Shown here: one piece after another, positions 1 through 64,000 of the stretch
How positions within the stretch are numbered: position 1 is the stretch's first letter
Layout: the number at the start of each line of letters is the position of its first letter
Notes under the pieces: model-generated
The model's input: only the letters and a program-made list of their open reading frames with translations
Database searches by the model: none
Told to the model about the DNA's origin: nothing
Made by a program: the position numbers and the translations under genes
Assembly: GCF_949769195.1 (NCBI RefSeq)
Contig: NZ_OX458333.1
Location: 4,250,001-4,314,000, forward strand
Direction of reading: 5' to 3'
Source: Methylocaldum szegediense
GTDB taxonomy: Bacteria; Pseudomonadota; Gammaproteobacteria; Methylococcales; Methylococcaceae
DNA length: 64,000 nt

Positions 1-1204
1 CGGTCGCTGTGGGTTTGGCGTCGTAGACCGCCGAATTGTTGGCCATCGCGCGATGCGGATGAGCGATATAAAAATGGCCGGTCTTGGCCGTGCGCATGTC
101 TGGATCGTCGAAATCAGACAGTGAGATCAAGGCGGAGCGGCGTACTCCACCCATGCTCACCACTTCGCCGATCTTGCAGACGATATCGTGCACATCGATG
201 TTTCGTAGCCGCTTGCCTTGATTGGCGAGAATGCGGCTGCGGGTATAGTCGAGCACCGCTTTCAAAGGGCCGGGGCCGGAGCTTCGGCCGCCCATGGTGT
301 GTAGCCTAGCCCCGGCCGGGCGCAGCTCCGAATAATCGAACTCCATATCCTGGCCTTCGAACCAAGTGTGTAGCCCGAGCTTCAAGGCGTCGCACCAGCC
401 CTCCTTGCTGTCGGCGATCTTATGGACGGGACGTTTGAGACCGCTCTGGCGCTTGATGATAGGGAGCAACTGGATATTCTGGCTTTCGACGGAGAAACCG
501 ACTCCGGCACCGCACATCAGGAGATACATGATCTCCGCGAGATCGTCCAAATTGGAGGGCGCCAGGTAAGCGCAGTTGTAGGCTGCGACATGTGTCGCAC
601 GTGCCGCTTTGCCGGCCGACCACATCAGGCGCATGGACGGCATGACGCGTTGCTCGATAATCGCGCTTCGGATCTCTTCGTATTCCCGCGGTGTCAGCCG
701 GTCGCCGAGGATTTCGTGCATGAAAGCCATATAGCGATCCACCGTTTCCACCCAGGTCTCGCGGCGTCCCTCTTCGTCGATCCAGCGCGAATAAGTGCGA
801 TAGTAGATGAACTCCCCCAAAGTGCTCGAAAAGTAGCGCTTGCTGTCGTCTGCCAACTGTTTGACTTGCACCGGGACCAGCTTGCCCTTTTCGCGGATTT
901 GCGCCCTTTGATGGCGGTAGAGAATATAAGCCTTGGCGGTTTTAGGAAAATCCTGAAGGATGAGGGTCTCTTCAACCAGGTCCTGGATTTCTTCGATATG
1001 GGGAAGATGCGTGTCGGGATAGCGCCGATCGAGTTCCACAATTACCGCATCGGAAATTTGTTCCGGATCTCGCGTGAGATCGCCTTCCCCGCTGGCCTGC
1101 ATGGCGCGATAGACCGCATGGCTGATACGCGACGGATCGAAAGCCACGATCCGGCCGTCGCGTTTTCTGACCGCCGAAAACTTGCTCCGCACAGAAGGCG
1201 CCAT
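1..1204 (-). CDS. Adenosylcobalamin-dependent (class II) ribonucleoside-triphosphate reductase, N-terminal part
   Basis: Reads leftward from an ATG at 1204 and runs off the window edge still open (about 401 codons seen). Residues ~5-95 look like an ATP-cone allosteric domain (begins RDGRIVAFDPSRI). The catalytic barrel follows, with motifs AAYNCAYLAP, CGAGVGFSVE and VSMGGVRRSALISLSD, which match the B12-dependent ribonucleoside-triphosphate reductase family. The Cys in YNCAYL is the expected first cysteine of the redox pair. The family reduces ribonucleotides to deoxyribonucleotides with adenosylcobalamin as radical source, so it needs no oxygen. The thiyl-radical Cys and C-terminal Cys pair lie outside the window. 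Family assignment is firm; completeness cannot be judged. Confidence 0.9.
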   Translation of the reverse strand, partial: MAPSVRSKFSAVRKRDGRIVAFDPSRISHAVYRAMQASGEGDLTRDPEQISDAVIVELDRRYPDTHLPHIEEIQDLVEETLILQDFPKTAKAYILYRHQRAQIREKGKLVPVQVKQLADDSKRYFSSTLGEFIYYRTYSRWIDEEGRRETWVETVDRYMAFMHEILGDRLTPREYEEIRSAIIEQRVMPSMRLMWSAGKAARATHVAAYNCAYLAPSNLDDLAEIMYLLMCGAGVGFSVESQNIQLLPIIKRQSGLKRPVHKIADSKEGWCDALKLGLHTWFEGQDMEFDYSELRPAGARLHTMGGRSSGPGPLKAVLDYTRSRILANQGKRLRNIDVHDIVCKIGEVVSMGGVRRSALISLSDFDDPDMRTAKTGHFYIAHPHRAMANNSAVYDAKPTAT

Positions 1205-1796
1205 GGCGTTACCTCTTGGCTTCCAGCCTACTTCTCAATTGATCGAAAGGCTATACGGGCTGCACGATGTTGTCATCAAGCTTCGAAAGATGCCAATCCG
1301 GAACGTCGCTTTGGTCGCTTTGATAGGCGCCTACGCCCGACACTGGGCTGTTCCTGGGAAGGCGCCAGGTACATCCTCGCGAGACCTTATCCTCGAACAT
1401 CTGTTCGATGGGGTCCAGAGACCGTTTGGACTAACAGCCGGGCGAGGGTATGCGCTGGCGAAATTCTCCCCTCCTTGCCGCGACGTTTGCGATTTGCCGC
1501 GTTTCGGACCTGAAAGTTACGTCCTCGCAAGCTTATCCGACAGGTTAGGGTGAAGGGAGTTTCCGCGGATGGACTTTCCGTTAGGCCTCGAGCGCTGGCG
1601 TGAAACCACATCTTTAAAATCATGCCCATGCCAAGCGCGGCGGTGTTCCAGCTGAGCGCTGCGCGGGGTTATACCTGTTGCGAGATGCTTGAGCACAGGC
1701 CGGGTGCCGAGTCGGTGAGCAAAGGAGCCAAGTGGTTTCAGGGCGAAAGGCGGTTGTCTGCCGCGGAGCATGAGTTGCCGCTGTCGCCGGTACCCA
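1205..1796. other. Intergenic region upstream of the ribonucleotide reductase
   Basis: No convincing gene. I looked on the minus strand for a cobalamin riboswitch because the downstream enzyme uses B12. A short hairpin-like sequence (GCCC-AGTGT-CGGGC on the minus strand, about 1335-1350) is present, but no convincing B12 box. No NrdR box was recognised. Confidence 0.4.
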
Positions 1797-2216
1797 TCAA
1801 TTCTCCCGAACAACTCGGCTTCCGGACGCGAGATCGTGCCAGCTACGTGCTTGCGAATCGAACACGATCCAAAGGAAGCCGAGCCCCATCAGACCAAAGG
1901 AGATCAACCCGCACACGAATCGAATCGAAGCCTGACCCCAGGAGATGGGATTGCCGGCTGTCGTGCAGAGGCGAATTTTCCAGGCGCGCATGCCCAGGGT
2001 TTGTCCCCCGTGGGTCCAAAACCAACCGAAAAACGCGAAGCTGACTAGCACGAGATAGGCACTGTAAAGTCCGTGGTTCGGTCGAAAGGCTTCTCCGCCA
2101 TTGAGCGGCAACAGCACGAGCGTTGCGGCGAAGAGTACCGCGACCAGCACCACGAGATCGTAAAAAAAGGCTGCCAGGCGACGTAACAGGCCAGCAGGAA
2201 CGCAGTTTGATGTCAT
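1797..2216 (-). CDS. RDD-family integral membrane protein
   Basis: 139 residues with about three hydrophobic segments (roughly 16-36, 47-67 and 100-122). The three signature elements of the RDD family are present: an N-terminal Arg/Asp region (GLLRRLAAFFYDLVV), the central QTLGMRAWKIRL with its Arg, and the C-terminal WHDLASGSRVV Asp. The family's role is poorly defined; some members are linked to ion transport. It stands alone: the next gene in this direction, the reductase, starts about 590 bp away. Family assignment is good; function is unknown. Confidence 0.8.
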   Translation of the reverse strand: MTSNCVPAGLLRRLAAFFYDLVVLVAVLFAATLVLLPLNGGEAFRPNHGLYSAYLVLVSFAFFGWFWTHGGQTLGMRAWKIRLCTTAGNPISWGQASIRFVCGLISFGLMGLGFLWIVFDSQARSWHDLASGSRVVREN

Positions 2217-2419
2217 GAGCTCAGTCGAAAGCTGTGGCGTGTAACTTGGCCAGATGCAGAATGAGGAGCAAGGTGTGGGAGAATCTTGTGCACAGTTTTT
2301 GCATTAACTATTGATGAGCGGTTTTTTCGGAATTTGGTACTAAATCACATCATCATTTGTCGCCCGCGTATAAGCTAGACATCGGGTGACTGGAACCGGT
2401 GCGAAGGCAGGATGACCGC

Positions 2420-2653
2420 TCAACGAACACCTGGTTTATCGTCGTCAGGCAACGACAAGCGTCTCGAATTTTCGCGAGCAGCCGATTTGGCGCCAAAGAA
2501 CATCGAGAGATAAACCAGAAGTGCGACTAGCAGCACGGAAAGCGTGATCGGTGGGCGTACCATCGGCAAGAACAGCAGAATCACAAAGGTTGCGACCAAA
2601 GCACTGGCATGGATCGGAAAAGCAAGGAATACGTCGAGTCTAGGTTTGAACAT
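2420..2653 (-). CDS. Small two-helix membrane protein, hypothetical
   Basis: 77 residues. The ATG at 2653 is preceded on the minus strand by AGGAGA at good spacing, which supports translation. Two hydrophobic stretches cover about residues 8-30 and 34-53. They are followed by a charged tail (RENSRRLSLPDDDKPG), probably cytoplasmic. It is divergent from the diguanylate cyclase gene. I do not recognise the family. Confidence 0.55.
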   Translation of the reverse strand: MFKPRLDVFLAFPIHASALVATFVILLFLPMVRPPITLSVLLVALLVYLSMFFGAKSAARENSRRLSLPDDDKPGVR

Positions 2654-2771
2654 GTATCTCCTCTTCCAGAGTTTGTTGCAATTGTGGGTCCGTGGAGATG
2701 TGGAGTCTTATTTTCTCTTCGGACAAGATCGCCATTCCGGTGGCATTCCAAGAACCCTCGAGGCCGGGAAG

Positions 2772-4400
2772 TTGGCAGCGAATAGTAGCACGAAAGCGAC
2801 GCAGCCCGCGTTGTTGCTGCAGAAGGGGATCGTCGAACTCATTGTCAAGCGGTTCTCGTTGTATGCGTTATTGACGATCTGCTGGCTGCTGATCGCCTGC
2901 GCAGGATTGGCGTTCGCCATTTTTCTCGACATCCACCGGCATACCCAGCAGTTTTCCGAAACATCCGCACTGATTCAGGCGCAACTGGCCTCACAACTTC
3001 GCCGCCATATCGATGCGACCCACGGTTTTGCTGCCTTCCTGAAAGTTCAAGAGCCCTTGACTCAGGAGAAAGTGGCACGCTACACACGTTTGATTACGGA
3101 ACAGGATCCGGGCATCTACTTCATGGGCATCGTTCCGGCATTCGATATCGAGGAAGTGGACGGGTTCGAAGCCTTGCGGCTACAAAAAGACGTTCGCAAT
3201 GGTTCCCGCGCCCGCGCTTTTTCCGATGCGGAGAACCGTCTGGTTCGGGTTGCGGCCGCCGGCAATCCGCTCTTCTATTCTCCGAATTCCGCAGAGTTGT
3301 ACGATAACAAGCTTCCGAAATCGCCGACTATTGGTTTCGATTTCCTCTCTATACTCAAGAATGCTTTCCAAAACACCGCGGCATCCCGGGAAATTACCGC
3401 TACCCACGCTTTCCTCCTGGATGACGGCGAGTGGGGATACGCCCTGATCGAACCGGTAAGCCTAGCGGACGGGGTAAGCTTCGCGGTAGTGATCTGCAGG
3501 ATAAATGCACTGCTCCACCTGCCTTCCGATTCCGTATCGCTCGCGCTAAGCCTTTTCGGGACACTGCATGCCGATACGTCCCCAAGCGACAGATTGATAC
3601 ACCGGCAGGCGACGCCGGTAAGCGCCCTAGAGTCTGCGTTGTTTCCCAAACTGATTTTCCGCAGTTCTTTCGGCGATCCGGAAAAGCTGTTTCGGCTCGA
3701 ACTCGAACGTCAGTTGGGGTGGGCTGATCTGGACTGGAGCCGGCTGCATTTGATCTTGGTGGAATCTTTGGCATTCCTGCTCGTTTTTCTGGTCGTCGCC
3801 AGAATCCACGACCGTTATGAACGGCGTAAGCTCGAAGAGGGCAACAGACTGTTTCTGTTAGCCAATTTCGATCCGTTGACGGGACTGCCCAATCGCCAGC
3901 TATTCATGGACCGTCTGGATCAGGCCTTGGCTGCGGCGAATCGTTCGAATCAGAAGTTAGCCTTGCTTTACCTCGATCTGGACGGTTTCAAGCAGATCAA
4001 TGACTACTACGGGCATCACATGGGGGATAAGGTCTTGCAACGTGCCGCGCGGATTTTTCAGCGCTCCGTTCGGGAGACGGATACCGTCGGTCGGCTTGGA
4101 GGAGATGAGTTCGTGGTGCTCTTGCAGAGTGTTGGAGACCGTAGCGGTGCAGAGTCGGTGGCCCGGAAAATCAAGGAAGCCTTTTCTCAGCTGGCAGGGG
4201 AGATAAATGACATGCACAAGGGCATGCCCATCCTGGGGACCAGCGTGGGCATAGCAGTTTACCCGGAAGACGGTTCGACCGCCGCAGAGCTGTTGAAGGC
4301 TGCCGATCAGTCGATGTATCGGGACAAGGCTGTCGGCAAATGCCAACAGAGTTCGACCGCCGAGCTCGTGGCCCTGGATTGTCCCCCGGCGTCGTGGTGA
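2772..4400 (+). CDS. CHASE-domain sensor diguanylate cyclase (GGDEF)
   Basis: Predicted inner-membrane enzyme making cyclic di-GMP from two GTP. An N-terminal membrane helix (ALLTICWLLIACAGLAFAIF) is followed by a periplasmic CHASE domain (HGFAAFLKVQ, QDPGIYFMGIVPAF), a second helix (LILVESLAFLLVFLVVARI) and a C-terminal GGDEF domain. The active-site motif is intact (RLGGDEFVVL). RETD five residues before it is the product-inhibition I-site. No EAL domain follows. The start is unresolved: the frame is open back to 2544 with an ATG at 2652, but that would butt against the divergent small gene. TTG 2772 has a GAGG eight bases upstream. The ligand is unknown. Confidence 0.85.
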   Translation: MAANSSTKATQPALLLQKGIVELIVKRFSLYALLTICWLLIACAGLAFAIFLDIHRHTQQFSETSALIQAQLASQLRRHIDATHGFAAFLKVQEPLTQEKVARYTRLITEQDPGIYFMGIVPAFDIEEVDGFEALRLQKDVRNGSRARAFSDAENRLVRVAAAGNPLFYSPNSAELYDNKLPKSPTIGFDFLSILKNAFQNTAASREITATHAFLLDDGEWGYALIEPVSLADGVSFAVVICRINALLHLPSDSVSLALSLFGTLHADTSPSDRLIHRQATPVSALESALFPKLIFRSSFGDPEKLFRLELERQLGWADLDWSRLHLILVESLAFLLVFLVVARIHDRYERRKLEEGNRLFLLANFDPLTGLPNRQLFMDRLDQALAAANRSNQKLALLYLDLDGFKQINDYYGHHMGDKVLQRAARIFQRSVRETDTVGRLGGDEFVVLLQSVGDRSGAESVARKIKEAFSQLAGEINDMHKGMPILGTSVGIAVYPEDGSTAAELLKAADQSMYRDKAVGKCQQSSTAELVALDCPPASW

Positions 4401-5371
4401 AGCCTGCCACGCTGTCGTACAGCTTTGCACCAAGACCTCGCTAACACGATCAGGGCGACCAGACCGATATTTACGGGCCGGACTAATCGCCTGACCATTG
4501 GGTCGCAGAAACTACCGTGGCGATGCCGAGCGGCTTCAGAGCCTCCCGCGAACGGCTTTCCGGGTTGCGAAGCAATACCCCGTTGAGTCCGTGCATCGCC
4601 ACGTAGCGAGGACCGACTGGGCTGACTCGAGTCGCACAGGTTCAAAGTTCTTGGAGCCGGTTCGACCTTCGCCGGTGTGCGACCGACTGCGAAGCTGTCT
4701 GCGAGGCTCGGATTCGGTTCGATCGCGGTTGTTGAGCGCATGATGATCGCCGCGCCAACTCGCGTGGCTGTTCGCCATACTCGGCGCTCGAACAGCGAGG
4801 CCAGCCAACCTCCGCCGGTCAGAACGCAAAAGATCATGATGATAGGCTTTTGCTTATCGATACGGCTTTCAGTAAAGATTCACCGCGTTCTAACTCTTCC
4901 TGCCTGACGATAGGGTGGCCTGTTTCCAGATAGCAAACATCTTTGCCGGAGACCAAGAAGGACGTCCAGCGCATGCCACCGAACGGCGGGTTCGATAAAC
5001 CGGCCGTTTTTCGTTGCGACCTATCCGGACAAAACCGAAATAGCCATCACCGCAGCGGTGGTGACGAGGCGTTCTAAACGCTCTTCCTTAGACTTAGAGA
5101 GGATTTCGTCGCCGACCCGGAGTCTCGAACGGATCGTCAAACCTAACGTCCACGATCGGCTTTTCCGCAATCCGCGGCTTAACCTAAGTAGGCTTTCATA
5201 GGTGCACAAACCTATATCTTCGGCTCGTCGTCCGTTACACCATTTACGTACCAATACGGTGGCGGGAACCGATTGAAACATGACTTTCTCGAAGGGGTAA
5301 AATCGCCTGACACGGCAGACCGATGCGGTGCCCGGTGGACGTTTTCCTGAACGGTAAAGGAGATTGCCGAC
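4401..5371. other. Long intergenic region without a recognisable gene
   Basis: About 970 bp. Open frames on both strands have protein sequences unlike any family I know and no ribosome-binding sites. It could be decayed coding DNA or hold a small RNA, but I see no terminator-like hairpin with a T-run. Confidence 0.4.
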
Positions 5372-5644
5372 ATGGACTACATCGATATTGCTCAAATCGT
5401 GGAAGAGTGCACGCGAGCCGAAGCCCTGCAACGCCTGAAGGCGTCGGTGGCCGAGAACGAACAGCAAGTGACCGATCCCGAGCGCGGTCTGGTAGTCTGC
5501 CTCGATTGCGAGGCCCCCATTCCGTTGGAGCGCCTCGCGGCCAACCCCCGAGCCGTACGCTGCATCGATTGCCAGTTGGAGTACGACCGCGAGCAGCAGC
5601 ACGAAGCCCGGTTGTATCCCAGTTTCGATGACTGGGATCCGTGA
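5372..5644 (+). CDS. DksA/TraR-family C4 zinc-finger protein, short form
   Basis: 90 residues. The start is supported by AAGGAG upstream of the ATG. A C4 zinc finger (CLDC, then CIDC 22 residues on) is typical of the DksA/TraR family. Those proteins reach RNA polymerase through the secondary channel and alter promoter output. It lacks the long coiled-coil of full DksA, so it is closer in size to TraR (about 73 residues) and phage-type members. The gene stands alone, with a divergence-free gap of 220 bp to the next gene. The ending is acidic (SFDDWDP). Family assignment is good; the target promoters are unknown. Confidence 0.8.
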   Translation: MDYIDIAQIVEECTRAEALQRLKASVAENEQQVTDPERGLVVCLDCEAPIPLERLAANPRAVRCIDCQLEYDREQQHEARLYPSFDDWDP

Positions 5645-5864
5645 TGCCTTCGACGCTCCCTATCGATCGACCGGTGGTTGCCTTGTGGTCGCGGAACCGG
5701 CGAATGCCCGGCCGGATTCGCAATTTGCCGTGAGGCGGTCACTTGGTCATGGGTCAGTTGATCTGCAGGGCATCGGCATATTCGGAGCCAGGGCGGGCAC
5801 GGCGGTGTCTCACATGCATCGAGTATTCGGTCACAAGTGTTTTACATGACAAAAAAGAAGTCTT

Positions 5865-6701
5865 ATGTGGTCCTCCGATTGTAAGGATGGTGCCCTAAGC
5901 ATTGCCGATTCGGCAGCTGCCGAGGACACCGTTCCGGGTCAGCCGAGTAAGGAGGAATTCCTAGCGATGCTGGCCCACGAATTGCGCAACCCATTGGCTT
6001 CTATCCGCAACGCGGTCGAAGTATTGCGCCGCCTGAATTTGCAAGAGCCGAGAGCGGAATGGGCGCGCGAGGTGGTGGACCGTCAGGCAGCCCAGTTGGC
6101 CCGAATGATCGACGATCTTCTCGATATGTCCAGGATTACCCGGGGCAAAATTACGTTGCGTCCGGTTTCACTCAATCTGGCTGTCGTGATCGTTCGGGCG
6201 GTCGAGGTCAACTTGCCTCTGATCAAAGCCCGGCGGCTCAAGCTTTTCATCGAATCGGAGCCGCTCGATATCGAATTGGAAGGCGACGAGGTTCGTCTAA
6301 CCCAGGCACTGGCCAATATTCTCAATAACGCCGCCAAATACAGTTACGAGGAAGGCCGGATTTGGCTTTCGGTGAAAATCGAGTCAGACGAGGCGGCGAT
6401 CCGAATCAAGGACGAAGGGATTGGCATAGCGCCCGAGCTTCTCCCTTATATCTTCGATCTGTTTACGCAAGGCCCGAGAACCTTGGATCGCACCCAGGGT
6501 GGCCTAGGTATAGGGCTTTCGCTAGTAAGAAGCCTGATCGGAATGCATGGAGGGCGAGTGGCGGTTTCCAGCGCGGGTGAAGGTCAGGGTGCCGAGTTTG
6601 TCGTGTGGTTGCCGCTTCGGCGTGAGCGAAGCCCGATTTCGGATCGCGAGCGCTACGACTCCTCCGCGACGTGGTCCCGCTTAAACTTCCTAGCAACGTG
6701 A
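5865..6701 (+). CDS. Soluble sensor histidine kinase lacking a sensor domain
   Basis: 278 residues, made almost only of the transmitter: HisKA with the phospho-acceptor His in LAMLAHELRNPL (about residue 42), then HATPase_c with N-box (ANILNNAAKY), G1 (DEGIGIAP) and G2 (GGLGIGLSLV). No membrane helix, PAS or GAF domain precedes it, and no receiver follows. Its transmitter closely resembles that of the large kinase at 52045-54720 (RNPLA-IRNAV, WAR-VVDRQ, DDLLD-SRI-RGKI shared), so the two are probably paralogues. No response regulator is adjacent. It may be a partner kinase, or a truncated duplicate. Confidence 0.8.
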   Translation: MWSSDCKDGALSIADSAAAEDTVPGQPSKEEFLAMLAHELRNPLASIRNAVEVLRRLNLQEPRAEWAREVVDRQAAQLARMIDDLLDMSRITRGKITLRPVSLNLAVVIVRAVEVNLPLIKARRLKLFIESEPLDIELEGDEVRLTQALANILNNAAKYSYEEGRIWLSVKIESDEAAIRIKDEGIGIAPELLPYIFDLFTQGPRTLDRTQGGLGIGLSLVRSLIGMHGGRVAVSSAGEGQGAEFVVWLPLRRERSPISDRERYDSSATWSRLNFLAT

Positions 6702-6740
6702 CGGTCAAAGGTCTCGATTTTGGTTGCTTTCTCTACATGC

Positions 6741-6766
6741 AAGCCGGACGATGTCCGGCTTTTTTG
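6741..6766 (+). terminator. Rho-independent terminator
   Basis: An eight-base stem AGCCGGAC/GTCCGGCT with a three-base loop followed by a run of six T. It ends the histidine kinase gene and separates it from the convergent norR. Confidence 0.85.
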
Positions 6767-6809
6767 CGTTCTTAGCACTACGCTCTGGGTGATGTTTCTA
6801 ATGGCAGCA

Positions 6810-8384
6810 TCAACCCGTCCGTCTTAGCGGTTTCAGTCCGAGCCGCCTTGCGAGACGATGCAGGTTGCCCCGATCCAGACCTAAGCGGCGGGCGGTTTCC
6901 GACCAATTGAAGCGACATTCGCCCAGCGTCTTGAGGATTAGTTGGCGCTGAAAATCGTCCACCGCGCGCGTCAGAGAGATCGAGCCCGGCCCTGGTGGCA
7001 TGCCGCCCTTGGCGTCCATGTTTCGGAGAACCTCGGGCCCGATATCCAAATCGTCCGGCTGTAAGGTTAGCGAGCGTCCGCGTTCCGCCGACGCGCGCAG
7101 GGCGGCGCGGAGAATGACGTGTTCGAGCTCCCGTACGTTTCCGGGCCAAGAATAGGCTGTCAACACTTCGATCGTTGCGGGTGCAAGGTTAATTCGGTCC
7201 AGGCCTAAACGGGTCCGGGCCTGATCCAGAAAATGGCCGGCCAAGGGCGCGATATCGGAGGGTCTTTCCCGCAGCGGAGGTACGTGCAAAGGATATACGC
7301 TGAGCCGATGGTAAAGGTCAGCGCGGAATCTTCCAGCCTTCACTTCTTCGGCGAGCTGCCGATTTGTCGCCGCAATGATTCGGACGTCCGCCCGGTGGCT
7401 TTTGTCCGAGCCGAGGCGCTGAATTTCGCCGAACTGCAAGGCGCGCAGCAGCTTCGCCTGGACGGAGAGCGGCAGTTCGCCGACTTCGTCCAGAAACAGA
7501 GTGCCTCCCTCCGCTAATTCGAATTTGCCGGCCCGATCGGTGCTAGCACCGGTAAAAGCGCCGCGGACATGCCCGAATAATTCGCTTTCGGCCAGCGTTT
7601 CCGGGAGTGCCGCGCAGTTCACGTACACAAGAGGCTGGTCAGAGCGCAGGGACTGCGCGTGTATGACGCGGGCGACCACCTCCTTGCCGACCCCGGTTTC
7701 CCCTGTGATCAGGACCGTAAGATCGGATCGGGCGACAATGCCGATGTTGCGCTTCAGTTCCTGCAAAGCAGGACTGTCGCCGATGAGCTGTCCGCCGCCA
7801 CGTTGCAGGGCTTCGTTCACCAGCTCGCTGGTTACCAGTTCGCGATGTTTGGCCAACCGTTCGAGCGCACTGATGAAGGACTCGTGGCGAAGCGCCACCG
7901 TTGCTATAGCGGCGAAAGTCTGGAAAACGTCATCGTGAAGGCCGTCGAAGGCGCCTGGGTTCAAGGCATCCGCCGACAATACTCCGAGTAGGGTGTTTTC
8001 GTTGTAAAGGCTACAACCGATACAGGAATGTACCCGCAAACTACCGCCGGCGTCGTTCAGCAACAGCGAATCGTAGGGATCGGGTCTTGGGTCGTCGGGT
8101 GGGAATCGGACTGGCGTTCTCGAACTGAGTATCGCCGCGAACCGGGGATGTTGTTCTGGATGAAATTGGCGTCCCATGACCTCCGGCGAGAGACCCCGGG
8201 TGGCCACGGGCACGAGTACCCCGTCTTGAAACCGCAACACGGCACAAGCGTGATTTCCCGTCACCTTGGCGAAAATTTCGAGAAACCCCTCGATCCGCTC
8301 CTTCATCGAGAGATTGGCCGTGAGGCTCAAGACGGCTTCGCGAATCGCACTCTCGATGGTTCTTATCTTTGAGCGTTCGGTCAT
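6810..8384 (-). CDS. norR: NorR-type nitric oxide-responsive sigma-54 activator
   Basis: 524 residues with the three NorR domains in order: GAF (about 20-175), sigma-54 AAA+ (about 205-430) and a Fis-type HTH at the C-terminus (SETARRLGLDRGNLHRLARRL). The AAA+ domain has Walker A GETGVGKE, the sigma-54 contact loop GAFTGA and NVRELEH. In the GAF domain, His119, Cys121, Asp102, Asp105 and Asp139 occur where E. coli NorR places non-haem iron ligands, by alignment from memory. NorR binds NO at that iron and then activates sigma-54 polymerase. Three palindromic sites lie upstream, two within 40 bp of its own start, so autoregulation is likely. No NO reductase or flavorubredoxin gene is next to it. 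Confidence 0.88.
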   Translation of the reverse strand: MTERSKIRTIESAIREAVLSLTANLSMKERIEGFLEIFAKVTGNHACAVLRFQDGVLVPVATRGLSPEVMGRQFHPEQHPRFAAILSSRTPVRFPPDDPRPDPYDSLLLNDAGGSLRVHSCIGCSLYNENTLLGVLSADALNPGAFDGLHDDVFQTFAAIATVALRHESFISALERLAKHRELVTSELVNEALQRGGGQLIGDSPALQELKRNIGIVARSDLTVLITGETGVGKEVVARVIHAQSLRSDQPLVYVNCAALPETLAESELFGHVRGAFTGASTDRAGKFELAEGGTLFLDEVGELPLSVQAKLLRALQFGEIQRLGSDKSHRADVRIIAATNRQLAEEVKAGRFRADLYHRLSVYPLHVPPLRERPSDIAPLAGHFLDQARTRLGLDRINLAPATIEVLTAYSWPGNVRELEHVILRAALRASAERGRSLTLQPDDLDIGPEVLRNMDAKGGMPPGPGSISLTRAVDDFQRQLILKTLGECRFNWSETARRLGLDRGNLHRLARRLGLKPLRRTG

Positions 8385-8399
8385 ACTCGAAGATTCGTA

Positions 8400-8410
8400 G
8401 TCACTTTGAC
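8400..8410. promoter_or_regulatory. Putative NorR enhancer site 1
   Basis: GTCACTTTGAC, a perfect GTCA-N3-TGAC palindrome that fits the GT-N7-AC pattern known for NorR. It lies 16 bp upstream of the norR start codon, so binding here could also repress norR. Confidence 0.7.
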
Positions 8411-8415
8411 AAGAA

Positions 8416-8434
8416 TGCTGTCAGAATGACAGCA
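8416..8434. promoter_or_regulatory. Putative NorR enhancer site 2
   Basis: GTCAGAATGAC (8420-8430) inside a longer inverted repeat with eight-base arms TGCTGTCA/TGACAGCA. Its centre is exactly 20 bp from site 1, about two helical turns, so the two sites lie on the same face of the DNA. Confidence 0.7.
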
Positions 8435-8542
8435 ATTCCATCCTTTTTCAATTCGGCTTTCGTTCCGGAGCACTCCAGCGCACGAGCCCTTATCTTCGGG
8501 CGTCGGACGCCGCGGCCTGCCGCCGAACGATTTCGAGTCGAT

Positions 8543-8553
8543 GTCAATATGAC
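8543..8553. promoter_or_regulatory. Putative NorR enhancer site 3
   Basis: GTCAATATGAC, the third GTCA-N3-TGAC copy in the divergent region. It is centred about 86 bp upstream of the start expected from the -24/-12 promoter, a usual distance for a sigma-54 enhancer. E. coli norR-norVW also carries three sites. Confidence 0.7.
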
Positions 8554-8606
8554 GACGCCTGGGTGATCGTGATCAAAATATCGAATCAAATCAAAGGGAT
8601 ATATCA

Positions 8607-8622
8607 TGGCAGGGATTTTGCT
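8607..8622 (+). promoter_or_regulatory. Sigma-54 (-24/-12) promoter
   Basis: TGGCAGGGATTTTGCT matches the sigma-54 consensus TGGCACG-N4-TTGCW at all fixed positions except the C of the -24 box, with correct spacing. Transcription should start near 8634, giving a leader of about 108 nt before the lipoprotein gene. An A/T-rich stretch (8575-8605) between site 3 and the promoter could hold a bending site for IHF, but no clean consensus is present. Confidence 0.75.
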
Positions 8623-8741
8623 CAAGAGCGTGCAAGGCGTAGCCGATCAGGTATCCCCACGGTACGCCCGGACGAATTTCACTTGGCAGAGCGGCGTTCC
8701 ATGGCCGCAAATATTTCACGGGCTCTAGTGATCACCACCCT

Positions 8742-9632
8742 ATGAGGCGTTATAGCGTATTGCTGATATTGCTCGCAGCACTGAGCGGCTGCCTTGCTCC
8801 CCCCATTCGACCGCCGGCGGCCGAGACGGTCGACATGCGAACCGTGCTCGTGATTCCCGTGGAGCCGCCCCCGCTCGAAGTGAGCCCGGATCTGATCGAA
8901 TCGCGACTGCCCATCTACCGGCAACACGACACCGTGCCATTCGATCTTTTCCTGGAAAGGAAAATTTATCGAAATCCCGGCGGGGTAATGATCGCGGGTC
9001 TGGTTGCCCATGACGACATCGTTCCAGAGATGGTCACCCGGCGAGCGCCGATGACGACGTCGAGCATCCCTGGGCTGCAGTCGGCCAAAGCACTCGGCGA
9101 GAACTGGGTCCCCACTTTCGCGCTCGCGCGTGAAGCGGTCTCGCAGCTGATGTCCGGTGGTCTCGAAGCCGTTGCCTCCGGGCATTATTACCCGCTTCCG
9201 CTTGCTCCGAACGAGCGCACGGCAAACTTAGCGTTTTGGCGTGGCGCTATCCGAGACTGGTACAATCAAGACACCTCGCCGGTCGATTATCGCTTGCACG
9301 GACCGGGACGAATTGATGCGGTTTTGGAGGTGGGCATCGGGACTTACCGGATTTTCGAGGCCCAGGCTCCCTTGCAGGTTTTGGTCAAGCTGATAGACCC
9401 GGTATCCCGAAAGGTCATCGGCAGAACCGCAGCCGAGGCTTTTCCGGTCGAAGGGACGGCACCGGAACTGCTTGCTCGGGAAGCGGAGAAGTTCAAACAG
9501 CTCGTGTCGACGGTTGGTGCGAAGCTCATTGAACAAAGCTTGAGCGATTTAGGATTGCCGGTAACCCGGAGTGTCCGGCAGGATGAGCGGAGTACCGAGA
9601 CGGCTGTTGCAGACGGGATCTCGACTCTGTGA
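8742..9632 (+). CDS. Lipoprotein of unknown function, first gene of the NorR-linked efflux operon
   Basis: 296 residues. The signal peptide ends in a lipobox (LSGC, Cys17), so the protein should be lipid-anchored. I recognise no domain. The mature part has a proline-rich start (CLAPPIRPPAAE), a conserved-looking middle (about 95-170) and an alternating-hydrophobic section (IDAVLEVGIGTYRIFEAQAPLQ) that suggests beta strands. Its TGA stop overlaps the GTG start of the MFS gene (GTGA), implying translational coupling. The position suggests a periplasmic or outer-membrane accessory of the pump, but that is inference. No strong ribosome-binding site is visible. Confidence 0.7.
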   Translation: MRRYSVLLILLAALSGCLAPPIRPPAAETVDMRTVLVIPVEPPPLEVSPDLIESRLPIYRQHDTVPFDLFLERKIYRNPGGVMIAGLVAHDDIVPEMVTRRAPMTTSSIPGLQSAKALGENWVPTFALAREAVSQLMSGGLEAVASGHYYPLPLAPNERTANLAFWRGAIRDWYNQDTSPVDYRLHGPGRIDAVLEVGIGTYRIFEAQAPLQVLVKLIDPVSRKVIGRTAAEAFPVEGTAPELLAREAEKFKQLVSTVGAKLIEQSLSDLGLPVTRSVRQDERSTETAVADGISTL

Positions 9633-11224
9633 CGGTCGTCTTTCCCCGGCCCCTGCGTGGCTGGCGCTTTGTGCTTTTCAACTTGGCGCTGGGCCTGGGG
9701 CACATGGTCGTACTGTTCAATGCCGGCTCGTACATCGCCTTGATGCCGCATGTTGCAGGGGACCTCGGCGGCGTATTGCCGAGTCTTGGCACTTGGGCGC
9801 AGACCGACTTCATGATCGCGTTGGCGCTCGCGTTTCCCATCGCTCGATGGCTGGCGGGGCGCTTCGGTGACTATCGGTTATTCGCCACAGCGTTCGTGGG
9901 CTACGCGATAGCGTCTTATCTTTGCGCTATCAGCGAAACCATGCAGCTGTTTTTGCCCTCCCGCATTTTCCTTGGTTTCACAGGCGGTATCACACTTCCC
10001 ATCGGGCAGGCTCTGTTGTTGAAGGAGTATCCCCCTAGGATCAAATCGATAGGGCTCGGGATTTGGGGGTTATTCACCCTGATGCCGTTTACCATTGGTT
10101 TTCCCATTGGTGGCTGGTTGGCCGACGAGCTCGGCTGGCGTTATCTTTTTTATTTCAATATTCCGGTAGCCTTGACGATTGCCGGCGTGACCGGGTCTTT
10201 GCTGTACGGTCGGGGGTTCCAGCGCCGCTACACCCGTTTCGATTTTGTCGGGTTCCTGCTGTTAACCCTGATACTTGGTGGCCTTCAAACGATTCTGAAC
10301 ATGGGCAACGATTTCGACTGGTTCGATTCGCCGTTTTTGCGCGGCGTGTTGATCACCGTACTCGTGGCGCTGCCCTGCTTCATCATTTGGGAACTGGGTG
10401 AACGACATCCCGCACTCGACATCCGGCTATTCGCCCACCGCAATTTCACCATCGGTGTCATTTGCCTGATCTTGGGCTTTCTATCGATTCAGGGGCTGCT
10501 CTCGTTATTCATCGTCCAGCTTCAGTTACTGCTGGGCTACACTTCGTTTCTTGCCAGCCTTGTGTTCGTCGTGATGATTTTTCTGGCGGCACCGGTGATT
10601 GCCATCATGCATGAACTCATCAAGGGTACCGACGCGCGGATATTCGCTTGCATGAATTTATTGGGCTTGGCTTTCACCTTGAATTGGATCGGGCGGTTCG
10701 ACGATCCCGGCTCCTTCGATCAAATTATTTGGCCTATGCTTCTGCTCGGGTTTTTCCTGGGTTCGTTCTTCACTCCGCTGACCGCGATCGCGCTACATCG
10801 CCTGTCGCCGAACCAGATGACGCGAGCCGCAGAAGAGGCGGCGGCGCTACGTATCGCCGCTGGCGCGTATGGCATTACCTTACAGGGCGTCATGCTGTTT
10901 AGGCGTACCCCGTTTCACCAGCTTCACCTAGCCGATCAATTCGGAGGACGTCGGTTTCCGTCTTTAGACGTGTTGCGGCCGCTTGCCTCGCGCCTCGAGG
11001 CGGCCGGTCTCGATCCCGGTATGGTGCAGGCAAAGCTTTTCGCCATCCTCAAGCAGCAGTCCGCCATTTTGGCGCTCAACGACGCCTTTCTGATGGCCAG
11101 TTATCTTTTTTTGGGACTGGCCGGGCTGGTATGGCTCGCCCACCCGACTCACCGGCCGCTGCACCCGAAGCCGGCCGCGGATTTGAGAGAGATCCGAGGC
11201 GAGGAGCTGATGGAGCAGCCATGA
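9629..11224 (+). CDS. EmrB-type MFS efflux transporter (DHA2, 14-TM)
   Basis: 531 residues starting at a GTG that overlaps the lipoprotein stop. About 14 hydrophobic segments and the motif region ARWLAGRFGDYRLF after the second helix mark a DHA2-type drug:H+ antiporter, the inner-membrane motor of EmrAB-TolC-like pumps. The long non-helical stretch between the last two helices (about 385-465) is also usual for DHA2 proteins. Its stop overlaps the next gene's ATG (ATGA). With the OMF and adaptor downstream this gives a complete tripartite pump. The substrate is unknown; control by NorR suggests a product of nitrosative stress or a NO-related signal. Confidence 0.88.
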   Translation: MTVVFPRPLRGWRFVLFNLALGLGHMVVLFNAGSYIALMPHVAGDLGGVLPSLGTWAQTDFMIALALAFPIARWLAGRFGDYRLFATAFVGYAIASYLCAISETMQLFLPSRIFLGFTGGITLPIGQALLLKEYPPRIKSIGLGIWGLFTLMPFTIGFPIGGWLADELGWRYLFYFNIPVALTIAGVTGSLLYGRGFQRRYTRFDFVGFLLLTLILGGLQTILNMGNDFDWFDSPFLRGVLITVLVALPCFIIWELGERHPALDIRLFAHRNFTIGVICLILGFLSIQGLLSLFIVQLQLLLGYTSFLASLVFVVMIFLAAPVIAIMHELIKGTDARIFACMNLLGLAFTLNWIGRFDDPGSFDQIIWPMLLLGFFLGSFFTPLTAIALHRLSPNQMTRAAEEAAALRIAAGAYGITLQGVMLFRRTPFHQLHLADQFGGRRFPSLDVLRPLASRLEAAGLDPGMVQAKLFAILKQQSAILALNDAFLMASYLFLGLAGLVWLAHPTHRPLHPKPAADLREIRGEELMEQP

Positions 11225-12723
11225 GGTTGGGAACGATCCATCGTCGCCTGCTCGCGGGCTCCCTAGCGCTATTTCTGATCGGGGGTTGCGCCTGGATTCC
11301 TTCGGGCGGCCAACGTGCCGAGTTCACCCAAACGCCGCCGGATATGGCCCAGAAATTGTCCGCGGTCCGCGGAGACGAGTCGCTGAAGGTGCGACCGTCT
11401 TGGCCCAACAACCGCTGGTGGCTGCAGTTCGGCAGTTCCGAGCTGAACTATCTAATGGATATGGCGCTCAAGGACAATCCCGGCGTCAAGGCGGCTGCGG
11501 CGAGGTTACGCGAGGCGGAAGGTTTCGCCCGGGTCGAAGGGGCGAGGCTACTGCCCTTCCTCGACGCTGAGGCGGAGGTCGCAACGGCACGGTTTTCGGA
11601 GTACAGCGTCAATGTCGCCCTAAGAGGTGCGCATACCGTCTCGGCGCTGATCAATCCTTTTAGCCTACGCTACGAATTCGATTTCTGGGGTAAGAATCGT
11701 GCCGCGTTGGAAGCGGCCCTCGGCGAAGCGGCGGCCGAAGAGGCGGAGCTGGCCAAAGTCAGGCTGCAATTGACGGCGGCGATAGCGAGATGTTACTTCC
11801 GAGGCGTCGCGCTACGCCAACAGCTCGATTTGGCGGAAGAGATGGTCGGCTTGCGGCGGCAATTGCTCGAACTGGCAAGGACGCGCTATGACTTGGGTTT
11901 GGATTCCGCTGATCCCGTCAAGCAGGCCGAAACGGAACTACAGACGGCCAGCAAGCGCCACGCCGCGACCCGTGACTATTTGGACCTGCAGCGTAACCTG
12001 TTGGCGCGTCTGATTGGCCGCGGTCCCGATGCTACACAGCACCTGTTCAACCGGCGGGTCAATCTGCCCGAAAGAATTCCGCTGCCCGAGAAGCTTCCCC
12101 TGGAACTGCTCGCCCATCGCCCGGATCTGGCGGCAGCACTGCACAGGGCCGAAGCGGCCGCGCAGCGGATCAAGGTGGCTAAAGCCAGCTTTTACCCGAC
12201 CGTCGATTTGACGGCTTTTGTCGGGTTCAACGCGTTGCGTATGACCAAGGGTGCGAGCTCCCTCGCCAATATTCTGTTTTCGGGGAACAGCTTCGCGTAC
12301 GGCGTCGCGCCCGGCGTTAGGCTTCCTATTTTCGAGGGGGGACGTCTGCGCGGTCAATTGTCGGTACAGCGGGCGGAATACGACGAGGCCGTTGAGCTTT
12401 ACAACAAGACTCTGCTGCAGGCGATTCAGGAAGTCGCCGATAGCCTCAGTAATTGGCGCGACACTCAAAAAATTGTCGAGGCGCAGAACCGTCTGTTGAC
12501 TTCGCAGCGCGAGGCGCTCGATCTCGCCCTGGAGCGGCTTCGAAGCGGTTTAGACGACCGCCGAGCGGTGCTGGCGCGCCAGCACGCCGTATTGGATCAC
12601 GAGTACGCGCTAAAGACGTTTGAAACCGATCAGTATGTCGCCATGACCGATCTTATTGAGGCCTTGGGCGGAGGCTATTCGAACGGTCTCGACGCCACAC
12701 GCCTGCAGCCGATGTCGGATTGA
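11221..12723 (+). CDS. NodT/TolC-type outer-membrane efflux lipoprotein
   Basis: 500 residues, started at the ATG that overlaps the MFS stop; the frame is open further upstream, inside the MFS gene. The signal peptide ends in IGGC, so it is a lipoprotein like NodT/OprM relatives. Two repeated outer-membrane-efflux domains follow, with the usual motifs (RYEFDFWGKNRAALEAA, ARTRYDLGLDS, LLAHRPDLAAALHRAEAA, VRLPIFEGGRLRGQL). Members form trimers that make the outer-membrane channel and periplasmic tunnel of tripartite pumps. Confidence 0.9.
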   Translation: MRLGTIHRRLLAGSLALFLIGGCAWIPSGGQRAEFTQTPPDMAQKLSAVRGDESLKVRPSWPNNRWWLQFGSSELNYLMDMALKDNPGVKAAAARLREAEGFARVEGARLLPFLDAEAEVATARFSEYSVNVALRGAHTVSALINPFSLRYEFDFWGKNRAALEAALGEAAAEEAELAKVRLQLTAAIARCYFRGVALRQQLDLAEEMVGLRRQLLELARTRYDLGLDSADPVKQAETELQTASKRHAATRDYLDLQRNLLARLIGRGPDATQHLFNRRVNLPERIPLPEKLPLELLAHRPDLAAALHRAEAAAQRIKVAKASFYPTVDLTAFVGFNALRMTKGASSLANILFSGNSFAYGVAPGVRLPIFEGGRLRGQLSVQRAEYDEAVELYNKTLLQAIQEVADSLSNWRDTQKIVEAQNRLLTSQREALDLALERLRSGLDDRRAVLARQHAVLDHEYALKTFETDQYVAMTDLIEALGGGYSNGLDATRLQPMSD

Positions 12724-12847
12724 TAAGATTCCTGCCTAACGATGGGCCAAGTCCCGACGCGATTCTGTTAAGCCAAGAAGTAGCTCCATCCGCATAATTC
12801 GAACAATAAATTAGAACAATAAATCTGGGAAACTCACGCAAGCACGT

Positions 12848-14104
12848 ATGAAGATTCATCCCAAGGCGATTCGCGCCCGCCGTAATCGTCGTTTGTTGCT
12901 GGTGGCTCTAGCCGTGGTCGCGAGTGCGCTGAGCTATGCCGTGTATTGGTGGATTCACGGCCGGTTCTGGGTCGTAACCGACAATGCCTTCGTCGCCGGC
13001 AATCTGATCCCGGTCGAAGCGGATACCACCGGCATCGTCACCCAGGTCCTGGTCGAAGAAACCCAATTCGTGAACAAGGGCGACCTCCTGGTTCAGCTCG
13101 ACGAACACCGCGCTTACGCCGCCCTGGGACAAAGCGAAGGCGACTTGGGGCGGACCGTGCGCAGCATCGGCGCCCTGTTTGCGACACGCCAGCAACTCTG
13201 CCGGAAACGGGATGCACGCTCGGCCCTGCTCGCCCGAGTACGCCATGACGTGATTCGCTTCCGCCAGGCGTATCCGAGCGGTTCAGTTTCGGAGCAAGTC
13301 TTGCAAAACGCCGAGGATCAGATGACCGCGCTCGGGGCGGAACTGCGTGAGGTCGGGGCGGAACTCCAGGCCATTGAGGCACGCGTGGGGGGCACCAGCC
13401 GCACCGAACACCCCGAGATCGAAGCCGCCAAACACCGGTTTATCGAGGCTTATCTGGATTTCGTGAGGCAGCGTATTCGGGCGCCTGTGTCGGGTTATGT
13501 GGCGAAGCGCAAGGTCCAGGTGGGCGACCGGGTCCACCCCGGAGACCTGTTGCTCATGGTAGTGCCCCTGGATCATTTGTGGGTGGAGGCGAACCTGCGC
13601 GAGACTGAGTTGCGTAAGGTTCGGCCGGGCCAGTCGGCCGAAGTGATCGTCGATCTCTACGGTCGGCGTCGGCTTTATCACGGCACGGTCGAAGGGCTGG
13701 TGCCCGGCACTGGCAGTGTGTTCGCCCTGCTGCCGCCGGACAATGCCACTGGCAATTTCATTCATATCGTCCAGCGGGTGCCGGTGCGCATTGCTTTGCG
13801 GAAAGACGAGATTCTGAAACGACCGATTCGTCCGGGACTATCCACGGTGACTTCGATCCATATCGGCGAGCCCGGCCAGCCGGTGAATACCTCGCTGGCT
13901 GATACATCCGCAGAGGCGTACCGAACGGATATTTTCAGCGAAGAACTTGCCGCCGCGGAACGCAAGGCGGAGGAAATCATCCAGGCCAATGTGGTGCCTA
14001 AAGACGATCTCTTGGAATCCTCTTGCACTTGGTCCGACATGTCCGTTGAATCTCCACATCAAACTGAGCGAACCAAAAGAGGCGGTCCAAAAGCAGTCCA
14101 GTGA
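12848..14104 (+). CDS. EmrA/HlyD-type periplasmic adaptor protein
   Basis: 418 residues. A short basic N-terminus is followed by one membrane helix (about 18-36), a biotinyl-lipoyl-like half-motif (VEADTTGIVTQVLVEETQFVNKGD), an alpha-helical hairpin (about 95-185) and the second lipoyl half (RIRAPVSGYVAKRKVQVGDRV). A beta-barrel domain completes the usual EmrA layout. The C-terminal ~65 residues are an extra polar tail. It lies 124 bp after the OMF gene, unlike the overlapping upstream genes. A direct repeat GAACAATAAAT occurs twice (12801, 12814) in that gap, so it may have its own promoter. Confidence 0.88.
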   Translation: MKIHPKAIRARRNRRLLLVALAVVASALSYAVYWWIHGRFWVVTDNAFVAGNLIPVEADTTGIVTQVLVEETQFVNKGDLLVQLDEHRAYAALGQSEGDLGRTVRSIGALFATRQQLCRKRDARSALLARVRHDVIRFRQAYPSGSVSEQVLQNAEDQMTALGAELREVGAELQAIEARVGGTSRTEHPEIEAAKHRFIEAYLDFVRQRIRAPVSGYVAKRKVQVGDRVHPGDLLLMVVPLDHLWVEANLRETELRKVRPGQSAEVIVDLYGRRRLYHGTVEGLVPGTGSVFALLPPDNATGNFIHIVQRVPVRIALRKDEILKRPIRPGLSTVTSIHIGEPGQPVNTSLADTSAEAYRTDIFSEELAAAERKAEEIIQANVVPKDDLLESSCTWSDMSVESPHQTERTKRGGPKAVQ

Positions 14105-14556
14105 GCCAGCTCCTGGAACACTGTCGACAACCGAGCTAAAGGAAGTTCTGAACAAGTGGATTCCGTTTAGTCTGGTCGGAGGACTCAATCAGGGTTTCCT
14201 GGAGATGAAAGCACCCCAGTCGTTACTTTCCGGTCGGCACGGACGCTTTCACAATCCGGAATAAAATTCCCGCTGATAAGTGTTCTCGCTTGCCACGGAC
14301 GTCTTTCTAGCCTAAAGAAATCGGCCAACTCCTACAGCTCGTCAAACGTTTGATGCCCGGCCTTGTCGGGAAGAATTTCCAAGCGTAATCTGACCTGAGG
14401 CCGCTGATCGAAATCAACGGATGAGCCTTGAAAAGAATTAGGAACTCGCAATCTCACGAAAGACTCGAAGTTTCATGGGCCAAGGAAGGACGTTGACGCC
14501 GGTCGATTGCGGCTGTTTGTTTGCAGACTAACCTTAGAAAATAAAAGGAGTTTGCC
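14105..14556. other. Intergenic region after the efflux operon
   Basis: About 450 bp with no gene I can support. A weak hairpin (CCCG...CGGG near 14357) lacks a T-run. The end carries the strong ribosome-binding site of the next gene. Confidence 0.4.
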
Positions 14557-15009
14557 ATGTTAACCAAGTTCGGTCCTAGGCTTGGCAGGTTTACGTCGTC
14601 TTTTTTCACGGCTGCTCTGTTGGCTTCAGCGAGTTCGGTAGTCGCCGCAAAGGAATGCTGGCTCGATCTTTACGACCAAGCGGATTATCAAGGCTCCCAC
14701 GTCCGAGTGAAAGGACCGGCCGAGTTGCCCAGCCTCAAGTCGCTGAACGGTGAGGACTGGAGCAATCGCATCGAAAGTTTGATCGTCGGTCCGGATGCCG
14801 AGGTTTATGCCTTTAAGCAGGAAAATTTCGAAGATACTCCCCAAGGACCGGTCTACCACGAGAACGAGCTTCAAGCTTGGGGAGAAAAGGATATTGCGAG
14901 CGCTCAGGACTTAAAGATCAGTTTCGGTCCAGGAACCAAGCAACACCACTTAGGAGACTTAAATTTTCACCGCAACATTAATTCGCTGAAAGTTCAGTGT
15001 CGCCGGTGA
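14557..15009 (+). CDS. Secreted beta/gamma-crystallin-like protein
   Basis: 150 residues with AAAAGGAG just upstream of the ATG. A signal peptide (about 1-31, cleavage after VVAA) precedes a domain that opens CWLDLYDQADYQGSHVRV and continues LNGEDWSNRIESLIVGPDAEVYAFKQENF. This is the pattern of a beta/gamma-crystallin Greek-key pair: an aromatic-rich strand, a D/N-S calcium-type site and spaced YxG/F residues. Bacterial members bind Ca2+ and are secreted or periplasmic; their jobs are mostly unknown. Two Cys (first of the mature protein and CRR at the end) could form a disulphide. Confidence 0.65.
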   Translation: MLTKFGPRLGRFTSSFFTAALLASASSVVAAKECWLDLYDQADYQGSHVRVKGPAELPSLKSLNGEDWSNRIESLIVGPDAEVYAFKQENFEDTPQGPVYHENELQAWGEKDIASAQDLKISFGPGTKQHHLGDLNFHRNINSLKVQCRR

Positions 15010-15289
15010 GGGTGATCGCTTGTACCGAAAAGCCTAATTTATGTTTCTGTCGTAGCGGGCGTCGGCCTCGATCGTGAGCCGTGCAGACTTATAGCCAAGA
15101 GCCGAACTGAACGGGCCCTATGCCCTGAGCCTTTTGGCTTCGCTTAGTAGAACAGGGTCTTCTGCTTGATTTAGGACAGGTCTGTGGAAAGGGCTTGGAA
15201 CCTACAGGACACGCTCGAGTCCGCTCCCCCAAGATTTCCTCCATGCCGCGCATGCCCCGCGCTCACAACCGAACGCACTGTAACGCCCG

Positions 15290-16480
15290 CTATTGTCCGA
15301 TGACCTGGTCGACCACGATCTTGTAGCTTCCGCTATCTTCGGGAGCCAAGGCCTCGCTCAACCCCTGCAGATCGCCGTTTTCGGCCTTCGGTTGTCCACT
15401 CTTGGAAATGCGCGCGCCGATCACGACGCGGTCGGCGGTAGAGAGCGTCATGCCTTGGACCATGGACATGGAATCGTCCAGCACGACTTCCACCGGGAGG
15501 TCTTTGGCTTTTTTGCGGACGACCGCCAAGGGCATGGGCGGGCCTTCGGCCGTGCGGGCAAAGACGAATAGTGCGTCGTCCGGCGAAACTCGGGATTTTA
15601 GGTGTTCGGCCAAGGTCACCGTGACGCGGATGTGTTTGCCGGTTCCGCTTGCGGCGGGTGCCGACGGCTCGCTCGGCGTCGGGATGCCTTGGACTCTGGC
15701 GATGTAGCCGGCAATCTGCTTGGCTTCCTCGCTGCCCGGCGCGAACTGACTCTTCAATTTTTCCCAATACTCCACCGCCTTGGCCGCGTCTTTCCTCTCC
15801 GCGGCCGCGATGCCTGCCATCCAAAGCGCGGTCCGGTGATTGGGATCCTTCTTCAGGATTTCGTCGACGATCTCGGTCGGCTTACCGGCCATGCTGCCCT
15901 GGAGAATTTCCGCCAGGGCCTGTGCGTAAAAAGCCTTGATGTCCAAATCTTCGGGGGCGAGCTTTAGGGCGAACTCGTAGGCTTTCAATGCCTTATCCGG
16001 CTGATCGGTGGCTTGCAGCGAGCGGGCGAGCAATACCCAGCCTTCCAGATCGTTCGGTTGTTTGGCGAGACGCTCCGCCAGCAGGCGTATGCTCTCCTCG
16101 ATGTCGGCCATGTTGTTGGGCGCACGAGCGCCGATGAGGTCGACGCGGCCGAGCGCAAGATAAAGCGTTAAAGCCATTATCGGAATGGTCGCGAGCGCAG
16201 CGACAACCACGGAACGGCCACGGGTACCCGCTTGCGTTTTCGTCTCTTCGGATGTCTCAAGCTCGCTAAGCAGGTTACGCTCCAATTCCGCGGTCAGACG
16301 TTGCAAGTCCTCTGGGTTGGCTGCTTCCTGAGCGAGTTCGGCTTGCCGCTGCCGGTGCAAAAGGAGATTGAGCCTCGCTCGGTTTATCCGTCCGCTGCCG
16401 GCTTTGCCCAGAAGCGCGGGAAGGAAAAAGATATAGCCGACCGCGAGGATCAGTACGGCCGAAAGCCAGAAAACCGTCAT
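15290..16480 (-). CDS. ccmI: Cytochrome c maturation protein CcmI
   Basis: 396 residues. Two membrane helices near the N-terminus (about 4-20 and 93-112) flank a cytoplasmic basic segment. A periplasmic TPR region follows (LEGWVLLARSLQATDQPDKAL, KAYEFALKLAPEDLDIKAFYAQALAE), then a C-terminal beta-rich domain (about 285-396). CcmI holds apocytochrome c through its C-terminal helix and passes it to the CcmF/CcmH haem-lyase complex. It is the last gene of the ccm operon, 6 bp after ccmH. Confidence 0.9.
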   Translation of the reverse strand: MTVFWLSAVLILAVGYIFFLPALLGKAGSGRINRARLNLLLHRQRQAELAQEAANPEDLQRLTAELERNLLSELETSEETKTQAGTRGRSVVVAALATIPIMALTLYLALGRVDLIGARAPNNMADIEESIRLLAERLAKQPNDLEGWVLLARSLQATDQPDKALKAYEFALKLAPEDLDIKAFYAQALAEILQGSMAGKPTEIVDEILKKDPNHRTALWMAGIAAAERKDAAKAVEYWEKLKSQFAPGSEEAKQIAGYIARVQGIPTPSEPSAPAASGTGKHIRVTVTLAEHLKSRVSPDDALFVFARTAEGPPMPLAVVRKKAKDLPVEVVLDDSMSMVQGMTLSTADRVVIGARISKSGQPKAENGDLQGLSEALAPEDSGSYKIVVDQVIGQ

Positions 16481-16486
16481 TGATAT

Positions 16487-16939
16487 TTAACCTTCGAGAT
16501 TGTTGCGAAGCCGCTCGAGACGCTTTCTTTCTTCATCGGAAAGCGCGAGATCTTCGGTGGCGTTACGGCGCTTCACCTGCCGCCAGAGAAAGGCGCTGCC
16601 GCCGGCCAGGAACAGGAACGGCCCTATCCACAAGAGGGCTGTCGTCATTTTGAATGGGGGACGATACAGCACGAAATCGCCATAGCGGTCCGTAAGGAAC
16701 TTGACCGCTTCCTGCTCACTCTTGCCACTTTGGATGATGGCGTAGACCTCGTCCCGCAGGTCCTTTGCAAGATCAGCATCGGAATCGGCCAGGGATTGGT
16801 TCTGGCAGACCAGGCAGCGAAGCTCTTGGATCAGATTTTCGTAGCGCTGTCGCTTGGCCGGATCGTCGAACTCGCGGATCTCGATGGCTTGAGCGGTGAG
16901 GGGAAGAATCAGAAAGAACGGCAGTAACCGGTGCATCAT
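16487..16939 (-). CDS. ccmH: Cytochrome c maturation protein CcmH (CcmL/CycL-type)
   Basis: 150 residues. The signal peptide (to AQA) is followed by the family motif LRCLVCQNQS with Cys42 and Cys45, which keep the apocytochrome haem-binding cysteines reduced. One C-terminal membrane helix (about 103-121) and a cytoplasmic tail follow. The short form here and a separate CcmI together equal the long fused E. coli CcmH. Its start overlaps the ccmG stop (ATGA). Confidence 0.92.
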   Translation of the reverse strand: MMHRLLPFFLILPLTAQAIEIREFDDPAKRQRYENLIQELRCLVCQNQSLADSDADLAKDLRDEVYAIIQSGKSEQEAVKFLTDRYGDFVLYRPPFKMTTALLWIGPFLFLAGGSAFLWRQVKRRNATEDLALSDEERKRLERLRNNLEG

Positions 16940-17466
16940 GAAGATTTGTTTTGCAATTGGCGGATCAATGGCAACAATTTCTTTTCGAGGATTTCCGGCG
17001 TCACAGGCCCGGTCTGCTTATGGCGGATGATGCCATCGCGATCGATGACGAAGGTTTCGGGTACGCCGTATACGCCCCAATCGATCCCGGTCTTGCCTTC
17101 GGGATCGAAAGCGCTCGCGGTATAGGGATCGCCGAGGCGCTGCAGCCAAGCGAGGGCATTGTCCCGCTCGTCCTTGTAGTTGAGGCCGTAAATGGGGACG
17201 ATGTTTTGCTCTGCGAGCTGCAGCAGTACCGGGTGCTCTTCCCGGCAGGACGTGCACCAGGATGCCCAGACATTCACCAGGCTCACCTCGCCCTTGAGAT
17301 CGTCAGTACTCAGGGTTTTGTTAGCATCCGCTACCTGGGGTAGGTTGAACGTGGGCGCGGGTTTGCCGATGAACGGCGAGGGCACTTCTCTGGGGTTCAA
17401 TGTTAGACCGATACCCAGAAAGATCACCATGACGGCGAACACGACCAAGGGAATGAGATAGCGCAT
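16936..17466 (-). CDS. ccmG: Thiol:disulphide oxidoreductase CcmG/DsbE
   Basis: 176 residues. An N-terminal membrane anchor (about 3-23) precedes a periplasmic thioredoxin fold. The active site is WASWCTSCREEHP with Cys71 and Cys74; CTSC differs from the more usual CPTC, lacking the Pro. The family cis-Pro region is present (GVPETFVIDRDG). CcmG reduces the apocytochrome/CcmH disulphide with electrons from CcdA/DsbD. It is the first gene after a 270-bp gap in the ccm operon. Confidence 0.92.
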   Translation of the reverse strand: MRYLIPLVVFAVMVIFLGIGLTLNPREVPSPFIGKPAPTFNLPQVADANKTLSTDDLKGEVSLVNVWASWCTSCREEHPVLLQLAEQNIVPIYGLNYKDERDNALAWLQRLGDPYTASAFDPEGKTGIDWGVYGVPETFVIDRDGIIRHKQTGPVTPEILEKKLLPLIRQLQNKSS

Positions 17467-17736
17467 GATGAATTAAAGATTCGGTTGTGAAAGAAGCGCA
17501 CCAAAAACAAAGAAATTTAGCTCAGGATAACGCGGTAACATAGGTCGCCAAGCTTTTACCGACAGCCAGCCGGGATTAGGCTCCGGCATTCCAATCGCAA
17601 ACGGTGCCTCCGGGAGCGCCGGCCAGACCTTTTGCAGGACGACCGTTTACGACTGGGGTCGGATTTCGGAGCTACGGTCTTATTCCAACCTATTATGGAT
17701 AGAGTCCGCATGCTCGACCCTGAGTGATCTTTACTG
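17467..17736. other. Gap inside the ccm operon carrying one dispersed repeat copy
   Basis: 270 bp separate ccmF from ccmG, whereas the other ccm genes overlap or nearly touch. No gene is seen. It contains a copy of the repeat also found at 31515-31582. Confidence 0.5.
17591..17625 (-). repeat. Dispersed intergenic repeat, single copy in the ccm gap
   Basis: On the minus strand this reads TGGCCGGCGCTCCCGG, five variable bases, then CCGTTTGCGATTGG. The copy at 31519-31553 shares both blocks exactly and differs only in the five-base spacer. Here the second arm of the palindrome is lost. Confidence 0.7.
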
Positions 17737-19713
17737 TTACGCCAGCTTGCTTTCGGCGGACTCGTTCCAGGCTTCCGCCTGCCGGGTCGCCAAACGGTAA
17801 CGCCGATCCGCGGCGGAAAAAAGGCCGCCAGCGATCATCAACAAACCGCCCAGCCAAATCCAGCGGATGAACGGCTTGTAATAGAGCCGCACGCTCCAGG
17901 CGCCACCATCCATCCGCTCGCCCAGCGCCACATAGAGATCACGGGTGAGGCCGGGATCGATCGCCGCTTCGGTCATGACGTTTCGCTGCACCAGGTAAAC
18001 GCGCTTTTGCGGCCGGAGTTCGGCGACTTCCCGCTCGCCGCGTTGCACCCGGAATTCGCCTTGTTGGGCGACGAAATTGGGGCCTTGTACCTCGGTCACG
18101 CCTTTGAACGTGAACGTGTAATCGCCCAGGGTCGAAGACTCGCCCGGTGCGAGCCGCACGATCTCTTCCTGGCTGTAGCGCTCGGACAGGACGACGCCGG
18201 TGAGAAACACCGCGATGCCGATATGCGCTAGGGTCATGCCGTAAAAGCTCCGGGATTGAGCTTTGAGACCCTGAAGCGGGGATTCACGCAGACGGACCCG
18301 ATTCCAAACACTCAACAGCGCACTAGCGGCTAGCCAGAACGCCGTGCTGAGTCCCGCCATAGTCTTGATGTCCATAGGGTCCCAAAATACCGCGGTCGAC
18401 ACCACGCCGAGCACCAGGCTTGCAAGAAATACAAAACGTGCGCGCCGCGCGATCTTGCCGAGGTCGGCCTCACGCCAGGCGAACATCGGCGCGATGCCAG
18501 CCAAAAGAAAGATGGGTGTCATCAAAGGGCCGAACACACTCGCGAAATACGGCGAACCGACCGAAATCTTGCCGAGTTGCAAGGCATCGAGGACCAGAGG
18601 ATAAAGCGTTCCGAGCAGAATGCTGGCGGCGGCCGTGATCAACAGGACGTTGTTCAGCAGTAAGAGGTTCTCTTTCGACACGAAGCCGTAGCGGACCTGG
18701 TCCTTGACCATAGGCGCCCGGATTGCGTACAGCAGCAACGAGCTTCCGACGACGATAGCCAGGAAGATCAGAATGAACAGCCCACGCGCCGGGTCCGAGG
18801 CGAAGGCGTGGACCGAGGTCAGGACGCCAGAACGAACCAGGAAAGTTCCCAACAGACTCAGCGAAAAGGCGAAGATGGCGAGTAGTACGGTCCAGGCCTT
18901 GAAGGCGCCGCGCTTTTCAGTGACCGCCAGCGAATGGAGCAAGGCGGTCGCGACCAGCCAAGGCATGAAGGAGGCGTTTTCCACGGGGTCCCAGAACCAC
19001 CAGCCGCCCCAGCCGAGTTCGTAATAAGCCCACCAGGAGCCGAGCACGATGCCGAGGGTCAGGAACACCCAGGCGATCAGGGTCCAGGGTCGCGACCAGC
19101 GAGCCCAGGCCGAGTCCAGCGAGCCGCCGAGCAGGGCGGCGATGGCGAAGCTGAATGCGACCGAAAGCCCGACATAGCCCATGTACAGCATGGGCGGATG
19201 AACCGTCATGCCGATGTCCTGGAGCAGGGGATTGAGGTCGTTGCCGTCGGCGGGCGGCGGAAAGTGGCGCTCGAAGGGATTCGAGGTCAGCAGGATGAAC
19301 AACAGAATGCCGACACTGACGAGACCCATGATGCCCAAGACGCGCGCCAGGAATTCCTCAGACAGACTGCGGCTAAAGATCGTCACCATCACTGTCCACA
19401 GCCCCATGATCAAGGCCCAGAGCAACATCGAGCCTTCGTGGGCGCCCCAGGCGGCAGAAATACGGTAATAAAGGGGCAGGGCGGTATTGGAATTCCGCGC
19501 CACATAGAGCACGGAAAAATCGTGATTCACGAAGCTCGCGATCAGGCAGGCAAACGCCACGGCTAGGAAGAAGAACTGGGCACGCCCAGCGGCCCGCCCC
19601 ACCGCCATCCAGACCGGCACGCCCTGCGCCGCGCCGAGCAGTGGAAACACCGACTGCAACAGCGCCATGAACAGCGCCATGATCAAGGCGATATGCCCCA
19701 ATTCCGCGATCAT
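17737..19713 (-). CDS. ccmF: Cytochrome c haem lyase subunit CcmF
   Basis: 658 residues with about 15 membrane helices. It carries the tryptophan-rich WWD haem-handling motif ([19 protein letters not shown], near residue 230) and a large periplasmic loop near the C-terminus (about 500-620). CcmF takes haem from holo-CcmE and ligates it to apocytochrome c with CcmH and CcmI. Its ATG overlaps the ccmE stop (ATGA). The length is typical for the family. Confidence 0.95.
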
Positions 19714-20165
19714 TTCTGAAAATCCTTATAGTTGAGGGACATCTGTCCGCTTTGCTTCAGCGAGTCGGCAACCTCGGGCGGCATGTAATTCTCGTCGTGT
19801 TTGGCGAGCACTTGGCTGGCCTCGAACACGCCATCCGCGTTGATCTGCCCGACCGAGATGATGCCCTGACCTTCGCGAAACAAATCGGGCAGGATGCCCG
19901 TGTAGAGGATAGGAACCGCGGCGTTTCCGTCGGTAACCGAGAAGCGTACCGTCAAGCTATCGGGTTCGCGCTGCACACTGCCCTCAACCACCAGTCCGCC
20001 GACCCGGAAGGGGTAACCCTTGGGCGCTTCGCCCGCGGCGACTTGCGAAGGGGTATAAAAGTACAACAAGTTCTTTTGGAATGCGGTAAGTGCGAGAAAC
20101 GTCGCTAAGCTGACGCCAACCAGAATCAGCCCGACCACGATCATGCGGCGGCGGCGTGGGGTCAT
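19710..20165 (-). CDS. ccmE: Haem chaperone CcmE
   Basis: 151 residues. An N-terminal membrane anchor (about 9-28) precedes a periplasmic OB-fold. The haem-binding motif HDENY is intact (His123 binds haem covalently, Tyr127 is the axial ligand). CcmE accepts haem from CcmABCD and carries it to CcmF. It overlaps ccmD upstream and ccmF downstream by four bases each. Confidence 0.95.
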
Positions 20166-20332
20166 GACCGTTTGCCCTCCTGCCTTATCCGACGCACGAC
20201 GCTTTTAGTCACTTCGGATTTTCGGCGTATCGCCCAAAAGAGATTGAGGCCCAAAACAACAAACATCAAACCGTAGGACGTCCACACATAAAAGCCGTAG
20301 CCGCCCATGGAAAAAAACTGTTGCCAATTCAT
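20162..20332 (-). CDS. ccmD: Haem exporter small subunit CcmD
   Basis: 56 residues. It begins [17 protein letters not shown], continues [13 protein letters not shown] and ends in a basic tail ([22 protein letters not shown]). The single helix, the N-terminal [10 protein letters not shown] signature and the basic tail are typical of CcmD, which is needed to release holo-CcmE from CcmC. Its TGA overlaps the ccmE ATG. ccmA, ccmB and ccmC do not lie upstream of it here, so they must be elsewhere. Confidence 0.9.
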
Positions 20333-20730
20333 GGAATCGATTGAAGCTTGTTAACGATTAACCCGGTATTAAACCATATCGAGCCGATAATAATTGCTTG
20401 AGTGAACATAAGTCCCGAAAAACGGACAGGTTTGGATGGTTTTCAAGAAAATTTGATCGCTCGATCGGACCGTTTTGAGCCTGAACAGTTCCTCGGGGAC
20501 GCCAAGGATATCCCTTTCGACATAAAACGACGGCAAATTCTAGGGTGAGTCAGGTGTGCACCGCTATAAGCCATTATATCCTCGCGACTTTCCGCGCGCC
20601 GTGACTCTCCGTTTCTGCCGTTTCGCCCAGACGTAAAGGCGCGCATAACTACCGGCAAACATGTCGGCACTGTGGGATGCGAGCATATACCATCCTGCGG
20701 CGGAACCTGGTGCATTGTTCGAATAAGTCC
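20333..20730. other. Intergenic region between ccmD and a methyltransferase gene
   Basis: About 400 bp. The ccm promoter should lie here, upstream of 20332 on the minus strand. Open frames on the minus strand (20443-20715 and 20564-20791) lack ribosome-binding sites and family resemblance. Confidence 0.4.
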
Positions 20731-21570
20731 TCAGCTGGGCTTCTCTAAGGCCAACACTAGATAGCGCAGCAGTCCCAATCGGCTGGCCCATTCTGCGAAC
20801 AGGGTTTCGATGATCGCCGACACCGTTGTCGTCGACAGGTCCTTGGCTAGCTTGCGCACGAAATCATAAGTAGGCAGGGTGTTGGATGTGATATCCCGTT
20901 CATGGCGGATGACGAATCCCGTTTCCGCAGCCAGGTGGCGATAGTCCTTCAGGGTACTGTGAAACTTGCAGCGCCCGTAGAATCCGGCCGAAGCCGGCCA
21001 GCGGGAAGCGAAGGTCATGGCGGGCCGCAGCAACGGCTTCGGGACAAAGTCTGATAAAGCCAACCGCCCGCCGGGTTTCAGCACCCGGTACGCCTCTTCG
21101 AAGAAGCTTCTCCGGCTCGGGAAATGAAAAATGCATTCAACCGCCAGAACCGTGTCGAAACTGCAGTTGGCGAAGGGTAGGGCGCAGGCGTCGGCTTGAA
21201 CCCAGTTAAGGACGTTCCCGATCTCTGCAGAAACCTGTTCACGCGCGCGCCGCAACTGGCGTCGATCGATGTTCAGGCCGATCAATTCGGCGTTTCGTAA
21301 TCGGCCGTTTAGGCTCGCGACCGTGCCGCCGAAGCCGCAGCCAGCATCCAATATCCGCTGGCCATCCTGGGCTTCCGCCGCCGTATAGACCATTTCGGCA
21401 AGCCGCTCGGCCGCCAGCGCGAAATCTTCGGCCGATCCGTCGGCCTGCCTAGGGTCGGGCCAATAACCCCAATGCACGTGACGCCCGAAAGCCCGTTCCA
21501 CATTGGGATCGCCTCGATCCAGGAGATTCAGAAGGGCATCGAAATAAGGCAGTTTGACCGGGCTGGACAT
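20731..21570 (-). CDS. Class I SAM-dependent methyltransferase
   Basis: 279 residues. Motif I (ILDAGCGFGGTVASLN) near residue 73, a motif II region (WVQADACALPFANCSFDTVLAVECIFHF) and motif III (RVLKPGGRLALSDFV) mark a Rossmann-fold methyltransferase of the UbiE/sterol-methyltransferase type. The N-terminal HVHWGYWPDP segment is also common in small-molecule methyltransferases acting on lipids, sterols or isoprenoids. No neighbouring pathway genes point to a substrate. Confidence 0.8.
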   Translation of the reverse strand: MSSPVKLPYFDALLNLLDRGDPNVERAFGRHVHWGYWPDPRQADGSAEDFALAAERLAEMVYTAAEAQDGQRILDAGCGFGGTVASLNGRLRNAELIGLNIDRRQLRRAREQVSAEIGNVLNWVQADACALPFANCSFDTVLAVECIFHFPSRRSFFEEAYRVLKPGGRLALSDFVPKPLLRPAMTFASRWPASAGFYGRCKFHSTLKDYRHLAAETGFVIRHERDITSNTLPTYDFVRKLAKDLSTTTVSAIIETLFAEWASRLGLLRYLVLALEKPS

Positions 21571-21867
21571 GAGGTGTCGTGGAAGTGAGAACGGGCCATA
21601 TGCCGATATACTAGCAATCGGATAGATAAAAATGAAAAATTGCCGCCCGACGGCCGAATAGACCGAAATAACAAAGCGCCGCTGGCATGCTTGCCTTCAG
21701 AAAGGGTGGGTTTCCGAGACAGCGTTCTCGCTCTGGCGCTCAGGAATGAGTGCACGGGCGGAAAGCCTTTCCGGCACGACATACCGAAATCGAAGGGGCC
21801 CCATTCTGACTGACCACCGCGCGCAGGCTCGGATAAGCTACGCGTCCCGGGTGGATGGCGATTATTG

Positions 21868-22004
21868 TTAACCCGGCCTGTAAATATGGGCCGGGTTAAT
21901 CCGGGGCAGGGATGTCCCGGCGCGGCAACAAGCCGCGTGAGCCCAGGCCGGGCGTGTACTGGGCTGGGTGGCGGCCCGTAAATACTACGAGGGCATTTAC
22001 GGGC
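21868..22004. other. Cluster of five consecutive hairpins, possible structured RNA or DNA element
   Basis: Five inverted repeats stand in a row: TTAACCCGGCC/GGCCGGGTTAA (21868-21899, 11 bp), CCGGG/CCCGG (21901-21920), CGCGGC/GCCGCG (21921-21937), GCCCAG/CTGGGC (21941-21964) and GCCCGTAAAT/ATTTACGGGC (21974-22004, 10 bp). They fill the gap between two divergent genes and end about 50 bp before the start at 22057. No T-run follows on the plus strand. On the minus strand a T-rich stretch precedes them. I know no RNA family with this layout. Confidence 0.55.
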
Positions 22005-22056
22005 TGATTAATAAATAAAAAAACGCTTCGTCCTGACATCTCCGTCTCTCATAGCC

Positions 22057-23235
22057 ATGAATCCCCAAGCTTCCGCCTTGGATAAATTTCTCGATCAGTA
22101 CCCTATTGAAAACGAAGACGGCATTTTGATTTTTCGCGCCGTGCCTGGCGATTATCTTCGGCGGCTGCGCGGACGACCGGTGTTTTGCCAACAGACCTTT
22201 AAGCCGGAAGCAGACGCCTTGGTCGGGCTGGGTGCCGAAGCCGTCACCGAGACCGATACTCAGTGCAGTCTTGCCATCGTTTTCGCGACCAAGCACAAGG
22301 AAGAAACCCTTTACCACATTGCACAAGCGGTCTCACGGTTGCACGAGGGCGGTAGACTGGTCGTTACCGCCGCCAACGACCTCGGCGCGACTTCGCTGGA
22401 AAAACGTTGCGCGGAGCTGATCGGCAGGATTCAGTCATTCAGCAAGCACAAATGTCGGGTATTTTGGGGGAAAAAAGAGTCCGCCCGACTCGATCGGGTA
22501 TTAATGGCGTCCTGGCTTCGGGCAGGCGAACTCCAGCCGATACCGGGAACAGATTTGTTGAGCCGGCCCGGCGTGTTTAGTTGGAATCGCATCGATCCCG
22601 GTTCGCGCTTGCTTGTCGAATGTCTTCCGGACGATCTCGCGGGATGCGGTGCCGACCTCGGAGCGGGTTACGGCTATTTGAGCCGCATGCTGCTCTCCCG
22701 TTCCGCCGCTATCACCGGGCTGCACTTGTTCGAAGCTGAGCATAAGGCACTAGAAGCAGCACGACGCAACCTTGCCGTATTCGCCCCCTTGACGTCCTTA
22801 CATTTTCATTGGCACGACGTTACCGCGGGGTTGCCCGTCGATCAGTTTGATTTCGTCATCATGAATCCGCCGTTTCACACTGGGCGGGAGGCCGATCCCG
22901 GCTTGGGCCGAGCGTTTATTCGCACGGCTCTGACTTCCCTCAAGCCCGACGGCCGGCTCTATTTTGTCGCTAATCGCCATCTGCCCTACGAAAAGCTCGT
23001 TCGAACCTGCGCCGGCCGCGAGAAAACGCTGGCGGAATGCGGCGGCTACAAAGTCATGGAAGTGCGGAAACAATGGGAAGCCGGGCGCTATGGTCGCTGC
23101 CAAAGGCAAGCACCCGAGGCGGCGCTCGACGCCACGGCGAATAGCCCGGACCCACACCCCGCCGAAAACAAAGCACCATCAGAAGCGCCATCTGAGAGAC
23201 GTCGATCATCGGACACGCTTCTGCAGGTAGAATGA
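22057..23235 (+). CDS. RsmC/RlmG-type rRNA guanine-N2 methyltransferase
   Basis: 392 residues. The protein has a degenerate N-terminal methyltransferase-like half and a catalytic C-terminal half with a SAM site (GADLGAGYGYLSRMLL) and the NPPF catalytic motif (FVIMNPPFHTGR). This duplicated layout is that of RsmC (16S G1207) and RlmG (23S G1835). I cannot separate the two with confidence. The last ~50 residues (rich in A, P, E, S) are an extra polar tail. A run of five hairpins ends just upstream. Confidence 0.82.
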   Translation: MNPQASALDKFLDQYPIENEDGILIFRAVPGDYLRRLRGRPVFCQQTFKPEADALVGLGAEAVTETDTQCSLAIVFATKHKEETLYHIAQAVSRLHEGGRLVVTAANDLGATSLEKRCAELIGRIQSFSKHKCRVFWGKKESARLDRVLMASWLRAGELQPIPGTDLLSRPGVFSWNRIDPGSRLLVECLPDDLAGCGADLGAGYGYLSRMLLSRSAAITGLHLFEAEHKALEAARRNLAVFAPLTSLHFHWHDVTAGLPVDQFDFVIMNPPFHTGREADPGLGRAFIRTALTSLKPDGRLYFVANRHLPYEKLVRTCAGREKTLAECGGYKVMEVRKQWEAGRYGRCQRQAPEAALDATANSPDPHPAENKAPSEAPSERRRSSDTLLQVE

Positions 23236-23265
23236 CGCTATTTTCGAGCCCTTGAGTACCGGATT

Positions 23266-24705
23266 GTGAAACCATTTTCCTATCGCTACGCCCAGGTACG
23301 AGGTTGGGCGCTGCTCGGCCTATTGCTGCTGGTGATCTTCCTTCTCGGCGGCATGATATGGCGCAACCTGGAGCGATTTGAAACCATGCGCACCTACGTC
23401 GGCTATGCCCATCATATTCAGGAAGTCGCATTCAAATTGCAGGACGCGCTGACGGGTTATTTCACAATCGGCACAAGCCGTCGCCTGGATGGACAGCAAC
23501 TTTCCGAACTTTCCGTGCGGCTTGCCGAACTGGCGCGGCATGACTATCACGTCGCGCCCGCCACACCGAGCAAGCTGACCGAGGTCAGCTCGCTCGTCGA
23601 CGAGATTAGCCGGGAGCACCTTTCCCCGGACAGCCAGGAGGCGCTCTTGTTCCGTGCCCTGAAAATCACCAGTGCTATGTTGGATGAAGAGACACTGGAA
23701 CGGGGACGTCTGGCCGAGGAGATCGCGCTAGCGACCCGCACCGAAATCGCCTTGGTATTCGGAATCCTCGCGGCCATTCTGCTGTTAGGAGGGTTGTTTT
23801 TCCGCCGGCAGATCCTGACGCCGCTGAATAATCTTAAGGAACTGCTCTTACGCCTCGCCCAAGAAGATTTCACGCCTATCGAGACGGCGCGTGTCGACCC
23901 GATCCTGCTTCCGGTGTTCAACAGCTACAACCATATGGTCAAGCGCCTGGCAGAACTGGAGTCGGCCAAGCGTCATCATGCGGAATCGCTGGAAGCGGAG
24001 GTGCGCGCGGCGACACGGGCGCTATTGGAGCAACAAGCCAGCCTGTCCCGTGCCGAACGTTTGGCGGCGGTCGGAGAATTGGCCGCCGGTATTGCCCATG
24101 AATTGCGAAACCCCCTAGCCGGTATCCAGATGACCTGTGCCAATCTGCGCGATGAAATCGACGATGCCGAGCAAGCCGGACGGGTTGAATTGATTATTGC
24201 CGAGTTGAAGCGGATGGGGCGGTTGCTTAATGAGCTGCTAGACCACGGCCGGCACACGCCGGCGCCCGTCAGCGAATGCGATGTGACCGCGCTGATACGC
24301 GAACTGGTGACGCTGGTCCGCTATCAGATCCCGCCGACCATTAAGCTCGATTGGGCAGCCTCCGGCGACTTGGTCACCCGCCTTCCAGGCTGCCGTTTGC
24401 GGCAGACACTGCTCAATCTGATCCTGAATTCGGCTGAGGCCATCGGAGACCGAGAGGGTTCGATTGAGATTCGGGCGTCTCGCCAGGAAGACCACGTTCT
24501 CGTTTCGGTGATTGATGATGGTCCCGGTTTTTCTGTGGAGATCCTGGAAAACGGCATTCGTCCGTTCGCGACTGGACGTCCTGGCGGTACCGGGCTCGGC
24601 CTTGCCATGGTTCAGCGTTTTACACGCGATTTAGGGGGGCAACTGAGTCTTTCGAACGTCGAGCCCCATGGTGCTCGAGTGAGTTTGACGCTTCCTTGTC
24701 AATAG
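23266..24705 (+). CDS. Membrane sensor histidine kinase, NtrB-like, paired with downstream regulator
   Basis: 479 residues from a GTG start 30 bp after the preceding gene. Two membrane helices (about 14-32 and 164-184) enclose a periplasmic sensor domain of about 130 residues with no family I recognise. A HAMP-like region and coiled-coil follow, then HisKA (GIAHELRNPLAGI) and HATPase_c (NLILNSAEA, DDGPGF, GGTGLGLAMV). It is 13 bp ahead of the sigma-54 response regulator, so the two form a two-component pair. The signal is unknown. Confidence 0.88.
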   Translation: MKPFSYRYAQVRGWALLGLLLLVIFLLGGMIWRNLERFETMRTYVGYAHHIQEVAFKLQDALTGYFTIGTSRRLDGQQLSELSVRLAELARHDYHVAPATPSKLTEVSSLVDEISREHLSPDSQEALLFRALKITSAMLDEETLERGRLAEEIALATRTEIALVFGILAAILLLGGLFFRRQILTPLNNLKELLLRLAQEDFTPIETARVDPILLPVFNSYNHMVKRLAELESAKRHHAESLEAEVRAATRALLEQQASLSRAERLAAVGELAAGIAHELRNPLAGIQMTCANLRDEIDDAEQAGRVELIIAELKRMGRLLNELLDHGRHTPAPVSECDVTALIRELVTLVRYQIPPTIKLDWAASGDLVTRLPGCRLRQTLLNLILNSAEAIGDREGSIEIRASRQEDHVLVSVIDDGPGFSVEILENGIRPFATGRPGGTGLGLAMVQRFTRDLGGQLSLSNVEPHGARVSLTLPCQ

Positions 24706-24718
24706 GTTTGAACGTGCC

Positions 24719-26113
24719 ATGCAGAATACCTTGCTGATCATAGAGGACGAGGCCCTGCTCGGTTCCGAGCTGACGCGCCACTATCGCAAAGCGGGCTGGG
24801 AGGTGGAGTGGGCAAAGGATCTCAAGGAAGCGAGAGAATGGTTGCTGGAACGCGATTTCGAGCCCCTCGTGATTCTGTCCGACATGTATCTTCCGGACGG
24901 CAACGCCTTGGATTTCATGGAATCGCTTCAGGGGCAGATTGCCAATACGGAATGGTTGCTGCTCACCGGCTACGGGAGCGTGCCGGATTCGGTGCGGGCC
25001 TTGCGCCTGGGGGCGTACGACTTTCTCGAAAAGCCGTGCGAGAAATCGCGGTTGGACCTGGTCGTTGCCGCCGCCGCGCGCAGTGCTCAGGCGCAAAAGC
25101 GGCTCGCGCAGCAGGCGCGTCAGCGCCATCGCCGCTATTCGCCTGACGCCTATGTCGGCAGGAGCCAGGCGGCCCAGCGGGTGCGCGAAATGTTGACGCG
25201 CTTGACCCAAGTCCCTTTCAGCGCCCTGATCATCAGCGGCGAAACCGGTACCGGCAAAGGGCTCGCGGCCCGGATCCTGCATTACGGCGGCAAACGAGCG
25301 GAAAACCCGCTGATCGAGCTCAACTGTGCCGCGCTGCCCCGCGAACTGTTGGAATCCGAGCTGTTCGGGCACGAAGCCGGCGCGTTCACGGGCGCTGTAT
25401 CGCGCCACCGGGGATTGATCGAACAGGCCGACGGCGGCACCTTGTTCCTAGACGAGATCGGCGAAATGGCGCCGGACCTGCAGTCCAAGCTTCTCAAGGC
25501 CATCGAGGACCGGAAGATTCGTCGGCTGGGTTCGGAAAAGGAGATCGCCGTCGATGTGCAAATCGTGGCGGCCAGCCACCGGGATCTCGAGGACATGGTC
25601 AGGCGCGGCGAATTCCGCGGCGATCTTTATCATCGTCTGAGCGTGTTCAAGCTCAGGCTGCCGCCTCTCAGAGAGATCAAGGAGGACTTGGTGGATTTGG
25701 TCGAACTTTTCGTGGCCGAGTTCAACGCTAAGGCCGGAAAGCACGTCAAAGTGGTTCCGGAAGCCGTCTGGGCGGAATTGCGGGCACACGACTGGCCCGG
25801 CAACGTGCGGGAATTGCGGAATGTCATCGAGCGCTGCGTGCTGTTCGCCGAAGGACCGGTGTTACCGGCCGAATGGCTGCAATTGCGCCGGCATGACGCG
25901 AGAGAAGTTCCGGCGGGAGGGGCGGCGACGGCGGACGGATTGTTCATTCCGCTCGACGGGAGCATGGCGTTGGACGATATGGACTGTTATATCATCCGAA
26001 CCACGCTGGAACGCCATCACGGCAACGTTACCGCCACTGCCCGCGCCCTCGGCACGACCCGCGAAACGCTGCGCTATCGCATCCGGAAATACGGATTGAA
26101 AGAATCGAGCTAA
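24719..26113 (+). CDS. Sigma-54-dependent response regulator (NtrC family)
   Basis: 464 residues. The receiver domain (about 4-118) carries the phospho-acceptor Asp55 (VILSDMYLPDG). The AAA+ domain has Walker A GETGTGKG, GAFTGA (in HEAGAFTGAVS), LFLDEIGEM and NVRELRN. A Fis-type HTH ends the protein (TATARALGTTRETLRYRIRKYG). It should be activated by the kinase encoded just upstream and act at -24/-12 promoters. Target genes are not evident nearby. Confidence 0.92.
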   Translation: MQNTLLIIEDEALLGSELTRHYRKAGWEVEWAKDLKEAREWLLERDFEPLVILSDMYLPDGNALDFMESLQGQIANTEWLLLTGYGSVPDSVRALRLGAYDFLEKPCEKSRLDLVVAAAARSAQAQKRLAQQARQRHRRYSPDAYVGRSQAAQRVREMLTRLTQVPFSALIISGETGTGKGLAARILHYGGKRAENPLIELNCAALPRELLESELFGHEAGAFTGAVSRHRGLIEQADGGTLFLDEIGEMAPDLQSKLLKAIEDRKIRRLGSEKEIAVDVQIVAASHRDLEDMVRRGEFRGDLYHRLSVFKLRLPPLREIKEDLVDLVELFVAEFNAKAGKHVKVVPEAVWAELRAHDWPGNVRELRNVIERCVLFAEGPVLPAEWLQLRRHDAREVPAGGAATADGLFIPLDGSMALDDMDCYIIRTTLERHHGNVTATARALGTTRETLRYRIRKYGLKESS

Positions 26114-26201
26114 TCGCCGCGTATCGGCCGTAGCCGAAATGGGAGAACACCGATCAAGGCGTAACGGAGGTCGCCGGGGCGAACGGTTCGGCGCGTCTCC
26201 G

Positions 26202-26939
26202 TCAGCCGCTGCCGACCGCGCTTGAACGTAGCAACGGTGCCAGAATCACACCGACGAAATTCAGCAGAAAGTGCAGGACGATGAGACTCACGAGACTCTG
26301 GCGCCAAAGATAGAGCATTCCGAGACCGAAACCGGCGACGGCGACCGTGATCACTCCGACCGATCCCTCATACCCGTGGCCAAGAGAGAATAGGATGGCG
26401 GAGAGTGTCGCGGCGCCTACCGGGCTCGCGCCCAGTTCGACGAAGCGCAGAATCAGGTAGCCGCGAAAGATGATCTCCTCTGCCACCGCCACGACCGCGA
26501 GCAAGAGCATGGCCAGAAGATATTGCGGCAGGTTTCCCGGGGTCAGGAATTCCGGCCGCGGTGCGCGTGAGGCTGCAAACCCAGCCGCATGCAAAGCGCT
26601 TTCCACGAGGCCTATGCCTACGAAAAACGGAATGAACAGCGCGAAGCCGATGCCGATTTCGGTTCGGACATTCCTGAGTGTCCAGCCGATGCGATCTGCC
26701 GATTGCTCGTTTTTCCAGAGAAAGTAAGCGACCAGGCCGACCAGCCCTAAATCCCGCAGGATGGTTGCCCAGGCCGTGACGGTGAAGCTTGCGGCGCCTT
26801 GCTCGACCACGAGGAAAGACTGCATCATGGATGGAACGATCAGCAACAAAAAAACCGAGACTTCGAAAAGCTGTGCCTTTTTATCCGAGTCGAATCGGTA
26901 TTTGCGGCGTAAGCCGTTGTTGCGCGGGTTGCCGTTCAC
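26202..26939 (-). CDS. CPBP-family intramembrane metalloprotease
   Basis: 245 residues with about seven membrane helices. The family motifs are present: EEIIFRG (Glu-Glu...Arg) near residue 159 and FSLGHGYEG (Phe-x3-His) near 190, with a further Asn/His helix (LHFLLNFVG). CPBP (CAAX/Rce1-like) proteins cleave membrane substrates or serve in bacteriocin self-protection. No peptide precursor gene is seen nearby. The N-terminal 20 residues are basic and probably cytoplasmic. Confidence 0.85.
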   Translation of the reverse strand: MNGNPRNNGLRRKYRFDSDKKAQLFEVSVFLLLIVPSMMQSFLVVEQGAASFTVTAWATILRDLGLVGLVAYFLWKNEQSADRIGWTLRNVRTEIGIGFALFIPFFVGIGLVESALHAAGFAASRAPRPEFLTPGNLPQYLLAMLLLAVVAVAEEIIFRGYLILRFVELGASPVGAATLSAILFSLGHGYEGSVGVITVAVAGFGLGMLYLWRQSLVSLIVLHFLLNFVGVILAPLLRSSAVGSG

Positions 26940-26991
26940 GATGATTTACCCTGGAAAGCGGCGGTGATCTTTGCGGCAAAGTCGCGGTTGG

Positions 26992-27762
26992 TCATTGGCG
27001 GCCGGAGTTTTCAATGGTTTGAACGATGTATCGGTAAAGTTCCAAGGCTTCCCGGTCGGATAGTCTGTCCGCAGGAAACGCCGGCATCGTGCCGACCGAG
27101 CCATCCGGAAGCTTGGGATTGCGAATGAAGGCTATGAACCGGTCGGCATCCGCCAAATGCGGGGAGCCTCGCAGGGGCAAATCGGGATTCATGATGTTGC
27201 GGCCTTGAGGGTGACAACTGGCGCAATTGGTGGAAAACAATTCGGCGCCCGCTTGGGCTTCGTCGGAATGGGATGGTTCTTCGGCGGTATAGACCAATTC
27301 GCCGCCAAAGTAGCCCAGGACGACGACCACGAGAAAACACAGGCTGTAGCTGACCAAAGCTACGCTGGATTCGGCACCGGCTCCACGTCCGAGGAACACC
27401 GCCGCTGCCATTAAAATCAGAAGAACGGGCGTGAGGATCAGTTTCATCTTGATCGGAAATGGCATGGCGCCTGCGTAATAATGCAGCCAGTCCATCACCC
27501 CGAACAGCACAGTCGGAAACAGCCAAATGAAGGCAAGAACGATGCAATCATATGCTGTTCGGGCAAGCCTCGGCCGCCGGAGAAGCCAAGCAGTCCAGGC
27601 GAAGATAAATGCGCCAACCACCAGTCCGATGGGCATATGGACCTCGGTCGGATGGATCGGGTGAGGGTAGCCCCAGCGAGCAAAAGACTCGTAAATAGAA
27701 TCGAGCATGGTGTTTCCGTTTTGCATGCGCTCGGCATGGTCCTCGTCAAGGTCCGGCGTCAT
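26992..27762 (-). CDS. Membrane-bound cytochrome c (DUF2231-like membrane part plus c-type haem domain)
   Basis: 256 residues. About four membrane helices (roughly 46-66, 77-97, 107-124 and 137-155) are preceded by a HPIHPTEVHMPIG segment as in DUF2231 proteins, whose His residues may bind haem b. The C-terminal domain (about 168-253) has one c-type haem site, CASCH, and a distal Met candidate (GTMPAFP). It may pass electrons from the membrane pool to an oxidase, but the partner is unknown. An internal Met at 27729 is an alternative start. It would depend on the Ccm system encoded 7 kb away. Confidence 0.75.
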   Translation of the reverse strand: MTPDLDEDHAERMQNGNTMLDSIYESFARWGYPHPIHPTEVHMPIGLVVGAFIFAWTAWLLRRPRLARTAYDCIVLAFIWLFPTVLFGVMDWLHYYAGAMPFPIKMKLILTPVLLILMAAAVFLGRGAGAESSVALVSYSLCFLVVVVLGYFGGELVYTAEEPSHSDEAQAGAELFSTNCASCHPQGRNIMNPDLPLRGSPHLADADRFIAFIRNPKLPDGSVGTMPAFPADRLSDREALELYRYIVQTIENSGRQ

Positions 27763-27969
27763 CTTTTGTTTCCATTCCCGCCGAAGCTTGCTCGAGACGC
27801 GCCTCCGTTCCTCGATTTCAGACTAGCGGGAAGCGCTAAGGTTCGGTCGGAACCGCCGTCGCACCGAATGCTTGTCTGGGAGTTTTGAATCGGAACGCCG
27901 TGCACAGATCCGTCGGATGGCCGGAGCCCGGCGGATCAAAGCCGTTTTTGAGACATCCGGCCGCCGCGT

Positions 27970-28539
27970 TTAGGGCGGATCGGAGTGATGTCTTGTGCGC
28001 CGGGTAGACGTAAGTTCCTGAGCCGAGAGCGCCGGCTCCTGAGGCCGAGCTTTTACGAATAGGTCAAAGCCTAGCCAGAACAAGAGCCAGGCGGGGACTT
28101 TTTCGATCATGAGCCCGTTCCGTATCAGTGACCAGAGTCCCGCTCCGACGAAGGCCAACGGCAACACTGTGCGAAGATCGATCGGGAGTCCCGTCCAGCG
28201 GCTCAGGCGGGTATTCAAATCGCGAATCGCCTCGTTCGCGGTCAGTGTGGTCTGCGGTGGAATCACCGAGGGGCCGTGAGTCAGATCTTCTACGATGACG
28301 TCGATGTCTTGAAGGCACCTGAAGATTCCGGCTTTATCACATCGGGCCGGGTCGTAATGAACCACGAAGCTCCCAGTTACGGGATTCACGCGCACCTGGG
28401 AAACACCGGATCGGGCTTCCAGGCCGCCTTTTATCCGGTTCAGAAGCGAGGGGTTGTTGCGAGCGTGACGGTACTTTATCCGCAGCCGTCCAGGCGTGGT
28501 GCTGACCATTCGCGCCCGATGAGTTTTGCTTGAACTCAT
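27970..28539 (-). CDS. HMA-like domain membrane protein
   Basis: 189 residues. The N-terminal ~85 residues form a ferredoxin-like heavy-metal-associated fold (TTPGRLRIKY, SGVSQVRVNPVTGSFVVHYDP), but the CxxC metal site of true HMA domains is absent. Two hydrophobic helices follow (about 122-160). This matches the HMA_2-type proteins often found with metal ATPases or stress genes. A metal role is therefore doubtful. Confidence 0.65.
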   Translation of the reverse strand: MSSSKTHRARMVSTTPGRLRIKYRHARNNPSLLNRIKGGLEARSGVSQVRVNPVTGSFVVHYDPARCDKAGIFRCLQDIDVIVEDLTHGPSVIPPQTTLTANEAIRDLNTRLSRWTGLPIDLRTVLPLAFVGAGLWSLIRNGLMIEKVPAWLLFWLGFDLFVKARPQEPALSAQELTSTRRTRHHSDPP

Positions 28540-29197
28540 ATCGACCGTCGTCTCCTGGGTTATTGCCGGCCCGATCGAATTTCAACACTGGACTCGTTCG
28601 GATATTTGTGACGAATAGCCGGCGCAACCGATACGAACCTTGAGTTTCGCCTGGTAGACCTTAAACCGTTCGACTTAGTTTCGGGCGAATGGTCTACAGC
28701 GGTCGGAGCTCAAGTGTCGATTACTAAGCTTCTGACATCGAATGCTTTTGGAGATTCCTCGATTGCGACCTCTTGTCGGTGGCAGCCGCGCCGGCTGGCC
28801 TTGGTCGTGGTCCGTGAAGGCGTTAAAAAGCCGATCAAAAAAGTAGTACGAGTCTTTCTCGTTTTCCCAAGCTTGAATCTTGTAAGGGTAATTCCACTCG
28901 AGCGGCGGTTTTGAGCCGGGCATGGTTCAGATGCACCGTCGCTGGTGGTGGTCCTGAACCACCCGGCCTTCCGCCGCCTCATTGAGCAGGCTAACGATGC
29001 CAACAAAAACAATGAAGTAACTCAAACTTCACGCTTGGCACGTAAGTCGCTTCGCCCGACTCGGTTCGCGCGGTTTGCGAGCGCGACCAAGCCTTCGTTC
29101 CATGCTTCGTGCCGGGTGCCGAGAACCGATCGGTGGGGTCTCAGAGACCGTGGCGATCGGTTCCGGCTTTTCCGGTGTTCCCGACCGAACAAAAGAA
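28540..29197. other. Intergenic region with no supported gene
   Basis: About 660 bp. A minus-strand frame (28675-28923) has a plausible-looking N-terminal half but no ribosome-binding site and no known family. It may be decayed coding sequence. Confidence 0.35.
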
Positions 29198-29662
29198 ATG
29201 ACCGTCATATCAATCTCTCCGCCGTCCATCGCTCTGGTCCGGTTTGCCGACCCGCTGAGCAGGGTGCTGAAAACCGAAAGCCAGGCCGAACGCGTTATCG
29301 CTGCTTTGCGCCGCTGTTCCCGATGCAGTGTCGAATTGGATTTCTCCGGTATCGCGGGCACTAGCCCGGTTTTCTGCGACGCATTTTTCGGGCTTGCGGA
29401 GCGCGAGCTTCCAGACACCTGGCTGGTGCCCCGGCACTACGAGTACCCATGGCCTAGCCTAGTGCACCGACTGGTGGGCCGATTGGCGTGTTTGCGTGAA
29501 AAAAACTGGATCAGGGGAGTCGAGTCGCTCGTCACCGGGTTCGGTTCTGTTCCGCGGCTTTATGACAGCGTCTCCGTGCAGAACGGGGCGCAGTGTGTGG
29601 TCTTGGCCTTTGAACCGCTGGCTGGACCCGGCAGGACTTCGCCCAGTTCGTTCGAACTCTGA
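29198..29662 (+). CDS. STAS-like (DUF4325-type) protein
   Basis: 154 residues from the ATG at 29198 (AAAAGAA upstream); the frame is open to 29075, but that extension looks non-coding. The core reads VELDFSGIAGTSPVFCDAFFG, which resembles the VxLDFxG...S..F..E/D.F pattern of the STAS-like DUF4325 family. Such domains often regulate partners by phosphorylation-controlled binding. No kinase is adjacent. Assignment is moderate. Confidence 0.55.
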   Translation: MTVISISPPSIALVRFADPLSRVLKTESQAERVIAALRRCSRCSVELDFSGIAGTSPVFCDAFFGLAERELPDTWLVPRHYEYPWPSLVHRLVGRLACLREKNWIRGVESLVTGFGSVPRLYDSVSVQNGAQCVVLAFEPLAGPGRTSPSSFEL

Positions 29663-30099
29663 TCGAGGGATGCTGTCGCGAGGCGGACACAATCGTGCAT
29701 GGGGTGGGTCCGTTGAACACGCATTCGATAGCGAGCCTCCATAGACGTTTTTGCGCTGGAGGACGCTCGACAGTTCCCTAAGCGGATAGGGATTCGCCCC
29801 AGGTCGAAGCATGGAAGCTGGCTGGACAGGGCCGAAATTGAACTCAGCGCCCTAGCCTGAGGTTGCCGACGCCCGGATCAAACTTTGTAAGCTTTAACCT
29901 ACCGTCGACAGGTGGCAGGGCACCCGGATGGGTAGGGCTTCTTTCGTATTCATAGTTTATTCCTTATGTGTTGCATACTCTGGCTCGCGCAGAATGGTGT
30001 CATGATGTCGGTGCTTCCGTGAGAACTTTACATCTCGGGCGGGAGAATAAGCTTAGCGGGAAAGTCGTATGGGTTATATCAGCGAAAGGAGCGATCGAC
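29663..30099. other. Intergenic region upstream of the SDR gene
   Basis: About 440 bp without a gene. A good ribosome-binding site (AAAGGAG) at the end serves the SDR gene. I could not identify a clear promoter. Confidence 0.4.
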
Positions 30100-30972
30100 A
30101 TGAGCGGCGAAGTGCAAGAACCGAAACCGCCGTTTCCAGAGCAGCATCTGGAGCGGCCGGAGCTGGAATCCGAGCTAGAGCCCCGGCCGAGATACTCGGC
30201 GCCTTTGTACAAAGGAGCGGGTAAACTCAAGGACAAGATAGCCCTGATAACCGGGGGCGATTCCGGAATAGGCCGGTCCGTCGCCGTGCTGTTTGCCCGC
30301 GAGGGAGCGGACGTTGCCATCGTCTATCACCAAGCACATTCGGATGCCGAGGAAACCAAGCAGGCGGTCGAAGCGGAGGGGCGCAAGGCTATCACCCTTT
30401 GCGGAGATGTAAAGGACGCTTCTTTTTGCCGACTAGCCGTGGAACGGACCGTCCAGGCGTTCGGCAAGCTGAACGTGCTTGTGAACAACGCGGCCTATCA
30501 GAAGCACTGCGAGAGCCTCGCCGAACTGTCGGACGAGCAGTGGGATCTGACATTCAAGACTAACATCTACGGTTATTTCTATATGACCAAGGCAGCGCTA
30601 CCGCACCTCAAAGGTGGCGATGCCATTATCAATACCGGATCGATCACGGGCTTGGAGGGCAATGCTGGACTTTTGGATTACGCGGCGACCAAAGGCGCGA
30701 TCGTCGCCTTCACCAAATCGTTGGCGCAGAATCTCGCGGAATCGCGCATTCGGGTGAATTGCGTCGCACCGGGCCCAGTCTGGACGCCCCTGAATCCCGC
30801 CGACCAGCCGGCCGAAAAAGTGGCGGAATTCGGTAAACAAACCAAATACCAGCGACCGGCTCAGCCGGAGGAAATCTCGCCGGCTTATGTGTATTTCGCG
30901 TCCGAGGCGGATTCGAGTTACGTCACCGGCGAGGTGTTGACCTTGCTGGGTGGGAATATTCGCGCTGGTTGA
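30100..30972 (+). CDS. SDR-family oxidoreductase (YghA-like)
   Basis: 290 residues; the ATG at 30100 is chosen for its AAAGGAG, although the frame is open to 29968. NAD(P)-binding TGGDSGIGR lies near residue 51, NNAA near 128, and the catalytic YAATK with upstream Ser (NTGSITG) is present. The N-terminal ~40 residues, rich in Pro and Glu with PLYKGAGKLKDK before the fold, are typical of the YghA/glucose-dehydrogenase-like stress SDRs. The substrate is unknown. It opens the block of stress-type genes. Confidence 0.85.
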   Translation: MSGEVQEPKPPFPEQHLERPELESELEPRPRYSAPLYKGAGKLKDKIALITGGDSGIGRSVAVLFAREGADVAIVYHQAHSDAEETKQAVEAEGRKAITLCGDVKDASFCRLAVERTVQAFGKLNVLVNNAAYQKHCESLAELSDEQWDLTFKTNIYGYFYMTKAALPHLKGGDAIINTGSITGLEGNAGLLDYAATKGAIVAFTKSLAQNLAESRIRVNCVAPGPVWTPLNPADQPAEKVAEFGKQTKYQRPAQPEEISPAYVYFASEADSSYVTGEVLTLLGGNIRAG

Positions 30973-31037
30973 ACGCAAGACTCAACGGGATGCGCGGCGC
31001 TTGATGCAGGAGCCGCCATCCGGCCTCGATCGCGCGA

Positions 31038-31457
31038 TCAAGGCATCGCGGATATCGCTTTGACCAGTTCCCCGGCTTTGGACGCCTCGAGGCCGATTGC
31101 CAAATCGCCTTGGCTGACCATTCCGACCAGCTTATGATCTTCGATGACCGGCAACCGCCTGACGCTGTGCTTGATCATTTTCGCCAGCGCCTCGTCGATT
31201 GTGTCGTGGGCATAGACCATAACCGGCACACCCTGTGCGAGTTCGCCGGCGGTCGTCGTCGAAGGATCACGATCCGCCGCCAAGACTTTGATTACGATGT
31301 CGCGGTCCGTGAGCATGCCCTTAAGGCGGTTATCGTCTCCGCAAATAGGGAGGGCGCCGATGTCGAGCAGCTCCATGCGCTTTGCTGCTTCGACGACGGT
31401 CTCGTGTTCGCCGATGCACTCGGCGCCTCTGGTCATGATGTCTCGTACAGTTTTCAT
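31038..31457 (-). CDS. Tandem CBS-domain protein
   Basis: 139 residues made of two CBS domains (about 7-60 and 76-128), the second ending RRLPVIEDHKLVGMVSQGDLA. AAAGGTG precedes the ATG. Stand-alone CBS pairs bind adenine nucleotides and act as energy or stress sensors. No fused enzyme is present. It is convergent with the SDR gene. Confidence 0.88.
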   Translation of the reverse strand: MKTVRDIMTRGAECIGEHETVVEAAKRMELLDIGALPICGDDNRLKGMLTDRDIVIKVLAADRDPSTTTAGELAQGVPVMVYAHDTIDEALAKMIKHSVRRLPVIEDHKLVGMVSQGDLAIGLEASKAGELVKAISAMP

Positions 31458-31514
31458 GGGATTTCACCTTTCGTTCTCGATTACGTTAAGTCAGCCGTAA
31501 TGCCGACGGGGAAG

Positions 31515-31582
31515 GGCTTGGCCGGCGCTCCCGGCCAAGCCGTTTGCGATTGGGAGGGCTTGGCCGGCGCTCCCGGCCAAAC
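31515..31582 (+). repeat. Tandem palindromic repeat, two units of 42 bp
   Basis: Unit 1 is a perfect inverted repeat GGCTTGGCCGG/CCGGCCAAGCC around CGCTC (31515-31541), followed by GTTTGCGATTGGGAGGGC. Unit 2 starts at 31557 with one changed base in its last arm. A third, partly decayed copy lies at 17591-17625. It fills the gap between the CBS and YihY genes. Confidence 0.8.
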
Positions 31583-31617
31583 CTTTCGTAATTGAAGGAT
31601 CATCTGGGCGTCCCAAC

Positions 31618-32643
31618 TCAAGGTTTCGGATGCCGCTCCACATCACCTGTCTCGTCTGCTTTTTCGTCGCCATAGGCTCGACCTATGGTGTCGGCCGCGT
31701 ACGCGCGGCGTTCGCCTAAAGGTTCGGCTTCGCCTTCGGTCGTGTCTTCTTTGGTCTGCCGCTCCAGTTCGGCGTTGAGCTCGGCGCCAAGAAGCACCAC
31801 GTAAGCGGTGAGATAGAACCAGGTGAGCAGAATGACGATGGCTCCGACCGAGCCGTAGGTTTCGTTGTAATTTCCGAAATTGGATACATAGAACGAAAAC
31901 AGTCCGGAGCCCAACAGCCACAACACCACTGCCAGCACGGCGCCGGGACTGACCCATTCCCAGCGCGGCTTGTTACGGCAGGGGCCGTAATGATAGACAA
32001 CGGCCAAACCGAAGACGAACGCGAGAGCGAGAAGCGGCCAGCGGAGAAGAGAGAACAGGAACGACAGAAAGCCGCCGAGGCCGGTAAAGCTCAAAAAAGC
32101 GGGCAGACCGGCAATGAGTCCTATTGCCAGCAAAGCGAAGACGATTCCGCCGAAGGTGAAGCCCAAGGCCAGACCGTTGAGTTTCAGAAAGCTTCTTCTT
32201 TCCTGTTCCTTGTAAACGATGTTCAGCGCAGTAATCAGGGACGTGATGCCCTTGGTGGCGCTCCAGATCGCGATCGCCAAACCGATCAGCACGCCCAAGC
32301 TCAGGGCGGTATTCGCATGGCTGGCAATGTCGTTCAGTTGTCGGCTCAGCAAGGCATGCGCCTCGGGCGGGACGATGCTCGCCAAGGCCTCGATTTCTTT
32401 TTGGACGTCGGCGGGGTCGGCAACCAGACCGTAAATGCCGATCATGGCCGCCAAGGCGGGGAAAATCGCCAGCAGGGCGTAGAACGCCACGCCGGCCGCG
32501 ACGATAGAAATATTGTCGCGCTCGAGTTCGTTCTTGACACGATAAGCGATATCCCGCCATCCCGCGAGCGGAACATCCCAGGGACGCGTTGCCGAACGGC
32601 CCCGTTCGTGGTCTTCTGCGGAAGCGTGGGTCGGTATTGGCAT
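31618..32643 (-). CDS. YihY/BrkB-family inner-membrane protein
   Basis: 341 residues from the ATG at 32643 (GGGAGG upstream); the frame stays open to 32724. About six membrane helices carry the family patterns: FYALLAIFPALAAMIGIYG, a WSATKGI segment and the late NYNETYGSVGAIVILLTWFYLTAYVVLLGAELNAELE. The family is widespread; its function is unsettled despite its old ribonuclease BN label. The C-terminal 40 residues are polar. Confidence 0.88.
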   Translation of the reverse strand: MPIPTHASAEDHERGRSATRPWDVPLAGWRDIAYRVKNELERDNISIVAAGVAFYALLAIFPALAAMIGIYGLVADPADVQKEIEALASIVPPEAHALLSRQLNDIASHANTALSLGVLIGLAIAIWSATKGITSLITALNIVYKEQERRSFLKLNGLALGFTFGGIVFALLAIGLIAGLPAFLSFTGLGGFLSFLFSLLRWPLLALAFVFGLAVVYHYGPCRNKPRWEWVSPGAVLAVVLWLLGSGLFSFYVSNFGNYNETYGSVGAIVILLTWFYLTAYVVLLGAELNAELERQTKEDTTEGEAEPLGERRAYAADTIGRAYGDEKADETGDVERHPKP

Positions 32644-32813
32644 TGGGGAAGCCTCCCTGAAAGAATCAAGGGCGAATAGTCCGGCGATGCAAAGGCGTCG
32701 GAGCCCCGGTAGTAGCCGGATCATCCGTCATGTCACGCGTTCGACCGGTATTTCCCATGACGCGCGACGGGTGGCGCGTCATGGTTTTTTCCGATGGGCC
32801 AAACGGGTTGGTT

Positions 32814-34061
32814 TTACGGCGTGTTCGGAGAGTCGTAGCCGGTTTGGCCGCTCGCGGACCCGGATATTCGTCGATCCGGCAAGCCGTGCCGCCGCTCTTC
32901 GGCAGGCGGGAATCTCGTCGCGGCTCCGACCGTCTCGGCCAGGGATCCCTTGCGGCGGTCACGTACGCCGCTGCGGCGTTCGCCCATCGGCGGCATAGCT
33001 TTCATCGATTCGGCACCAGCCGCCTCCTCACCGCCAACGGTTCTTGTGACGCCGCCCAGACCTTCGTTGGTCGTTCCGCCGGCTGTCGTGCCGACGACTG
33101 GGGCTCGTCCCGCAGGGCCGCCGGCAGCGGGCATTACGGGCGAGGTTTCGGTCCCGGTTTCGCCTCTGGCCATGTCGCGCCGAATTTCTCCTGCCATCGA
33201 GCCGGCGGTGAGCGGGCTGCTCTCGGCTTCGGTCGGTCCTCCAGACATCGGTTCACGGGTAAGCCGTTCGCCCTCAGTCGGGGCCTCGCGCATGATGTCC
33301 CGGCCGGTTTCGCGAGCCTCGCGTGCTAACCGGTCCCGGGTTTCACCCATCATCTCGTCCTCCATCCGTGTTCGGGGCATGAAGGCGCCCAGAGCCGCGC
33401 CGATGGCGAGCCCGAGTACGCCCAAGAGCAAGGGCTGATCTTGAGCGACATGTTGATACCGTTCCTGGACGGCATGCCCGAGTTGTGCGGCCTGATCCTG
33501 CGCTCGATGGGAAATGTCTCCTGCCTTTTCACGGACGCTGCTCATGGTATCGGAGACGGAGTGCCGAACATGGCTCGCCTTATCCCCCAGCGTTTCCCGA
33601 ACATGGCCGACAGTGTCCGATACTCTGCCTTTCACATGTTCCATCCTTTCTCCTATCGCGCCTTCGCCCTGGCCACCGCCCGCAGCGTAAGGCTCGGAGC
33701 GAGGTACTTCGCCGTGCAGACTGTGCAAACCTTCCATTCCGTGGGAGGGCTTTGTGAACCGGGGCAAGTGTAGGTGACCCTTGGTGCCAGCGCGGCCCGA
33801 CAGGGCCAGCCAAGTAAATCCGATGCCGAGAAGGCTTACCGGAATCGGATTTTCCTTGATGACGGTCCCGGCGTTTGTACTCAACCGTCGAAAGTTTTCA
33901 CCGATGTGCATTTCGTCCAGATAGCCGAGAGCCTGATCCAGGAGCTGTCCGGGCGAAAATCTCTTTTGTATCGTGTCCAGAGTTTTTGCGATTTGGCTCC
34001 GTGTCCGTTCGATATCGGTTTCGATTTGTTCGGGACTTCTGGTTTCGTCATAGGTAGCCAT
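32814..34061 (-). CDS. DUF3618 protein with long glycine/glutamate-rich tail
   Basis: 415 residues from an ATG with GGAG upstream at 34061. The N-terminal DUF3618 domain (SPEQIETDIERTRSQIAKTLDTIQ) is followed by a hydrophobic spot (IPVSLLGIGFTWLALSG) and a long amphipathic region with LEA-like heptads (VSDTVGHVRETLGDKASHVRHSVSD). A second hydrophobic glycine-zipper segment (LLLGVLGLAIGAALGAFMP) precedes a disordered tail. The layout suggests a membrane-associated stress protein. The tail composition makes length estimates by homology unreliable. Confidence 0.75.
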   Translation of the reverse strand: MATYDETRSPEQIETDIERTRSQIAKTLDTIQKRFSPGQLLDQALGYLDEMHIGENFRRLSTNAGTVIKENPIPVSLLGIGFTWLALSGRAGTKGHLHLPRFTKPSHGMEGLHSLHGEVPRSEPYAAGGGQGEGAIGERMEHVKGRVSDTVGHVRETLGDKASHVRHSVSDTMSSVREKAGDISHRAQDQAAQLGHAVQERYQHVAQDQPLLLGVLGLAIGAALGAFMPRTRMEDEMMGETRDRLAREARETGRDIMREAPTEGERLTREPMSGGPTEAESSPLTAGSMAGEIRRDMARGETGTETSPVMPAAGGPAGRAPVVGTTAGGTTNEGLGGVTRTVGGEEAAGAESMKAMPPMGERRSGVRDRRKGSLAETVGAATRFPPAEERRHGLPDRRISGSASGQTGYDSPNTP

Positions 34062-34187
34062 AAAATTCTCCACTGCGCTTGCTTGAGAGCGCCCGTCCCG
34101 ATCGTTTCGTCGTCTGGGGCTCGTCTCTTGATGTTGATAAAGCATCCCTGAACTGTCGGATTAACGTGGAAATCCACCGACAAACCG

Positions 34188-34637
34188 TCACATCCTTGTC
34201 AAACGCTCTTCTATCCAGACCCGATGCCGGTGTTCGTCCGCGAGATTGCGCTCCAGCACCGGGCGAGCCACGGGCAAGATGTCGCTGCGCTGGAGTGCCT
34301 GTCGATACGCCTGATTGGTGTCGTCTTCGTTGGATTTCATGGCTAGGAGAATGCCCTTGTCTCCGGCGATGTTCCCGATGATGACCTTTCCTTGGGTCAA
34401 GACGGCCTTGAAATCGGCTTCGGTAGGCGGCACCCGACCGAGATCGCGTACGATGCGGCTGAGTTCCTGAATATGGCGCTGGTGGTCGCTCATGAATTCA
34501 CCGAGCCGATCGCCAATGCCGCCGTCGTCGATCCTTTTGATGGCCGCCGCGTACGCGGCGGTGGCATCGAAGTCGAGTTCGATCAGGTTGATGAGTGTTT
34601 CGACAAAAGAATCCTCGTTTCCGATTAAGCTAGGCAT
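34188..34637 (-). CDS. Ferritin-like DUF2383 (PA2169-type) protein
   Basis: 149 residues, all-helical, with Glu/His pairs spaced as in ferritin-like four-helix bundles (LIELDFDATAAY, MSDHQRHIQELS, LADEHRHRVWIEERL). It matches the PA2169/DUF2383 family found in stress clusters. A di-iron role is possible but unproven. It lies among other stress-type genes on the same strand. Confidence 0.72.
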   Translation of the reverse strand: MPSLIGNEDSFVETLINLIELDFDATAAYAAAIKRIDDGGIGDRLGEFMSDHQRHIQELSRIVRDLGRVPPTEADFKAVLTQGKVIIGNIAGDKGILLAMKSNEDDTNQAYRQALQRSDILPVARPVLERNLADEHRHRVWIEERLTRM

Positions 34638-34678
34638 ACGGTTCCTCGTTCCTCCGAAGCGTTAAAAGCCGCCGCGGT

Positions 34679-35101
34679 TCACTTGAGATGCTCGCGCAAG
34701 ACTTCCGAGTCTCTGCGAAGCGAATCGCCGGATTTTTTCGGTACCAGGTTTTTCGCTTTGAGATTGCTGCGGCCCTTTTGCAGCAGTACCACGCCGATGA
34801 TGGCGACGATCGATCCGACGATGAGCGGCGATAGCCAGGGGTTGTCGACGGCAAAGCTTCCCAATGCGTCGTTGAGCGCGGCGACCGCGGCGAGCAAGAG
34901 AATTAGGAATCCTGCGAACAGGATGGCGCCGCCGATCGTCAGTGAGCCGACCCCGGCCCCTGCTTCCGACACTTTCTCGGATAACTCGGCCTTCATCAGC
35001 TGTCCTTCCTGACGGACGAGCGTCGATAATTCGCGCGTAAAATCTGTAATCAATCCGGCAAGAGAAGGATCTTTCTTGCCTGTCACTTCGTCTGGTTGCA
35101 T
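34679..35101 (-). CDS. Holin-like (Phage_holin_3_6/DUF1469) membrane protein
   Basis: 140 residues from an ATG with AGAGG upstream; an upstream extension overlapping the next gene is unlikely. The start DPSLAGLITDFTRELSTLVRQEGQLMKAEL and two membrane helices (about 46-66 and 76-96) match the DUF1469 family. It is usually found beside DUF3618 and YqjD-like genes, as here. The name holin is historical; in such clusters the protein is not a phage gene. Confidence 0.8.
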   Translation of the reverse strand: MQPDEVTGKKDPSLAGLITDFTRELSTLVRQEGQLMKAELSEKVSEAGAGVGSLTIGGAILFAGFLILLLAAVAALNDALGSFAVDNPWLSPLIVGSIVAIIGVVLLQKGRSNLKAKNLVPKKSGDSLRRDSEVLREHLK

Positions 35102-35192
35102 GACGGTATTCCTCTCAAAAATGGTTGTGCCGGCGCCCTCGAGGCCGGACGTTTCGCCTGTCGGATGACCGGCCTTTCCGAAGTCGGATCCC

Positions 35193-35729
35193 TTAATGGG
35201 TATAACGGGCTCCGGCCTCCGGGCGCTCCATGGAGCCATATCCCGGCTCGGTCGCTCTTCGCTCCGCGGAACTTTTGAGAAATCGCGAGAGCATCAAGCC
35301 GACGAGTAGGCTGCCTCCAAAGAACACACCCGGATTTCGGCGGGCGAAGTCCTCGGTCTTTTTGAGCACCGTGCGAAGGTCTCCCTCGCGGATAGAGTCA
35401 ACCATCCGGTCGAGCGCTTCCGCCGTACGATCAAGATAACGGGCCGTCGTCGACTGCTGCCGCTCGCTTAACTGCTGGGCAGCTCGATGCAAGGCCTCCG
35501 CTACGCCACCGACTTCCTCGGCGGCCGCACGGCGTTGTTCCTTGAACAAGGATTCGCCTCGTTGCTTGACCTCATCCTTCAACCGCTGCACTTCGTGTTT
35601 GATCTCGCCGGCCATCGCCCTAGCCTCGGCTTTGACCTCGGGGGTATGCGTTTCCGTGCTGGCCGAAATACCGGTTTCAGGCTGTGATGGCGATCGGGTC
35701 GTGCCCGATTCGGTTTCTATGTGAGCCAT
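35193..35729 (-). CDS. YqjD/ElaB-like membrane-anchored protein
   Basis: 178 residues. A polar N-terminus (about 1-35) is followed by a long coiled-coil-like helix (about 36-125: KAEARAMAGEIKHEVQRLKDEVK, TARYLDRTAEALDRMVDS) and one C-terminal membrane helix (PGVFFGGSLLVGLMLSRFL). YqjD-type tail-anchored proteins bind ribosomes in stationary phase; that role is assumed from the family. AGAGGTG precedes the start. Confidence 0.72.
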   Translation of the reverse strand: MAHIETESGTTRSPSQPETGISASTETHTPEVKAEARAMAGEIKHEVQRLKDEVKQRGESLFKEQRRAAAEEVGGVAEALHRAAQQLSERQQSTTARYLDRTAEALDRMVDSIREGDLRTVLKKTEDFARRNPGVFFGGSLLVGLMLSRFLKSSAERRATEPGYGSMERPEAGARYTH

Positions 35730-35932
35730 GACTACACCTCTAATGCTTGATATTTAGCAAATTATTCCGCCTCATACCGTTCAAAAACAGTCGTAATAAT
35801 TCGTATCTTTAGCGAAACAGTTCCGCTTCCGTGGTGATTCTAGGATGCGCTGGCCGTATATTTGGGGACGCGGGAGTGGTGTTTTGGATGGTTTTTGTTT
35901 GGGTCGTTTGACCGGGTTGCGAATACTGGGAT
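35730..35932. other. Promoter-side intergenic region of the stress genes
   Basis: The minus-strand promoter of the YqjD-like gene should be here. I see no confident -35/-10 pair. Confidence 0.3.
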
Positions 35933-36132
35933 TTGGATATTATCGAAAAACGACAAATATCCTTAAAAATGGATCAGGTGATCGAGGGTATAAAAACACT
36001 GATATATAAATTTTCAGACAGCCATCATGGATCGTTAGGTTGCAGGTCTACAACAGCTTGGATGAAAAATTGGAAAAAATATATAACCATGTGGCATATC
36101 TCCAACTTAGGTTAGATTGGGATCAAACCTAA
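35933..36132 (+). pseudogene. AT-rich broken reading frame, possible remnant of foreign gene
   Basis: About 200 bp much richer in A/T than its surroundings. One frame reads MDQVIEGIKTLIYKFSD from an ATG, and another frame after a stop continues VYNSLDEKLEKIYNHVAYL and ends at 36132. The pieces look like one small helical protein split by a frameshift. The IS481 element inserted about 80 bp further on. No family is recognised, so this could be chance. Confidence 0.3.
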
Positions 36133-36208
36133 ATACTCCAATTTCCTGGGAAACCAAGGTCTTTTATATCAGAGGGACAATATCCGCCGTACGCCGTTTT
36201 GGAGGATG

Positions 36209-36214
36209 GTTAGG
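36209..36214. repeat. Target-site duplication, left copy
   Basis: GTTAGG directly abuts the left end of the IS element and is repeated exactly at 37280-37285. Confidence 0.85.
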
Positions 36215-37279
36215 TGTCACGTCCCGTATGATTATTTACCCAGAAGGAGTTATGCTCTGTTCGAAGCCCGGAGCCTTCTCCAGGAGATCTTTGGTTCGTC
36301 CAAGTAAGGTCCATCACCATGCAGATTCGTCTTCATAAGAACGCCCGTACCACCCCAGCCGTTCGGCAGGCCATTCAAGCGTCCACGTTGAGCGAGCGCG
36401 CCTTGGCCCAAAAGCATGGCATTAGCCGAACGACCGTCCGCAAGTGGAAACACCGCTCCTCGGTCGAAGATGCCTCACACCGGCCCCACACCCTCAGAAC
36501 CACGCTCACGCCCGCCCAGGAAGCCATCGTGGTCTACCTCCGCCAAGCTCTGCTCCTCCCCTTGGATGATCTCCTGGCCGTGACCCGGGAATTTCTCAAT
36601 CCCGCCGTGTCCCGTTCCGGGCTAGACCGCTGCCTGCGCCGCCACGGGGTGGCGTCCCTCAAGACCCTGCTTCCGCCTACAGAGAAGGCGAAGGTCAAAC
36701 CCTTCAAGGCCTATGAGCCCGGCTTCCTTCACCTGGATGTTAAGTACTTGCCCGCCATCGACGGCGAACCCCGCCGATACCTGTTCGTCGCCATCGACCG
36801 CGCCACCCGCTGGGTCTATGTCGCCCTCAAGCCCAACCGCACCGCCTTAAGCGCAAAGGACTTCCTCAAAGCGGTGATTCAGGCCGCGCCTTTCCGCATC
36901 CAGAAATGCCTGACCGACAACGGCTCGGAGTTTACCGACCGTTTCCTGATCCGAACTCGGCAGTCCTCGGGGACGCATGAGTTTGACCGCCTCTGTACTG
37001 AACAAGGCATCGAACATCGCCTGATTCCGCCGGGCCGGCCCCAAACGAATGGCCTGGTGGAACGCTTCAATGGCCGCATCGAGGAGGTGTTGCAAACCCA
37101 TCACTTCGATTCAACCGCCGATCTGGACACCACCCTGCACCGCTATGTCGAGCTGTACAATCATCACATTCCCCAAAAGGCCTTAGGCCATCTCACCCCG
37201 ATCCAGGCTCTCAAAAACTGGCAACTGTCCCATCCTCATCTTTTTCGAAAGAAGGTTTACGATCTTGCGGGACCTGACA
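36215..37279 (+). mobile_element. IS481-family insertion sequence, complete (1065 bp)
   Basis: Terminal inverted repeats begin TGTCACGTCCCG on the left and TGTCAGGTCCCG on the right (reverse complement), with weaker pairing beyond. A 6-bp direct duplication GTTAGG flanks both ends, and one intact transposase gene fills the element. The perfect duplication points to a recent insertion. It lies between the YqjD-like gene and an SDR gene. Confidence 0.88.
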
Positions 37280-37284
37280 GTTAG
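36319..37284 (+). CDS. IS481-family transposase
   Basis: 321 residues. An N-terminal helix-turn-helix (RALAQKHGISRTTVRKWK) is followed by an integrase-like catalytic core with the DDE triad: Asp in FLHLDVKYLP, Asp in CLTDNGSEF and Glu in GLVERFNGRIEEV. The frame is intact. Its TAG stop (37282-37284) is not part of the element: it lies inside the flanking target duplication, so the gene's end was created by insertion. Confidence 0.92.
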   Translation: MQIRLHKNARTTPAVRQAIQASTLSERALAQKHGISRTTVRKWKHRSSVEDASHRPHTLRTTLTPAQEAIVVYLRQALLLPLDDLLAVTREFLNPAVSRSGLDRCLRRHGVASLKTLLPPTEKAKVKPFKAYEPGFLHLDVKYLPAIDGEPRRYLFVAIDRATRWVYVALKPNRTALSAKDFLKAVIQAAPFRIQKCLTDNGSEFTDRFLIRTRQSSGTHEFDRLCTEQGIEHRLIPPGRPQTNGLVERFNGRIEEVLQTHHFDSTADLDTTLHRYVELYNHHIPQKALGHLTPIQALKNWQLSHPHLFRKKVYDLAGPDS

Positions 37285-37285
37285 G
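37280..37285. repeat. Target-site duplication, right copy
   Basis: GTTAGG directly after the right inverted repeat; contains the transposase stop codon TAG. Confidence 0.85.
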
Positions 37286-37341
37286 GACATGATCGCCGTT
37301 CCATTGCTTCCGACTGTCTCGCTGGGGGTGAGATATGATGT

Positions 37342-38379
37342 TCACGATTGATCGGGTTGCGAGTTTCTTTCGGGTTTGTTGGCGATGCGCGGCGTCGGTC
37401 GCTTGGAAGCGCTTAGGTAAAGTGCTGTGCCCAGACCAGCCAGTAAGGCCACGAAACCCGCAGTCCACGCTGTTTTTCGTCTACGGATTTGCCGGTACGG
37501 TTCGAGCCAGCCGCCATGCACCGTGTCGAATTCGGGCATGGGTTCGAAAAGATTTCCCGGCGAATTTCGGTCGGGTTTGTCTTGAAAGTGACGTCGCTCG
37601 ACCTTACGTGCCACGATCCGTTCCGCCAACGGGGGCACAAAAGTCCGCATGGCGATCATCCGCCCCGCGTTGCCTACCGTGACCTCTCTCTTAGGATGGC
37701 GGATGGTTTCCAGAATCGCCTCTGCTACTTCTTCCGGCGCATACACCGGCGGCATCGCCTGAACTGCTTTCCCGGAATAGTTGGCGGCATGCTGGAACAG
37801 GGGCGTGTCGATGGTCGCGGGCAGAATCATGCACACGCGAATGTCGGGCTCGTCTCGAAGCTCCATGCGCAAGCTTTCCGAAAATCCGGTGACCGCGAAC
37901 TTGCTGGCGACATAGGCACTGGCATAAGGCGCCGCGACTTTCCCTTCGACGGAGGCCACATTAATCAAAACGCCGTGGCCTTGTTTGCGGAAATAGGGCA
38001 GAACCGCCCGTGCGCCGTATACATAACCGAAAAAGTTGGTTTCCATGACACGCCGGAATGCATCCGCGGGCGCGTCCTCGAACCGAGATAGCATGGTGAC
38101 TGCAGCATCGTTCACCCAGGCGTCGATACGCCCGTATGTCTCGACCGCGCGGCGCGCTAATTGTTTAACTTGTTCTTCGTCGGTGACGTCGGTTCTTACT
38201 GCCAGCGCGCGTCCTCCGATTTGTTCGCACTCGCGGGCGACTTCATGTAATACGTCCGCTTGGCGGGCTGCCAGCACGACGGTTCCATGTTGCTCGGCGA
38301 GCTTCATCGCCGTCGCTCTGCCGATGCCGCTGGATGCTCCGGTTATGACGGTCACGGAATCGGCGATATTCAAACGCAT
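37342..38379 (-). CDS. SDR-family oxidoreductase with C-terminal membrane helix
   Basis: 345 residues. NAD(P)-binding TGASSGIGR is near residue 14, NDAA near 89, and the catalytic Ser (NVASVEG) and YVASK are present. After the ~260-residue SDR fold comes an extra region ending in one hydrophobic helix (WTAGFVALLAGLGTALYLS), so the protein is probably membrane-tethered. SDRs of this build often sit in stress gene clusters. The substrate is unknown. Confidence 0.85.
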   Translation of the reverse strand: MRLNIADSVTVITGASSGIGRATAMKLAEQHGTVVLAARQADVLHEVARECEQIGGRALAVRTDVTDEEQVKQLARRAVETYGRIDAWVNDAAVTMLSRFEDAPADAFRRVMETNFFGYVYGARAVLPYFRKQGHGVLINVASVEGKVAAPYASAYVASKFAVTGFSESLRMELRDEPDIRVCMILPATIDTPLFQHAANYSGKAVQAMPPVYAPEEVAEAILETIRHPKREVTVGNAGRMIAMRTFVPPLAERIVARKVERRHFQDKPDRNSPGNLFEPMPEFDTVHGGWLEPYRQIRRRKTAWTAGFVALLAGLGTALYLSASKRPTPRIANKPERNSQPDQS

Positions 38380-38509
38380 GGAAACGCGCCTCCAGTTTCG
38401 GCGAGCTCGGATTTGGAATGACCTGTACGATCCGCAGAAACAAGTCAGGCGCGGTAAACAGAATGCGGCGACGGGCCCGCCGCCGTTCTGTGGCCGCGCC
38501 CCATTCGCT

Positions 38510-38950
38510 TCAGGCGCTTCCGATGAATTTGTTTAAAACGTTCAGGTGCTGCTGTTGCCTCGGCAGCAGTGTCGTTTGAATCAAGTTCCGAATGTCGCTC
38601 GGCATGTCGGCTTCCTGCAAAGCCTCTTGATAGTCCTCGATGCCGTTTTCTTCGCCCTGGCGTAGAGCGGTGAGAGCCGCTTTGTCGCCCAGGAGCTTGA
38701 CTGCGCCCATGACCATTTTCGACCAGGAACCCCAAGCGCCGGAATCTTCCGTGGGACGACCTCCCTGTTGGAGGATTCGCTCTCTCAGCTTGTTGGCCGA
38801 GTCCCGATGGTCTTCGCAGATCGAGGCAATTTGCTGCAACTCGCCGGTTTGCGGCTCGCCGCGCAATTTATCCAAGGCTTGCTGATAGGTTTCAACGGCG
38901 GATATTTCAGCGCGCAACAGCTTGTTAAGTCTGGATGCTTCCCATGGCAT
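38510..38950 (-). CDS. Ferritin-like DUF2383-type protein, second copy
   Basis: 146 residues from the ATG with AGGAG at 38950. It is all-helical with Glu/His motifs (LRAEISAVETYQQAL, SICEDHRDSANKLRERI, LPRQQQHLNVL) similar in style to the gene at 34188-34637, though not a close copy. It probably forms a four-helix bundle. Metal binding is possible. It is followed on the same strand by no further gene. Confidence 0.65.
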   Translation of the reverse strand: MPWEASRLNKLLRAEISAVETYQQALDKLRGEPQTGELQQIASICEDHRDSANKLRERILQQGGRPTEDSGAWGSWSKMVMGAVKLLGDKAALTALRQGEENGIEDYQEALQEADMPSDIRNLIQTTLLPRQQQHLNVLNKFIGSA

Positions 38951-38994
38951 AAACGTCTCCTGTTGTTTCCGACTGATGCCGGTGGAGCCGGCCA

Positions 38995-39513
38995 TTAGGT
39001 GACGCTGGCTTCGCCGGTTACAGCGATGTCTTCGGCATCGGCTTCTTCAAAGATGTCTTTAACCTTGGAACGCTCGTCACTGTCGTCAGTATGCACGGAA
39101 ATCAGAATATTTCCGTCTTTGATTTTTCCCTCGTAACGCTTGGCCTCGTACTCGGGAATGCCCATGCCGACCAGTGCTCCGACCAGCCCGCCAGTCGCGC
39201 CGCCGATAGCGGCTCCGCTCAAAGCGGCCATGATCGGGCCAGCCGCAATGAACGGCCCCACACCCGGTATGGCCAAAGTACCCAGCCCGGCCAGCCAACC
39301 CAGTATGGCACCGACTCCCATGCCTGCGACTCCCCCGGCGGTAGCGCCTTCCGGTGCCTTGGTATGTTGCTCGTGGACAAAGTCCTTGGTAGTCGACTTG
39401 TCGGGGAAGAGGACCGAAATGTCGTTGTTAGAGAAGCCCGACGCTTTCAGTCGGTCGATAATTGATTCGGCCTGATCTCTCGTTCTGGCGATGCAGAAAA
39501 CGGCTTTTTTCAT
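38995..39513 (-). CDS. Glycine-zipper general-stress protein (DUF1269/YflT-like)
   Basis: 172 residues. The N-terminal ~50 residues look like a small alpha/beta domain (KAVFCIARTRDQAESIIDRLK, ISVLFPD), and the middle is a glycine/alanine-rich zipper (GGVAGMGVGAILGWLAGLG, GGATGGLVGALVG). The C-terminus is a second alpha/beta strand-helix (NILISVHTDDSDERSKVKDIF). This matches stress proteins that insert in or bridge membranes. The role is unknown. Confidence 0.7.
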   Translation of the reverse strand: MKKAVFCIARTRDQAESIIDRLKASGFSNNDISVLFPDKSTTKDFVHEQHTKAPEGATAGGVAGMGVGAILGWLAGLGTLAIPGVGPFIAAGPIMAALSGAAIGGATGGLVGALVGMGIPEYEAKRYEGKIKDGNILISVHTDDSDERSKVKDIFEEADAEDIAVTGEASVT

Positions 39514-39746
39514 GTCAATCTCCTTGCAAAAGAATGCGTGATGATCATCTATGTTCGGGAATGCCGAAACGGAATGATCTACTGTTTAGATTGGAGCGAA
39601 ATAGGGAAGAAGATTTGAAGTCGATAGCATTTCAAGCGTTCTTTCTCCAATATTCAGGACGCCGGCTGACGACATATATCGCTCGTGCCCGTGATAAAGA
39701 ATGCGAGCATGACGACATCATCGTCAGTCCGGCTTGAAATTCCCTT

Positions 39747-39938
39747 TTACATCTTCATGCCTTCGATTTGCTTTTCGGCTTCCTCACGGGCTATTCCATA
39801 TCTTTCTTGAATCTTGCCGATCAGTTTTTCTCTTTCGCCATTGATCTCATCGAGTTCGTCGTCGGTCAAGCGACCCCATTGTGCTTTAATGGTGCCTTTG
39901 ACTTGTTTCCAGTTTCCTTTTACTTGATCCCAATTCAT
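39747..39938 (-). CDS. CsbD-family stress protein
   Basis: 63 residues. It begins MNWDQVKGNWKQVKGTIKAQWG and contains KIQERYGIAREEAEKQI, the CsbD signature. GGAGG precedes the ATG at 39938; longer upstream frames are not needed. CsbD proteins are small, hydrophilic and induced by general stress. A stem-loop lies in the leader. Confidence 0.92.
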   Translation of the reverse strand: MNWDQVKGNWKQVKGTIKAQWGRLTDDELDEINGEREKLIGKIQERYGIAREEAEKQIEGMKM

Positions 39939-39956
39939 GATAATCCTCCAAAGAAT

Positions 39957-39989
39957 CCACCATCGAATAAGGCATGCCGCCTTAGGTGG
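39957..39989 (-). other. Stem-loop in the csbD leader
   Basis: Two nested stems, CCACC/GGTGG outside and AAGGC/GCCTT inside, 19 bp upstream of the CsbD start codon. It could influence translation. The outer stem has a long bulge, so its importance is uncertain. Confidence 0.4.
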
Positions 39990-40217
39990 TCCATAAATGA
40001 GTACATATACGTATTGATGGTATATGAAACTTTCCTTGACCGTGTTTACAACTTGATAATAGTTGATAAAACTTCGACACAATGTCCCGCGAAAGATTCC
40101 GTCCGAATAATGTTTCTAGAGTCTGGACGCAGGGCGGGTGAAAAACGACTTGTGATCGCTCCCGCACCAAGGTATAAAAACCGAACATTCAGATTCTGAT
40201 TTTCGAGGAGTTGCATC

Positions 40218-40376
40218 ATGACTGAGGAACTCAAGCCTGCGAGCCACGATCAGACGTTTGATGAAGAGCAGGCCAAGAAATCTGAGGCACAGACCGGAAC
40301 AAACAAGCAAGCCGATCGCCCGGAGCCGACCCGCTACGGTGATTGGGAAAAGGATGGACGGTGCATCGATTTTTAG
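40218..40376 (+). CDS. DUF1674 protein, SDHAF4-type succinate dehydrogenase assembly factor
   Basis: 52 residues with GAGGAG upstream. The C-terminus RYGDWEKDGRCIDF is the DUF1674 signature. Mitochondrial SDHAF4 and bacterial homologues bind flavinylated SdhA and help its assembly with SdhB. The gene sits 94 bp before sdhC, which supports that role. The N-terminal half is acidic and disordered, as is usual. Confidence 0.88.
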   Translation: MTEELKPASHDQTFDEEQAKKSEAQTGTNKQADRPEPTRYGDWEKDGRCIDF

Positions 40377-40470
40377 CGTGTAGGCGTGCAAGTCACGCCG
40401 TAACCGGCGAAGTTCCGTTCATCGGGTGACCGTCGCTGCCCACGACTATCCGCAAGACGCTTTTCATAGC

Positions 40471-40839
40471 ATGAGCGAACGTCCTCTCTCGCCCCATCTT
40501 CAGATTTACCGTTTGCCGCTGACCGCGATTTTGTCGATCACGCATCGCGTCACCGGCGTGTTACTGAGCATCGGTCTGGTATTCTTAGCGGTAGGCTTGA
40601 TGGCCGTTGCCGAGGGAGAAGAACAGTTTGCCTGGCTTCAGGCGGCTGCGGGCTCGACGCCGGGCAAAATCGTGTTGTGGGCCTGGTTGTTATCCTTGTT
40701 CTTCCATTTTTCTCACGGCGTCAGGCATCTGATCTGGGATACCGGGCACAGTTTCGACCGTGACAGTCTGGATCGGAACGCTTGGCTGGAATTGGCTGCG
40801 GCGTTCCTTTTGACCTTGGGCTTATTCCTACTGACGTGA
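40471..40839 (+). CDS. sdhC: Succinate dehydrogenase cytochrome b556 subunit SdhC
   Basis: 122 residues from the ATG that gives the family N-terminus MSERPLSPHLQIYRLPLTAI; an upstream GTG at 40426 is an alternative. Three membrane helices follow. HFSHGVRHLIWDTGH supplies the haem b ligand His and quinone-side residues. It anchors SdhAB with SdhD in complex II. Confidence 0.92.
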   Translation: MSERPLSPHLQIYRLPLTAILSITHRVTGVLLSIGLVFLAVGLMAVAEGEEQFAWLQAAAGSTPGKIVLWAWLLSLFFHFSHGVRHLIWDTGHSFDRDSLDRNAWLELAAAFLLTLGLFLLT

Positions 40840-40853
40840 TCGCCGTCTTCTGA

Positions 40854-41240
40854 ATGCCTATGAACTATCGATCGCCACTGGCCCGTGCCCGGGGACTGGG
40901 CTCGGCTAAACAGGGAACGCACGACTGGTGGCGGCAGCGGGTGACCTCTGTCGCGCTGATTCCTCTGATATTTTGGCTTGCGCCTGCCCTGGTCGCTCTG
41001 CCGCACGCCGATTACGAACAGGTCGTCCGCTGGATCGCGACGCCCTGGAACAGTATTTTCATGCTGTCTTTCATCATTGTGGCGTTTTATCACGCGATGC
41101 TGGGGTTGCAGGTGGTGATGGAAGATTACATACACATTGAGTGGCTGAAGATGCTCGGCATTTTGGGCATGAAGCTGGTTTTTTCGTTCCTGGCGCTGGC
41201 GTCGATTTATGCGACACTGCGCATCGTGTTCATGGGGTAG
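40854..41240 (+). CDS. sdhD: Succinate dehydrogenase membrane anchor SdhD
   Basis: 128 residues, three membrane helices. [18 protein letters not shown] at the N-terminus and the helix-2 [18 protein letters not shown] motif (haem and quinone-site residues) are typical of proteobacterial SdhD. A second ATG two codons on (40860) is an alternative start. It lies 14 bp after sdhC. Confidence 0.9.
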
Positions 41241-41241
41241 C

Positions 41242-43029
41242 ATGACCAAAGCCTACGAGATCATTCGCCACACATACGATGCCGTAGTCGTCGGAGCCGG
41301 CGGCGCGGGTTTGCGCGCGGCTCTCGGGTTAGGCGAGAAAGGCCTGAAAACCGCTTGTCTGACCAAGGTCTTTCCAACGCGCAGCCATACCGTGGCGGCG
41401 CAGGGGGGCATTAGCGCGGCCCTGGGCAACATGGGCGAGGACGACTGGCGCTGGCACATGTACGACACGGTGAAGGGATCCGACTGGCTGGGCGATCAGG
41501 ACGCGATCGAATACATGTGCCGGGAGGCGATTCCCGCTGTCATCGAGTTGGAGCATTACGGGGTTCCATTTTCTCGTACCGAAAACGGCAAGATTTATCA
41601 GCGCGCCTTCGGCGGCATGACCACCCATTTCGGAAAAGGGGTAGCTCAGCGTACCTGCGCGGCGGCGGATTTCACCGGCCATGCCATTCTTCACACGCTT
41701 TATCAGCAATCGCTCAAGCACAAGGTGGAATTCTTCACCGAATATTTCACCCTCGATCTCATCATGGACGAAGGCGAATGCTGCGGGGTGCTGGCCTGGC
41801 GACTGGAGGACGGAACGCTGCATTGGTTCCGTTCCCACATGACGATTCTGGCGACCGGAGGGTACGGGCGCTGCTATTTCTCCTGTACCTCGTCGCACAC
41901 CACGACCGGCGACGGCAACGCCATGGTGCTGCGCGCCGGCTTGCCGCTCCAGGACATGGAGTTCGTGCAATTCCATCCCACCGGTATCTACGGCGCCGGC
42001 TGCCTGGTCACGGAGGGTGTGAGAGGCGAGGGCGGTTATCTCACCAATTCCGAAGGTGAGCGTTTCATGGAGCGCTATGCGCCTCATGCCAAAGATTTGG
42101 CCTCGCGTGACGTGGTGAGCCGGGCCATGACCCGGGAAATCCTGGAAGGGCGGGGTGTCGGGCCGGATCGGGATCATTTACACCTACATTTGGAACATGT
42201 CGATCCCGCAGTGATCGAAGAACGGCTGCCGGGTATCAGCCAGACCGTCAAGATCTTCGCCGGCGTGGATGTAACGAAGGAGCCGATCCCGGTCATTCCC
42301 ACCGTCCATTACAACATGGGCGGTATCCCCACCAATTACAAATGCGAGGTAGTCACGCTGAAGGATGGCAATCCCGAGACGCCTGTGCCTGGTTTAATGG
42401 CCATCGGCGAGGCGGCCTGTGTATCGGTGCACGGAGCGAACCGGCTCGGGTCCAACTCCTTGCTCGATCTGGTGGTGTTCGGGCGCGCCGCGGCTTTGCG
42501 CTGTGCCGAATTGGTTCAGCCCGGGAAACTCCACAAACCGCTTCCGCCGGATGCTTGTGATGCGGCGCTGGCCCGCTTCGACCGGCTGCGCCATGCCAAA
42601 GGCTCCCGGAAAACAGCGGAGATCCGTTTGGCCATGCAGCGGTGCATGCAGACCCATGCGGGCGTTTTTCGGACGGGTGAGGTGCTGAAGCAAGGCGTCG
42701 AGCAGTTAAAAGGCGTGATGGACTCCTTTCAGGATGTGCACGTTTCGGATCGTTCGCTCATTTGGAATACCGATTTGGTCGAAACCCTGGAGCTCGAGAA
42801 TCTTCTCGCTCAGGCCATGGTGACCATCGTAGGCGCCCTTAACCGAGAAGAAAGCCGGGGCGGGCACAGCCGCGAGGATTTTCCCGAAAGAGATGATGAG
42901 AACTGGCTGAAGCACTCTCTGTTGTGGCTCGATGAGCGTCACAACGTTCGTATCGATTATCGTCCGGTACACCTGTACACCCTGACCGACGAAGTCGAAG
43001 TCATTCAGCCGCAAAAACGGGTGTACTAG
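41242..43029 (+). CDS. sdhA: Succinate dehydrogenase flavoprotein SdhA
   Basis: 595 residues from the ATG one base after the sdhD stop. The FAD-binding dinucleotide fold ([14 protein letters not shown]) and the covalent-FAD His49 in [10 protein letters not shown] are present. Catalytic-domain motifs follow ([39 protein letters not shown]). It oxidises succinate to fumarate and passes electrons to SdhB. Length and motifs are complete. Confidence 0.96.
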
Positions 43030-43039
43030 AGCAAAGACT

Positions 43040-43822
43040 ATGGGGCTTTTTTCACTACCCAAGAATTCCACAGTAAGACCCGGTAAGGTCTATCCGGCGC
43101 CCGAGGGTGCCACGAATGTCAAACGCTTCGAAATCTACCGTTACGATCCGGAGTCCGGCGAAAATCCACGCCTTGATGCGTTCGAGGTGGATTTGGACCG
43201 CTGCGGGCCGATGGTTCTCGACGCCATCATCAAGATCAAGAACGAGATTGACAGCACGCTGGCCTTCCGCCGCTCCTGCCGCGAAGGCGTGTGCGGATCC
43301 TGCGCCATGAACATCGATGGGCACAACACCTTGGCGTGTACTACAGCGATCGCCGACTGCCGAGAGGTGGTCAGAATTTATCCCCTGCCACATCAACCGG
43401 TGATCAAAGATTTAGTGCCCGATCAAACGCACTTTTTCGCCCAATATGCCTCCATACGGCCGTGGATCCAGACCCAGACACCGCCACCCGCTGATCGCGA
43501 GCGCCTTCAGAGCAAGGAAGAGCGAAACCGGTTGACCGGCTATTACGAGTGCATCTTGTGCGCGTGCTGTTCGACGGCTTGTCCAAGCTATTGGTGGAAC
43601 AGCGACCGCTATCTGGGGCCTGCGGTTCTGTTGCAAGCGTATCGCTGGATCGTGGACAGCCGGGACGAAAATACCGGCGAGCGGCTGGACGAATTGGAAG
43701 ATCCCTTCAAATTGTACCGTTGCCACACCATCATGAACTGCACGCACGTGTGCCCGAAACATTTGAACCCCGCCAAAGCCATCGCCGAAATCAAGAAGCT
43801 TTTGATCGAGCGGCAGCGTTGA
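43040..43822 (+). CDS. sdhB: Succinate dehydrogenase iron-sulphur protein SdhB
   Basis: 260 residues. The [2Fe-2S] motif (CREGVCGSC with a later Cys) lies in the plant-ferredoxin domain, and the [4Fe-4S] and [3Fe-4S] motifs ([24 protein letters not shown]) lie in the C-terminal domain. It carries electrons from SdhA to quinone. It is 10 bp after sdhA. The ~20-residue N-terminal extension before the ferredoxin fold is slightly long. Confidence 0.95.
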
Positions 43823-43826
43823 ACTT

Positions 43827-44072
43827 ATGAAAGAGGCTCAGCTCCGGTGGCGCTGCCGTCGCGGCATGCGCGAACTCGATCTGCTGTTGCTGCGCTATCT
43901 GGATGATGCTTACCCTCAAGCGCCGAGCGCGGAAAAGTCGGCGTTCGTCCGGCTCCTCGATGAGCCGGACGACAAACTTTGGCGCTATCTTTATGCCGAT
44001 TGCGTTCCTGTAGATTCGTCACTGGCCGAGCTTGTCCTCAAAATCCGTTCCGTCTCTCCGTCTTCATTTTGA
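43827..44072 (+). CDS. sdhE: FAD assembly factor SdhE (SDHAF2/YgfY)
   Basis: 81 residues. The RGxxE motif needed for flavinylation is present (RRGMRELDLLLLRYL), and DKLWRYLYAD is also typical. It promotes covalent FAD attachment to SdhA. It lies 4 bp after sdhB and overlaps the next gene. Confidence 0.9.
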   Translation: MKEAQLRWRCRRGMRELDLLLLRYLDDAYPQAPSAEKSAFVRLLDEPDDKLWRYLYADCVPVDSSLAELVLKIRSVSPSSF

Positions 44073-44451
44073 TCCATCCCTGAGTTTCTCTGCCGCCGTC
44101 ACGGCCGTTCATGTGTTGGCCGGGTTTTCTGCCCTGGCCAATCCACTGCCGCTATGGGTCAGGTTCGGCACGCTTGCCGCCGTGGCGTTGAGTTTGTATC
44201 GCTGGTGGCGGGCATACTGGGTGAACCCGGATGTCAGGGAAGTGGTTCTGAAGCCAGGCGGCGAGTGTGAAATCGTCGTTCGGTCGGGCGCGCAACCTGG
44301 AACCGTACTGGACAGCAGCTTCATCACCACTGCGATAGTCGTGTTGCACATCAGAACCGAAACGAAGACACGGTTCGTCGTCGTATGTCGCGACAGCACG
44401 GATTCAGAGTCGTTTCGAATGCTTCGGGTCTATCTCCGATGTCGGTATTAG
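44032..44451 (+). CDS. YgfX/CptA-like membrane protein
   Basis: 139 residues from a TTG that overlaps the sdhE end; the exact start is uncertain. Two membrane helices (about 20-65) are followed by a beta-rich domain (VVLKPGGECEIVVRSGAQPGTVLDSS). This is the YgfX family, which pairs with sdhE (ygfY) in Enterobacteria, where it was described as CptA toxin. The toxin role is debated. Confidence 0.72.
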   Translation: MSSKSVPSLRLHFDPSLSFSAAVTAVHVLAGFSALANPLPLWVRFGTLAAVALSLYRWWRAYWVNPDVREVVLKPGGECEIVVRSGAQPGTVLDSSFITTAIVVLHIRTETKTRFVVVCRDSTDSESFRMLRVYLRCRY

Positions 44452-44852
44452 TGCCTTCCACTCTTTCGATGCTATCCGACATATTCGGAGACGAGATCGT
44501 CATTTCGGTTATGTCCGGACATCCCGAATCTAATTGTAGATAGGCCGCGACAATTTGTCATACCGGGTATCTATCGGGTTGAAACGGATATCCGAAACTT
44601 CGGTCGAGTTTATGAGTCAAAGATAATAAATTCCGCCTCTAAGCCAGGTTTATGGCTTCGTTCGACATCGTAACGCCGTAGTTACGATTTTTTCCAATAA
44701 GGGAAACTTAAACACTTGCGCGTCGGAAGACATCGAACGGAGCGGGATTATGTCACGCTACGTAACGGTAGCTCGTTCTAGACGTTCCCCGACGACATGA
44801 TCGGGAATTCAAACGAATAGTTTGGGCTACCTTTTCAGGGAGAGCATGCCCT
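44452..44852. other. Intergenic region after the sdh locus
   Basis: About 400 bp with a terminator (listed) and a second weak hairpin AAGCCA/TGGCTT just upstream of it. A GGGAGAG sequence near 44841 serves the dioxygenase gene. Confidence 0.4.
44667..44693 (+). terminator. Rho-independent terminator downstream of the sdh genes
   Basis: ATCGTAAC/GTTACGAT, an eight-base perfect stem with a six-base loop followed by five T. Confidence 0.75.
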
Positions 44853-45524
44853 ATGCAAAAAGTATTTGGATCGACCGGGTTCGAATTCGGTTTTCTGTTC
44901 GTCATGCGAGCCGAAAGCGCGATGGATCCCGAAACTTTCGAGCCTTTCTTTTGGAATCTGCCTGTCGACCCTTATATCAAGGGTGATTATCGCCTTCGGA
45001 GATTATCTCGGTTCAAGGTTTTAGAAGAAGATATCGTCAAGATGCCGCATGGCTATCTTTTTCAGCCAAAAGAATATAATCCCCTGGTCGGCGGTATAAA
45101 GAGAGAGTTTGTTGAATTGGATGACGAACTCGTCGAGTTCGACATGTTTAAACGTTTGTTATCGATATTCAGGGACTTCTGCAGTCTCGATATCGGTGCC
45201 GAAATAGGGGTCCATCAGATACGGACCACATGCTCGCCGGACAATTTTGGAAACCCGGCACCCGAAGGTATCCATAGCGATGGCTCCGATTTCGTTTGTA
45301 TCTATTCCATAGACCGAAGAAACGTCCAGGGCGGAGAAACTCATCTCTACAGAGACAAAACGGGTAAACCTGTTTTTGACAAAATCTTATATCCGGGAGA
45401 ATTGTTGTTAATCAACGACCGGAAGTTTTTCCACTATACCAGTCCGATTCAACCTATCGGGCCTGGCAATGGTCAAAGAGACGTTTTCGTCCTGACGTCC
45501 CCGAGCCTGCTTGTAGATCACTGA
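44853..45524 (+). CDS. 2OG-Fe(II) dioxygenase of the isoleucine-hydroxylase (PF10014) type
   Basis: 223 residues. The double-stranded beta-helix iron triad is visible: His141-x-Asp143 (EGIHSDGSDFV) and His194 (KFFHYTSPI), with Arg209 as the likely 2-oxoglutarate ligand. The line HQIRTTCSPDNFGNPAPEGIH also matches this family, whose known members hydroxylate free amino acids such as L-isoleucine. No biosynthesis genes adjoin it, so the substrate is unknown. Confidence 0.8.
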   Translation: MQKVFGSTGFEFGFLFVMRAESAMDPETFEPFFWNLPVDPYIKGDYRLRRLSRFKVLEEDIVKMPHGYLFQPKEYNPLVGGIKREFVELDDELVEFDMFKRLLSIFRDFCSLDIGAEIGVHQIRTTCSPDNFGNPAPEGIHSDGSDFVCIYSIDRRNVQGGETHLYRDKTGKPVFDKILYPGELLLINDRKFFHYTSPIQPIGPGNGQRDVFVLTSPSLLVDH

Positions 45525-45565
45525 ATCTGAAGATTTTTCATCTCTTCCGTACGGCAGCACGGCAG

Positions 45566-45644
45566 GTAGCCCGGATGCAACGCAGTGAACTTCAGGAAAT
45601 CGGAGCACCGAACTCCCGGATCCGCAAAGCCTCGTTCGGGCTAC
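45566..45644. repeat. REP-like inverted repeat
   Basis: GTAGCCCGGATGCAACGCAG at one end and CGTTCGGGCTAC at the other form an imperfect inverted repeat of about 79 bp. The sequence resembles the GTAGCCCGGATG-type repetitive extragenic element common in Gammaproteobacteria. One copy only is seen here. Confidence 0.65.
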
Positions 45645-45660
45645 GCTGGCTGTTCGTTCT

Positions 45661-46023
45661 TCAGAGTAATTCGGCGATATTGTTGGCCGCTCGCTTGACG
45701 TCGAGGAAAATCAGACCCAACTTGGCATTCGGCTTCGCCAGGACTGTTAGGACGGCTTCTTTGCCGGCATAGGTCATCAATACGTAGCCGGATTTTCCTT
45801 TGATCAAAACCTGTTCCAGTTCTCCGCGGGTGAGCTCCTGTGCAGTGCGGTCACCTAGAGATAACATCGCGGCGCTCATGGCGCCGACGCGATCTTCGTC
45901 GAGCGTGGCGGGCAATACGGCAGCTATCATCAAGCCGTCGGTCGAAACGAGACCCGTCGCCTCGATGTCCGCCGAAGCGCCATTCAACTCTGAAAGTATG
46001 GAAACGAGCAATTCGGAACGCAT
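45661..46023 (-). CDS. Roadblock/LC7-domain protein
   Basis: 120 residues consisting of one Roadblock/LC7 domain (ATGLVSTDGLMIAAVLP, GRSG-like GKSGYVLMTY, AVLTVLAKPNAKLGLIFLDVKRAA). Bacterial members such as MglB regulate small Ras-like GTPases or act as scaffolds. No mglA-like GTPase gene is near. It lies 9 bp after the protoglobin gene in the same direction, so the two are probably co-transcribed. Confidence 0.85.
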   Translation of the reverse strand: MRSELLVSILSELNGASADIEATGLVSTDGLMIAAVLPATLDEDRVGAMSAAMLSLGDRTAQELTRGELEQVLIKGKSGYVLMTYAGKEAVLTVLAKPNAKLGLIFLDVKRAANNIAELL

Positions 46024-46032
46024 CAGATTCTC

Positions 46033-46596
46033 CTATTTATCCTTGTAGGCGGCGGCCAGGTTGGCAAACAAGGTGCGGCTCATGCCGGAAATCTTAAGAA
46101 ATCTTTCCAGTTCCTCCGCGAGGCTCGACGCCTGATACGACTGCTGCATAACCAATAACGTCATGCCGGTAACTGCGCTTACCGCAGTCAGTACCTCGGC
46201 GCAGCGTTTTTTATCGTCTCCGTAGGTTTCCACGATCAGTTCGATCAGACGATTATTGATCAAGGTCATCGCCCCTGCCATGAACTCGACGGGTAGCTTC
46301 ACTTTGACGTGCACGTCACCCACCTTGAACATGCGTTCGGCATAGGTTTTGTCGTAAGGCCCGCTGAACAGCTCCTCCATCCATCGGAGATGGGTTTTCT
46401 TCAGCGATTCGACTCGATCCTTAAGGAAATCAGCCGCTTCCGGAATGGCAAGCAGTTGCCGGTAAAAATCTTCGGTGACTCCTGCCAGTTTCGGTTTGAT
46501 TTGCTTGCCGACTTCCATCAGCAGGGCTTCTCGTTCGGGTGTCAATCCGGTAAAGGATTTGGCATATTGGCTTAATTTGTCGAAATCACTTGACAT
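46033..46596 (-). CDS. Single-domain protoglobin (haem-binding globin)
   Basis: 187 residues from an ATG at 46596 with AAGGAG. The Protoglobin pattern is clear: LRWMEELFSGPYD, then VGDVHVKVKLPVEFMAGAM with the proximal His96, and a C-terminal helix AVTGMTLLVMQQSYQ. Such domains bind O2, NO or CO, and in many proteins drive an output domain. Here no output domain is fused; the last 30 residues are only a short helix. The Roadblock gene follows, so signalling may pass between two proteins. Confidence 0.88.
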   Translation of the reverse strand: MSSDFDKLSQYAKSFTGLTPEREALLMEVGKQIKPKLAGVTEDFYRQLLAIPEAADFLKDRVESLKKTHLRWMEELFSGPYDKTYAERMFKVGDVHVKVKLPVEFMAGAMTLINNRLIELIVETYGDDKKRCAEVLTAVSAVTGMTLLVMQQSYQASSLAEELERFLKISGMSRTLFANLAAAYKDK

Positions 46597-46950
46597 CAAG
46601 TGCTCCTTCAACGTGCATTGATCTAAATTGCAACCACTCGAGTTCACGACGGGAACGAGGCCGTATGTCAGCCCTCGTTGACAAAGTGTATACCAAGGAT
46701 TTCAGTCGGAAATTTTGGGGGTGGATTTTTTTAAATTTTGTGATCGACATCGCAAAAACTCGCCTTGTTGTGTTCCTCGAAGCGGGATGGGGTGTCGCAC
46801 TGTTCGCGATAAGGGCGGGTTTATCCAATCCCCCCTATCGAGACGCCGTGCACGAATGGACTCCGACACGTCCGGAGAGGCCGTCCGAAGGGCCTACCCG
46901 GAAACTGTCGAAGAATTGGAGCTACTTTCGAGGTCTGTTGGAAAGTCGAA
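46597..46950. other. Intergenic region between protoglobin and phosphohexomutase genes
   Basis: About 350 bp. No gene or terminator recognised. It must hold the minus-strand promoter of the protoglobin-Roadblock pair. Confidence 0.35.
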
Positions 46951-48690
46951 TCAACGTACCAGCCGCTCTAAGCGACGGAGAATCCCGTCGGGTTCGGCCA
47001 CGGCCATGTCGGTGATGGCGGTCGCACGTTCCGGGGTGTCCGCGACCGCATAGATGCGAAGTTCGTCAGCGTTGCCTGAAGGCCTGATATGGGCCACATC
47101 CCCGTTGTCGAACCGGATGCGTACGCCGTCGATGAAGTTGAGGGTGGTGATGGCTCCAAAGCCGAAATCGGCTGTGAAGAAACCGCCGAGCTCTCGTCGA
47201 ATCGTGTCCAGCGCACGAATCTCTGCGTCCGTGACTTCGAGACGCCTCCCATCCGTACCGAATGCAGAGGAGCCATCGGGTAAGAACCGGATCTCGGCGA
47301 TGTTCGGATTCACGGGTGAAAATCGCCGGACGATTTCCAGGCCGACCGGTCGTGGGAACTGCTTGAGTAGCGCGGCGCGGCTGTAACGTTTGGGTAGCGA
47401 CGCGAACAGCTCGGTCAAACCGACGCCCCGTTCGCGAGCAGCGCAAAGCACGGCAAGGATAGGTAGAACCGCGTCACGTGTGGGCAACGCCTTGAGGAAC
47501 TTGCCATTCTTAGAAATATCAGAGCCGGCCAGAAAACCCCCGTTGGCTTCCCAGCCGCAGACCGTTCGCTTGCCGCGAGCGCGCGCCGATTCCATACCGG
47601 CGATGACGAACGGCGAGCCGATACGCGTTTTCGGCTCGGTGATATCCTTGAGCGCACCGAGGTCTATGGCATCGTTGCAGCTGATCGGCACGACGACGGC
47701 GTCAGCCCCGAGGTATTCTGCCGTGATCATCCCCACCAGATCACCGCCGAAGAAACGCACAGCGGAGCTTTCCTCATCCACGCCGAGAATCAGCGGTCTG
47801 TCGCTGTCGCCGTCAGTGGAAACGACGGCGTCGATACGGCCGTGTTTTGCGCTAGCGTCGTCGAACAGTGCCTGGATGACCGCCAACCGCTCCGCATCGA
47901 TGTTCTCAGTGTCGATCGGAACGAAAGTTTCGCTGCGGCCGGCGACGACGACTTCGGCGCCGAGCTTGCGGAGAATTTCGGCCAAGAGATCCCTGCCGAC
48001 AGCGGAATGCTGATAGACCAGGACGCGCAGTCCTTCGAGTGCGTTGTCGGCAAAGAAATCGGTATAGCGCTTGACGTAGGCGGTGGCGGCCTCGCCGCTC
48101 TCAACGGAAAGTTCGAGGTGGCCCGCCTTAAACAGCCCGTGTTCGTCGAACAGAGAATCGGCAAACGGCTGGTTGTAGAGCCGTTCCCGGACTTCTCGGA
48201 CTTTTTCGTTGATCGGCTGCTCGTGCTGTTTCAGTAGTTCTCCGCGTGAGGTGTTGGTCTTGTAGCCGTTGCGGTCGAACGGGATATGGCTGCCCGTCAC
48301 CATGATGCTGCCCTTGCCCCGCGATGTTGCGTAGCAAGTCAGTGCGGGCGTCGGAATACGGCCCAGGTTAACCGGCTTCATGCCGGCGGCGCGGATGGCG
48401 CATTCGACGGCTTGCGCAAGCTCGCCGCGCCGGGGTTCGCTGTCGACGAAGCTACTAGAACTGGGGCGTAAATCGTAGGCGAAAAAGAATTCGTCGCCGC
48501 GCACAATGCCGCCCTCGGTAACCGGCAGCGATTGCAGATACTCGAGTTCGGCGAGCGCATTGATGAAGACTTCCAACTGGCTGAGGTGGACCAGCAGGCC
48601 GCGGCGGCCGCTGGTTCCAAATTGCAGCGCTTGCGGCTCATGCGCCAGCCGCGAACGGAGCGTGTCATTTCGAGAGATAGTGGATGTCAT
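46951..48690 (-). CDS. Phosphohexomutase (phosphomannomutase/phosphoglucomutase family)
   Basis: 579 residues from the ATG at 48690; the frame is open for 75 codons more but that part looks non-coding. The active-site phosphoserine loop is MVTGSHIPFDRNGYK (Ser134), the metal loop is VSTDGDSDRP, and the sugar-binding loop CGWEANGGF is present. It interconverts hexose 1- and 6-phosphates. The N-terminal ~30 residues and total length are longer than typical PMM/PGM (about 460). Confidence 0.8.
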   Translation of the reverse strand: MTSTISRNDTLRSRLAHEPQALQFGTSGRRGLLVHLSQLEVFINALAELEYLQSLPVTEGGIVRGDEFFFAYDLRPSSSSFVDSEPRRGELAQAVECAIRAAGMKPVNLGRIPTPALTCYATSRGKGSIMVTGSHIPFDRNGYKTNTSRGELLKQHEQPINEKVREVRERLYNQPFADSLFDEHGLFKAGHLELSVESGEAATAYVKRYTDFFADNALEGLRVLVYQHSAVGRDLLAEILRKLGAEVVVAGRSETFVPIDTENIDAERLAVIQALFDDASAKHGRIDAVVSTDGDSDRPLILGVDEESSAVRFFGGDLVGMITAEYLGADAVVVPISCNDAIDLGALKDITEPKTRIGSPFVIAGMESARARGKRTVCGWEANGGFLAGSDISKNGKFLKALPTRDAVLPILAVLCAARERGVGLTELFASLPKRYSRAALLKQFPRPVGLEIVRRFSPVNPNIAEIRFLPDGSSAFGTDGRRLEVTDAEIRALDTIRRELGGFFTADFGFGAITTLNFIDGVRIRFDNGDVAHIRPSGNADELRIYAVADTPERATAITDMAVAEPDGILRRLERLVR

Positions 48691-49061
48691 GCGAATTGCG
48701 AATTTTCCATGGCACAAAGATCGACTTTGAGTCAGCCTTGCTAGGCTAAAAGAGCCTTTCGACCCGGCTCGGAACATGCCCTTCGACTGGTTCAAGATGA
48801 ACGGTCTGCCGAGTTCGGTTCTAAGTGTTCCACCAACCGGTCTGCTGGGCAAGCCGAGCGACCATCCGGCTGTAGGTGGTGAAGGCCGGAAAACCACTGA
48901 CGGCGCGCTTTTCAAAACCGGGCCTATTCAGGGCGCCTCAGACTTTGCCGGCGTCCTTTGTGCTAACCTGTCGGAAACCGAGCTTCGGGATCGACGAGAA
49001 GTGTTGGCGCTCGATTCCGGCCCGACGGCAAAAAGCGACCGTATCGACATAGGAGTCCGCC
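48691..49061. other. Divergent intergenic region
   Basis: About 370 bp between divergent genes, expected to hold both promoters. No clear -35/-10 was assigned. Confidence 0.3.
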
Positions 49062-50315
49062 ATGGCGTCTTTTGATCTCGACTGGATACGTTCCCAATTC
49101 CCGGCGCTTTCTCAAGACATCGACGGCTATCGTCCGATTTTCTTCGACGGACCTGGTGGAACCCAAGTACCTCAGTCCGTCATCGACGCCATGAGCCGCT
49201 ATTTGGCGACATCGAACGCCAACGCGCACGGCGCTTTCGCCACGAGTCGGCGGACCGATGAGATGATCGGCTCGGCCCGCTCGGCAGTCGCGGATTTCTT
49301 GGGCTGCGATGACGACGAAGTGATCTTCGGCGCCAATATGACCACGCTTGCCTTCGCTCTCAGCCGGGCCTTAGGGCGAAGCTTGAAACCCGGCGATGAG
49401 ATCGTGGTGACGCGGCTCGACCATTACGCCAACGTTTCCCCCTGGTATGCGCTGCAAGAAGCCGGCGCGGTAATCCGCGTCGTCGACATCCATACGGAAG
49501 ACTGCACGCTCGATATGGCCGATCTGGAGCGCCAGCTCAGCGAGCGGACCCGGATCCTCGCGATCGGCTATGCATCCAACGCGGTCGGCACGATCAACGA
49601 CGTCGCGAAAGCGGTGCGTCTCGCTCATGCCGTGGGAGCGCTAGTCTTCGTCGACGCGGTGCATTACGCGCCGCACGGACCGATCGACGTGCGTGCCCTC
49701 GATTGCGATTTTCTTGCCTGTTCGGCGTACAAATTTTTTGGGCCGCATGTCGGCATCCTGTTCGGGAAGCGCGAACATCTCCAGCGTTTTCAGCCTTACC
49801 GGGTGCAGCCAGCTCCGGACGAAGTCCCGTTCCGCTGGGAGACCGGAACCTTGAATCACGAGGGGCTGGCAGGACTCACCGCGACCATCGATTATCTAAC
49901 GGAACTCGGCCGACGCCTTTCGCCTTCGGCCGAAAACCGCCGCGCCGCCTTGATCGCCGCAATGGAGGCAAGCCGGCAGTACGAACGTGGCCTGAGTGAG
50001 CGTTTGATCCAGGGACTCCTGCAGATCCGCGGCTTGAGACTTTACGGGATAAGCGATCCCGCCCGTTTCGACTGGCGGACGCCCACCGTCGGCGTGACTT
50101 TGGCCGGTCGGACGCCCTACGCAGTCGCGGAACAATTGGGCAAACGCGGCATCTTTACCTGGCACGGTAATTTCTATGCGCTAGGACTGACCCAGCGTCT
50201 GGGCGTCGAATCGACGGGCGGCCTGTTGCGCATTGGATTGGTGGCTTACAACACGATCGATGAGATCGACAGCTTGCTGAACGCACTAGAGGATATCAAC
50301 GCCGCTGTGGCCTGA
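49062..50315 (+). CDS. Cysteine desulfurase-like PLP protein (TIGR01976 type)
   Basis: 417 residues with AGGAG six bases upstream. The class V aminotransferase pattern is present: FFDGPGGTQVPQSVIDA at the start, HYAPHGPIDV and the PLP-Lys in ACSAYKFFGPHVG. It groups with the cysteine desulfurase-like proteins that lack the active Cys loop of SufS/IscS. No suf or isc genes adjoin. The true reaction is unknown. Confidence 0.82.
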   Translation: MASFDLDWIRSQFPALSQDIDGYRPIFFDGPGGTQVPQSVIDAMSRYLATSNANAHGAFATSRRTDEMIGSARSAVADFLGCDDDEVIFGANMTTLAFALSRALGRSLKPGDEIVVTRLDHYANVSPWYALQEAGAVIRVVDIHTEDCTLDMADLERQLSERTRILAIGYASNAVGTINDVAKAVRLAHAVGALVFVDAVHYAPHGPIDVRALDCDFLACSAYKFFGPHVGILFGKREHLQRFQPYRVQPAPDEVPFRWETGTLNHEGLAGLTATIDYLTELGRRLSPSAENRRAALIAAMEASRQYERGLSERLIQGLLQIRGLRLYGISDPARFDWRTPTVGVTLAGRTPYAVAEQLGKRGIFTWHGNFYALGLTQRLGVESTGGLLRIGLVAYNTIDEIDSLLNALEDINAAVA

Positions 50316-50526
50316 AGCGGCCCGAGCGGCGTTCTTTGGTTTCACTGTCGGGTGCCTACTGGTCTGCCGTACGACTCGGGTCGGCTTGTCGAAAACGCTG
50401 CGTTCTTCGGTTTTCGCTCGGCGTCAGCCTATTCGTGCCCGCGGTGCGTGGACCGATTTCGTATCCACATCGCTGGGTCGGGCACTGCCCTGGGGCGGCA
50501 TCGGTTCGTTATACCCCGTATCCATC
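50316..50526. other. Short gap between convergent genes
   Basis: No terminator hairpin with T-run found. Confidence 0.3.
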
Positions 50527-51636
50527 CTATCGTCGCTGCTGTCCATCCGAATCGCCATTGTTGTCGTTTTCATCGTCATCGTTGTCGCCGTCCGCAGGTG
50601 TGGCAATGGTTACACCGGTCGGCTCGACGATATGCGGATCGGTAATGGAGGTCAGCAGTTCGCCGGAGTTTGCGTCGTAGACATTCAAGGCATTGGCGAA
50701 GTATTCGGAGACGTACAGCTTGGGCTTGCTGGGATGCAGCGCGATTTGATCGATTCCGTAGAATCCGAATGTGACCGAAACCGGGATCGATAGCTGCGGT
50801 CGTTCAGGCAATGCCCCGGTCGTTGCGTCGAAAGAAAAAACGTCGACGAAACCGTCGTAGCTGCTGCGAACGAATACCCGGTTTCCGTCCGGGGCGACCA
50901 GACCCGAAATGCCAAAATTTCCGGATAAGGCGCGCGTGTCGACCCGCTTCAGCTCCGGCACAGTGAACGAAGTCATGTTGCCGGACAAGGTCGTGACGAC
51001 GATTCCCGAGGCGCTGTTCGGCGCGCAGAAAACGTTGTTGGGTTCGCCATCGAGCAGCAAGGTTTCCCCGGTATCCTTCAACGTGCCGGTGCTATCGATC
51101 GTGAGCCGGCGCACCGTACCGGTCGAGGACGTAGTGAGCACGGAACCGTCGCGACAGATATCTACGGAGTTGGTGTCGGCGTCTACGGAAAACGTGTAGA
51201 TTTCGCGACGGCTTTCGATGTCGACGACCGAGATCGGTTGAACGGCGTTGCCGTCGGACACGACCAGAAACTTGCCGTCCGGGCTAAGCGAAAGATCCTC
51301 GCCGAAATTGGAGATGCGAATTGGATTCGTGCCTTCCGCGAGGCGAGGGGGCGACGTGGTCAAGTCGATCACGAAGACTTCATTATTGAAATTGGTTACG
51401 AAACCCCATCGCTGATCCGGCGTGATCAGCACATCGCCGATCGTACCAGGGGGGATCGCCAGCGACCCAAGTACGGTATCGGTATCGGCGTCGAATACCG
51501 TCACTGCAGATTCGGTGTTATCCGCCACCAAACCGAGAGTTCTCGCGGAAATCTCGGACGACTGCAAGGCCAAGGTCACGACGGCGCCGCTGAATACCGA
51601 CGCCAGCCGAGCCCTTTTTCTGTAATCGTTCGTCAT
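50527..51636 (-). CDS. Secreted beta-propeller (YVTN-type) protein
   Basis: 369 residues from an ATG at 51636. A signal-like N-terminus (RLASVFSGAVVTLALQSSEISA) is followed by repeated blades with DADTDTVLGSLAIPPG, FVTNFNNEVFVID, SLSPDGKFLVVSD, LHPSKPKLYVSEYF. This is the YVTN/NHL-like repeat type. The C-terminal 25 residues are an Asp/Asn-rich acidic tail (DGDNDDDENDNNGD), possibly calcium-binding. The ligand or partner is unknown. Confidence 0.75.
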   Translation of the reverse strand: MTNDYRKRARLASVFSGAVVTLALQSSEISARTLGLVADNTESAVTVFDADTDTVLGSLAIPPGTIGDVLITPDQRWGFVTNFNNEVFVIDLTTSPPRLAEGTNPIRISNFGEDLSLSPDGKFLVVSDGNAVQPISVVDIESRREIYTFSVDADTNSVDICRDGSVLTTSSTGTVRRLTIDSTGTLKDTGETLLLDGEPNNVFCAPNSASGIVVTTLSGNMTSFTVPELKRVDTRALSGNFGISGLVAPDGNRVFVRSSYDGFVDVFSFDATTGALPERPQLSIPVSVTFGFYGIDQIALHPSKPKLYVSEYFANALNVYDANSGELLTSITDPHIVEPTGVTIATPADGDNDDDENDNNGDSDGQQRR

Positions 51637-52044
51637 GATGGTCCATCCCTGAAGTATGTGTGAAAGACGTGCCGCACGTTCGTGCGGCTTCCCATCCGCG
51701 TCTTCGCCGTGACGGGGCGGCCCCCACAAGGGCGTCACCTCGAAACGGATACGCAGGACTCATGCGGTCGAAAAACCGTAACAAATTAGACAGACTTTGT
51801 ATCGGACGATTCGAGTCGGATGCGGGAATTTGTAAAGATGTATCCGCAACTTGCCGTAGAACCTTCTTCCAGGCAGTATGAACGCGTGCTTTTGGAAGAT
51901 CGGCTTAGCGGTGTTCAGACGCGATTACGCTGTCTGTTGCGGGGCGAAATCAGCCGGAATTAGGTACGGTCTTTGAACTTAGGGCATGCCGATCGCTCTA
52001 TGAGTGAATGCCGTTTGGCGCAGTAAAAATTTTTGCGATCTGCC
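51637..52044. other. Divergent intergenic region
   Basis: About 400 bp. No gene supported. Promoters for both neighbours should lie here. Confidence 0.3.
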
Positions 52045-54720
52045 ATGGTTGAGCAGTACGACCTTGGTGATTGCTCCAGGCAACTGACAGCGAGGTTTAT
52101 GAGGCACGGCAAGGCTCTTAAGTTACAGGGAACGACCGGGTCGGATATCGTGTCGTCGAAAAGACTTTACGGGCGGAACCGACAACTTGAATCGAGGGTG
52201 CTCCCGCCGGACGGTGTCGAACCGGGCCTGGTGGGGCCGTTCGGGTTGTGGTTTGAGGCGTGGCCCCTGCGACTGGCATTTATACTGGGTTTGATTTTCT
52301 CCGGTTTCGCCTGGGCCGAGCCGGACCGCCCTCTTGTCGTAGGATCCAGGGTCGGTTTTCCGCCCTATGCGGATGTCGATGCGGAGGGCCGACCGATCGG
52401 CTTCGCCGTCGAGCTGTTTGCCGCGGCGGCTGCCGCTGTGGAGATTCCCGTCACCTTTCGGTCCGGCCGATGGGATACTGTGTGGCAAGCCTTAAAGGCC
52501 GGCGAACTCGATGCTCTGGCTCTGGTCGCACGCATCGACGAACGTGAAGGTCAGGTGGAATTCACCCAGCCGCATACCATCGGCTACGATAGCTTTTTTG
52601 TCCGCACGGATCGTCCGCACATTCATGCCATAGGCCAGGCGCGCAGCCTGAGCATCATCGTCTCACGCTCGGATGCTGCTCACCGGGCTCTCGTCGGCCG
52701 CGGCTTCACCCATCAACTCGTGATCGTCGACAGACTGGCCGACGGCTTTCGTCTGCTGGCATCGGGACAGCACGACGCGGTGTTGGCGCCGAAACTGCAG
52801 GGAGAAATGCTGGTGCAGACGAGCGGGCTTGCCGGAGTCATCGAGGCCGGTCCGCTGCTCAAGGATTACCGGCGTGAGTTCTGTTTCGCAGTACGCAAAG
52901 GTGATGTTCAGTTGCGTGACCGTCTCGACCGAGGACTCGCGATTGTCCGGGCGAACGGGGAGTACGACCGGCTTTACAGGAAATGGTTGGGCATCTACGA
53001 AACTCCGACGTTCCCGGTCAAACACGTCGCCTGGGGTGCGGGAGCGATTGCCGTCCTGCTGGCTCTCCTAGGGCTTTGGACCAGACAACTGCGTCGGCAG
53101 GTGGCTCTCCGCACCGCCGAATTGGGTCGAGCCGTTGCGGCGGTGCAGGCGGAACGCGAGCGGTTGCATGAGGTGCTGCAAGCACTTCCGGTTTCCGTGA
53201 TACTGCTGTCGAGCGACTACCGGATCGCGTTCGCCAATCGTTTTTTCGAAGAGCGCTACGGCAAGGCGTTAGGGTGGCGTTGCCATGAGTACCTGTTCAA
53301 CCGCGTTGAGCCCTGCGAACGCTGTGAAACTTTCAAGGTCCTGGAGACGAACGCACCTTTAAACTGGGAGTGGACCGGACCAGACGGTAACGATTACCAA
53401 ATTTACGATTTTCCGTTTACCGATACCGACGGTTCTCCGATGATCATGGAGGTCGGCATCGATGTCACCGAGATCAATCGCGCCAAGCAGGCCTTGAGAG
53501 AAGTTAATGCGTCACTGGAAAGGCGCGTCGCCGAGCGCACCGCAGAACTGGAGGCGGCACGACGGGAAGCGGAGGAAGCACGTGACCTCTTGCACGTGAC
53601 CATGGAAAATGCCCCCGCGCTAATGTCCTATATCGATGCCGACGGCCGATACCGCCGTGTCAACAAGGCGTATGAGCAATGGTTCGGTTATTGCGGCCAA
53701 GAGCTGTATGGGCGTCATATCGCGGATGTTCACGGCGAAGCCGCATGGCGGTCCCTCGCTCCTTATGTCGAGCGTGCTCTGGCGGGAGAGCAGCTCGCTT
53801 TCGAAACTCCGGTGTGCTACGCCAAAGGCGGCACGCGCTGGATCCAGGCCACTTATTCCCCGGATCTCGATGCGGCAGGGCGGGTCCGAGGTTTCGTGGC
53901 GCACGTGCTCGATATTACCGAGCGCAAACAGGCCGAAGATGCGTTGCGCGAAACCGACCGGCGCAAGGACGAATTTCTGGCTATGCTTGCCCACGAACTC
54001 CGAAATCCCCTGGCGCCGATCCGCAACGCGGTACAAATCATGCGCAGGTTGGGGGCGACGGATGCCAAGCTGGGCTGGGCGCGAGACGTGGTCGACCGGC
54101 AGGTGGAGCACTTGACCCGGTTGGTGGACGATCTTCTCGATGTCTCTCGGATCAGCCGTGGCAAAATCGAACTCAAACGGGAGCCGCTTTCCGTGTGCGA
54201 AATCGTGCAGCGGGCGGTCGAGACCAGTCGGCCGTTGATCGAGGCTCGCCGGCATCGGCTCGCCATGCACCTTCCATCGGAAACGGTCGGCGTCGAGGGC
54301 GATCTGGTTCGTCTGGCGCAGTCGGTGTCGAATCTGCTCAACAATGCCGCCAAATATACTGACGAAGGGGGGCTGATCAGTCTCACCGTCGAGCCGTCCG
54401 AAAGCGACGTTACGATCCGGGTCCGTGATACCGGCCGCGGCATCGATCCCGCGCAGGCAGCCAGCTTGTTCGACTTGTTCTATCAGGTGGATCACACCCT
54501 CGACCGGGCCGAAGGAGGTCTAGGGATCGGACTATGCCTGGTGAAACGCCTGGTGGCGATGCACGGTGGTGACGTATGGGCTACTAGCGAGGGGTTGGGG
54601 AAGGGTAGCGAGTTTGCGATCCGCCTGCCGCGTCTGCCGGATTACCCGGCGGCTCATCCCCCCGCCGTTCGGAACGGTACCAGCGAGCGGCGGATTGCGC
54701 AGCTTGGGCCATCGTCTTAA
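52045..54720 (+). CDS. Sensor histidine kinase with periplasmic solute-binding domain and PAS domains
   Basis: About 891 residues; the start is unresolved (ATG 52045 used; ATG 52099 with GAGG or a later site before the signal-like helix are possible). After a hydrophobic helix (PLRLAFILGLIFSGFAWA) comes a bacterial family-3 solute-binding domain (PLVVGSRVGFPPYADVDAEG to YDRLYRKWLGIY), then a second helix, a PAS domain (with three Cys in PCERCETF), a coiled-coil, another PAS/PAC, HisKA (AHELRNPLAPIRNAV) and HATPase_c. The layout resembles BvgS/EvgS-like kinases, but lacks the receiver and Hpt parts. It is a close transmitter relative of the kinase at 5865-6701. Confidence 0.85.
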   Translation: MVEQYDLGDCSRQLTARFMRHGKALKLQGTTGSDIVSSKRLYGRNRQLESRVLPPDGVEPGLVGPFGLWFEAWPLRLAFILGLIFSGFAWAEPDRPLVVGSRVGFPPYADVDAEGRPIGFAVELFAAAAAAVEIPVTFRSGRWDTVWQALKAGELDALALVARIDEREGQVEFTQPHTIGYDSFFVRTDRPHIHAIGQARSLSIIVSRSDAAHRALVGRGFTHQLVIVDRLADGFRLLASGQHDAVLAPKLQGEMLVQTSGLAGVIEAGPLLKDYRREFCFAVRKGDVQLRDRLDRGLAIVRANGEYDRLYRKWLGIYETPTFPVKHVAWGAGAIAVLLALLGLWTRQLRRQVALRTAELGRAVAAVQAERERLHEVLQALPVSVILLSSDYRIAFANRFFEERYGKALGWRCHEYLFNRVEPCERCETFKVLETNAPLNWEWTGPDGNDYQIYDFPFTDTDGSPMIMEVGIDVTEINRAKQALREVNASLERRVAERTAELEAARREAEEARDLLHVTMENAPALMSYIDADGRYRRVNKAYEQWFGYCGQELYGRHIADVHGEAAWRSLAPYVERALAGEQLAFETPVCYAKGGTRWIQATYSPDLDAAGRVRGFVAHVLDITERKQAEDALRETDRRKDEFLAMLAHELRNPLAPIRNAVQIMRRLGATDAKLGWARDVVDRQVEHLTRLVDDLLDVSRISRGKIELKREPLSVCEIVQRAVETSRPLIEARRHRLAMHLPSETVGVEGDLVRLAQSVSNLLNNAAKYTDEGGLISLTVEPSESDVTIRVRDTGRGIDPAQAASLFDLFYQVDHTLDRAEGGLGIGLCLVKRLVAMHGGDVWATSEGLGKGSEFAIRLPRLPDYPAAHPPAVRNGTSERRIAQLGPSS

Positions 54721-54785
54721 GAGATTGGCGTCACGGGCGGGCAATCGCGTTACGGCCGGTATCCGGAGCGTTTCCGGCCGGTCGA

Positions 54786-56008
54786 TCAATAAACCGAGCC
54801 CGGTCCGCGCTTGCCTTTCGGTATGATGGTGATCCGGGAAGGGGATGCCGTAGCACGCTGTTGGTCGAGATACCGTGCGTCGCCGATGACGGACCCGGGC
54901 GGAATGATGTTGTAGCGGTCGACGATGGTCCGGCGCAGTTTCGCACCTCGTCCGATAACGGAGTAATCCATGATGATACACTCGTCGATGTCTGCGTCCG
55001 GCTCGATCACGACTTCGCGGCGTATCACCGAGCGATTGACTCTGGCGCCGCGGATGACGGTCCCGGCACCGAGAATGCTGTTTCGGACTTCGCCATCGAT
55101 GATCCGCGTTTCCGGGCCGAGATAATTGTCGGAGTAAATCGGCCAGCTCGGATTGAAGATGTCGAAACGCGGCTCGTCGCCCAGCATATCCATGTGGGCC
55201 GCGAAATAGGCTTCGCTTGTGCCGACATCGCGCCAATAAGGTTGCTCTTCGTACGGTTTGATTCCGAGTGCCCGGTTCAAGGCGAAGTCGTAAACGCATA
55301 CGTTATGCGTGTGGATCAGCCGCGGCAACACGTCCCGCCCGAAATCCTGTTCGCTGCGCAGGCGAATGGCTTTGAGTGTGCCGATCAGGACGTCGGTGCT
55401 GAAGATGTAATTGCCCATGGAAGCCAATGCTCGCCGCGGATCGCCGGCCATGGGCCTGGGATGAGCCGGTTTTTCCTGGAATTCCGCGATCCAACCGGTA
55501 TGCTCGGGGCGGACGACGCCGAGAGTCGAGCACTGCTCCAGGGGCATGGCGAGCGCGGCCACGGTAACGTCCGCGTTTTGCTCCAGATGAAAGTGGACCA
55601 TTTGATTGATATCCATGCGATAAACGTGATCGGATCCGAAAGCCGCCACCACGTCGGGGCGATGATGTTCGATCAGTCTCAGATTCTGATGGACCGCATC
55701 GGCGGTATTTGGAACAAGTCCGGCCCGTCGCGCATCTGAGACGGTACGACGGTGACGAGATGGCCCGCGATCAAATGGAATATCGACTACGCCCTGCGTA
55801 CATGTTCAATCAAGGATTGGGACTTGTATTGGACAAGCAGATAGATCGAATGGATTTCGGGATTGACCAGATTGCTCAGTACGAAATCCACGATCCGGTA
55901 CCGGCCGCCGAACGGAACCGCTGGTTTCGAACGCTCGGCCGTGAGTGGAAGGAAGCGGGTGCCCACGCCGCCGGCCATTACCATGGCCAAGACTTTGGGG
56001 GTCACCAT
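54786..56008 (-). pseudogene. glgC: Glucose-1-phosphate adenylyltransferase (glgC), broken by a stop and a frameshift
   Basis: The N-terminal part ([23 protein letters not shown] to [19 protein letters not shown]) is good GlgC. Where the family has Trp next, the codon is TAG at 55787-55789. Translation past it continues recognisably (IAGHLVTVVPSQMRDGPDLFQ) until a one-base deletion near 55707-55711 shifts the frame. The rest (VHQNLRLIEHHRPDVVAAFGSDHVYRMD to the end) is intact to 54786. The start at 56008 has GAGG upstream. GlgC makes ADP-glucose for glycogen. Two separate lesions suggest real loss, though sequence errors are not excluded. Confidence 0.85.
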
Positions 56009-56245
56009 ACTCGGCCTCTGTTGTTTTAGTTGAATAGTCAAAATAGCAAACGCATACGATTGTCTTTCTCAATGTTTCCGGCAATAAGATTGATTACGGA
56101 TGCCTGGGCCATGTCGTCGAATTTGGCCGGGGCGCTCAGTTTCATGACTGCGACGCGTTTGCGATGCCGCCTCAAGGAACGCTTTGGCCGATACTGGACT
56201 CCAAGCCAAGTCTTTTGCCGATCTAACGCCTGAGGTGCCAACCCG

Positions 56246-56848
56246 ATGTCCATGTTTAGATTCCTGCCCGGAATCCTCGTCGTGGAAGCGGCGACGGTCG
56301 GCGTGGTGATGGCGGCGAAGAGCGCCTCCGGCGAGGCGGATTGGGTTCCGCTGGGATTCCTCGCCTTCATCATTACGTTGCTAATTGCCATATGGTTCGG
56401 GTCTATCGCCGACCACGTAAAGAAGGATGCGCTGGCCGAAGCCCGCAACAGCTTTGCCCGAGAACGGGAGAGCCTCCTGGTCGCCGCCGAAACCGACAAA
56501 CGAGCAACACTGGAAGAAACCCATCGGCGGCTGGTCCGAGAAGTAAACCGCGCTAACCGCAGAGCGAACATCAAACTGGGCTTCGGGCTTTTTGTCCTTC
56601 TGGGCATCGGAGCCGTCCTTCTGGCGGTCGAGCTGGTGACGGTGGGTCTGCTGACTTTCGCCGCCGCCGGGGGGGCAGTCGCGGGTTATCTCGTTCGAGG
56701 CCGGCAGGAGGCTCTGGCGTATCAAAGGAAAACCGGCCAAGGCGTACCGCCTCAGCTTGATCGCGTAATCGAGGTCAAGCCGGAGAAACCGCTGCCGCGC
56801 CGGCTCGTCCGGTCGAAACGCCGGGATGAGAGGAATGGTGAATCGTAG
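56246..56848 (+). CDS. Conserved membrane protein, hypothetical
   Basis: 200 residues. GAGGTG lies upstream of the ATG. Hydrophobic segments are at about 9-24, 34-52, 110-129 and 130-147, with a charged alpha-helical stretch (about 60-105: KKDALAEARNSFARERESLL) between the pairs. The tail is basic (PLPRRLVRSKRRDER). I do not recognise the family. It lies alone. Confidence 0.6.
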   Translation: MSMFRFLPGILVVEAATVGVVMAAKSASGEADWVPLGFLAFIITLLIAIWFGSIADHVKKDALAEARNSFARERESLLVAAETDKRATLEETHRRLVREVNRANRRANIKLGFGLFVLLGIGAVLLAVELVTVGLLTFAAAGGAVAGYLVRGRQEALAYQRKTGQGVPPQLDRVIEVKPEKPLPRRLVRSKRRDERNGES

Positions 56849-56995
56849 AGGGAAGTAGCTGGTCGGTTAGGAATCCTTCCTCAGGCCGTAGGTGGGCAGA
56901 AGGATGTTTCGGCAAGGGGTTGCCGACATCCCTTGAACGCCGTGTGCCCGATCTCGGCGCTTTACCCGCTGTTTCGTCTCTGTGCATCGGCTCAG

Positions 56996-57337
56996 CTACA
57001 TGCGGCTGCCTGCCGATGGCCGCTTGCACCGGATCACGATCGTTTTCTTGACGACAGGCGCCGTTTTTCCGTGCCGGATCGCTTCCGTCACCATTTCGAA
57101 GAGCTCATTGACCTGCCGCTCGTCGCTCAAGCGGACCTCGTCGTAGCCCCGCGTCCCGCAGAGGTCACCGGCCTTCCGGTAACAACTGTCTTTCGCGAGT
57201 CCTTCTTCCTCGCAGGTAATCTGGTACGCCGGCTCGCCGCTGGCGAGATAAATGGACCTCGCGGTCGGCTCCGACAGTGTGTGGGTGCAGCCGATCAGAG
57301 CAGAAAACAAACCGATGATGCCCAGCCGCTTTTTCAT
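56996..57337 (-). CDS. Small Cys-containing lipoprotein, hypothetical
   Basis: 113 residues. The signal peptide ends in a lipobox (ALIGCTHT, Cys17). The mature part has four Cys in a short span (ITCEEEGLAKDSCYRKAGDLCGTRGY) and one near the end, which suggests disulphides. It overlaps no gene and no strong ribosome-binding site is visible. Resembles small outer-membrane lipoproteins of unknown role. Confidence 0.6.
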   Translation of the reverse strand: MKKRLGIIGLFSALIGCTHTLSEPTARSIYLASGEPAYQITCEEEGLAKDSCYRKAGDLCGTRGYDEVRLSDERQVNELFEMVTEAIRHGKTAPVVKKTIVIRCKRPSAGSRM

Positions 57338-57394
57338 TTTTTTTGTTGACCTTCGCGTCGGATGCCGATGGTGTTTGGATGATTGGATTATAGA

Positions 57395-59230
57395 TCAGTC
57401 TATGCTTTGTCTGATTTTTGCCTCGATGTATGTTCGGTGCGAGTCGAGATAGATCGTCCGTACCAACTCCCGTGCCGCCGATAGCGTTCCGAAGCCGCGG
57501 GAGAAACCGGGTACGACCGGGTCGATCGTCAGCTTTGCCGTGTCGATCCAGTGCCGGATCAAGTCGAGCGGGTCTTCGTTGCCGACAGCGATGCGTATGG
57601 TGGTCGGCGAGATGCCGGCTTCGCGCAACGCCTTTTCGTCGAGTTCCGAATGGGTGGTCAGGGCGGGGCAAGCTACGATGGTGTTGCTCTGGCCGAGGCT
57701 GATCATATGGCCGAAAGTAGGCGAGAGATTGTCGAAGAACCGCTGAAACGCTTCCCGCGGCAAATCGCCCATATCCAGCGTGAACAACGGCGCAGGCAGG
57801 GCAAGTGCGGCCGTCTTCTTCATGATCTCGTGGTTAGGATCGTCGGGCAGTGCGTTGCAATGGACCGTGATGCTCGGGTGGGACGCCAAGAATCGAGCGA
57901 GTATCTGTGTATTGATGCACTTTCTGAGCATGCGCACATCCAGCGTACGCATGCCCTGGAGCACTTCAAAGGCGGCGTCGGCGTTGAGAAACGCGCCCTT
58001 GACGTAATACACGTTCCAGAACAGGGTTTCGTCCCATTTCACGCCGTCCGCCGACTCTCCTTTGGGAATGAACATGTCCTCGTTGCGACCGATGACGGTG
58101 CCGGCGATGACCGAGCCGCTGCCGGAAAGATCTTTGGTATAGCTGTGAATGACAAAATCGGGGCGTTCCGCAGGGTCTTCCCGCTGTAGCGGGGTATAAA
58201 GGAAGGGCGTGCCGATGGTGGAATCGAGGATGACGCGCAGTCCGAGCCGATGCGCTTCCCGGCATATGGCCGGCACATCCAGCACGTAGCCGTGCGGGTT
58301 GCACGGCGATTCGAGATAGACATAGGCACGCCGTCCGGCTGAGAAGCGGTCAGCGTACCGGGTGCGGGCACGCTGCCAGGCTTTCAGAAAATCGTCGGCG
58401 GTATAGCCGTCGAAGGTTTCGACACCGATCTCCAGATTTGCAGGTTTCTCGAACCAATTGTGAATGAGCTGATGGGTGCCGCCGTAAACGTTACGGCTGG
58501 TGATCAGGATATCGTCGCGTCCCAAGACGTGCGACAGCACGCCATCGATGGCCGCCATTCCGCTGTTGAAGTTCCAGGCAAAATACTCGCTGGCATAGGG
58601 GCCGGCTTCGAGATCGACGATATGATTGGCCAAGGCGATCGAGGTTGGATTGAGCAGCCGTGAGTAGATCTGCAAAAGCTGCTCTTTGCCCTGAAAGGCA
58701 TCTTCGATCCACTCAGCACAGGCATAGATATAAGTCGCCGTGCGGGTAATGACGGGATTCGCGGAGAAAAGTGCGGGAACATTGTCGAAGACGGAATAAG
58801 GTCCCTTGCTGGCGATCGTTGCGCTGCGGTAGTTCAGGGCCTGGTAACAGCGCCGGTTCGGATTCTGCAAATAGTCGAGCAGTTTCGCCAGTTGGAACGA
58901 CAGGAATTTTTTTGCGTTGAAATAGGCGATCCTGTCGGAACGATCGAGGTTCTGGATGGTTTCCGCGGTTTCCATCCAAAGCCGGTCGATGTCGGCGTAG
59001 CTCTCGTACATCCGGCGCGATAGGCGTGCCAGCGTCCGACCGAACGTCGTGTCCGGATCGATGCCGAAATGGGCGAGCTGCTCGTCCACCAGTTCGTCGA
59101 GCGAGCGGGCCGCCGTGGATTTTCGTCGTGGCGAGAGAATGCGCAGGCGGTCGATGCCTTCCGACGCATGGCCGTCCTGCTGCGCCGGTTCATGGGGTAT
59201 GGGGGGCGTAGCAAATCCGATGTTGTCCAT
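57395..59230 (-). CDS. Cys/Met-metabolism PLP enzyme with long N-terminal extension
   Basis: 611 residues from the ATG at 59230 (the frame is open to 59287). The C-terminal ~430 residues match the Cys/Met metabolism PLP family (cystathionine gamma-synthase/lyase): FNSGMAAIDGVLSHVL, SRNVYGGTHQLIH, YLESPCNPHGYVLDV and the PLP-Lys in IHSYTKDLSGSGSVIAG, ending TTIRIAVGNEDPLDLIRHW. The first ~170 residues (rich in Arg, helical) are an extra domain not seen in the usual ~390-residue enzyme. The exact reaction is unknown. Confidence 0.8.
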   Translation of the reverse strand: MDNIGFATPPIPHEPAQQDGHASEGIDRLRILSPRRKSTAARSLDELVDEQLAHFGIDPDTTFGRTLARLSRRMYESYADIDRLWMETAETIQNLDRSDRIAYFNAKKFLSFQLAKLLDYLQNPNRRCYQALNYRSATIASKGPYSVFDNVPALFSANPVITRTATYIYACAEWIEDAFQGKEQLLQIYSRLLNPTSIALANHIVDLEAGPYASEYFAWNFNSGMAAIDGVLSHVLGRDDILITSRNVYGGTHQLIHNWFEKPANLEIGVETFDGYTADDFLKAWQRARTRYADRFSAGRRAYVYLESPCNPHGYVLDVPAICREAHRLGLRVILDSTIGTPFLYTPLQREDPAERPDFVIHSYTKDLSGSGSVIAGTVIGRNEDMFIPKGESADGVKWDETLFWNVYYVKGAFLNADAAFEVLQGMRTLDVRMLRKCINTQILARFLASHPSITVHCNALPDDPNHEIMKKTAALALPAPLFTLDMGDLPREAFQRFFDNLSPTFGHMISLGQSNTIVACPALTTHSELDEKALREAGISPTTIRIAVGNEDPLDLIRHWIDTAKLTIDPVVPGFSRGFGTLSAARELVRTIYLDSHRTYIEAKIRQSID

Positions 59231-59742
59231 AATCCGAGTCTTCGTATTGATCAAGATAGCGGTGCGGCGAGAGTGAATAGGCCGCACTCGACAACCATTA
59301 GACCAAATCGGCGGTCAATCGACTCGCATCCGGTACCGCCGTGCAAGATTTCCCTGAGGCACCAGCCGTTTCAAGGAGTTCGCGGCTGGCTCTTACATCG
59401 TTTCATCGGTTTTGCGCACCTCAACGGGCGCTCCGTTGTTTCCAGTGCTGCTCTGTTGCCTAAATTGAGCATCGCTTCGATCTGGCGGGGACAAGGGGTG
59501 GCTTCCTCTTCTATATCGAAAGTCGCGTAACAAGGCTCGAGAAAAGGCAGAAAGGCGGATGACGACTTCGCTATTTCCTATTTTCCGCTGTCTAATAGTC
59601 GCCATTGATGGACAAACGGGCGATCGATACGTGGTTTTTGCCACGTTCCCGGGAATTCGTACTTAAATTTGGCAATAAAAAGCCGCTCGACCTTCTATGG
59701 AGCGCTTTTTTAATGACTCACTGGATAAATAATCCGATCTTC
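59231..59742. other. Intergenic region before tRNA-Cys
   Basis: About 510 bp. Contains the terminator at 59677-59711 and no supported gene. Confidence 0.4.
59677..59711 (-). terminator. Rho-independent terminator after tRNA-Cys
   Basis: On the minus strand, GCGCTC and GAGCGGC pair around an eleven-base loop and are followed by TTTTT. It lies 31 bp downstream of the tRNA 3' end. Confidence 0.75.
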
Positions 59743-59816
59743 TGGAGGCTGAGGTCGGAATCGAACCGGCGTCCACGGCTTTGCAGGCCGCTGCATAACC
59801 ACTCTGCCACTCAGCC
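59743..59816 (-). tRNA. tRNA-Cys (anticodon GCA)
   Basis: 74 nt including encoded CCA. The acceptor arms GGCTGAG/CTCAGCC pair, the anticodon loop reads CCT-GCA-AAG, and the T-loop GGTTCGATTCC is standard. Confidence 0.96.
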
Positions 59817-59839
59817 TGTGTTTAGAGGCTAGCGAAAGC

Positions 59840-59867
59840 AAAAAGCCGCGCTCGTTGCCGCGGCTTT
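59840..59867 (-). terminator. Rho-independent terminator after tRNA-Gly
   Basis: On the minus strand, a stem of about nine bases (AAAGCCGCG/CGCGGCTTT) with an eight-base loop, ending in five T. It lies between the tRNA-Gly and tRNA-Cys genes, so read-through would be needed to co-transcribe tRNA-Cys from the pgsA side. Confidence 0.72.
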
Positions 59868-59874
59868 CTTGAAT

Positions 59875-59940
<66 letters not shown>

Positions 59941-59950
<10 letters not shown>

Positions 59951-60564
59951 GTCGTGCTATTTAGACCCGAAATTTTAGGTATCACTGACGGCTTTGTCAA
60001 CTCCTCGTTCTCACCTCTTAGAGCGGGCAGCGCAGCCCTCAGATAATTCACCATGGACCAGAGTGTCAGTATGGCGGATATGAAAAGAAGTACCTGACCG
60101 ACATTCTTCAGAAAGCCGAGCCAGACATCCATGCCGAGCAGGAGCGTGATGATGGCGATCATTTGTACAGTCGTTTTACATTTGCCCAGCCAGGAGACTT
60201 CGACGCGCTTGCGTTGGCCGATTTCCGCCATCCATTCGCGCAAGGATGCGATGGTGATTTCGCGGCCAATGATGACAGCGGCGGCGATAGCAACGTAAGG
60301 GCTGGGGTCGGCCTGAACGATCAGAACCAGTGTGACGGCCACCATCAGCTTGTCGGCGACCGGGTCGAGAAACGCGCCGAAGCGGGTGGTTTGTCGCATC
60401 TTGCGGGCCAGGTAACCGTCCAGCCAATCGGTCACGGCGGCAATCGTGAAAACGAAGGCGCAGGCAATATGGGCGCCACTCCACGGCAGATAGAAAAGTA
60501 CGACCAGGACGGGGATCAGCGCGATCCGAAGTATGGTCAGATTGGTGGGGAGATTCAACTCCAT
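59941..60564 (-). CDS. pgsA: CDP-diacylglycerol-glycerol-3-phosphate 3-phosphatidyltransferase PgsA
   Basis: 207 residues with about six membrane helices. The CDP-alcohol phosphotransferase motif DG-x2-AR-x8-G-x3-D-x3-D is complete (DWLDGYLARKMRQTTRFGAF then LDPVADKL). It makes phosphatidylglycerophosphate, the precursor of phosphatidylglycerol and cardiolipin. It starts 2 bp after the uvrC stop; its stop lies inside the tRNA-Gly gene. Confidence 0.94.
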
Positions 60565-60566
60565 GT

Positions 60567-62405
60567 TCAGCTTTCTCTTTCGTGGAAAGTTTCGTAAATG
60601 CGCTTCGCCAATTGAGCGCTGATGCCTTCGACGCTGCTCAGGGCGTCCACGCCCGCACGACTGATTTCTCTGAGTCCTCCGAACTGGCGCAACAAGCGCT
60701 GCCGCCGCTTCGGACCAAGTCCGGCAATGTCATCGAGCGCGGACCGTTTTCTGGCCTTGGCGCGTCGTTGTCGATGCCCAGTGATGGCGAAACGGTGGGC
60801 TTCGTCGCGAACCTGTTGAATCAATAGCAAGGCAGGCGAATGAGCGGGCAGAATGATCGCATCGGATGAGTCCGCCGGGAAGAGCGTTTCCATTCCTGGC
60901 TTGCGGTCGGGCCCCTTGGCTATTCCAACGGTGCGGACGCCATCCATTCCAAGTTCGCGCAAAACCTCACGCACCGCGTTGACCTGGCCTTTGCCGCCGT
61001 CGATGAACAGAATATCAGGCGCCTCGATCTCACCTTGTTTGATGCGTTGATAGCGCCGCGAAATCGCTTGCGCTAATGCGCCGTAATCGTCGCCGGGTGT
61101 GATACCCTCGATGTTGAACCGGCGATAGGCGGATTTAACCGGGCCTTGCCGGTCGAACACGACGCAGGATGCGACGGTTTGGTCGCCCTGGGTATGACTG
61201 ATGTCGAAGCATTCCAAGCGTTTCGGCGGCTCCGGGCAATGCAGCGCCTCGCCGAGAGCGAGGAAACGCGCGTACAGGTCCTGTCGGTTCGCCAGTTTTG
61301 CAGCCAAAGCGTTTTCGGCATTGACGAGAGCCAACTGCAGGCGTTTCTGACGTTCGCCGCGAACGCGGGCGGAAATCTGTACAGCATGCCCAGCTTGGCT
61401 GGCGAGCATTTCCTCGATCACTCCGGCATCCTCGATCGGATGGCTGATGAGGATTTCGCGGGGAATCTGCTTGCCGAGGTAATACTGTGGGATGAACGCC
61501 GCCAGAATGCTGCCGGGATCCTGCTCCTCCGGCATGGTGGGGAAGAATGCGCGGTCGCCGATTTGCTGACCGCCGCGGATGAAGAGCATCTGCACGCAGG
61601 CGACATTGCCCTTGAAAGCACAGGCGATAATGTCGATATCACCGTGTTCGCCGTGCACCGCCTGTTTCGCCAAGACAGTCCTCAAGCTCGCGATTTGATC
61701 CCGGTAGCGTGCCGCCCGCTCAAATTGCAAGTCGGCCGCGGCTTTTTCCATGCGCGCCACCAAATCGTCGATTAGCCGCTTGCCGTCGCCTTCCAGGAAC
61801 ATAATGGTATCTCGCACGTCCTGGCTGTAGGATTCAGGGTCGATCAGACCGACGCAAGGTGCGGTACAACGTTCGATCTGGTATTGCAGGCAGGGGCGAG
61901 AGCGATTTTGGAAATAAGAATCCTGGCATTGGCGCACTGGAAAGATCTTTTGCAGCAGCTTCAGGCTCTCCCGGACGGCGCTCGCGCTCGGATAAGGTCC
62001 GAAGTAACGGCCGCGCTTGCTCTTCGCGCCGCGATGGAAAGTGAGACGAGGGAAAGGCTGATGGGTAGAAACATAAATATAAGGATAGCTTTTGTCGTCA
62101 CGCAGATTGATGTTGTACCGCGGTTTGTGACGTTTGATGAGCTGGCTTTCCAGCAGCAGAGCTTCGCCCTCAGTGTGTGTGACCCGCACATCGATCGAGT
62201 GTACCCGCGCGATCATGGCTTGCTGTTTGGGCGAACAGTCTTTCCCCGAAAAGTAGCTGGACACGCGCTTTTTGAGGTTTTTTGCCTTGCCGACGTAAAT
62301 GACTTCGCCCTTTTCGTCCAACATCCTGTAAACACCCGGCAGCTGGGTCAGGGTCTCGAGAAAAGCTTTGATATCGAAGGACCGGGCATCTTCGCGCAAA
62401 TTCAT
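60567..62405 (-). CDS. uvrC: Excinuclease ABC subunit C (UvrC)
   Basis: 612 residues. The N-terminal GIY-YIG nuclease (PGVYRMLDEKGEVIYVGKAKNLKKRV), the UVR motif (DLVARMEKAAADLQFERAARYRDQ), the RNase H-like C-terminal nuclease (ECFDISHTQGD, LFIDGGKGQV) and two helix-hairpin-helix motifs at the end (IAGLGPKRRQRLLRQFGG, SVEGISAQLAKRIY) are all present. It cuts both sides of a lesion with UvrAB. It is followed by pgsA as in E. coli. Confidence 0.96.
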   Translation of the reverse strand: MNLREDARSFDIKAFLETLTQLPGVYRMLDEKGEVIYVGKAKNLKKRVSSYFSGKDCSPKQQAMIARVHSIDVRVTHTEGEALLLESQLIKRHKPRYNINLRDDKSYPYIYVSTHQPFPRLTFHRGAKSKRGRYFGPYPSASAVRESLKLLQKIFPVRQCQDSYFQNRSRPCLQYQIERCTAPCVGLIDPESYSQDVRDTIMFLEGDGKRLIDDLVARMEKAAADLQFERAARYRDQIASLRTVLAKQAVHGEHGDIDIIACAFKGNVACVQMLFIRGGQQIGDRAFFPTMPEEQDPGSILAAFIPQYYLGKQIPREILISHPIEDAGVIEEMLASQAGHAVQISARVRGERQKRLQLALVNAENALAAKLANRQDLYARFLALGEALHCPEPPKRLECFDISHTQGDQTVASCVVFDRQGPVKSAYRRFNIEGITPGDDYGALAQAISRRYQRIKQGEIEAPDILFIDGGKGQVNAVREVLRELGMDGVRTVGIAKGPDRKPGMETLFPADSSDAIILPAHSPALLLIQQVRDEAHRFAITGHRQRRAKARKRSALDDIAGLGPKRRQRLLRQFGGLREISRAGVDALSSVEGISAQLAKRIYETFHERES

Positions 62406-63094
62406 GACAGATAGGGCCGATTCGTCAAGAAGAGGACATTATAATCCCGAACGCACGGGCGGCACGTGGTTTGACCGTTTGTGGCTTTCTGTTTGGCTGG
62501 AAGCGTTCAGCAAGGCGGTGCCTGAACTATCGGCAAGCCGCCACTGCAAGCCGAGCGGCGCAGAAGCAAGGTCATCGATTTTTACGTTTTTTGAGCCGTG
62601 ACAGCGATGGCGTTCGATCGGTTTTAAGGCCAAGTTCTCGCCTTTCAATTCGGCTGCGGCCTAGGCTGGACCGCTGCAACCGGAACATGTTTTAAGACCA
62701 TAGTTCGTTTCGATTGTGCCCGTTGTGAGGCGAAAGAGCGTTTATCGATGGGAGCAATGTCCGCACGGTTCGCTCTTTATTTGTTGCGCTACAAAACTAT
62801 GTCGGTAGGCTCTTCGCCCTGAAGCTGTCGCCTGGGCAGGAACGGGATCCGCTTGTTTGGACTTGTTTGGGCTTGCTTAGAGTGGTGAAAAGCCGCATGA
62901 GATAAGGGCTAGAACGTGTTAACGAGTTGGCTGGCACTTGCGGCCAGCCCGTTTGCGATAGACGCGCCCCGATGGTCCTTGCTTGCCGGAGTGGCGGCCT
63001 GCCTTAAAACGACATTGCTGAAATGCCAGGTGGATACTTGCGCGCGGCTCGATCAATACGCGATCGCCGCTTTTTTCTTAACTCTAATATCAAT
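62406..63094. other. Intergenic region between uvrC and an MFS gene
   Basis: About 690 bp with no gene I can support. A plus-strand frame (62916-63158) has a hydrophobic start but overlaps the MFS start and has no ribosome-binding site. Confidence 0.35.
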
Positions 63095-64000
63095 ATGGAT
63101 AGCTCCGACTCGACTTCGCTCCGCTCGCGCGAGTGGGCTTGGGCCCTCTACGATGTAGCGACTTCTTCCTTCGCCACCACGGTGATGGCGGCTTTTTTTC
63201 CGGTGTTTTTCAAGCAATTCTGGGCAAGAGAGTTACCGGTTACGGAAAGTACCTTCTGGCTCGGCGCGGTGAGTTCGGTCGGCGCGCTGGTTGCACTGGT
63301 TCTCGCACCAGTACTCGGAGCCTTGTCGGACGCCGGCGGTTGGAAGAAGCCTTTGCTCGCACTTTGCGCGTTCCTCGGCGTCGCCATGACGGCGGGCCTT
63401 TTTTGGATCGAAACAGGCGCTTGGGAGTTGGCGCTCCTTCTTTACGGCTTGGGACTCGTGGGGTTTTCCACCGGAATGGTTTTTTACGACGCGCTTTTGC
63501 CGACGGTCACGGTTCCATCCCGCTTCGAGCACGTGTCCGCCTTCGGAGTGGGGATGGGCTATCTTGGCGGTGGCGCGCTCTTCGCAGTCAATATCCTGAT
63601 GACACAGAAGCCGGAGTGGTTCGGGCTCCCCGATGTGACCGCCGCGGTTCGGATGTCGTTCCTGATGGTAGCGGTGTGGTGGTTCGTATTCACTTTGCCG
63701 CTGCTACTGGTCGTGCGTGAGCCGTCGGCCCGGCGCGCGAGCGGTAGCGCCGTCAGGGCTGGATTGGCGCAACTTCGAGATACGTTCAAACATGTCCGAC
63801 GGCTCAAGGTCGTCATGCTGTTTCTTGGCGCGTATTGGCTGTACATCGACGGTGTGGACACCATCGTCCATATGGCGGTGGATTACGCGCTCGCGATCGG
63901 TTTCGACGCAAGCGGGCTGATGCTCGCCTTGCTCATTACCCAGGTGGTCGGGGTTCCCTCGACCCTTGCCTATGGCCGGCTCGGTCAGCGTTTTGGCGCC
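63095..64000 (+). CDS. UMF1-type MFS transporter, N-terminal part
   Basis: 302 codons are seen before the window ends, without a stop. The start MDSSDSTSLRSREWAWALYDVATSSFATTVMAAFFPVFF gives the W-WALYD(V/W)A-SSF motif of the UMF1/Atg22-like MFS family. About eight membrane helices are visible, with LGALSDAGGWKKPLLA after the second. Members may export amino acids or other metabolites. The ATG at 63095 has no clear ribosome-binding site. Confidence 0.8.
   Translation, partial: MDSSDSTSLRSREWAWALYDVATSSFATTVMAAFFPVFFKQFWARELPVTESTFWLGAVSSVGALVALVLAPVLGALSDAGGWKKPLLALCAFLGVAMTAGLFWIETGAWELALLLYGLGLVGFSTGMVFYDALLPTVTVPSRFEHVSAFGVGMGYLGGGALFAVNILMTQKPEWFGLPDVTAAVRMSFLMVAVWWFVFTLPLLLVVREPSARRASGSAVRAGLAQLRDTFKHVRRLKVVMLFLGAYWLYIDGVDTIVHMAVDYALAIGFDASGLMLALLITQVVGVPSTLAYGRLGQRFGA

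Follow-up and report, generated by a model that had tools for sequence, protein, structure and literature searches.

Organization of the norR-efflux locus

The window, a 64-kb stretch of a 4.9-Mb genome of the order Methylococcales, carries a norR gene on the minus strand (6810..8384) that is divergent from a plus-strand operon of four genes. The norR product, NorR1, is a sigma-54-dependent activator of the pump-linked NorR clade. The operon codes for a lipoprotein with an LSGC lipobox (8742..9632), an EmrB-type MFS transporter of the DHA2 group (9629..11224), a NodT/VceC-type outer membrane factor (OMF) that is itself a lipoprotein (11221..12723) and an EmrA-type periplasmic adaptor (12848..14104). 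The norR gene and the lipoprotein-MFS-OMF-EmrA operon facing it agree with what had been read from the open reading frames in the preliminary description. Of the translational coupling claimed there across three genes, the overlaps between the lipoprotein and MFS genes (GTGA) and between the MFS and OMF genes (ATGA) were borne out, while the start of the OMF gene had to be moved from 11131 to 11221, the most likely position, and the EmrA gene proved to be set off by an intergenic gap of 124 bp. The genome contains a single copy of rpoN.

The MFS protein scored 270.5 bits against TIGR00711 (cut-off 230.2), which places it in the DHA2/EmrB subfamily, and the OMF scored 337.2 bits against the NodT family model TIGR01845 (cut-off 210.05). 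The adaptor stayed under the EmrA cut-offs (PRK15136, 287.5 vs. 563 bits; TIGR00998, 274.9 vs. 390.8 bits), thus it is better described as EmrA-like than as EmrA. The best sequence matches in the PDB were EmrB (8zal, E 4e-74) and EmrA (8zar, E 1e-63), both from the structure of the EmrAB-TolC complex, and, for the OMF, VceC (1yc9, E 9e-72). Judged from these homologies, the pump is an EmrAB/VceC-like MFS tripartite exporter.

Neither Pfam nor NCBIfam gave a match or a name for the lipoprotein, and the sequence search of the PDB returned only meaningless NUP62 matches. Its AlphaFold2 model (pLDDT 86) partially resembled PelC, GNA1162, PqiC and LptE-like lipoproteins; the Foldseek match to PelC had an E-value of 8e-5, with TM scores of 0.51-0.59 by target length and 0.25-0.28 by query length. 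The protein was not assigned to PF05643 (PelC/GNA1162-like), for which the best E-value, found in 5 of 31 family members, was 0.044, and the fold match is partial. The model therefore points weakly to a PelC/GNA1162-like fold, and a role as an outer-membrane accessory is plausible. The family is nearly order-specific: among 398 genomes of the phylum it was found only in the genome studied here, and a survey of the class added one homologue outside the order (in G028). Two norR-linked operons (G448 and G449) have no lipoprotein gene.

NorR sites and the sigma-54 promoter

The 358-bp gap between norR and the lipoprotein gene contains three exact GTCA-N3-TGAC motifs, which coincide with the positions first proposed for them: site 1, GTCACTTTGAC, at 8400..8410 (GTTATTTAGAC in a same-genus MAG); site 2, GTCAGAATGAC, at 8420..8430, which lies inside the 17-bp palindrome GCTGTCAGAATGACAGC (in two same-genus genomes, GTCAGGATGAC); and the promoter-proximal site 3, GTCAATATGAC, at 8543..8553. 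The last of these begins 64 bp upstream, start to start, of the -24 element of a predicted plus-strand sigma-54 promoter, TGGCAGGGATTTTGC, which has one mismatch to TGGCAC-N5-TTGC and lies at 8607..8621, where the preliminary description had placed it. From this box, transcription would be expected to start near 8633.

Four exact GTCA-N3-TGAC motifs occur in the window against 0.69 expected, a number that was reached in none of 100 shuffles, and the probability of three or more sites within the norR-lipoprotein gap is about 1e-8. Over the whole genome the motif is uninformative by itself (82 occurrences vs. about 75 by our own naive random expectation), and so is the -24/-12 box (65 in the window vs. 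62 expected, not significant). Since single matches to the -24/-12 consensus sit at expectation, weight was given solely to the geometry of the site-box pair. When both strands of the window were scanned, a single site with at most one mismatch preceded a -24/-12 box by 58-70 bp, and the strict pair, with spacing left free, occurs once in the entire 4.9-Mb genome. A relaxed pair scan of the same genome produced four matches vs. two in the reversed control, therefore no further NorR1 targets are claimed.

Conservation of the promoter geometry in Methylococcales

A profile search with the lipoprotein found its family in 68 of the 311 genomes of the order, and NorR was present in 65 of the 311. 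The pump operon occurs in two contexts within the order, divergent either to norR or to a LysR gene, and the upstream regions of 18 norR-linked and 15 LysR-linked operons were extracted for the main promoter test. In 17 of the 18 norR-linked regions and in none of the 15 LysR-linked ones, a NorR site precedes a -24/-12 box by 63-65 bp (Fisher 1.5e-8, with close relatives being non-independent), and no other spacing bin between 20 and 96 contained a site-box pair. Two additional norR-linked loci, in G391 (64 bp) and in G409, where norR directly faces the MFS gene (65 bp), raise the count to 19 of 20. The pattern was present in eight norR-linked genera (g1, g3, g276, g282, g283, g295, g297 and g304); the exception, in g294 (G443, locus L094), has kept the two sites near norR and the box and lacks the promoter-proximal site. 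Two families and no fewer than nine genera share the gene order and the sites; such a comparison with other genomes had been proposed as a check in the preliminary description.

The strongest single case is G401, where norR and the pump are 120 kb apart and GTCATGCTGAC still precedes TGGCATCGCATTTGC by 66 bp in front of the pump genes, because linkage cannot account for a site and a box kept at such a distance. The concern that the targets of this NorR might lie elsewhere is countered by the same promoter and by the different neighbours of the other NorRs of the genome. If the sites served only the autoregulation of norR, the pump would be a bystander with its own promoter. Sites 1 and 2, which precede the start of norR by 16-46 bp, would suit such a role, and single NorR sites upstream of norR2 in Vibrionales were read as autoregulatory (PMC1274295). 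Site 3, however, is 159 bp from norR, and its distance of 63-65 bp to a box directed towards the pump is fixed; site and box are both absent from the LysR-linked copies of the operon, whereas in G401 they stand before a pump that norR no longer adjoins. A sigma-70-like promoter was also looked for before the pump and none was found, although this is a weak test. We consider autoregulation as the sole function of the sites very improbable, and the comparison of upstream regions supports predicted control of the pump by NorR and sigma-54.

The NO-sensing site of NorR1

NorR1 scored 670.9 bits against the equivalog model NF003451, 195 bits above the cut-off of 476, and showed the GAF, Sigma54_activat and HTH_8 domains, including the GAFTGA contact loop and the Fis-type HTH. 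In the GAF domain of NorR, the roles of R75, Y98, D99, H111, C113 and R81 are documented (PMC2941729). When aligned to E. coli NorR, the window protein is identical at R75, D96, Y98, D99, H111, C113 and D131 (E. coli numbering), while R81 is replaced by Ser. The seven iron-site residues are intact in 19 of 20 aligned pump-linked NorRs. In the remaining one, from G581 (L096), the iron ligands are gone, although the sites and the promoter of the locus are retained.

The change at R81, a residue needed for repression in E. coli, and the G581 protein might be taken to mean that NorR1 answers a signal other than NO. Against this, besides the intact iron site of the window protein and of nearly all its pump-linked relatives, the hcp-linked NorRs of the order likewise carry another residue in place of R81 (mostly Ala; Asn or Glu in two), and in Methylobacter, which has a norR-hcp-hcr cluster, hcp belongs to the NO/hypoxia response (PMC6977074). 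A different signal therefore seems hardly probable to us. As far as can be judged from its sequence, the window protein is a true NorR whose iron site for NO sensing is intact.

Targets and paralogues of NorR

Elsewhere in the order, NorR genes face hcp-hcr, a RIC/YtfE-like hemerythrin with a quinol NO reductase, a flavohaemoglobin, or a truncated haemoglobin-ferredoxin reductase with NarK or norCB. In the trees, the pump-linked NorRs group (100/98) with those facing the truncated haemoglobin-ferredoxin reductase and norCB, separately from the hcp- and RIC-linked NorRs. An exclusive clade of pump-linked NorRs was considered and dropped, since with more members the truncated-haemoglobin and norCB NorRs nest inside it. 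As the same NorR clade drives truncated-haemoglobin and NO-reductase operons, the pump occupies the position usually held by an NO-removing enzyme. Outside the order, none of 60 sampled NorR loci had a tripartite pump as the target, and all targets that could be assigned (hmp, norV, RIC, qNor, hcp or NnrS; a few loci had no assignment) were NO-stress enzymes, in agreement with the starting premise that known NorR regulons switch on NO-removing enzymes. Thus, the NorR-pump module is confined to Methylococcales within the sample, which comprised 398 genomes of the phylum; rarer cases may exist elsewhere.

The genome encodes three NorRs. Opposite NorR2 (L083) is an OMF-EmrA pair that lacks an MFS gene and is followed by a gene for a 116-aa membrane protein and by cydA; the NorR2 cluster of two congeners adjoins NorR3 together with RIC and qNor. 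In the genome studied here NorR3 (L084) faces RIC and a qNor remnant, and its three operators are of the GGT-N7-ACC type, not GTCA-N3-TGAC. This difference in operator type from NorR1 suggests that the paralogues may be insulated from each other by DNA specificity. The Hcp-Hcr genes of this genome adjoin a gene for a Crp/Fnr-like regulator. It was also considered whether EmrA had been lost reciprocally from the two NorR loci in G392 and G393; this was dropped, as tblastn shows EmrA in both loci of G392.

Pump copies linked to LysR

About half of the genomes that carry the pump operon have it in the LysR-divergent arrangement. In the MFS tree the pumps form two lineages, both of which include NorR-linked as well as LysR-linked members; the best tree implies at least about four regulator switches, two or three of which are forced by supported branches. 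A parallel between the pump-linked LysR and MexT was rejected: the best NCBIfam model for the former was HdfR, below its cut-off.

Since the same pump is placed under LysR in other genera, it is not intrinsically NO-specific, and these frequent copies with predicted LysR control speak against a cargo whose existence depends on NO. EmrAB-type pumps are known as broad exporters. The operon might accordingly encode a general multidrug pump that exports the same housekeeping or xenobiotic cargo under either regulator, its NO control being a by-product of stress wiring in which NO is a proxy for hypoxia or competitor attack. Both the mixed pump lineages and the use of NO within the hypoxia response of Methylobacter (PMC6977074) fit such a role, which we regard as quite possible, if somewhat short of evenly probable. 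However, NorR control has been retained with precise promoter geometry in at least nine genera of two families, which argues that NO-triggered expression itself may be under selection there.

Another alternative is a pump devoted to a specific product, for instance a signal or a metal-binding compound, that the cell would make only when it meets NO or hypoxia. NO is tied to quorum sensing and tundrenone in Methylobacter (PMC6977074), and the lipoprotein weakly resembles in fold the PelC/CsgG/GNA1162 group of lipoproteins that assist exporters, but biosynthetic genes are absent in and beside the operon at the examined loci and the genes following EmrA are not conserved. This alternative appears improbable.

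Comparison with known systems

The locus resembles norR-norVW of E. coli in the divergent norR, three GT-N7-AC operators of the GTCA-N3-TGAC type, the -24/-12 promoter, the same iron-site residues and nearly the same distance from the last site to the box (66 bp in E. coli, 64 bp here). In contrast, the sites are spaced by 20 and 123 bp here vs. 21 and 24 bp in E. coli, so the tight trio of the latter is not found, and the target is a tripartite exporter instead of flavorubredoxin. The NorR regulons described by Rodionov et al. (2005; PMC1274295) comprise norVW, norB, hmp, hcp, dnrN and nnrS; they share with our locus a norR beside its target, tandem sites and a sigma-54 promoter, whereas an exporter is absent from the described targets. 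The Methylobacter norR-hcp-hcr cluster is likewise an instance of NorR in Methylococcales within an NO/hypoxia response, but its NorR belongs to a separate clade and its target is Hcp-Hcr.

Like E. coli EmrAB-TolC and the VceC system of V. cholerae, the operon combines an MFS pump, an adaptor and an OMF, yet it has its own OMF, an extra lipoprotein and NorR. The regulator of E. coli EmrAB is EmrR, a MarR-type repressor. Links between NO and efflux have precedents. MdtEF of E. coli exports nitrosyl indole derivatives and protects during nitrate respiration (PMC4790292), but it is an RND pump controlled by ArcA and GadE/H-NS without NorR. MexEF-OprN of P. aeruginosa is reportedly induced by nitrosative stress through MexT (Fetar et al. 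2011; cited in PMC10848761); that pump is of the RND type with a LysR-type regulator, while ours is an MFS pump with predicted direct NO sensing by NorR/sigma-54. A tolC mutant of Cronobacter is NO-sensitive (PMC9623651). Taken singly, the elements are known: NorR regulation and MFS tripartite pumps are established, and with MdtEF and MexEF-OprN as precedents the general idea of efflux linked to NO is not new, whereas the NorR wiring is. A literature search with subscription journals mostly outside its reach found no account of NorR controlling an efflux pump. The predicted direct control of a tripartite exporter by NorR/sigma-54, conserved across two methanotroph families, would therefore be the novel element.

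A model for NO-triggered export

We propose, with a probability of roughly 0.8, that the locus is a nitric-oxide-triggered tripartite export operon under NorR/sigma-54. By analogy with E. coli NorR (PMC2941729), NO would bind the ferrous centre of the GAF domain of NorR1 and free the AAA+ ring assembled on sites 1-3, which would then remodel sigma-54 RNA polymerase at 8607-8621, so that the lipoprotein, MFS, OMF and adaptor genes would be transcribed together. The resulting pump would be proton-driven and span both membranes, and the lipoprotein would probably be an outer-membrane accessory to its exit duct. In the least certain step, the pump would expel small toxic compounds that are formed or accumulate under NO stress; candidates are metabolites that have been nitrosated or nitrated, or hydrophobic weak acids like those handled by EmrAB, and their export would complement the NO-consuming enzymes. 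Points that speak against this model are the LysR-linked copies, G443 without its proximal site, the G581 NorR without iron ligands, and the distance of at least 123 bp between sites 1-2 and site 3.

Because the MFS tree shows switching between NorR and LysR in both lineages, an exporter dedicated to nitrosated products is given only moderate weight, and a broad exporter whose expression is made worthwhile by NO is preferred. A more far-reaching proposal is that a NorR paralogue with GTCA-N3-TGAC operators, unlike its sister NorR3 (GGT-N7-ACC), switches on a dedicated exporter of nitrosated or nitrated metabolites or of an NO-linked signal, as the export arm of NO defence, with the second NorR-linked OMF-EmrA cluster of the genus forming part of it; we put this forward as a doubtful though conceivable extension.

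NorR is the textbook example of a single-purpose NO switch. The arrangement described here suggests that methanotrophs answer NO by exporting something besides destroying the gas. If this is true, NO stress creates something worth exporting, and one promoter with one pump would offer a clean genetic handle on the cargo. The repeated rewiring of a single pump between NorR and LysR is, moreover, a natural experiment in regulatory evolution. In wetlands and sediments, ammonia oxidation and denitrification are sources of the NO that methanotrophs make and encounter, thus the proposed export may bear on their survival at low oxygen.

Regulators of the pump operon

In many Methylococcales (loci L106-L120 and L122), the pump operon that faces norR in the window was found divergent to a conserved LysR gene, and at least about four switches between NorR and LysR were counted for this operon.

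The other NorR loci of the genome

The second NorR gene of the genome (locus L083, 6218-13431; G000:C1:1495217-1502430) faces an OMF-EmrA pair that has no MFS gene with it; downstream of the pair lie cydA, for cytochrome bd subunit I, and the gene of a small membrane protein. The sequences resembling operators at this second NorR locus are degenerate. Between the NorR1 and NorR2 loci, the EmrA genes share 99.15% identity across 1060 nt (window 12839-13898 vs L083 9930-10989), while the OMFs of the same loci share only ~69% protein identity, which points to a recent gene conversion between the EmrA copies.

The divergent partner of the third regulator, NorR3 (locus L084), is a RIC/YtfE-like gene, preceded by three GGT-N7-ACC operators and TGGCGTGCAACTTGC (L084 10040-10230). 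A quinol NO reductase follows RIC in the congeners, and only a remnant of it is left in the window's genome. Elsewhere in L084, an exact GTCAATATGAC is followed 78 bp on by TGGCACCGATCCTGC (7584-7676), upstream of a small membrane protein gene (7985-8524), which is possibly a further NorR target. An equal 77-bp spacing with a similar box occurs in the congeners' NorR2 loci.

Relatives and neighbouring genes

A small secreted, beta/gamma-crystallin-like protein is encoded downstream of the pump operon (window 14557-15009) and is kept in a near relative. The public MAG contig DYIL01000023.1 (L019), titled Methyloversatilis universalis, matches the window's genus, and its label is likely wrong. 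At the truncated-haemoglobin/norCB locus of G403 and G404 (L129/L130), a second NorR-like ORF (313 aa, 43% identical) lies directly downstream of norR.

The pump-linked NorR of another genome, G581 (L096 2636-4195), has lost four iron-site residues (R75Y, Y98F, H111Q, and D131L, E. coli numbering), although the operators and the sigma-54 box of the pump locus are retained. This protein appears to be a natural sensor-dead or re-tuned NorR.
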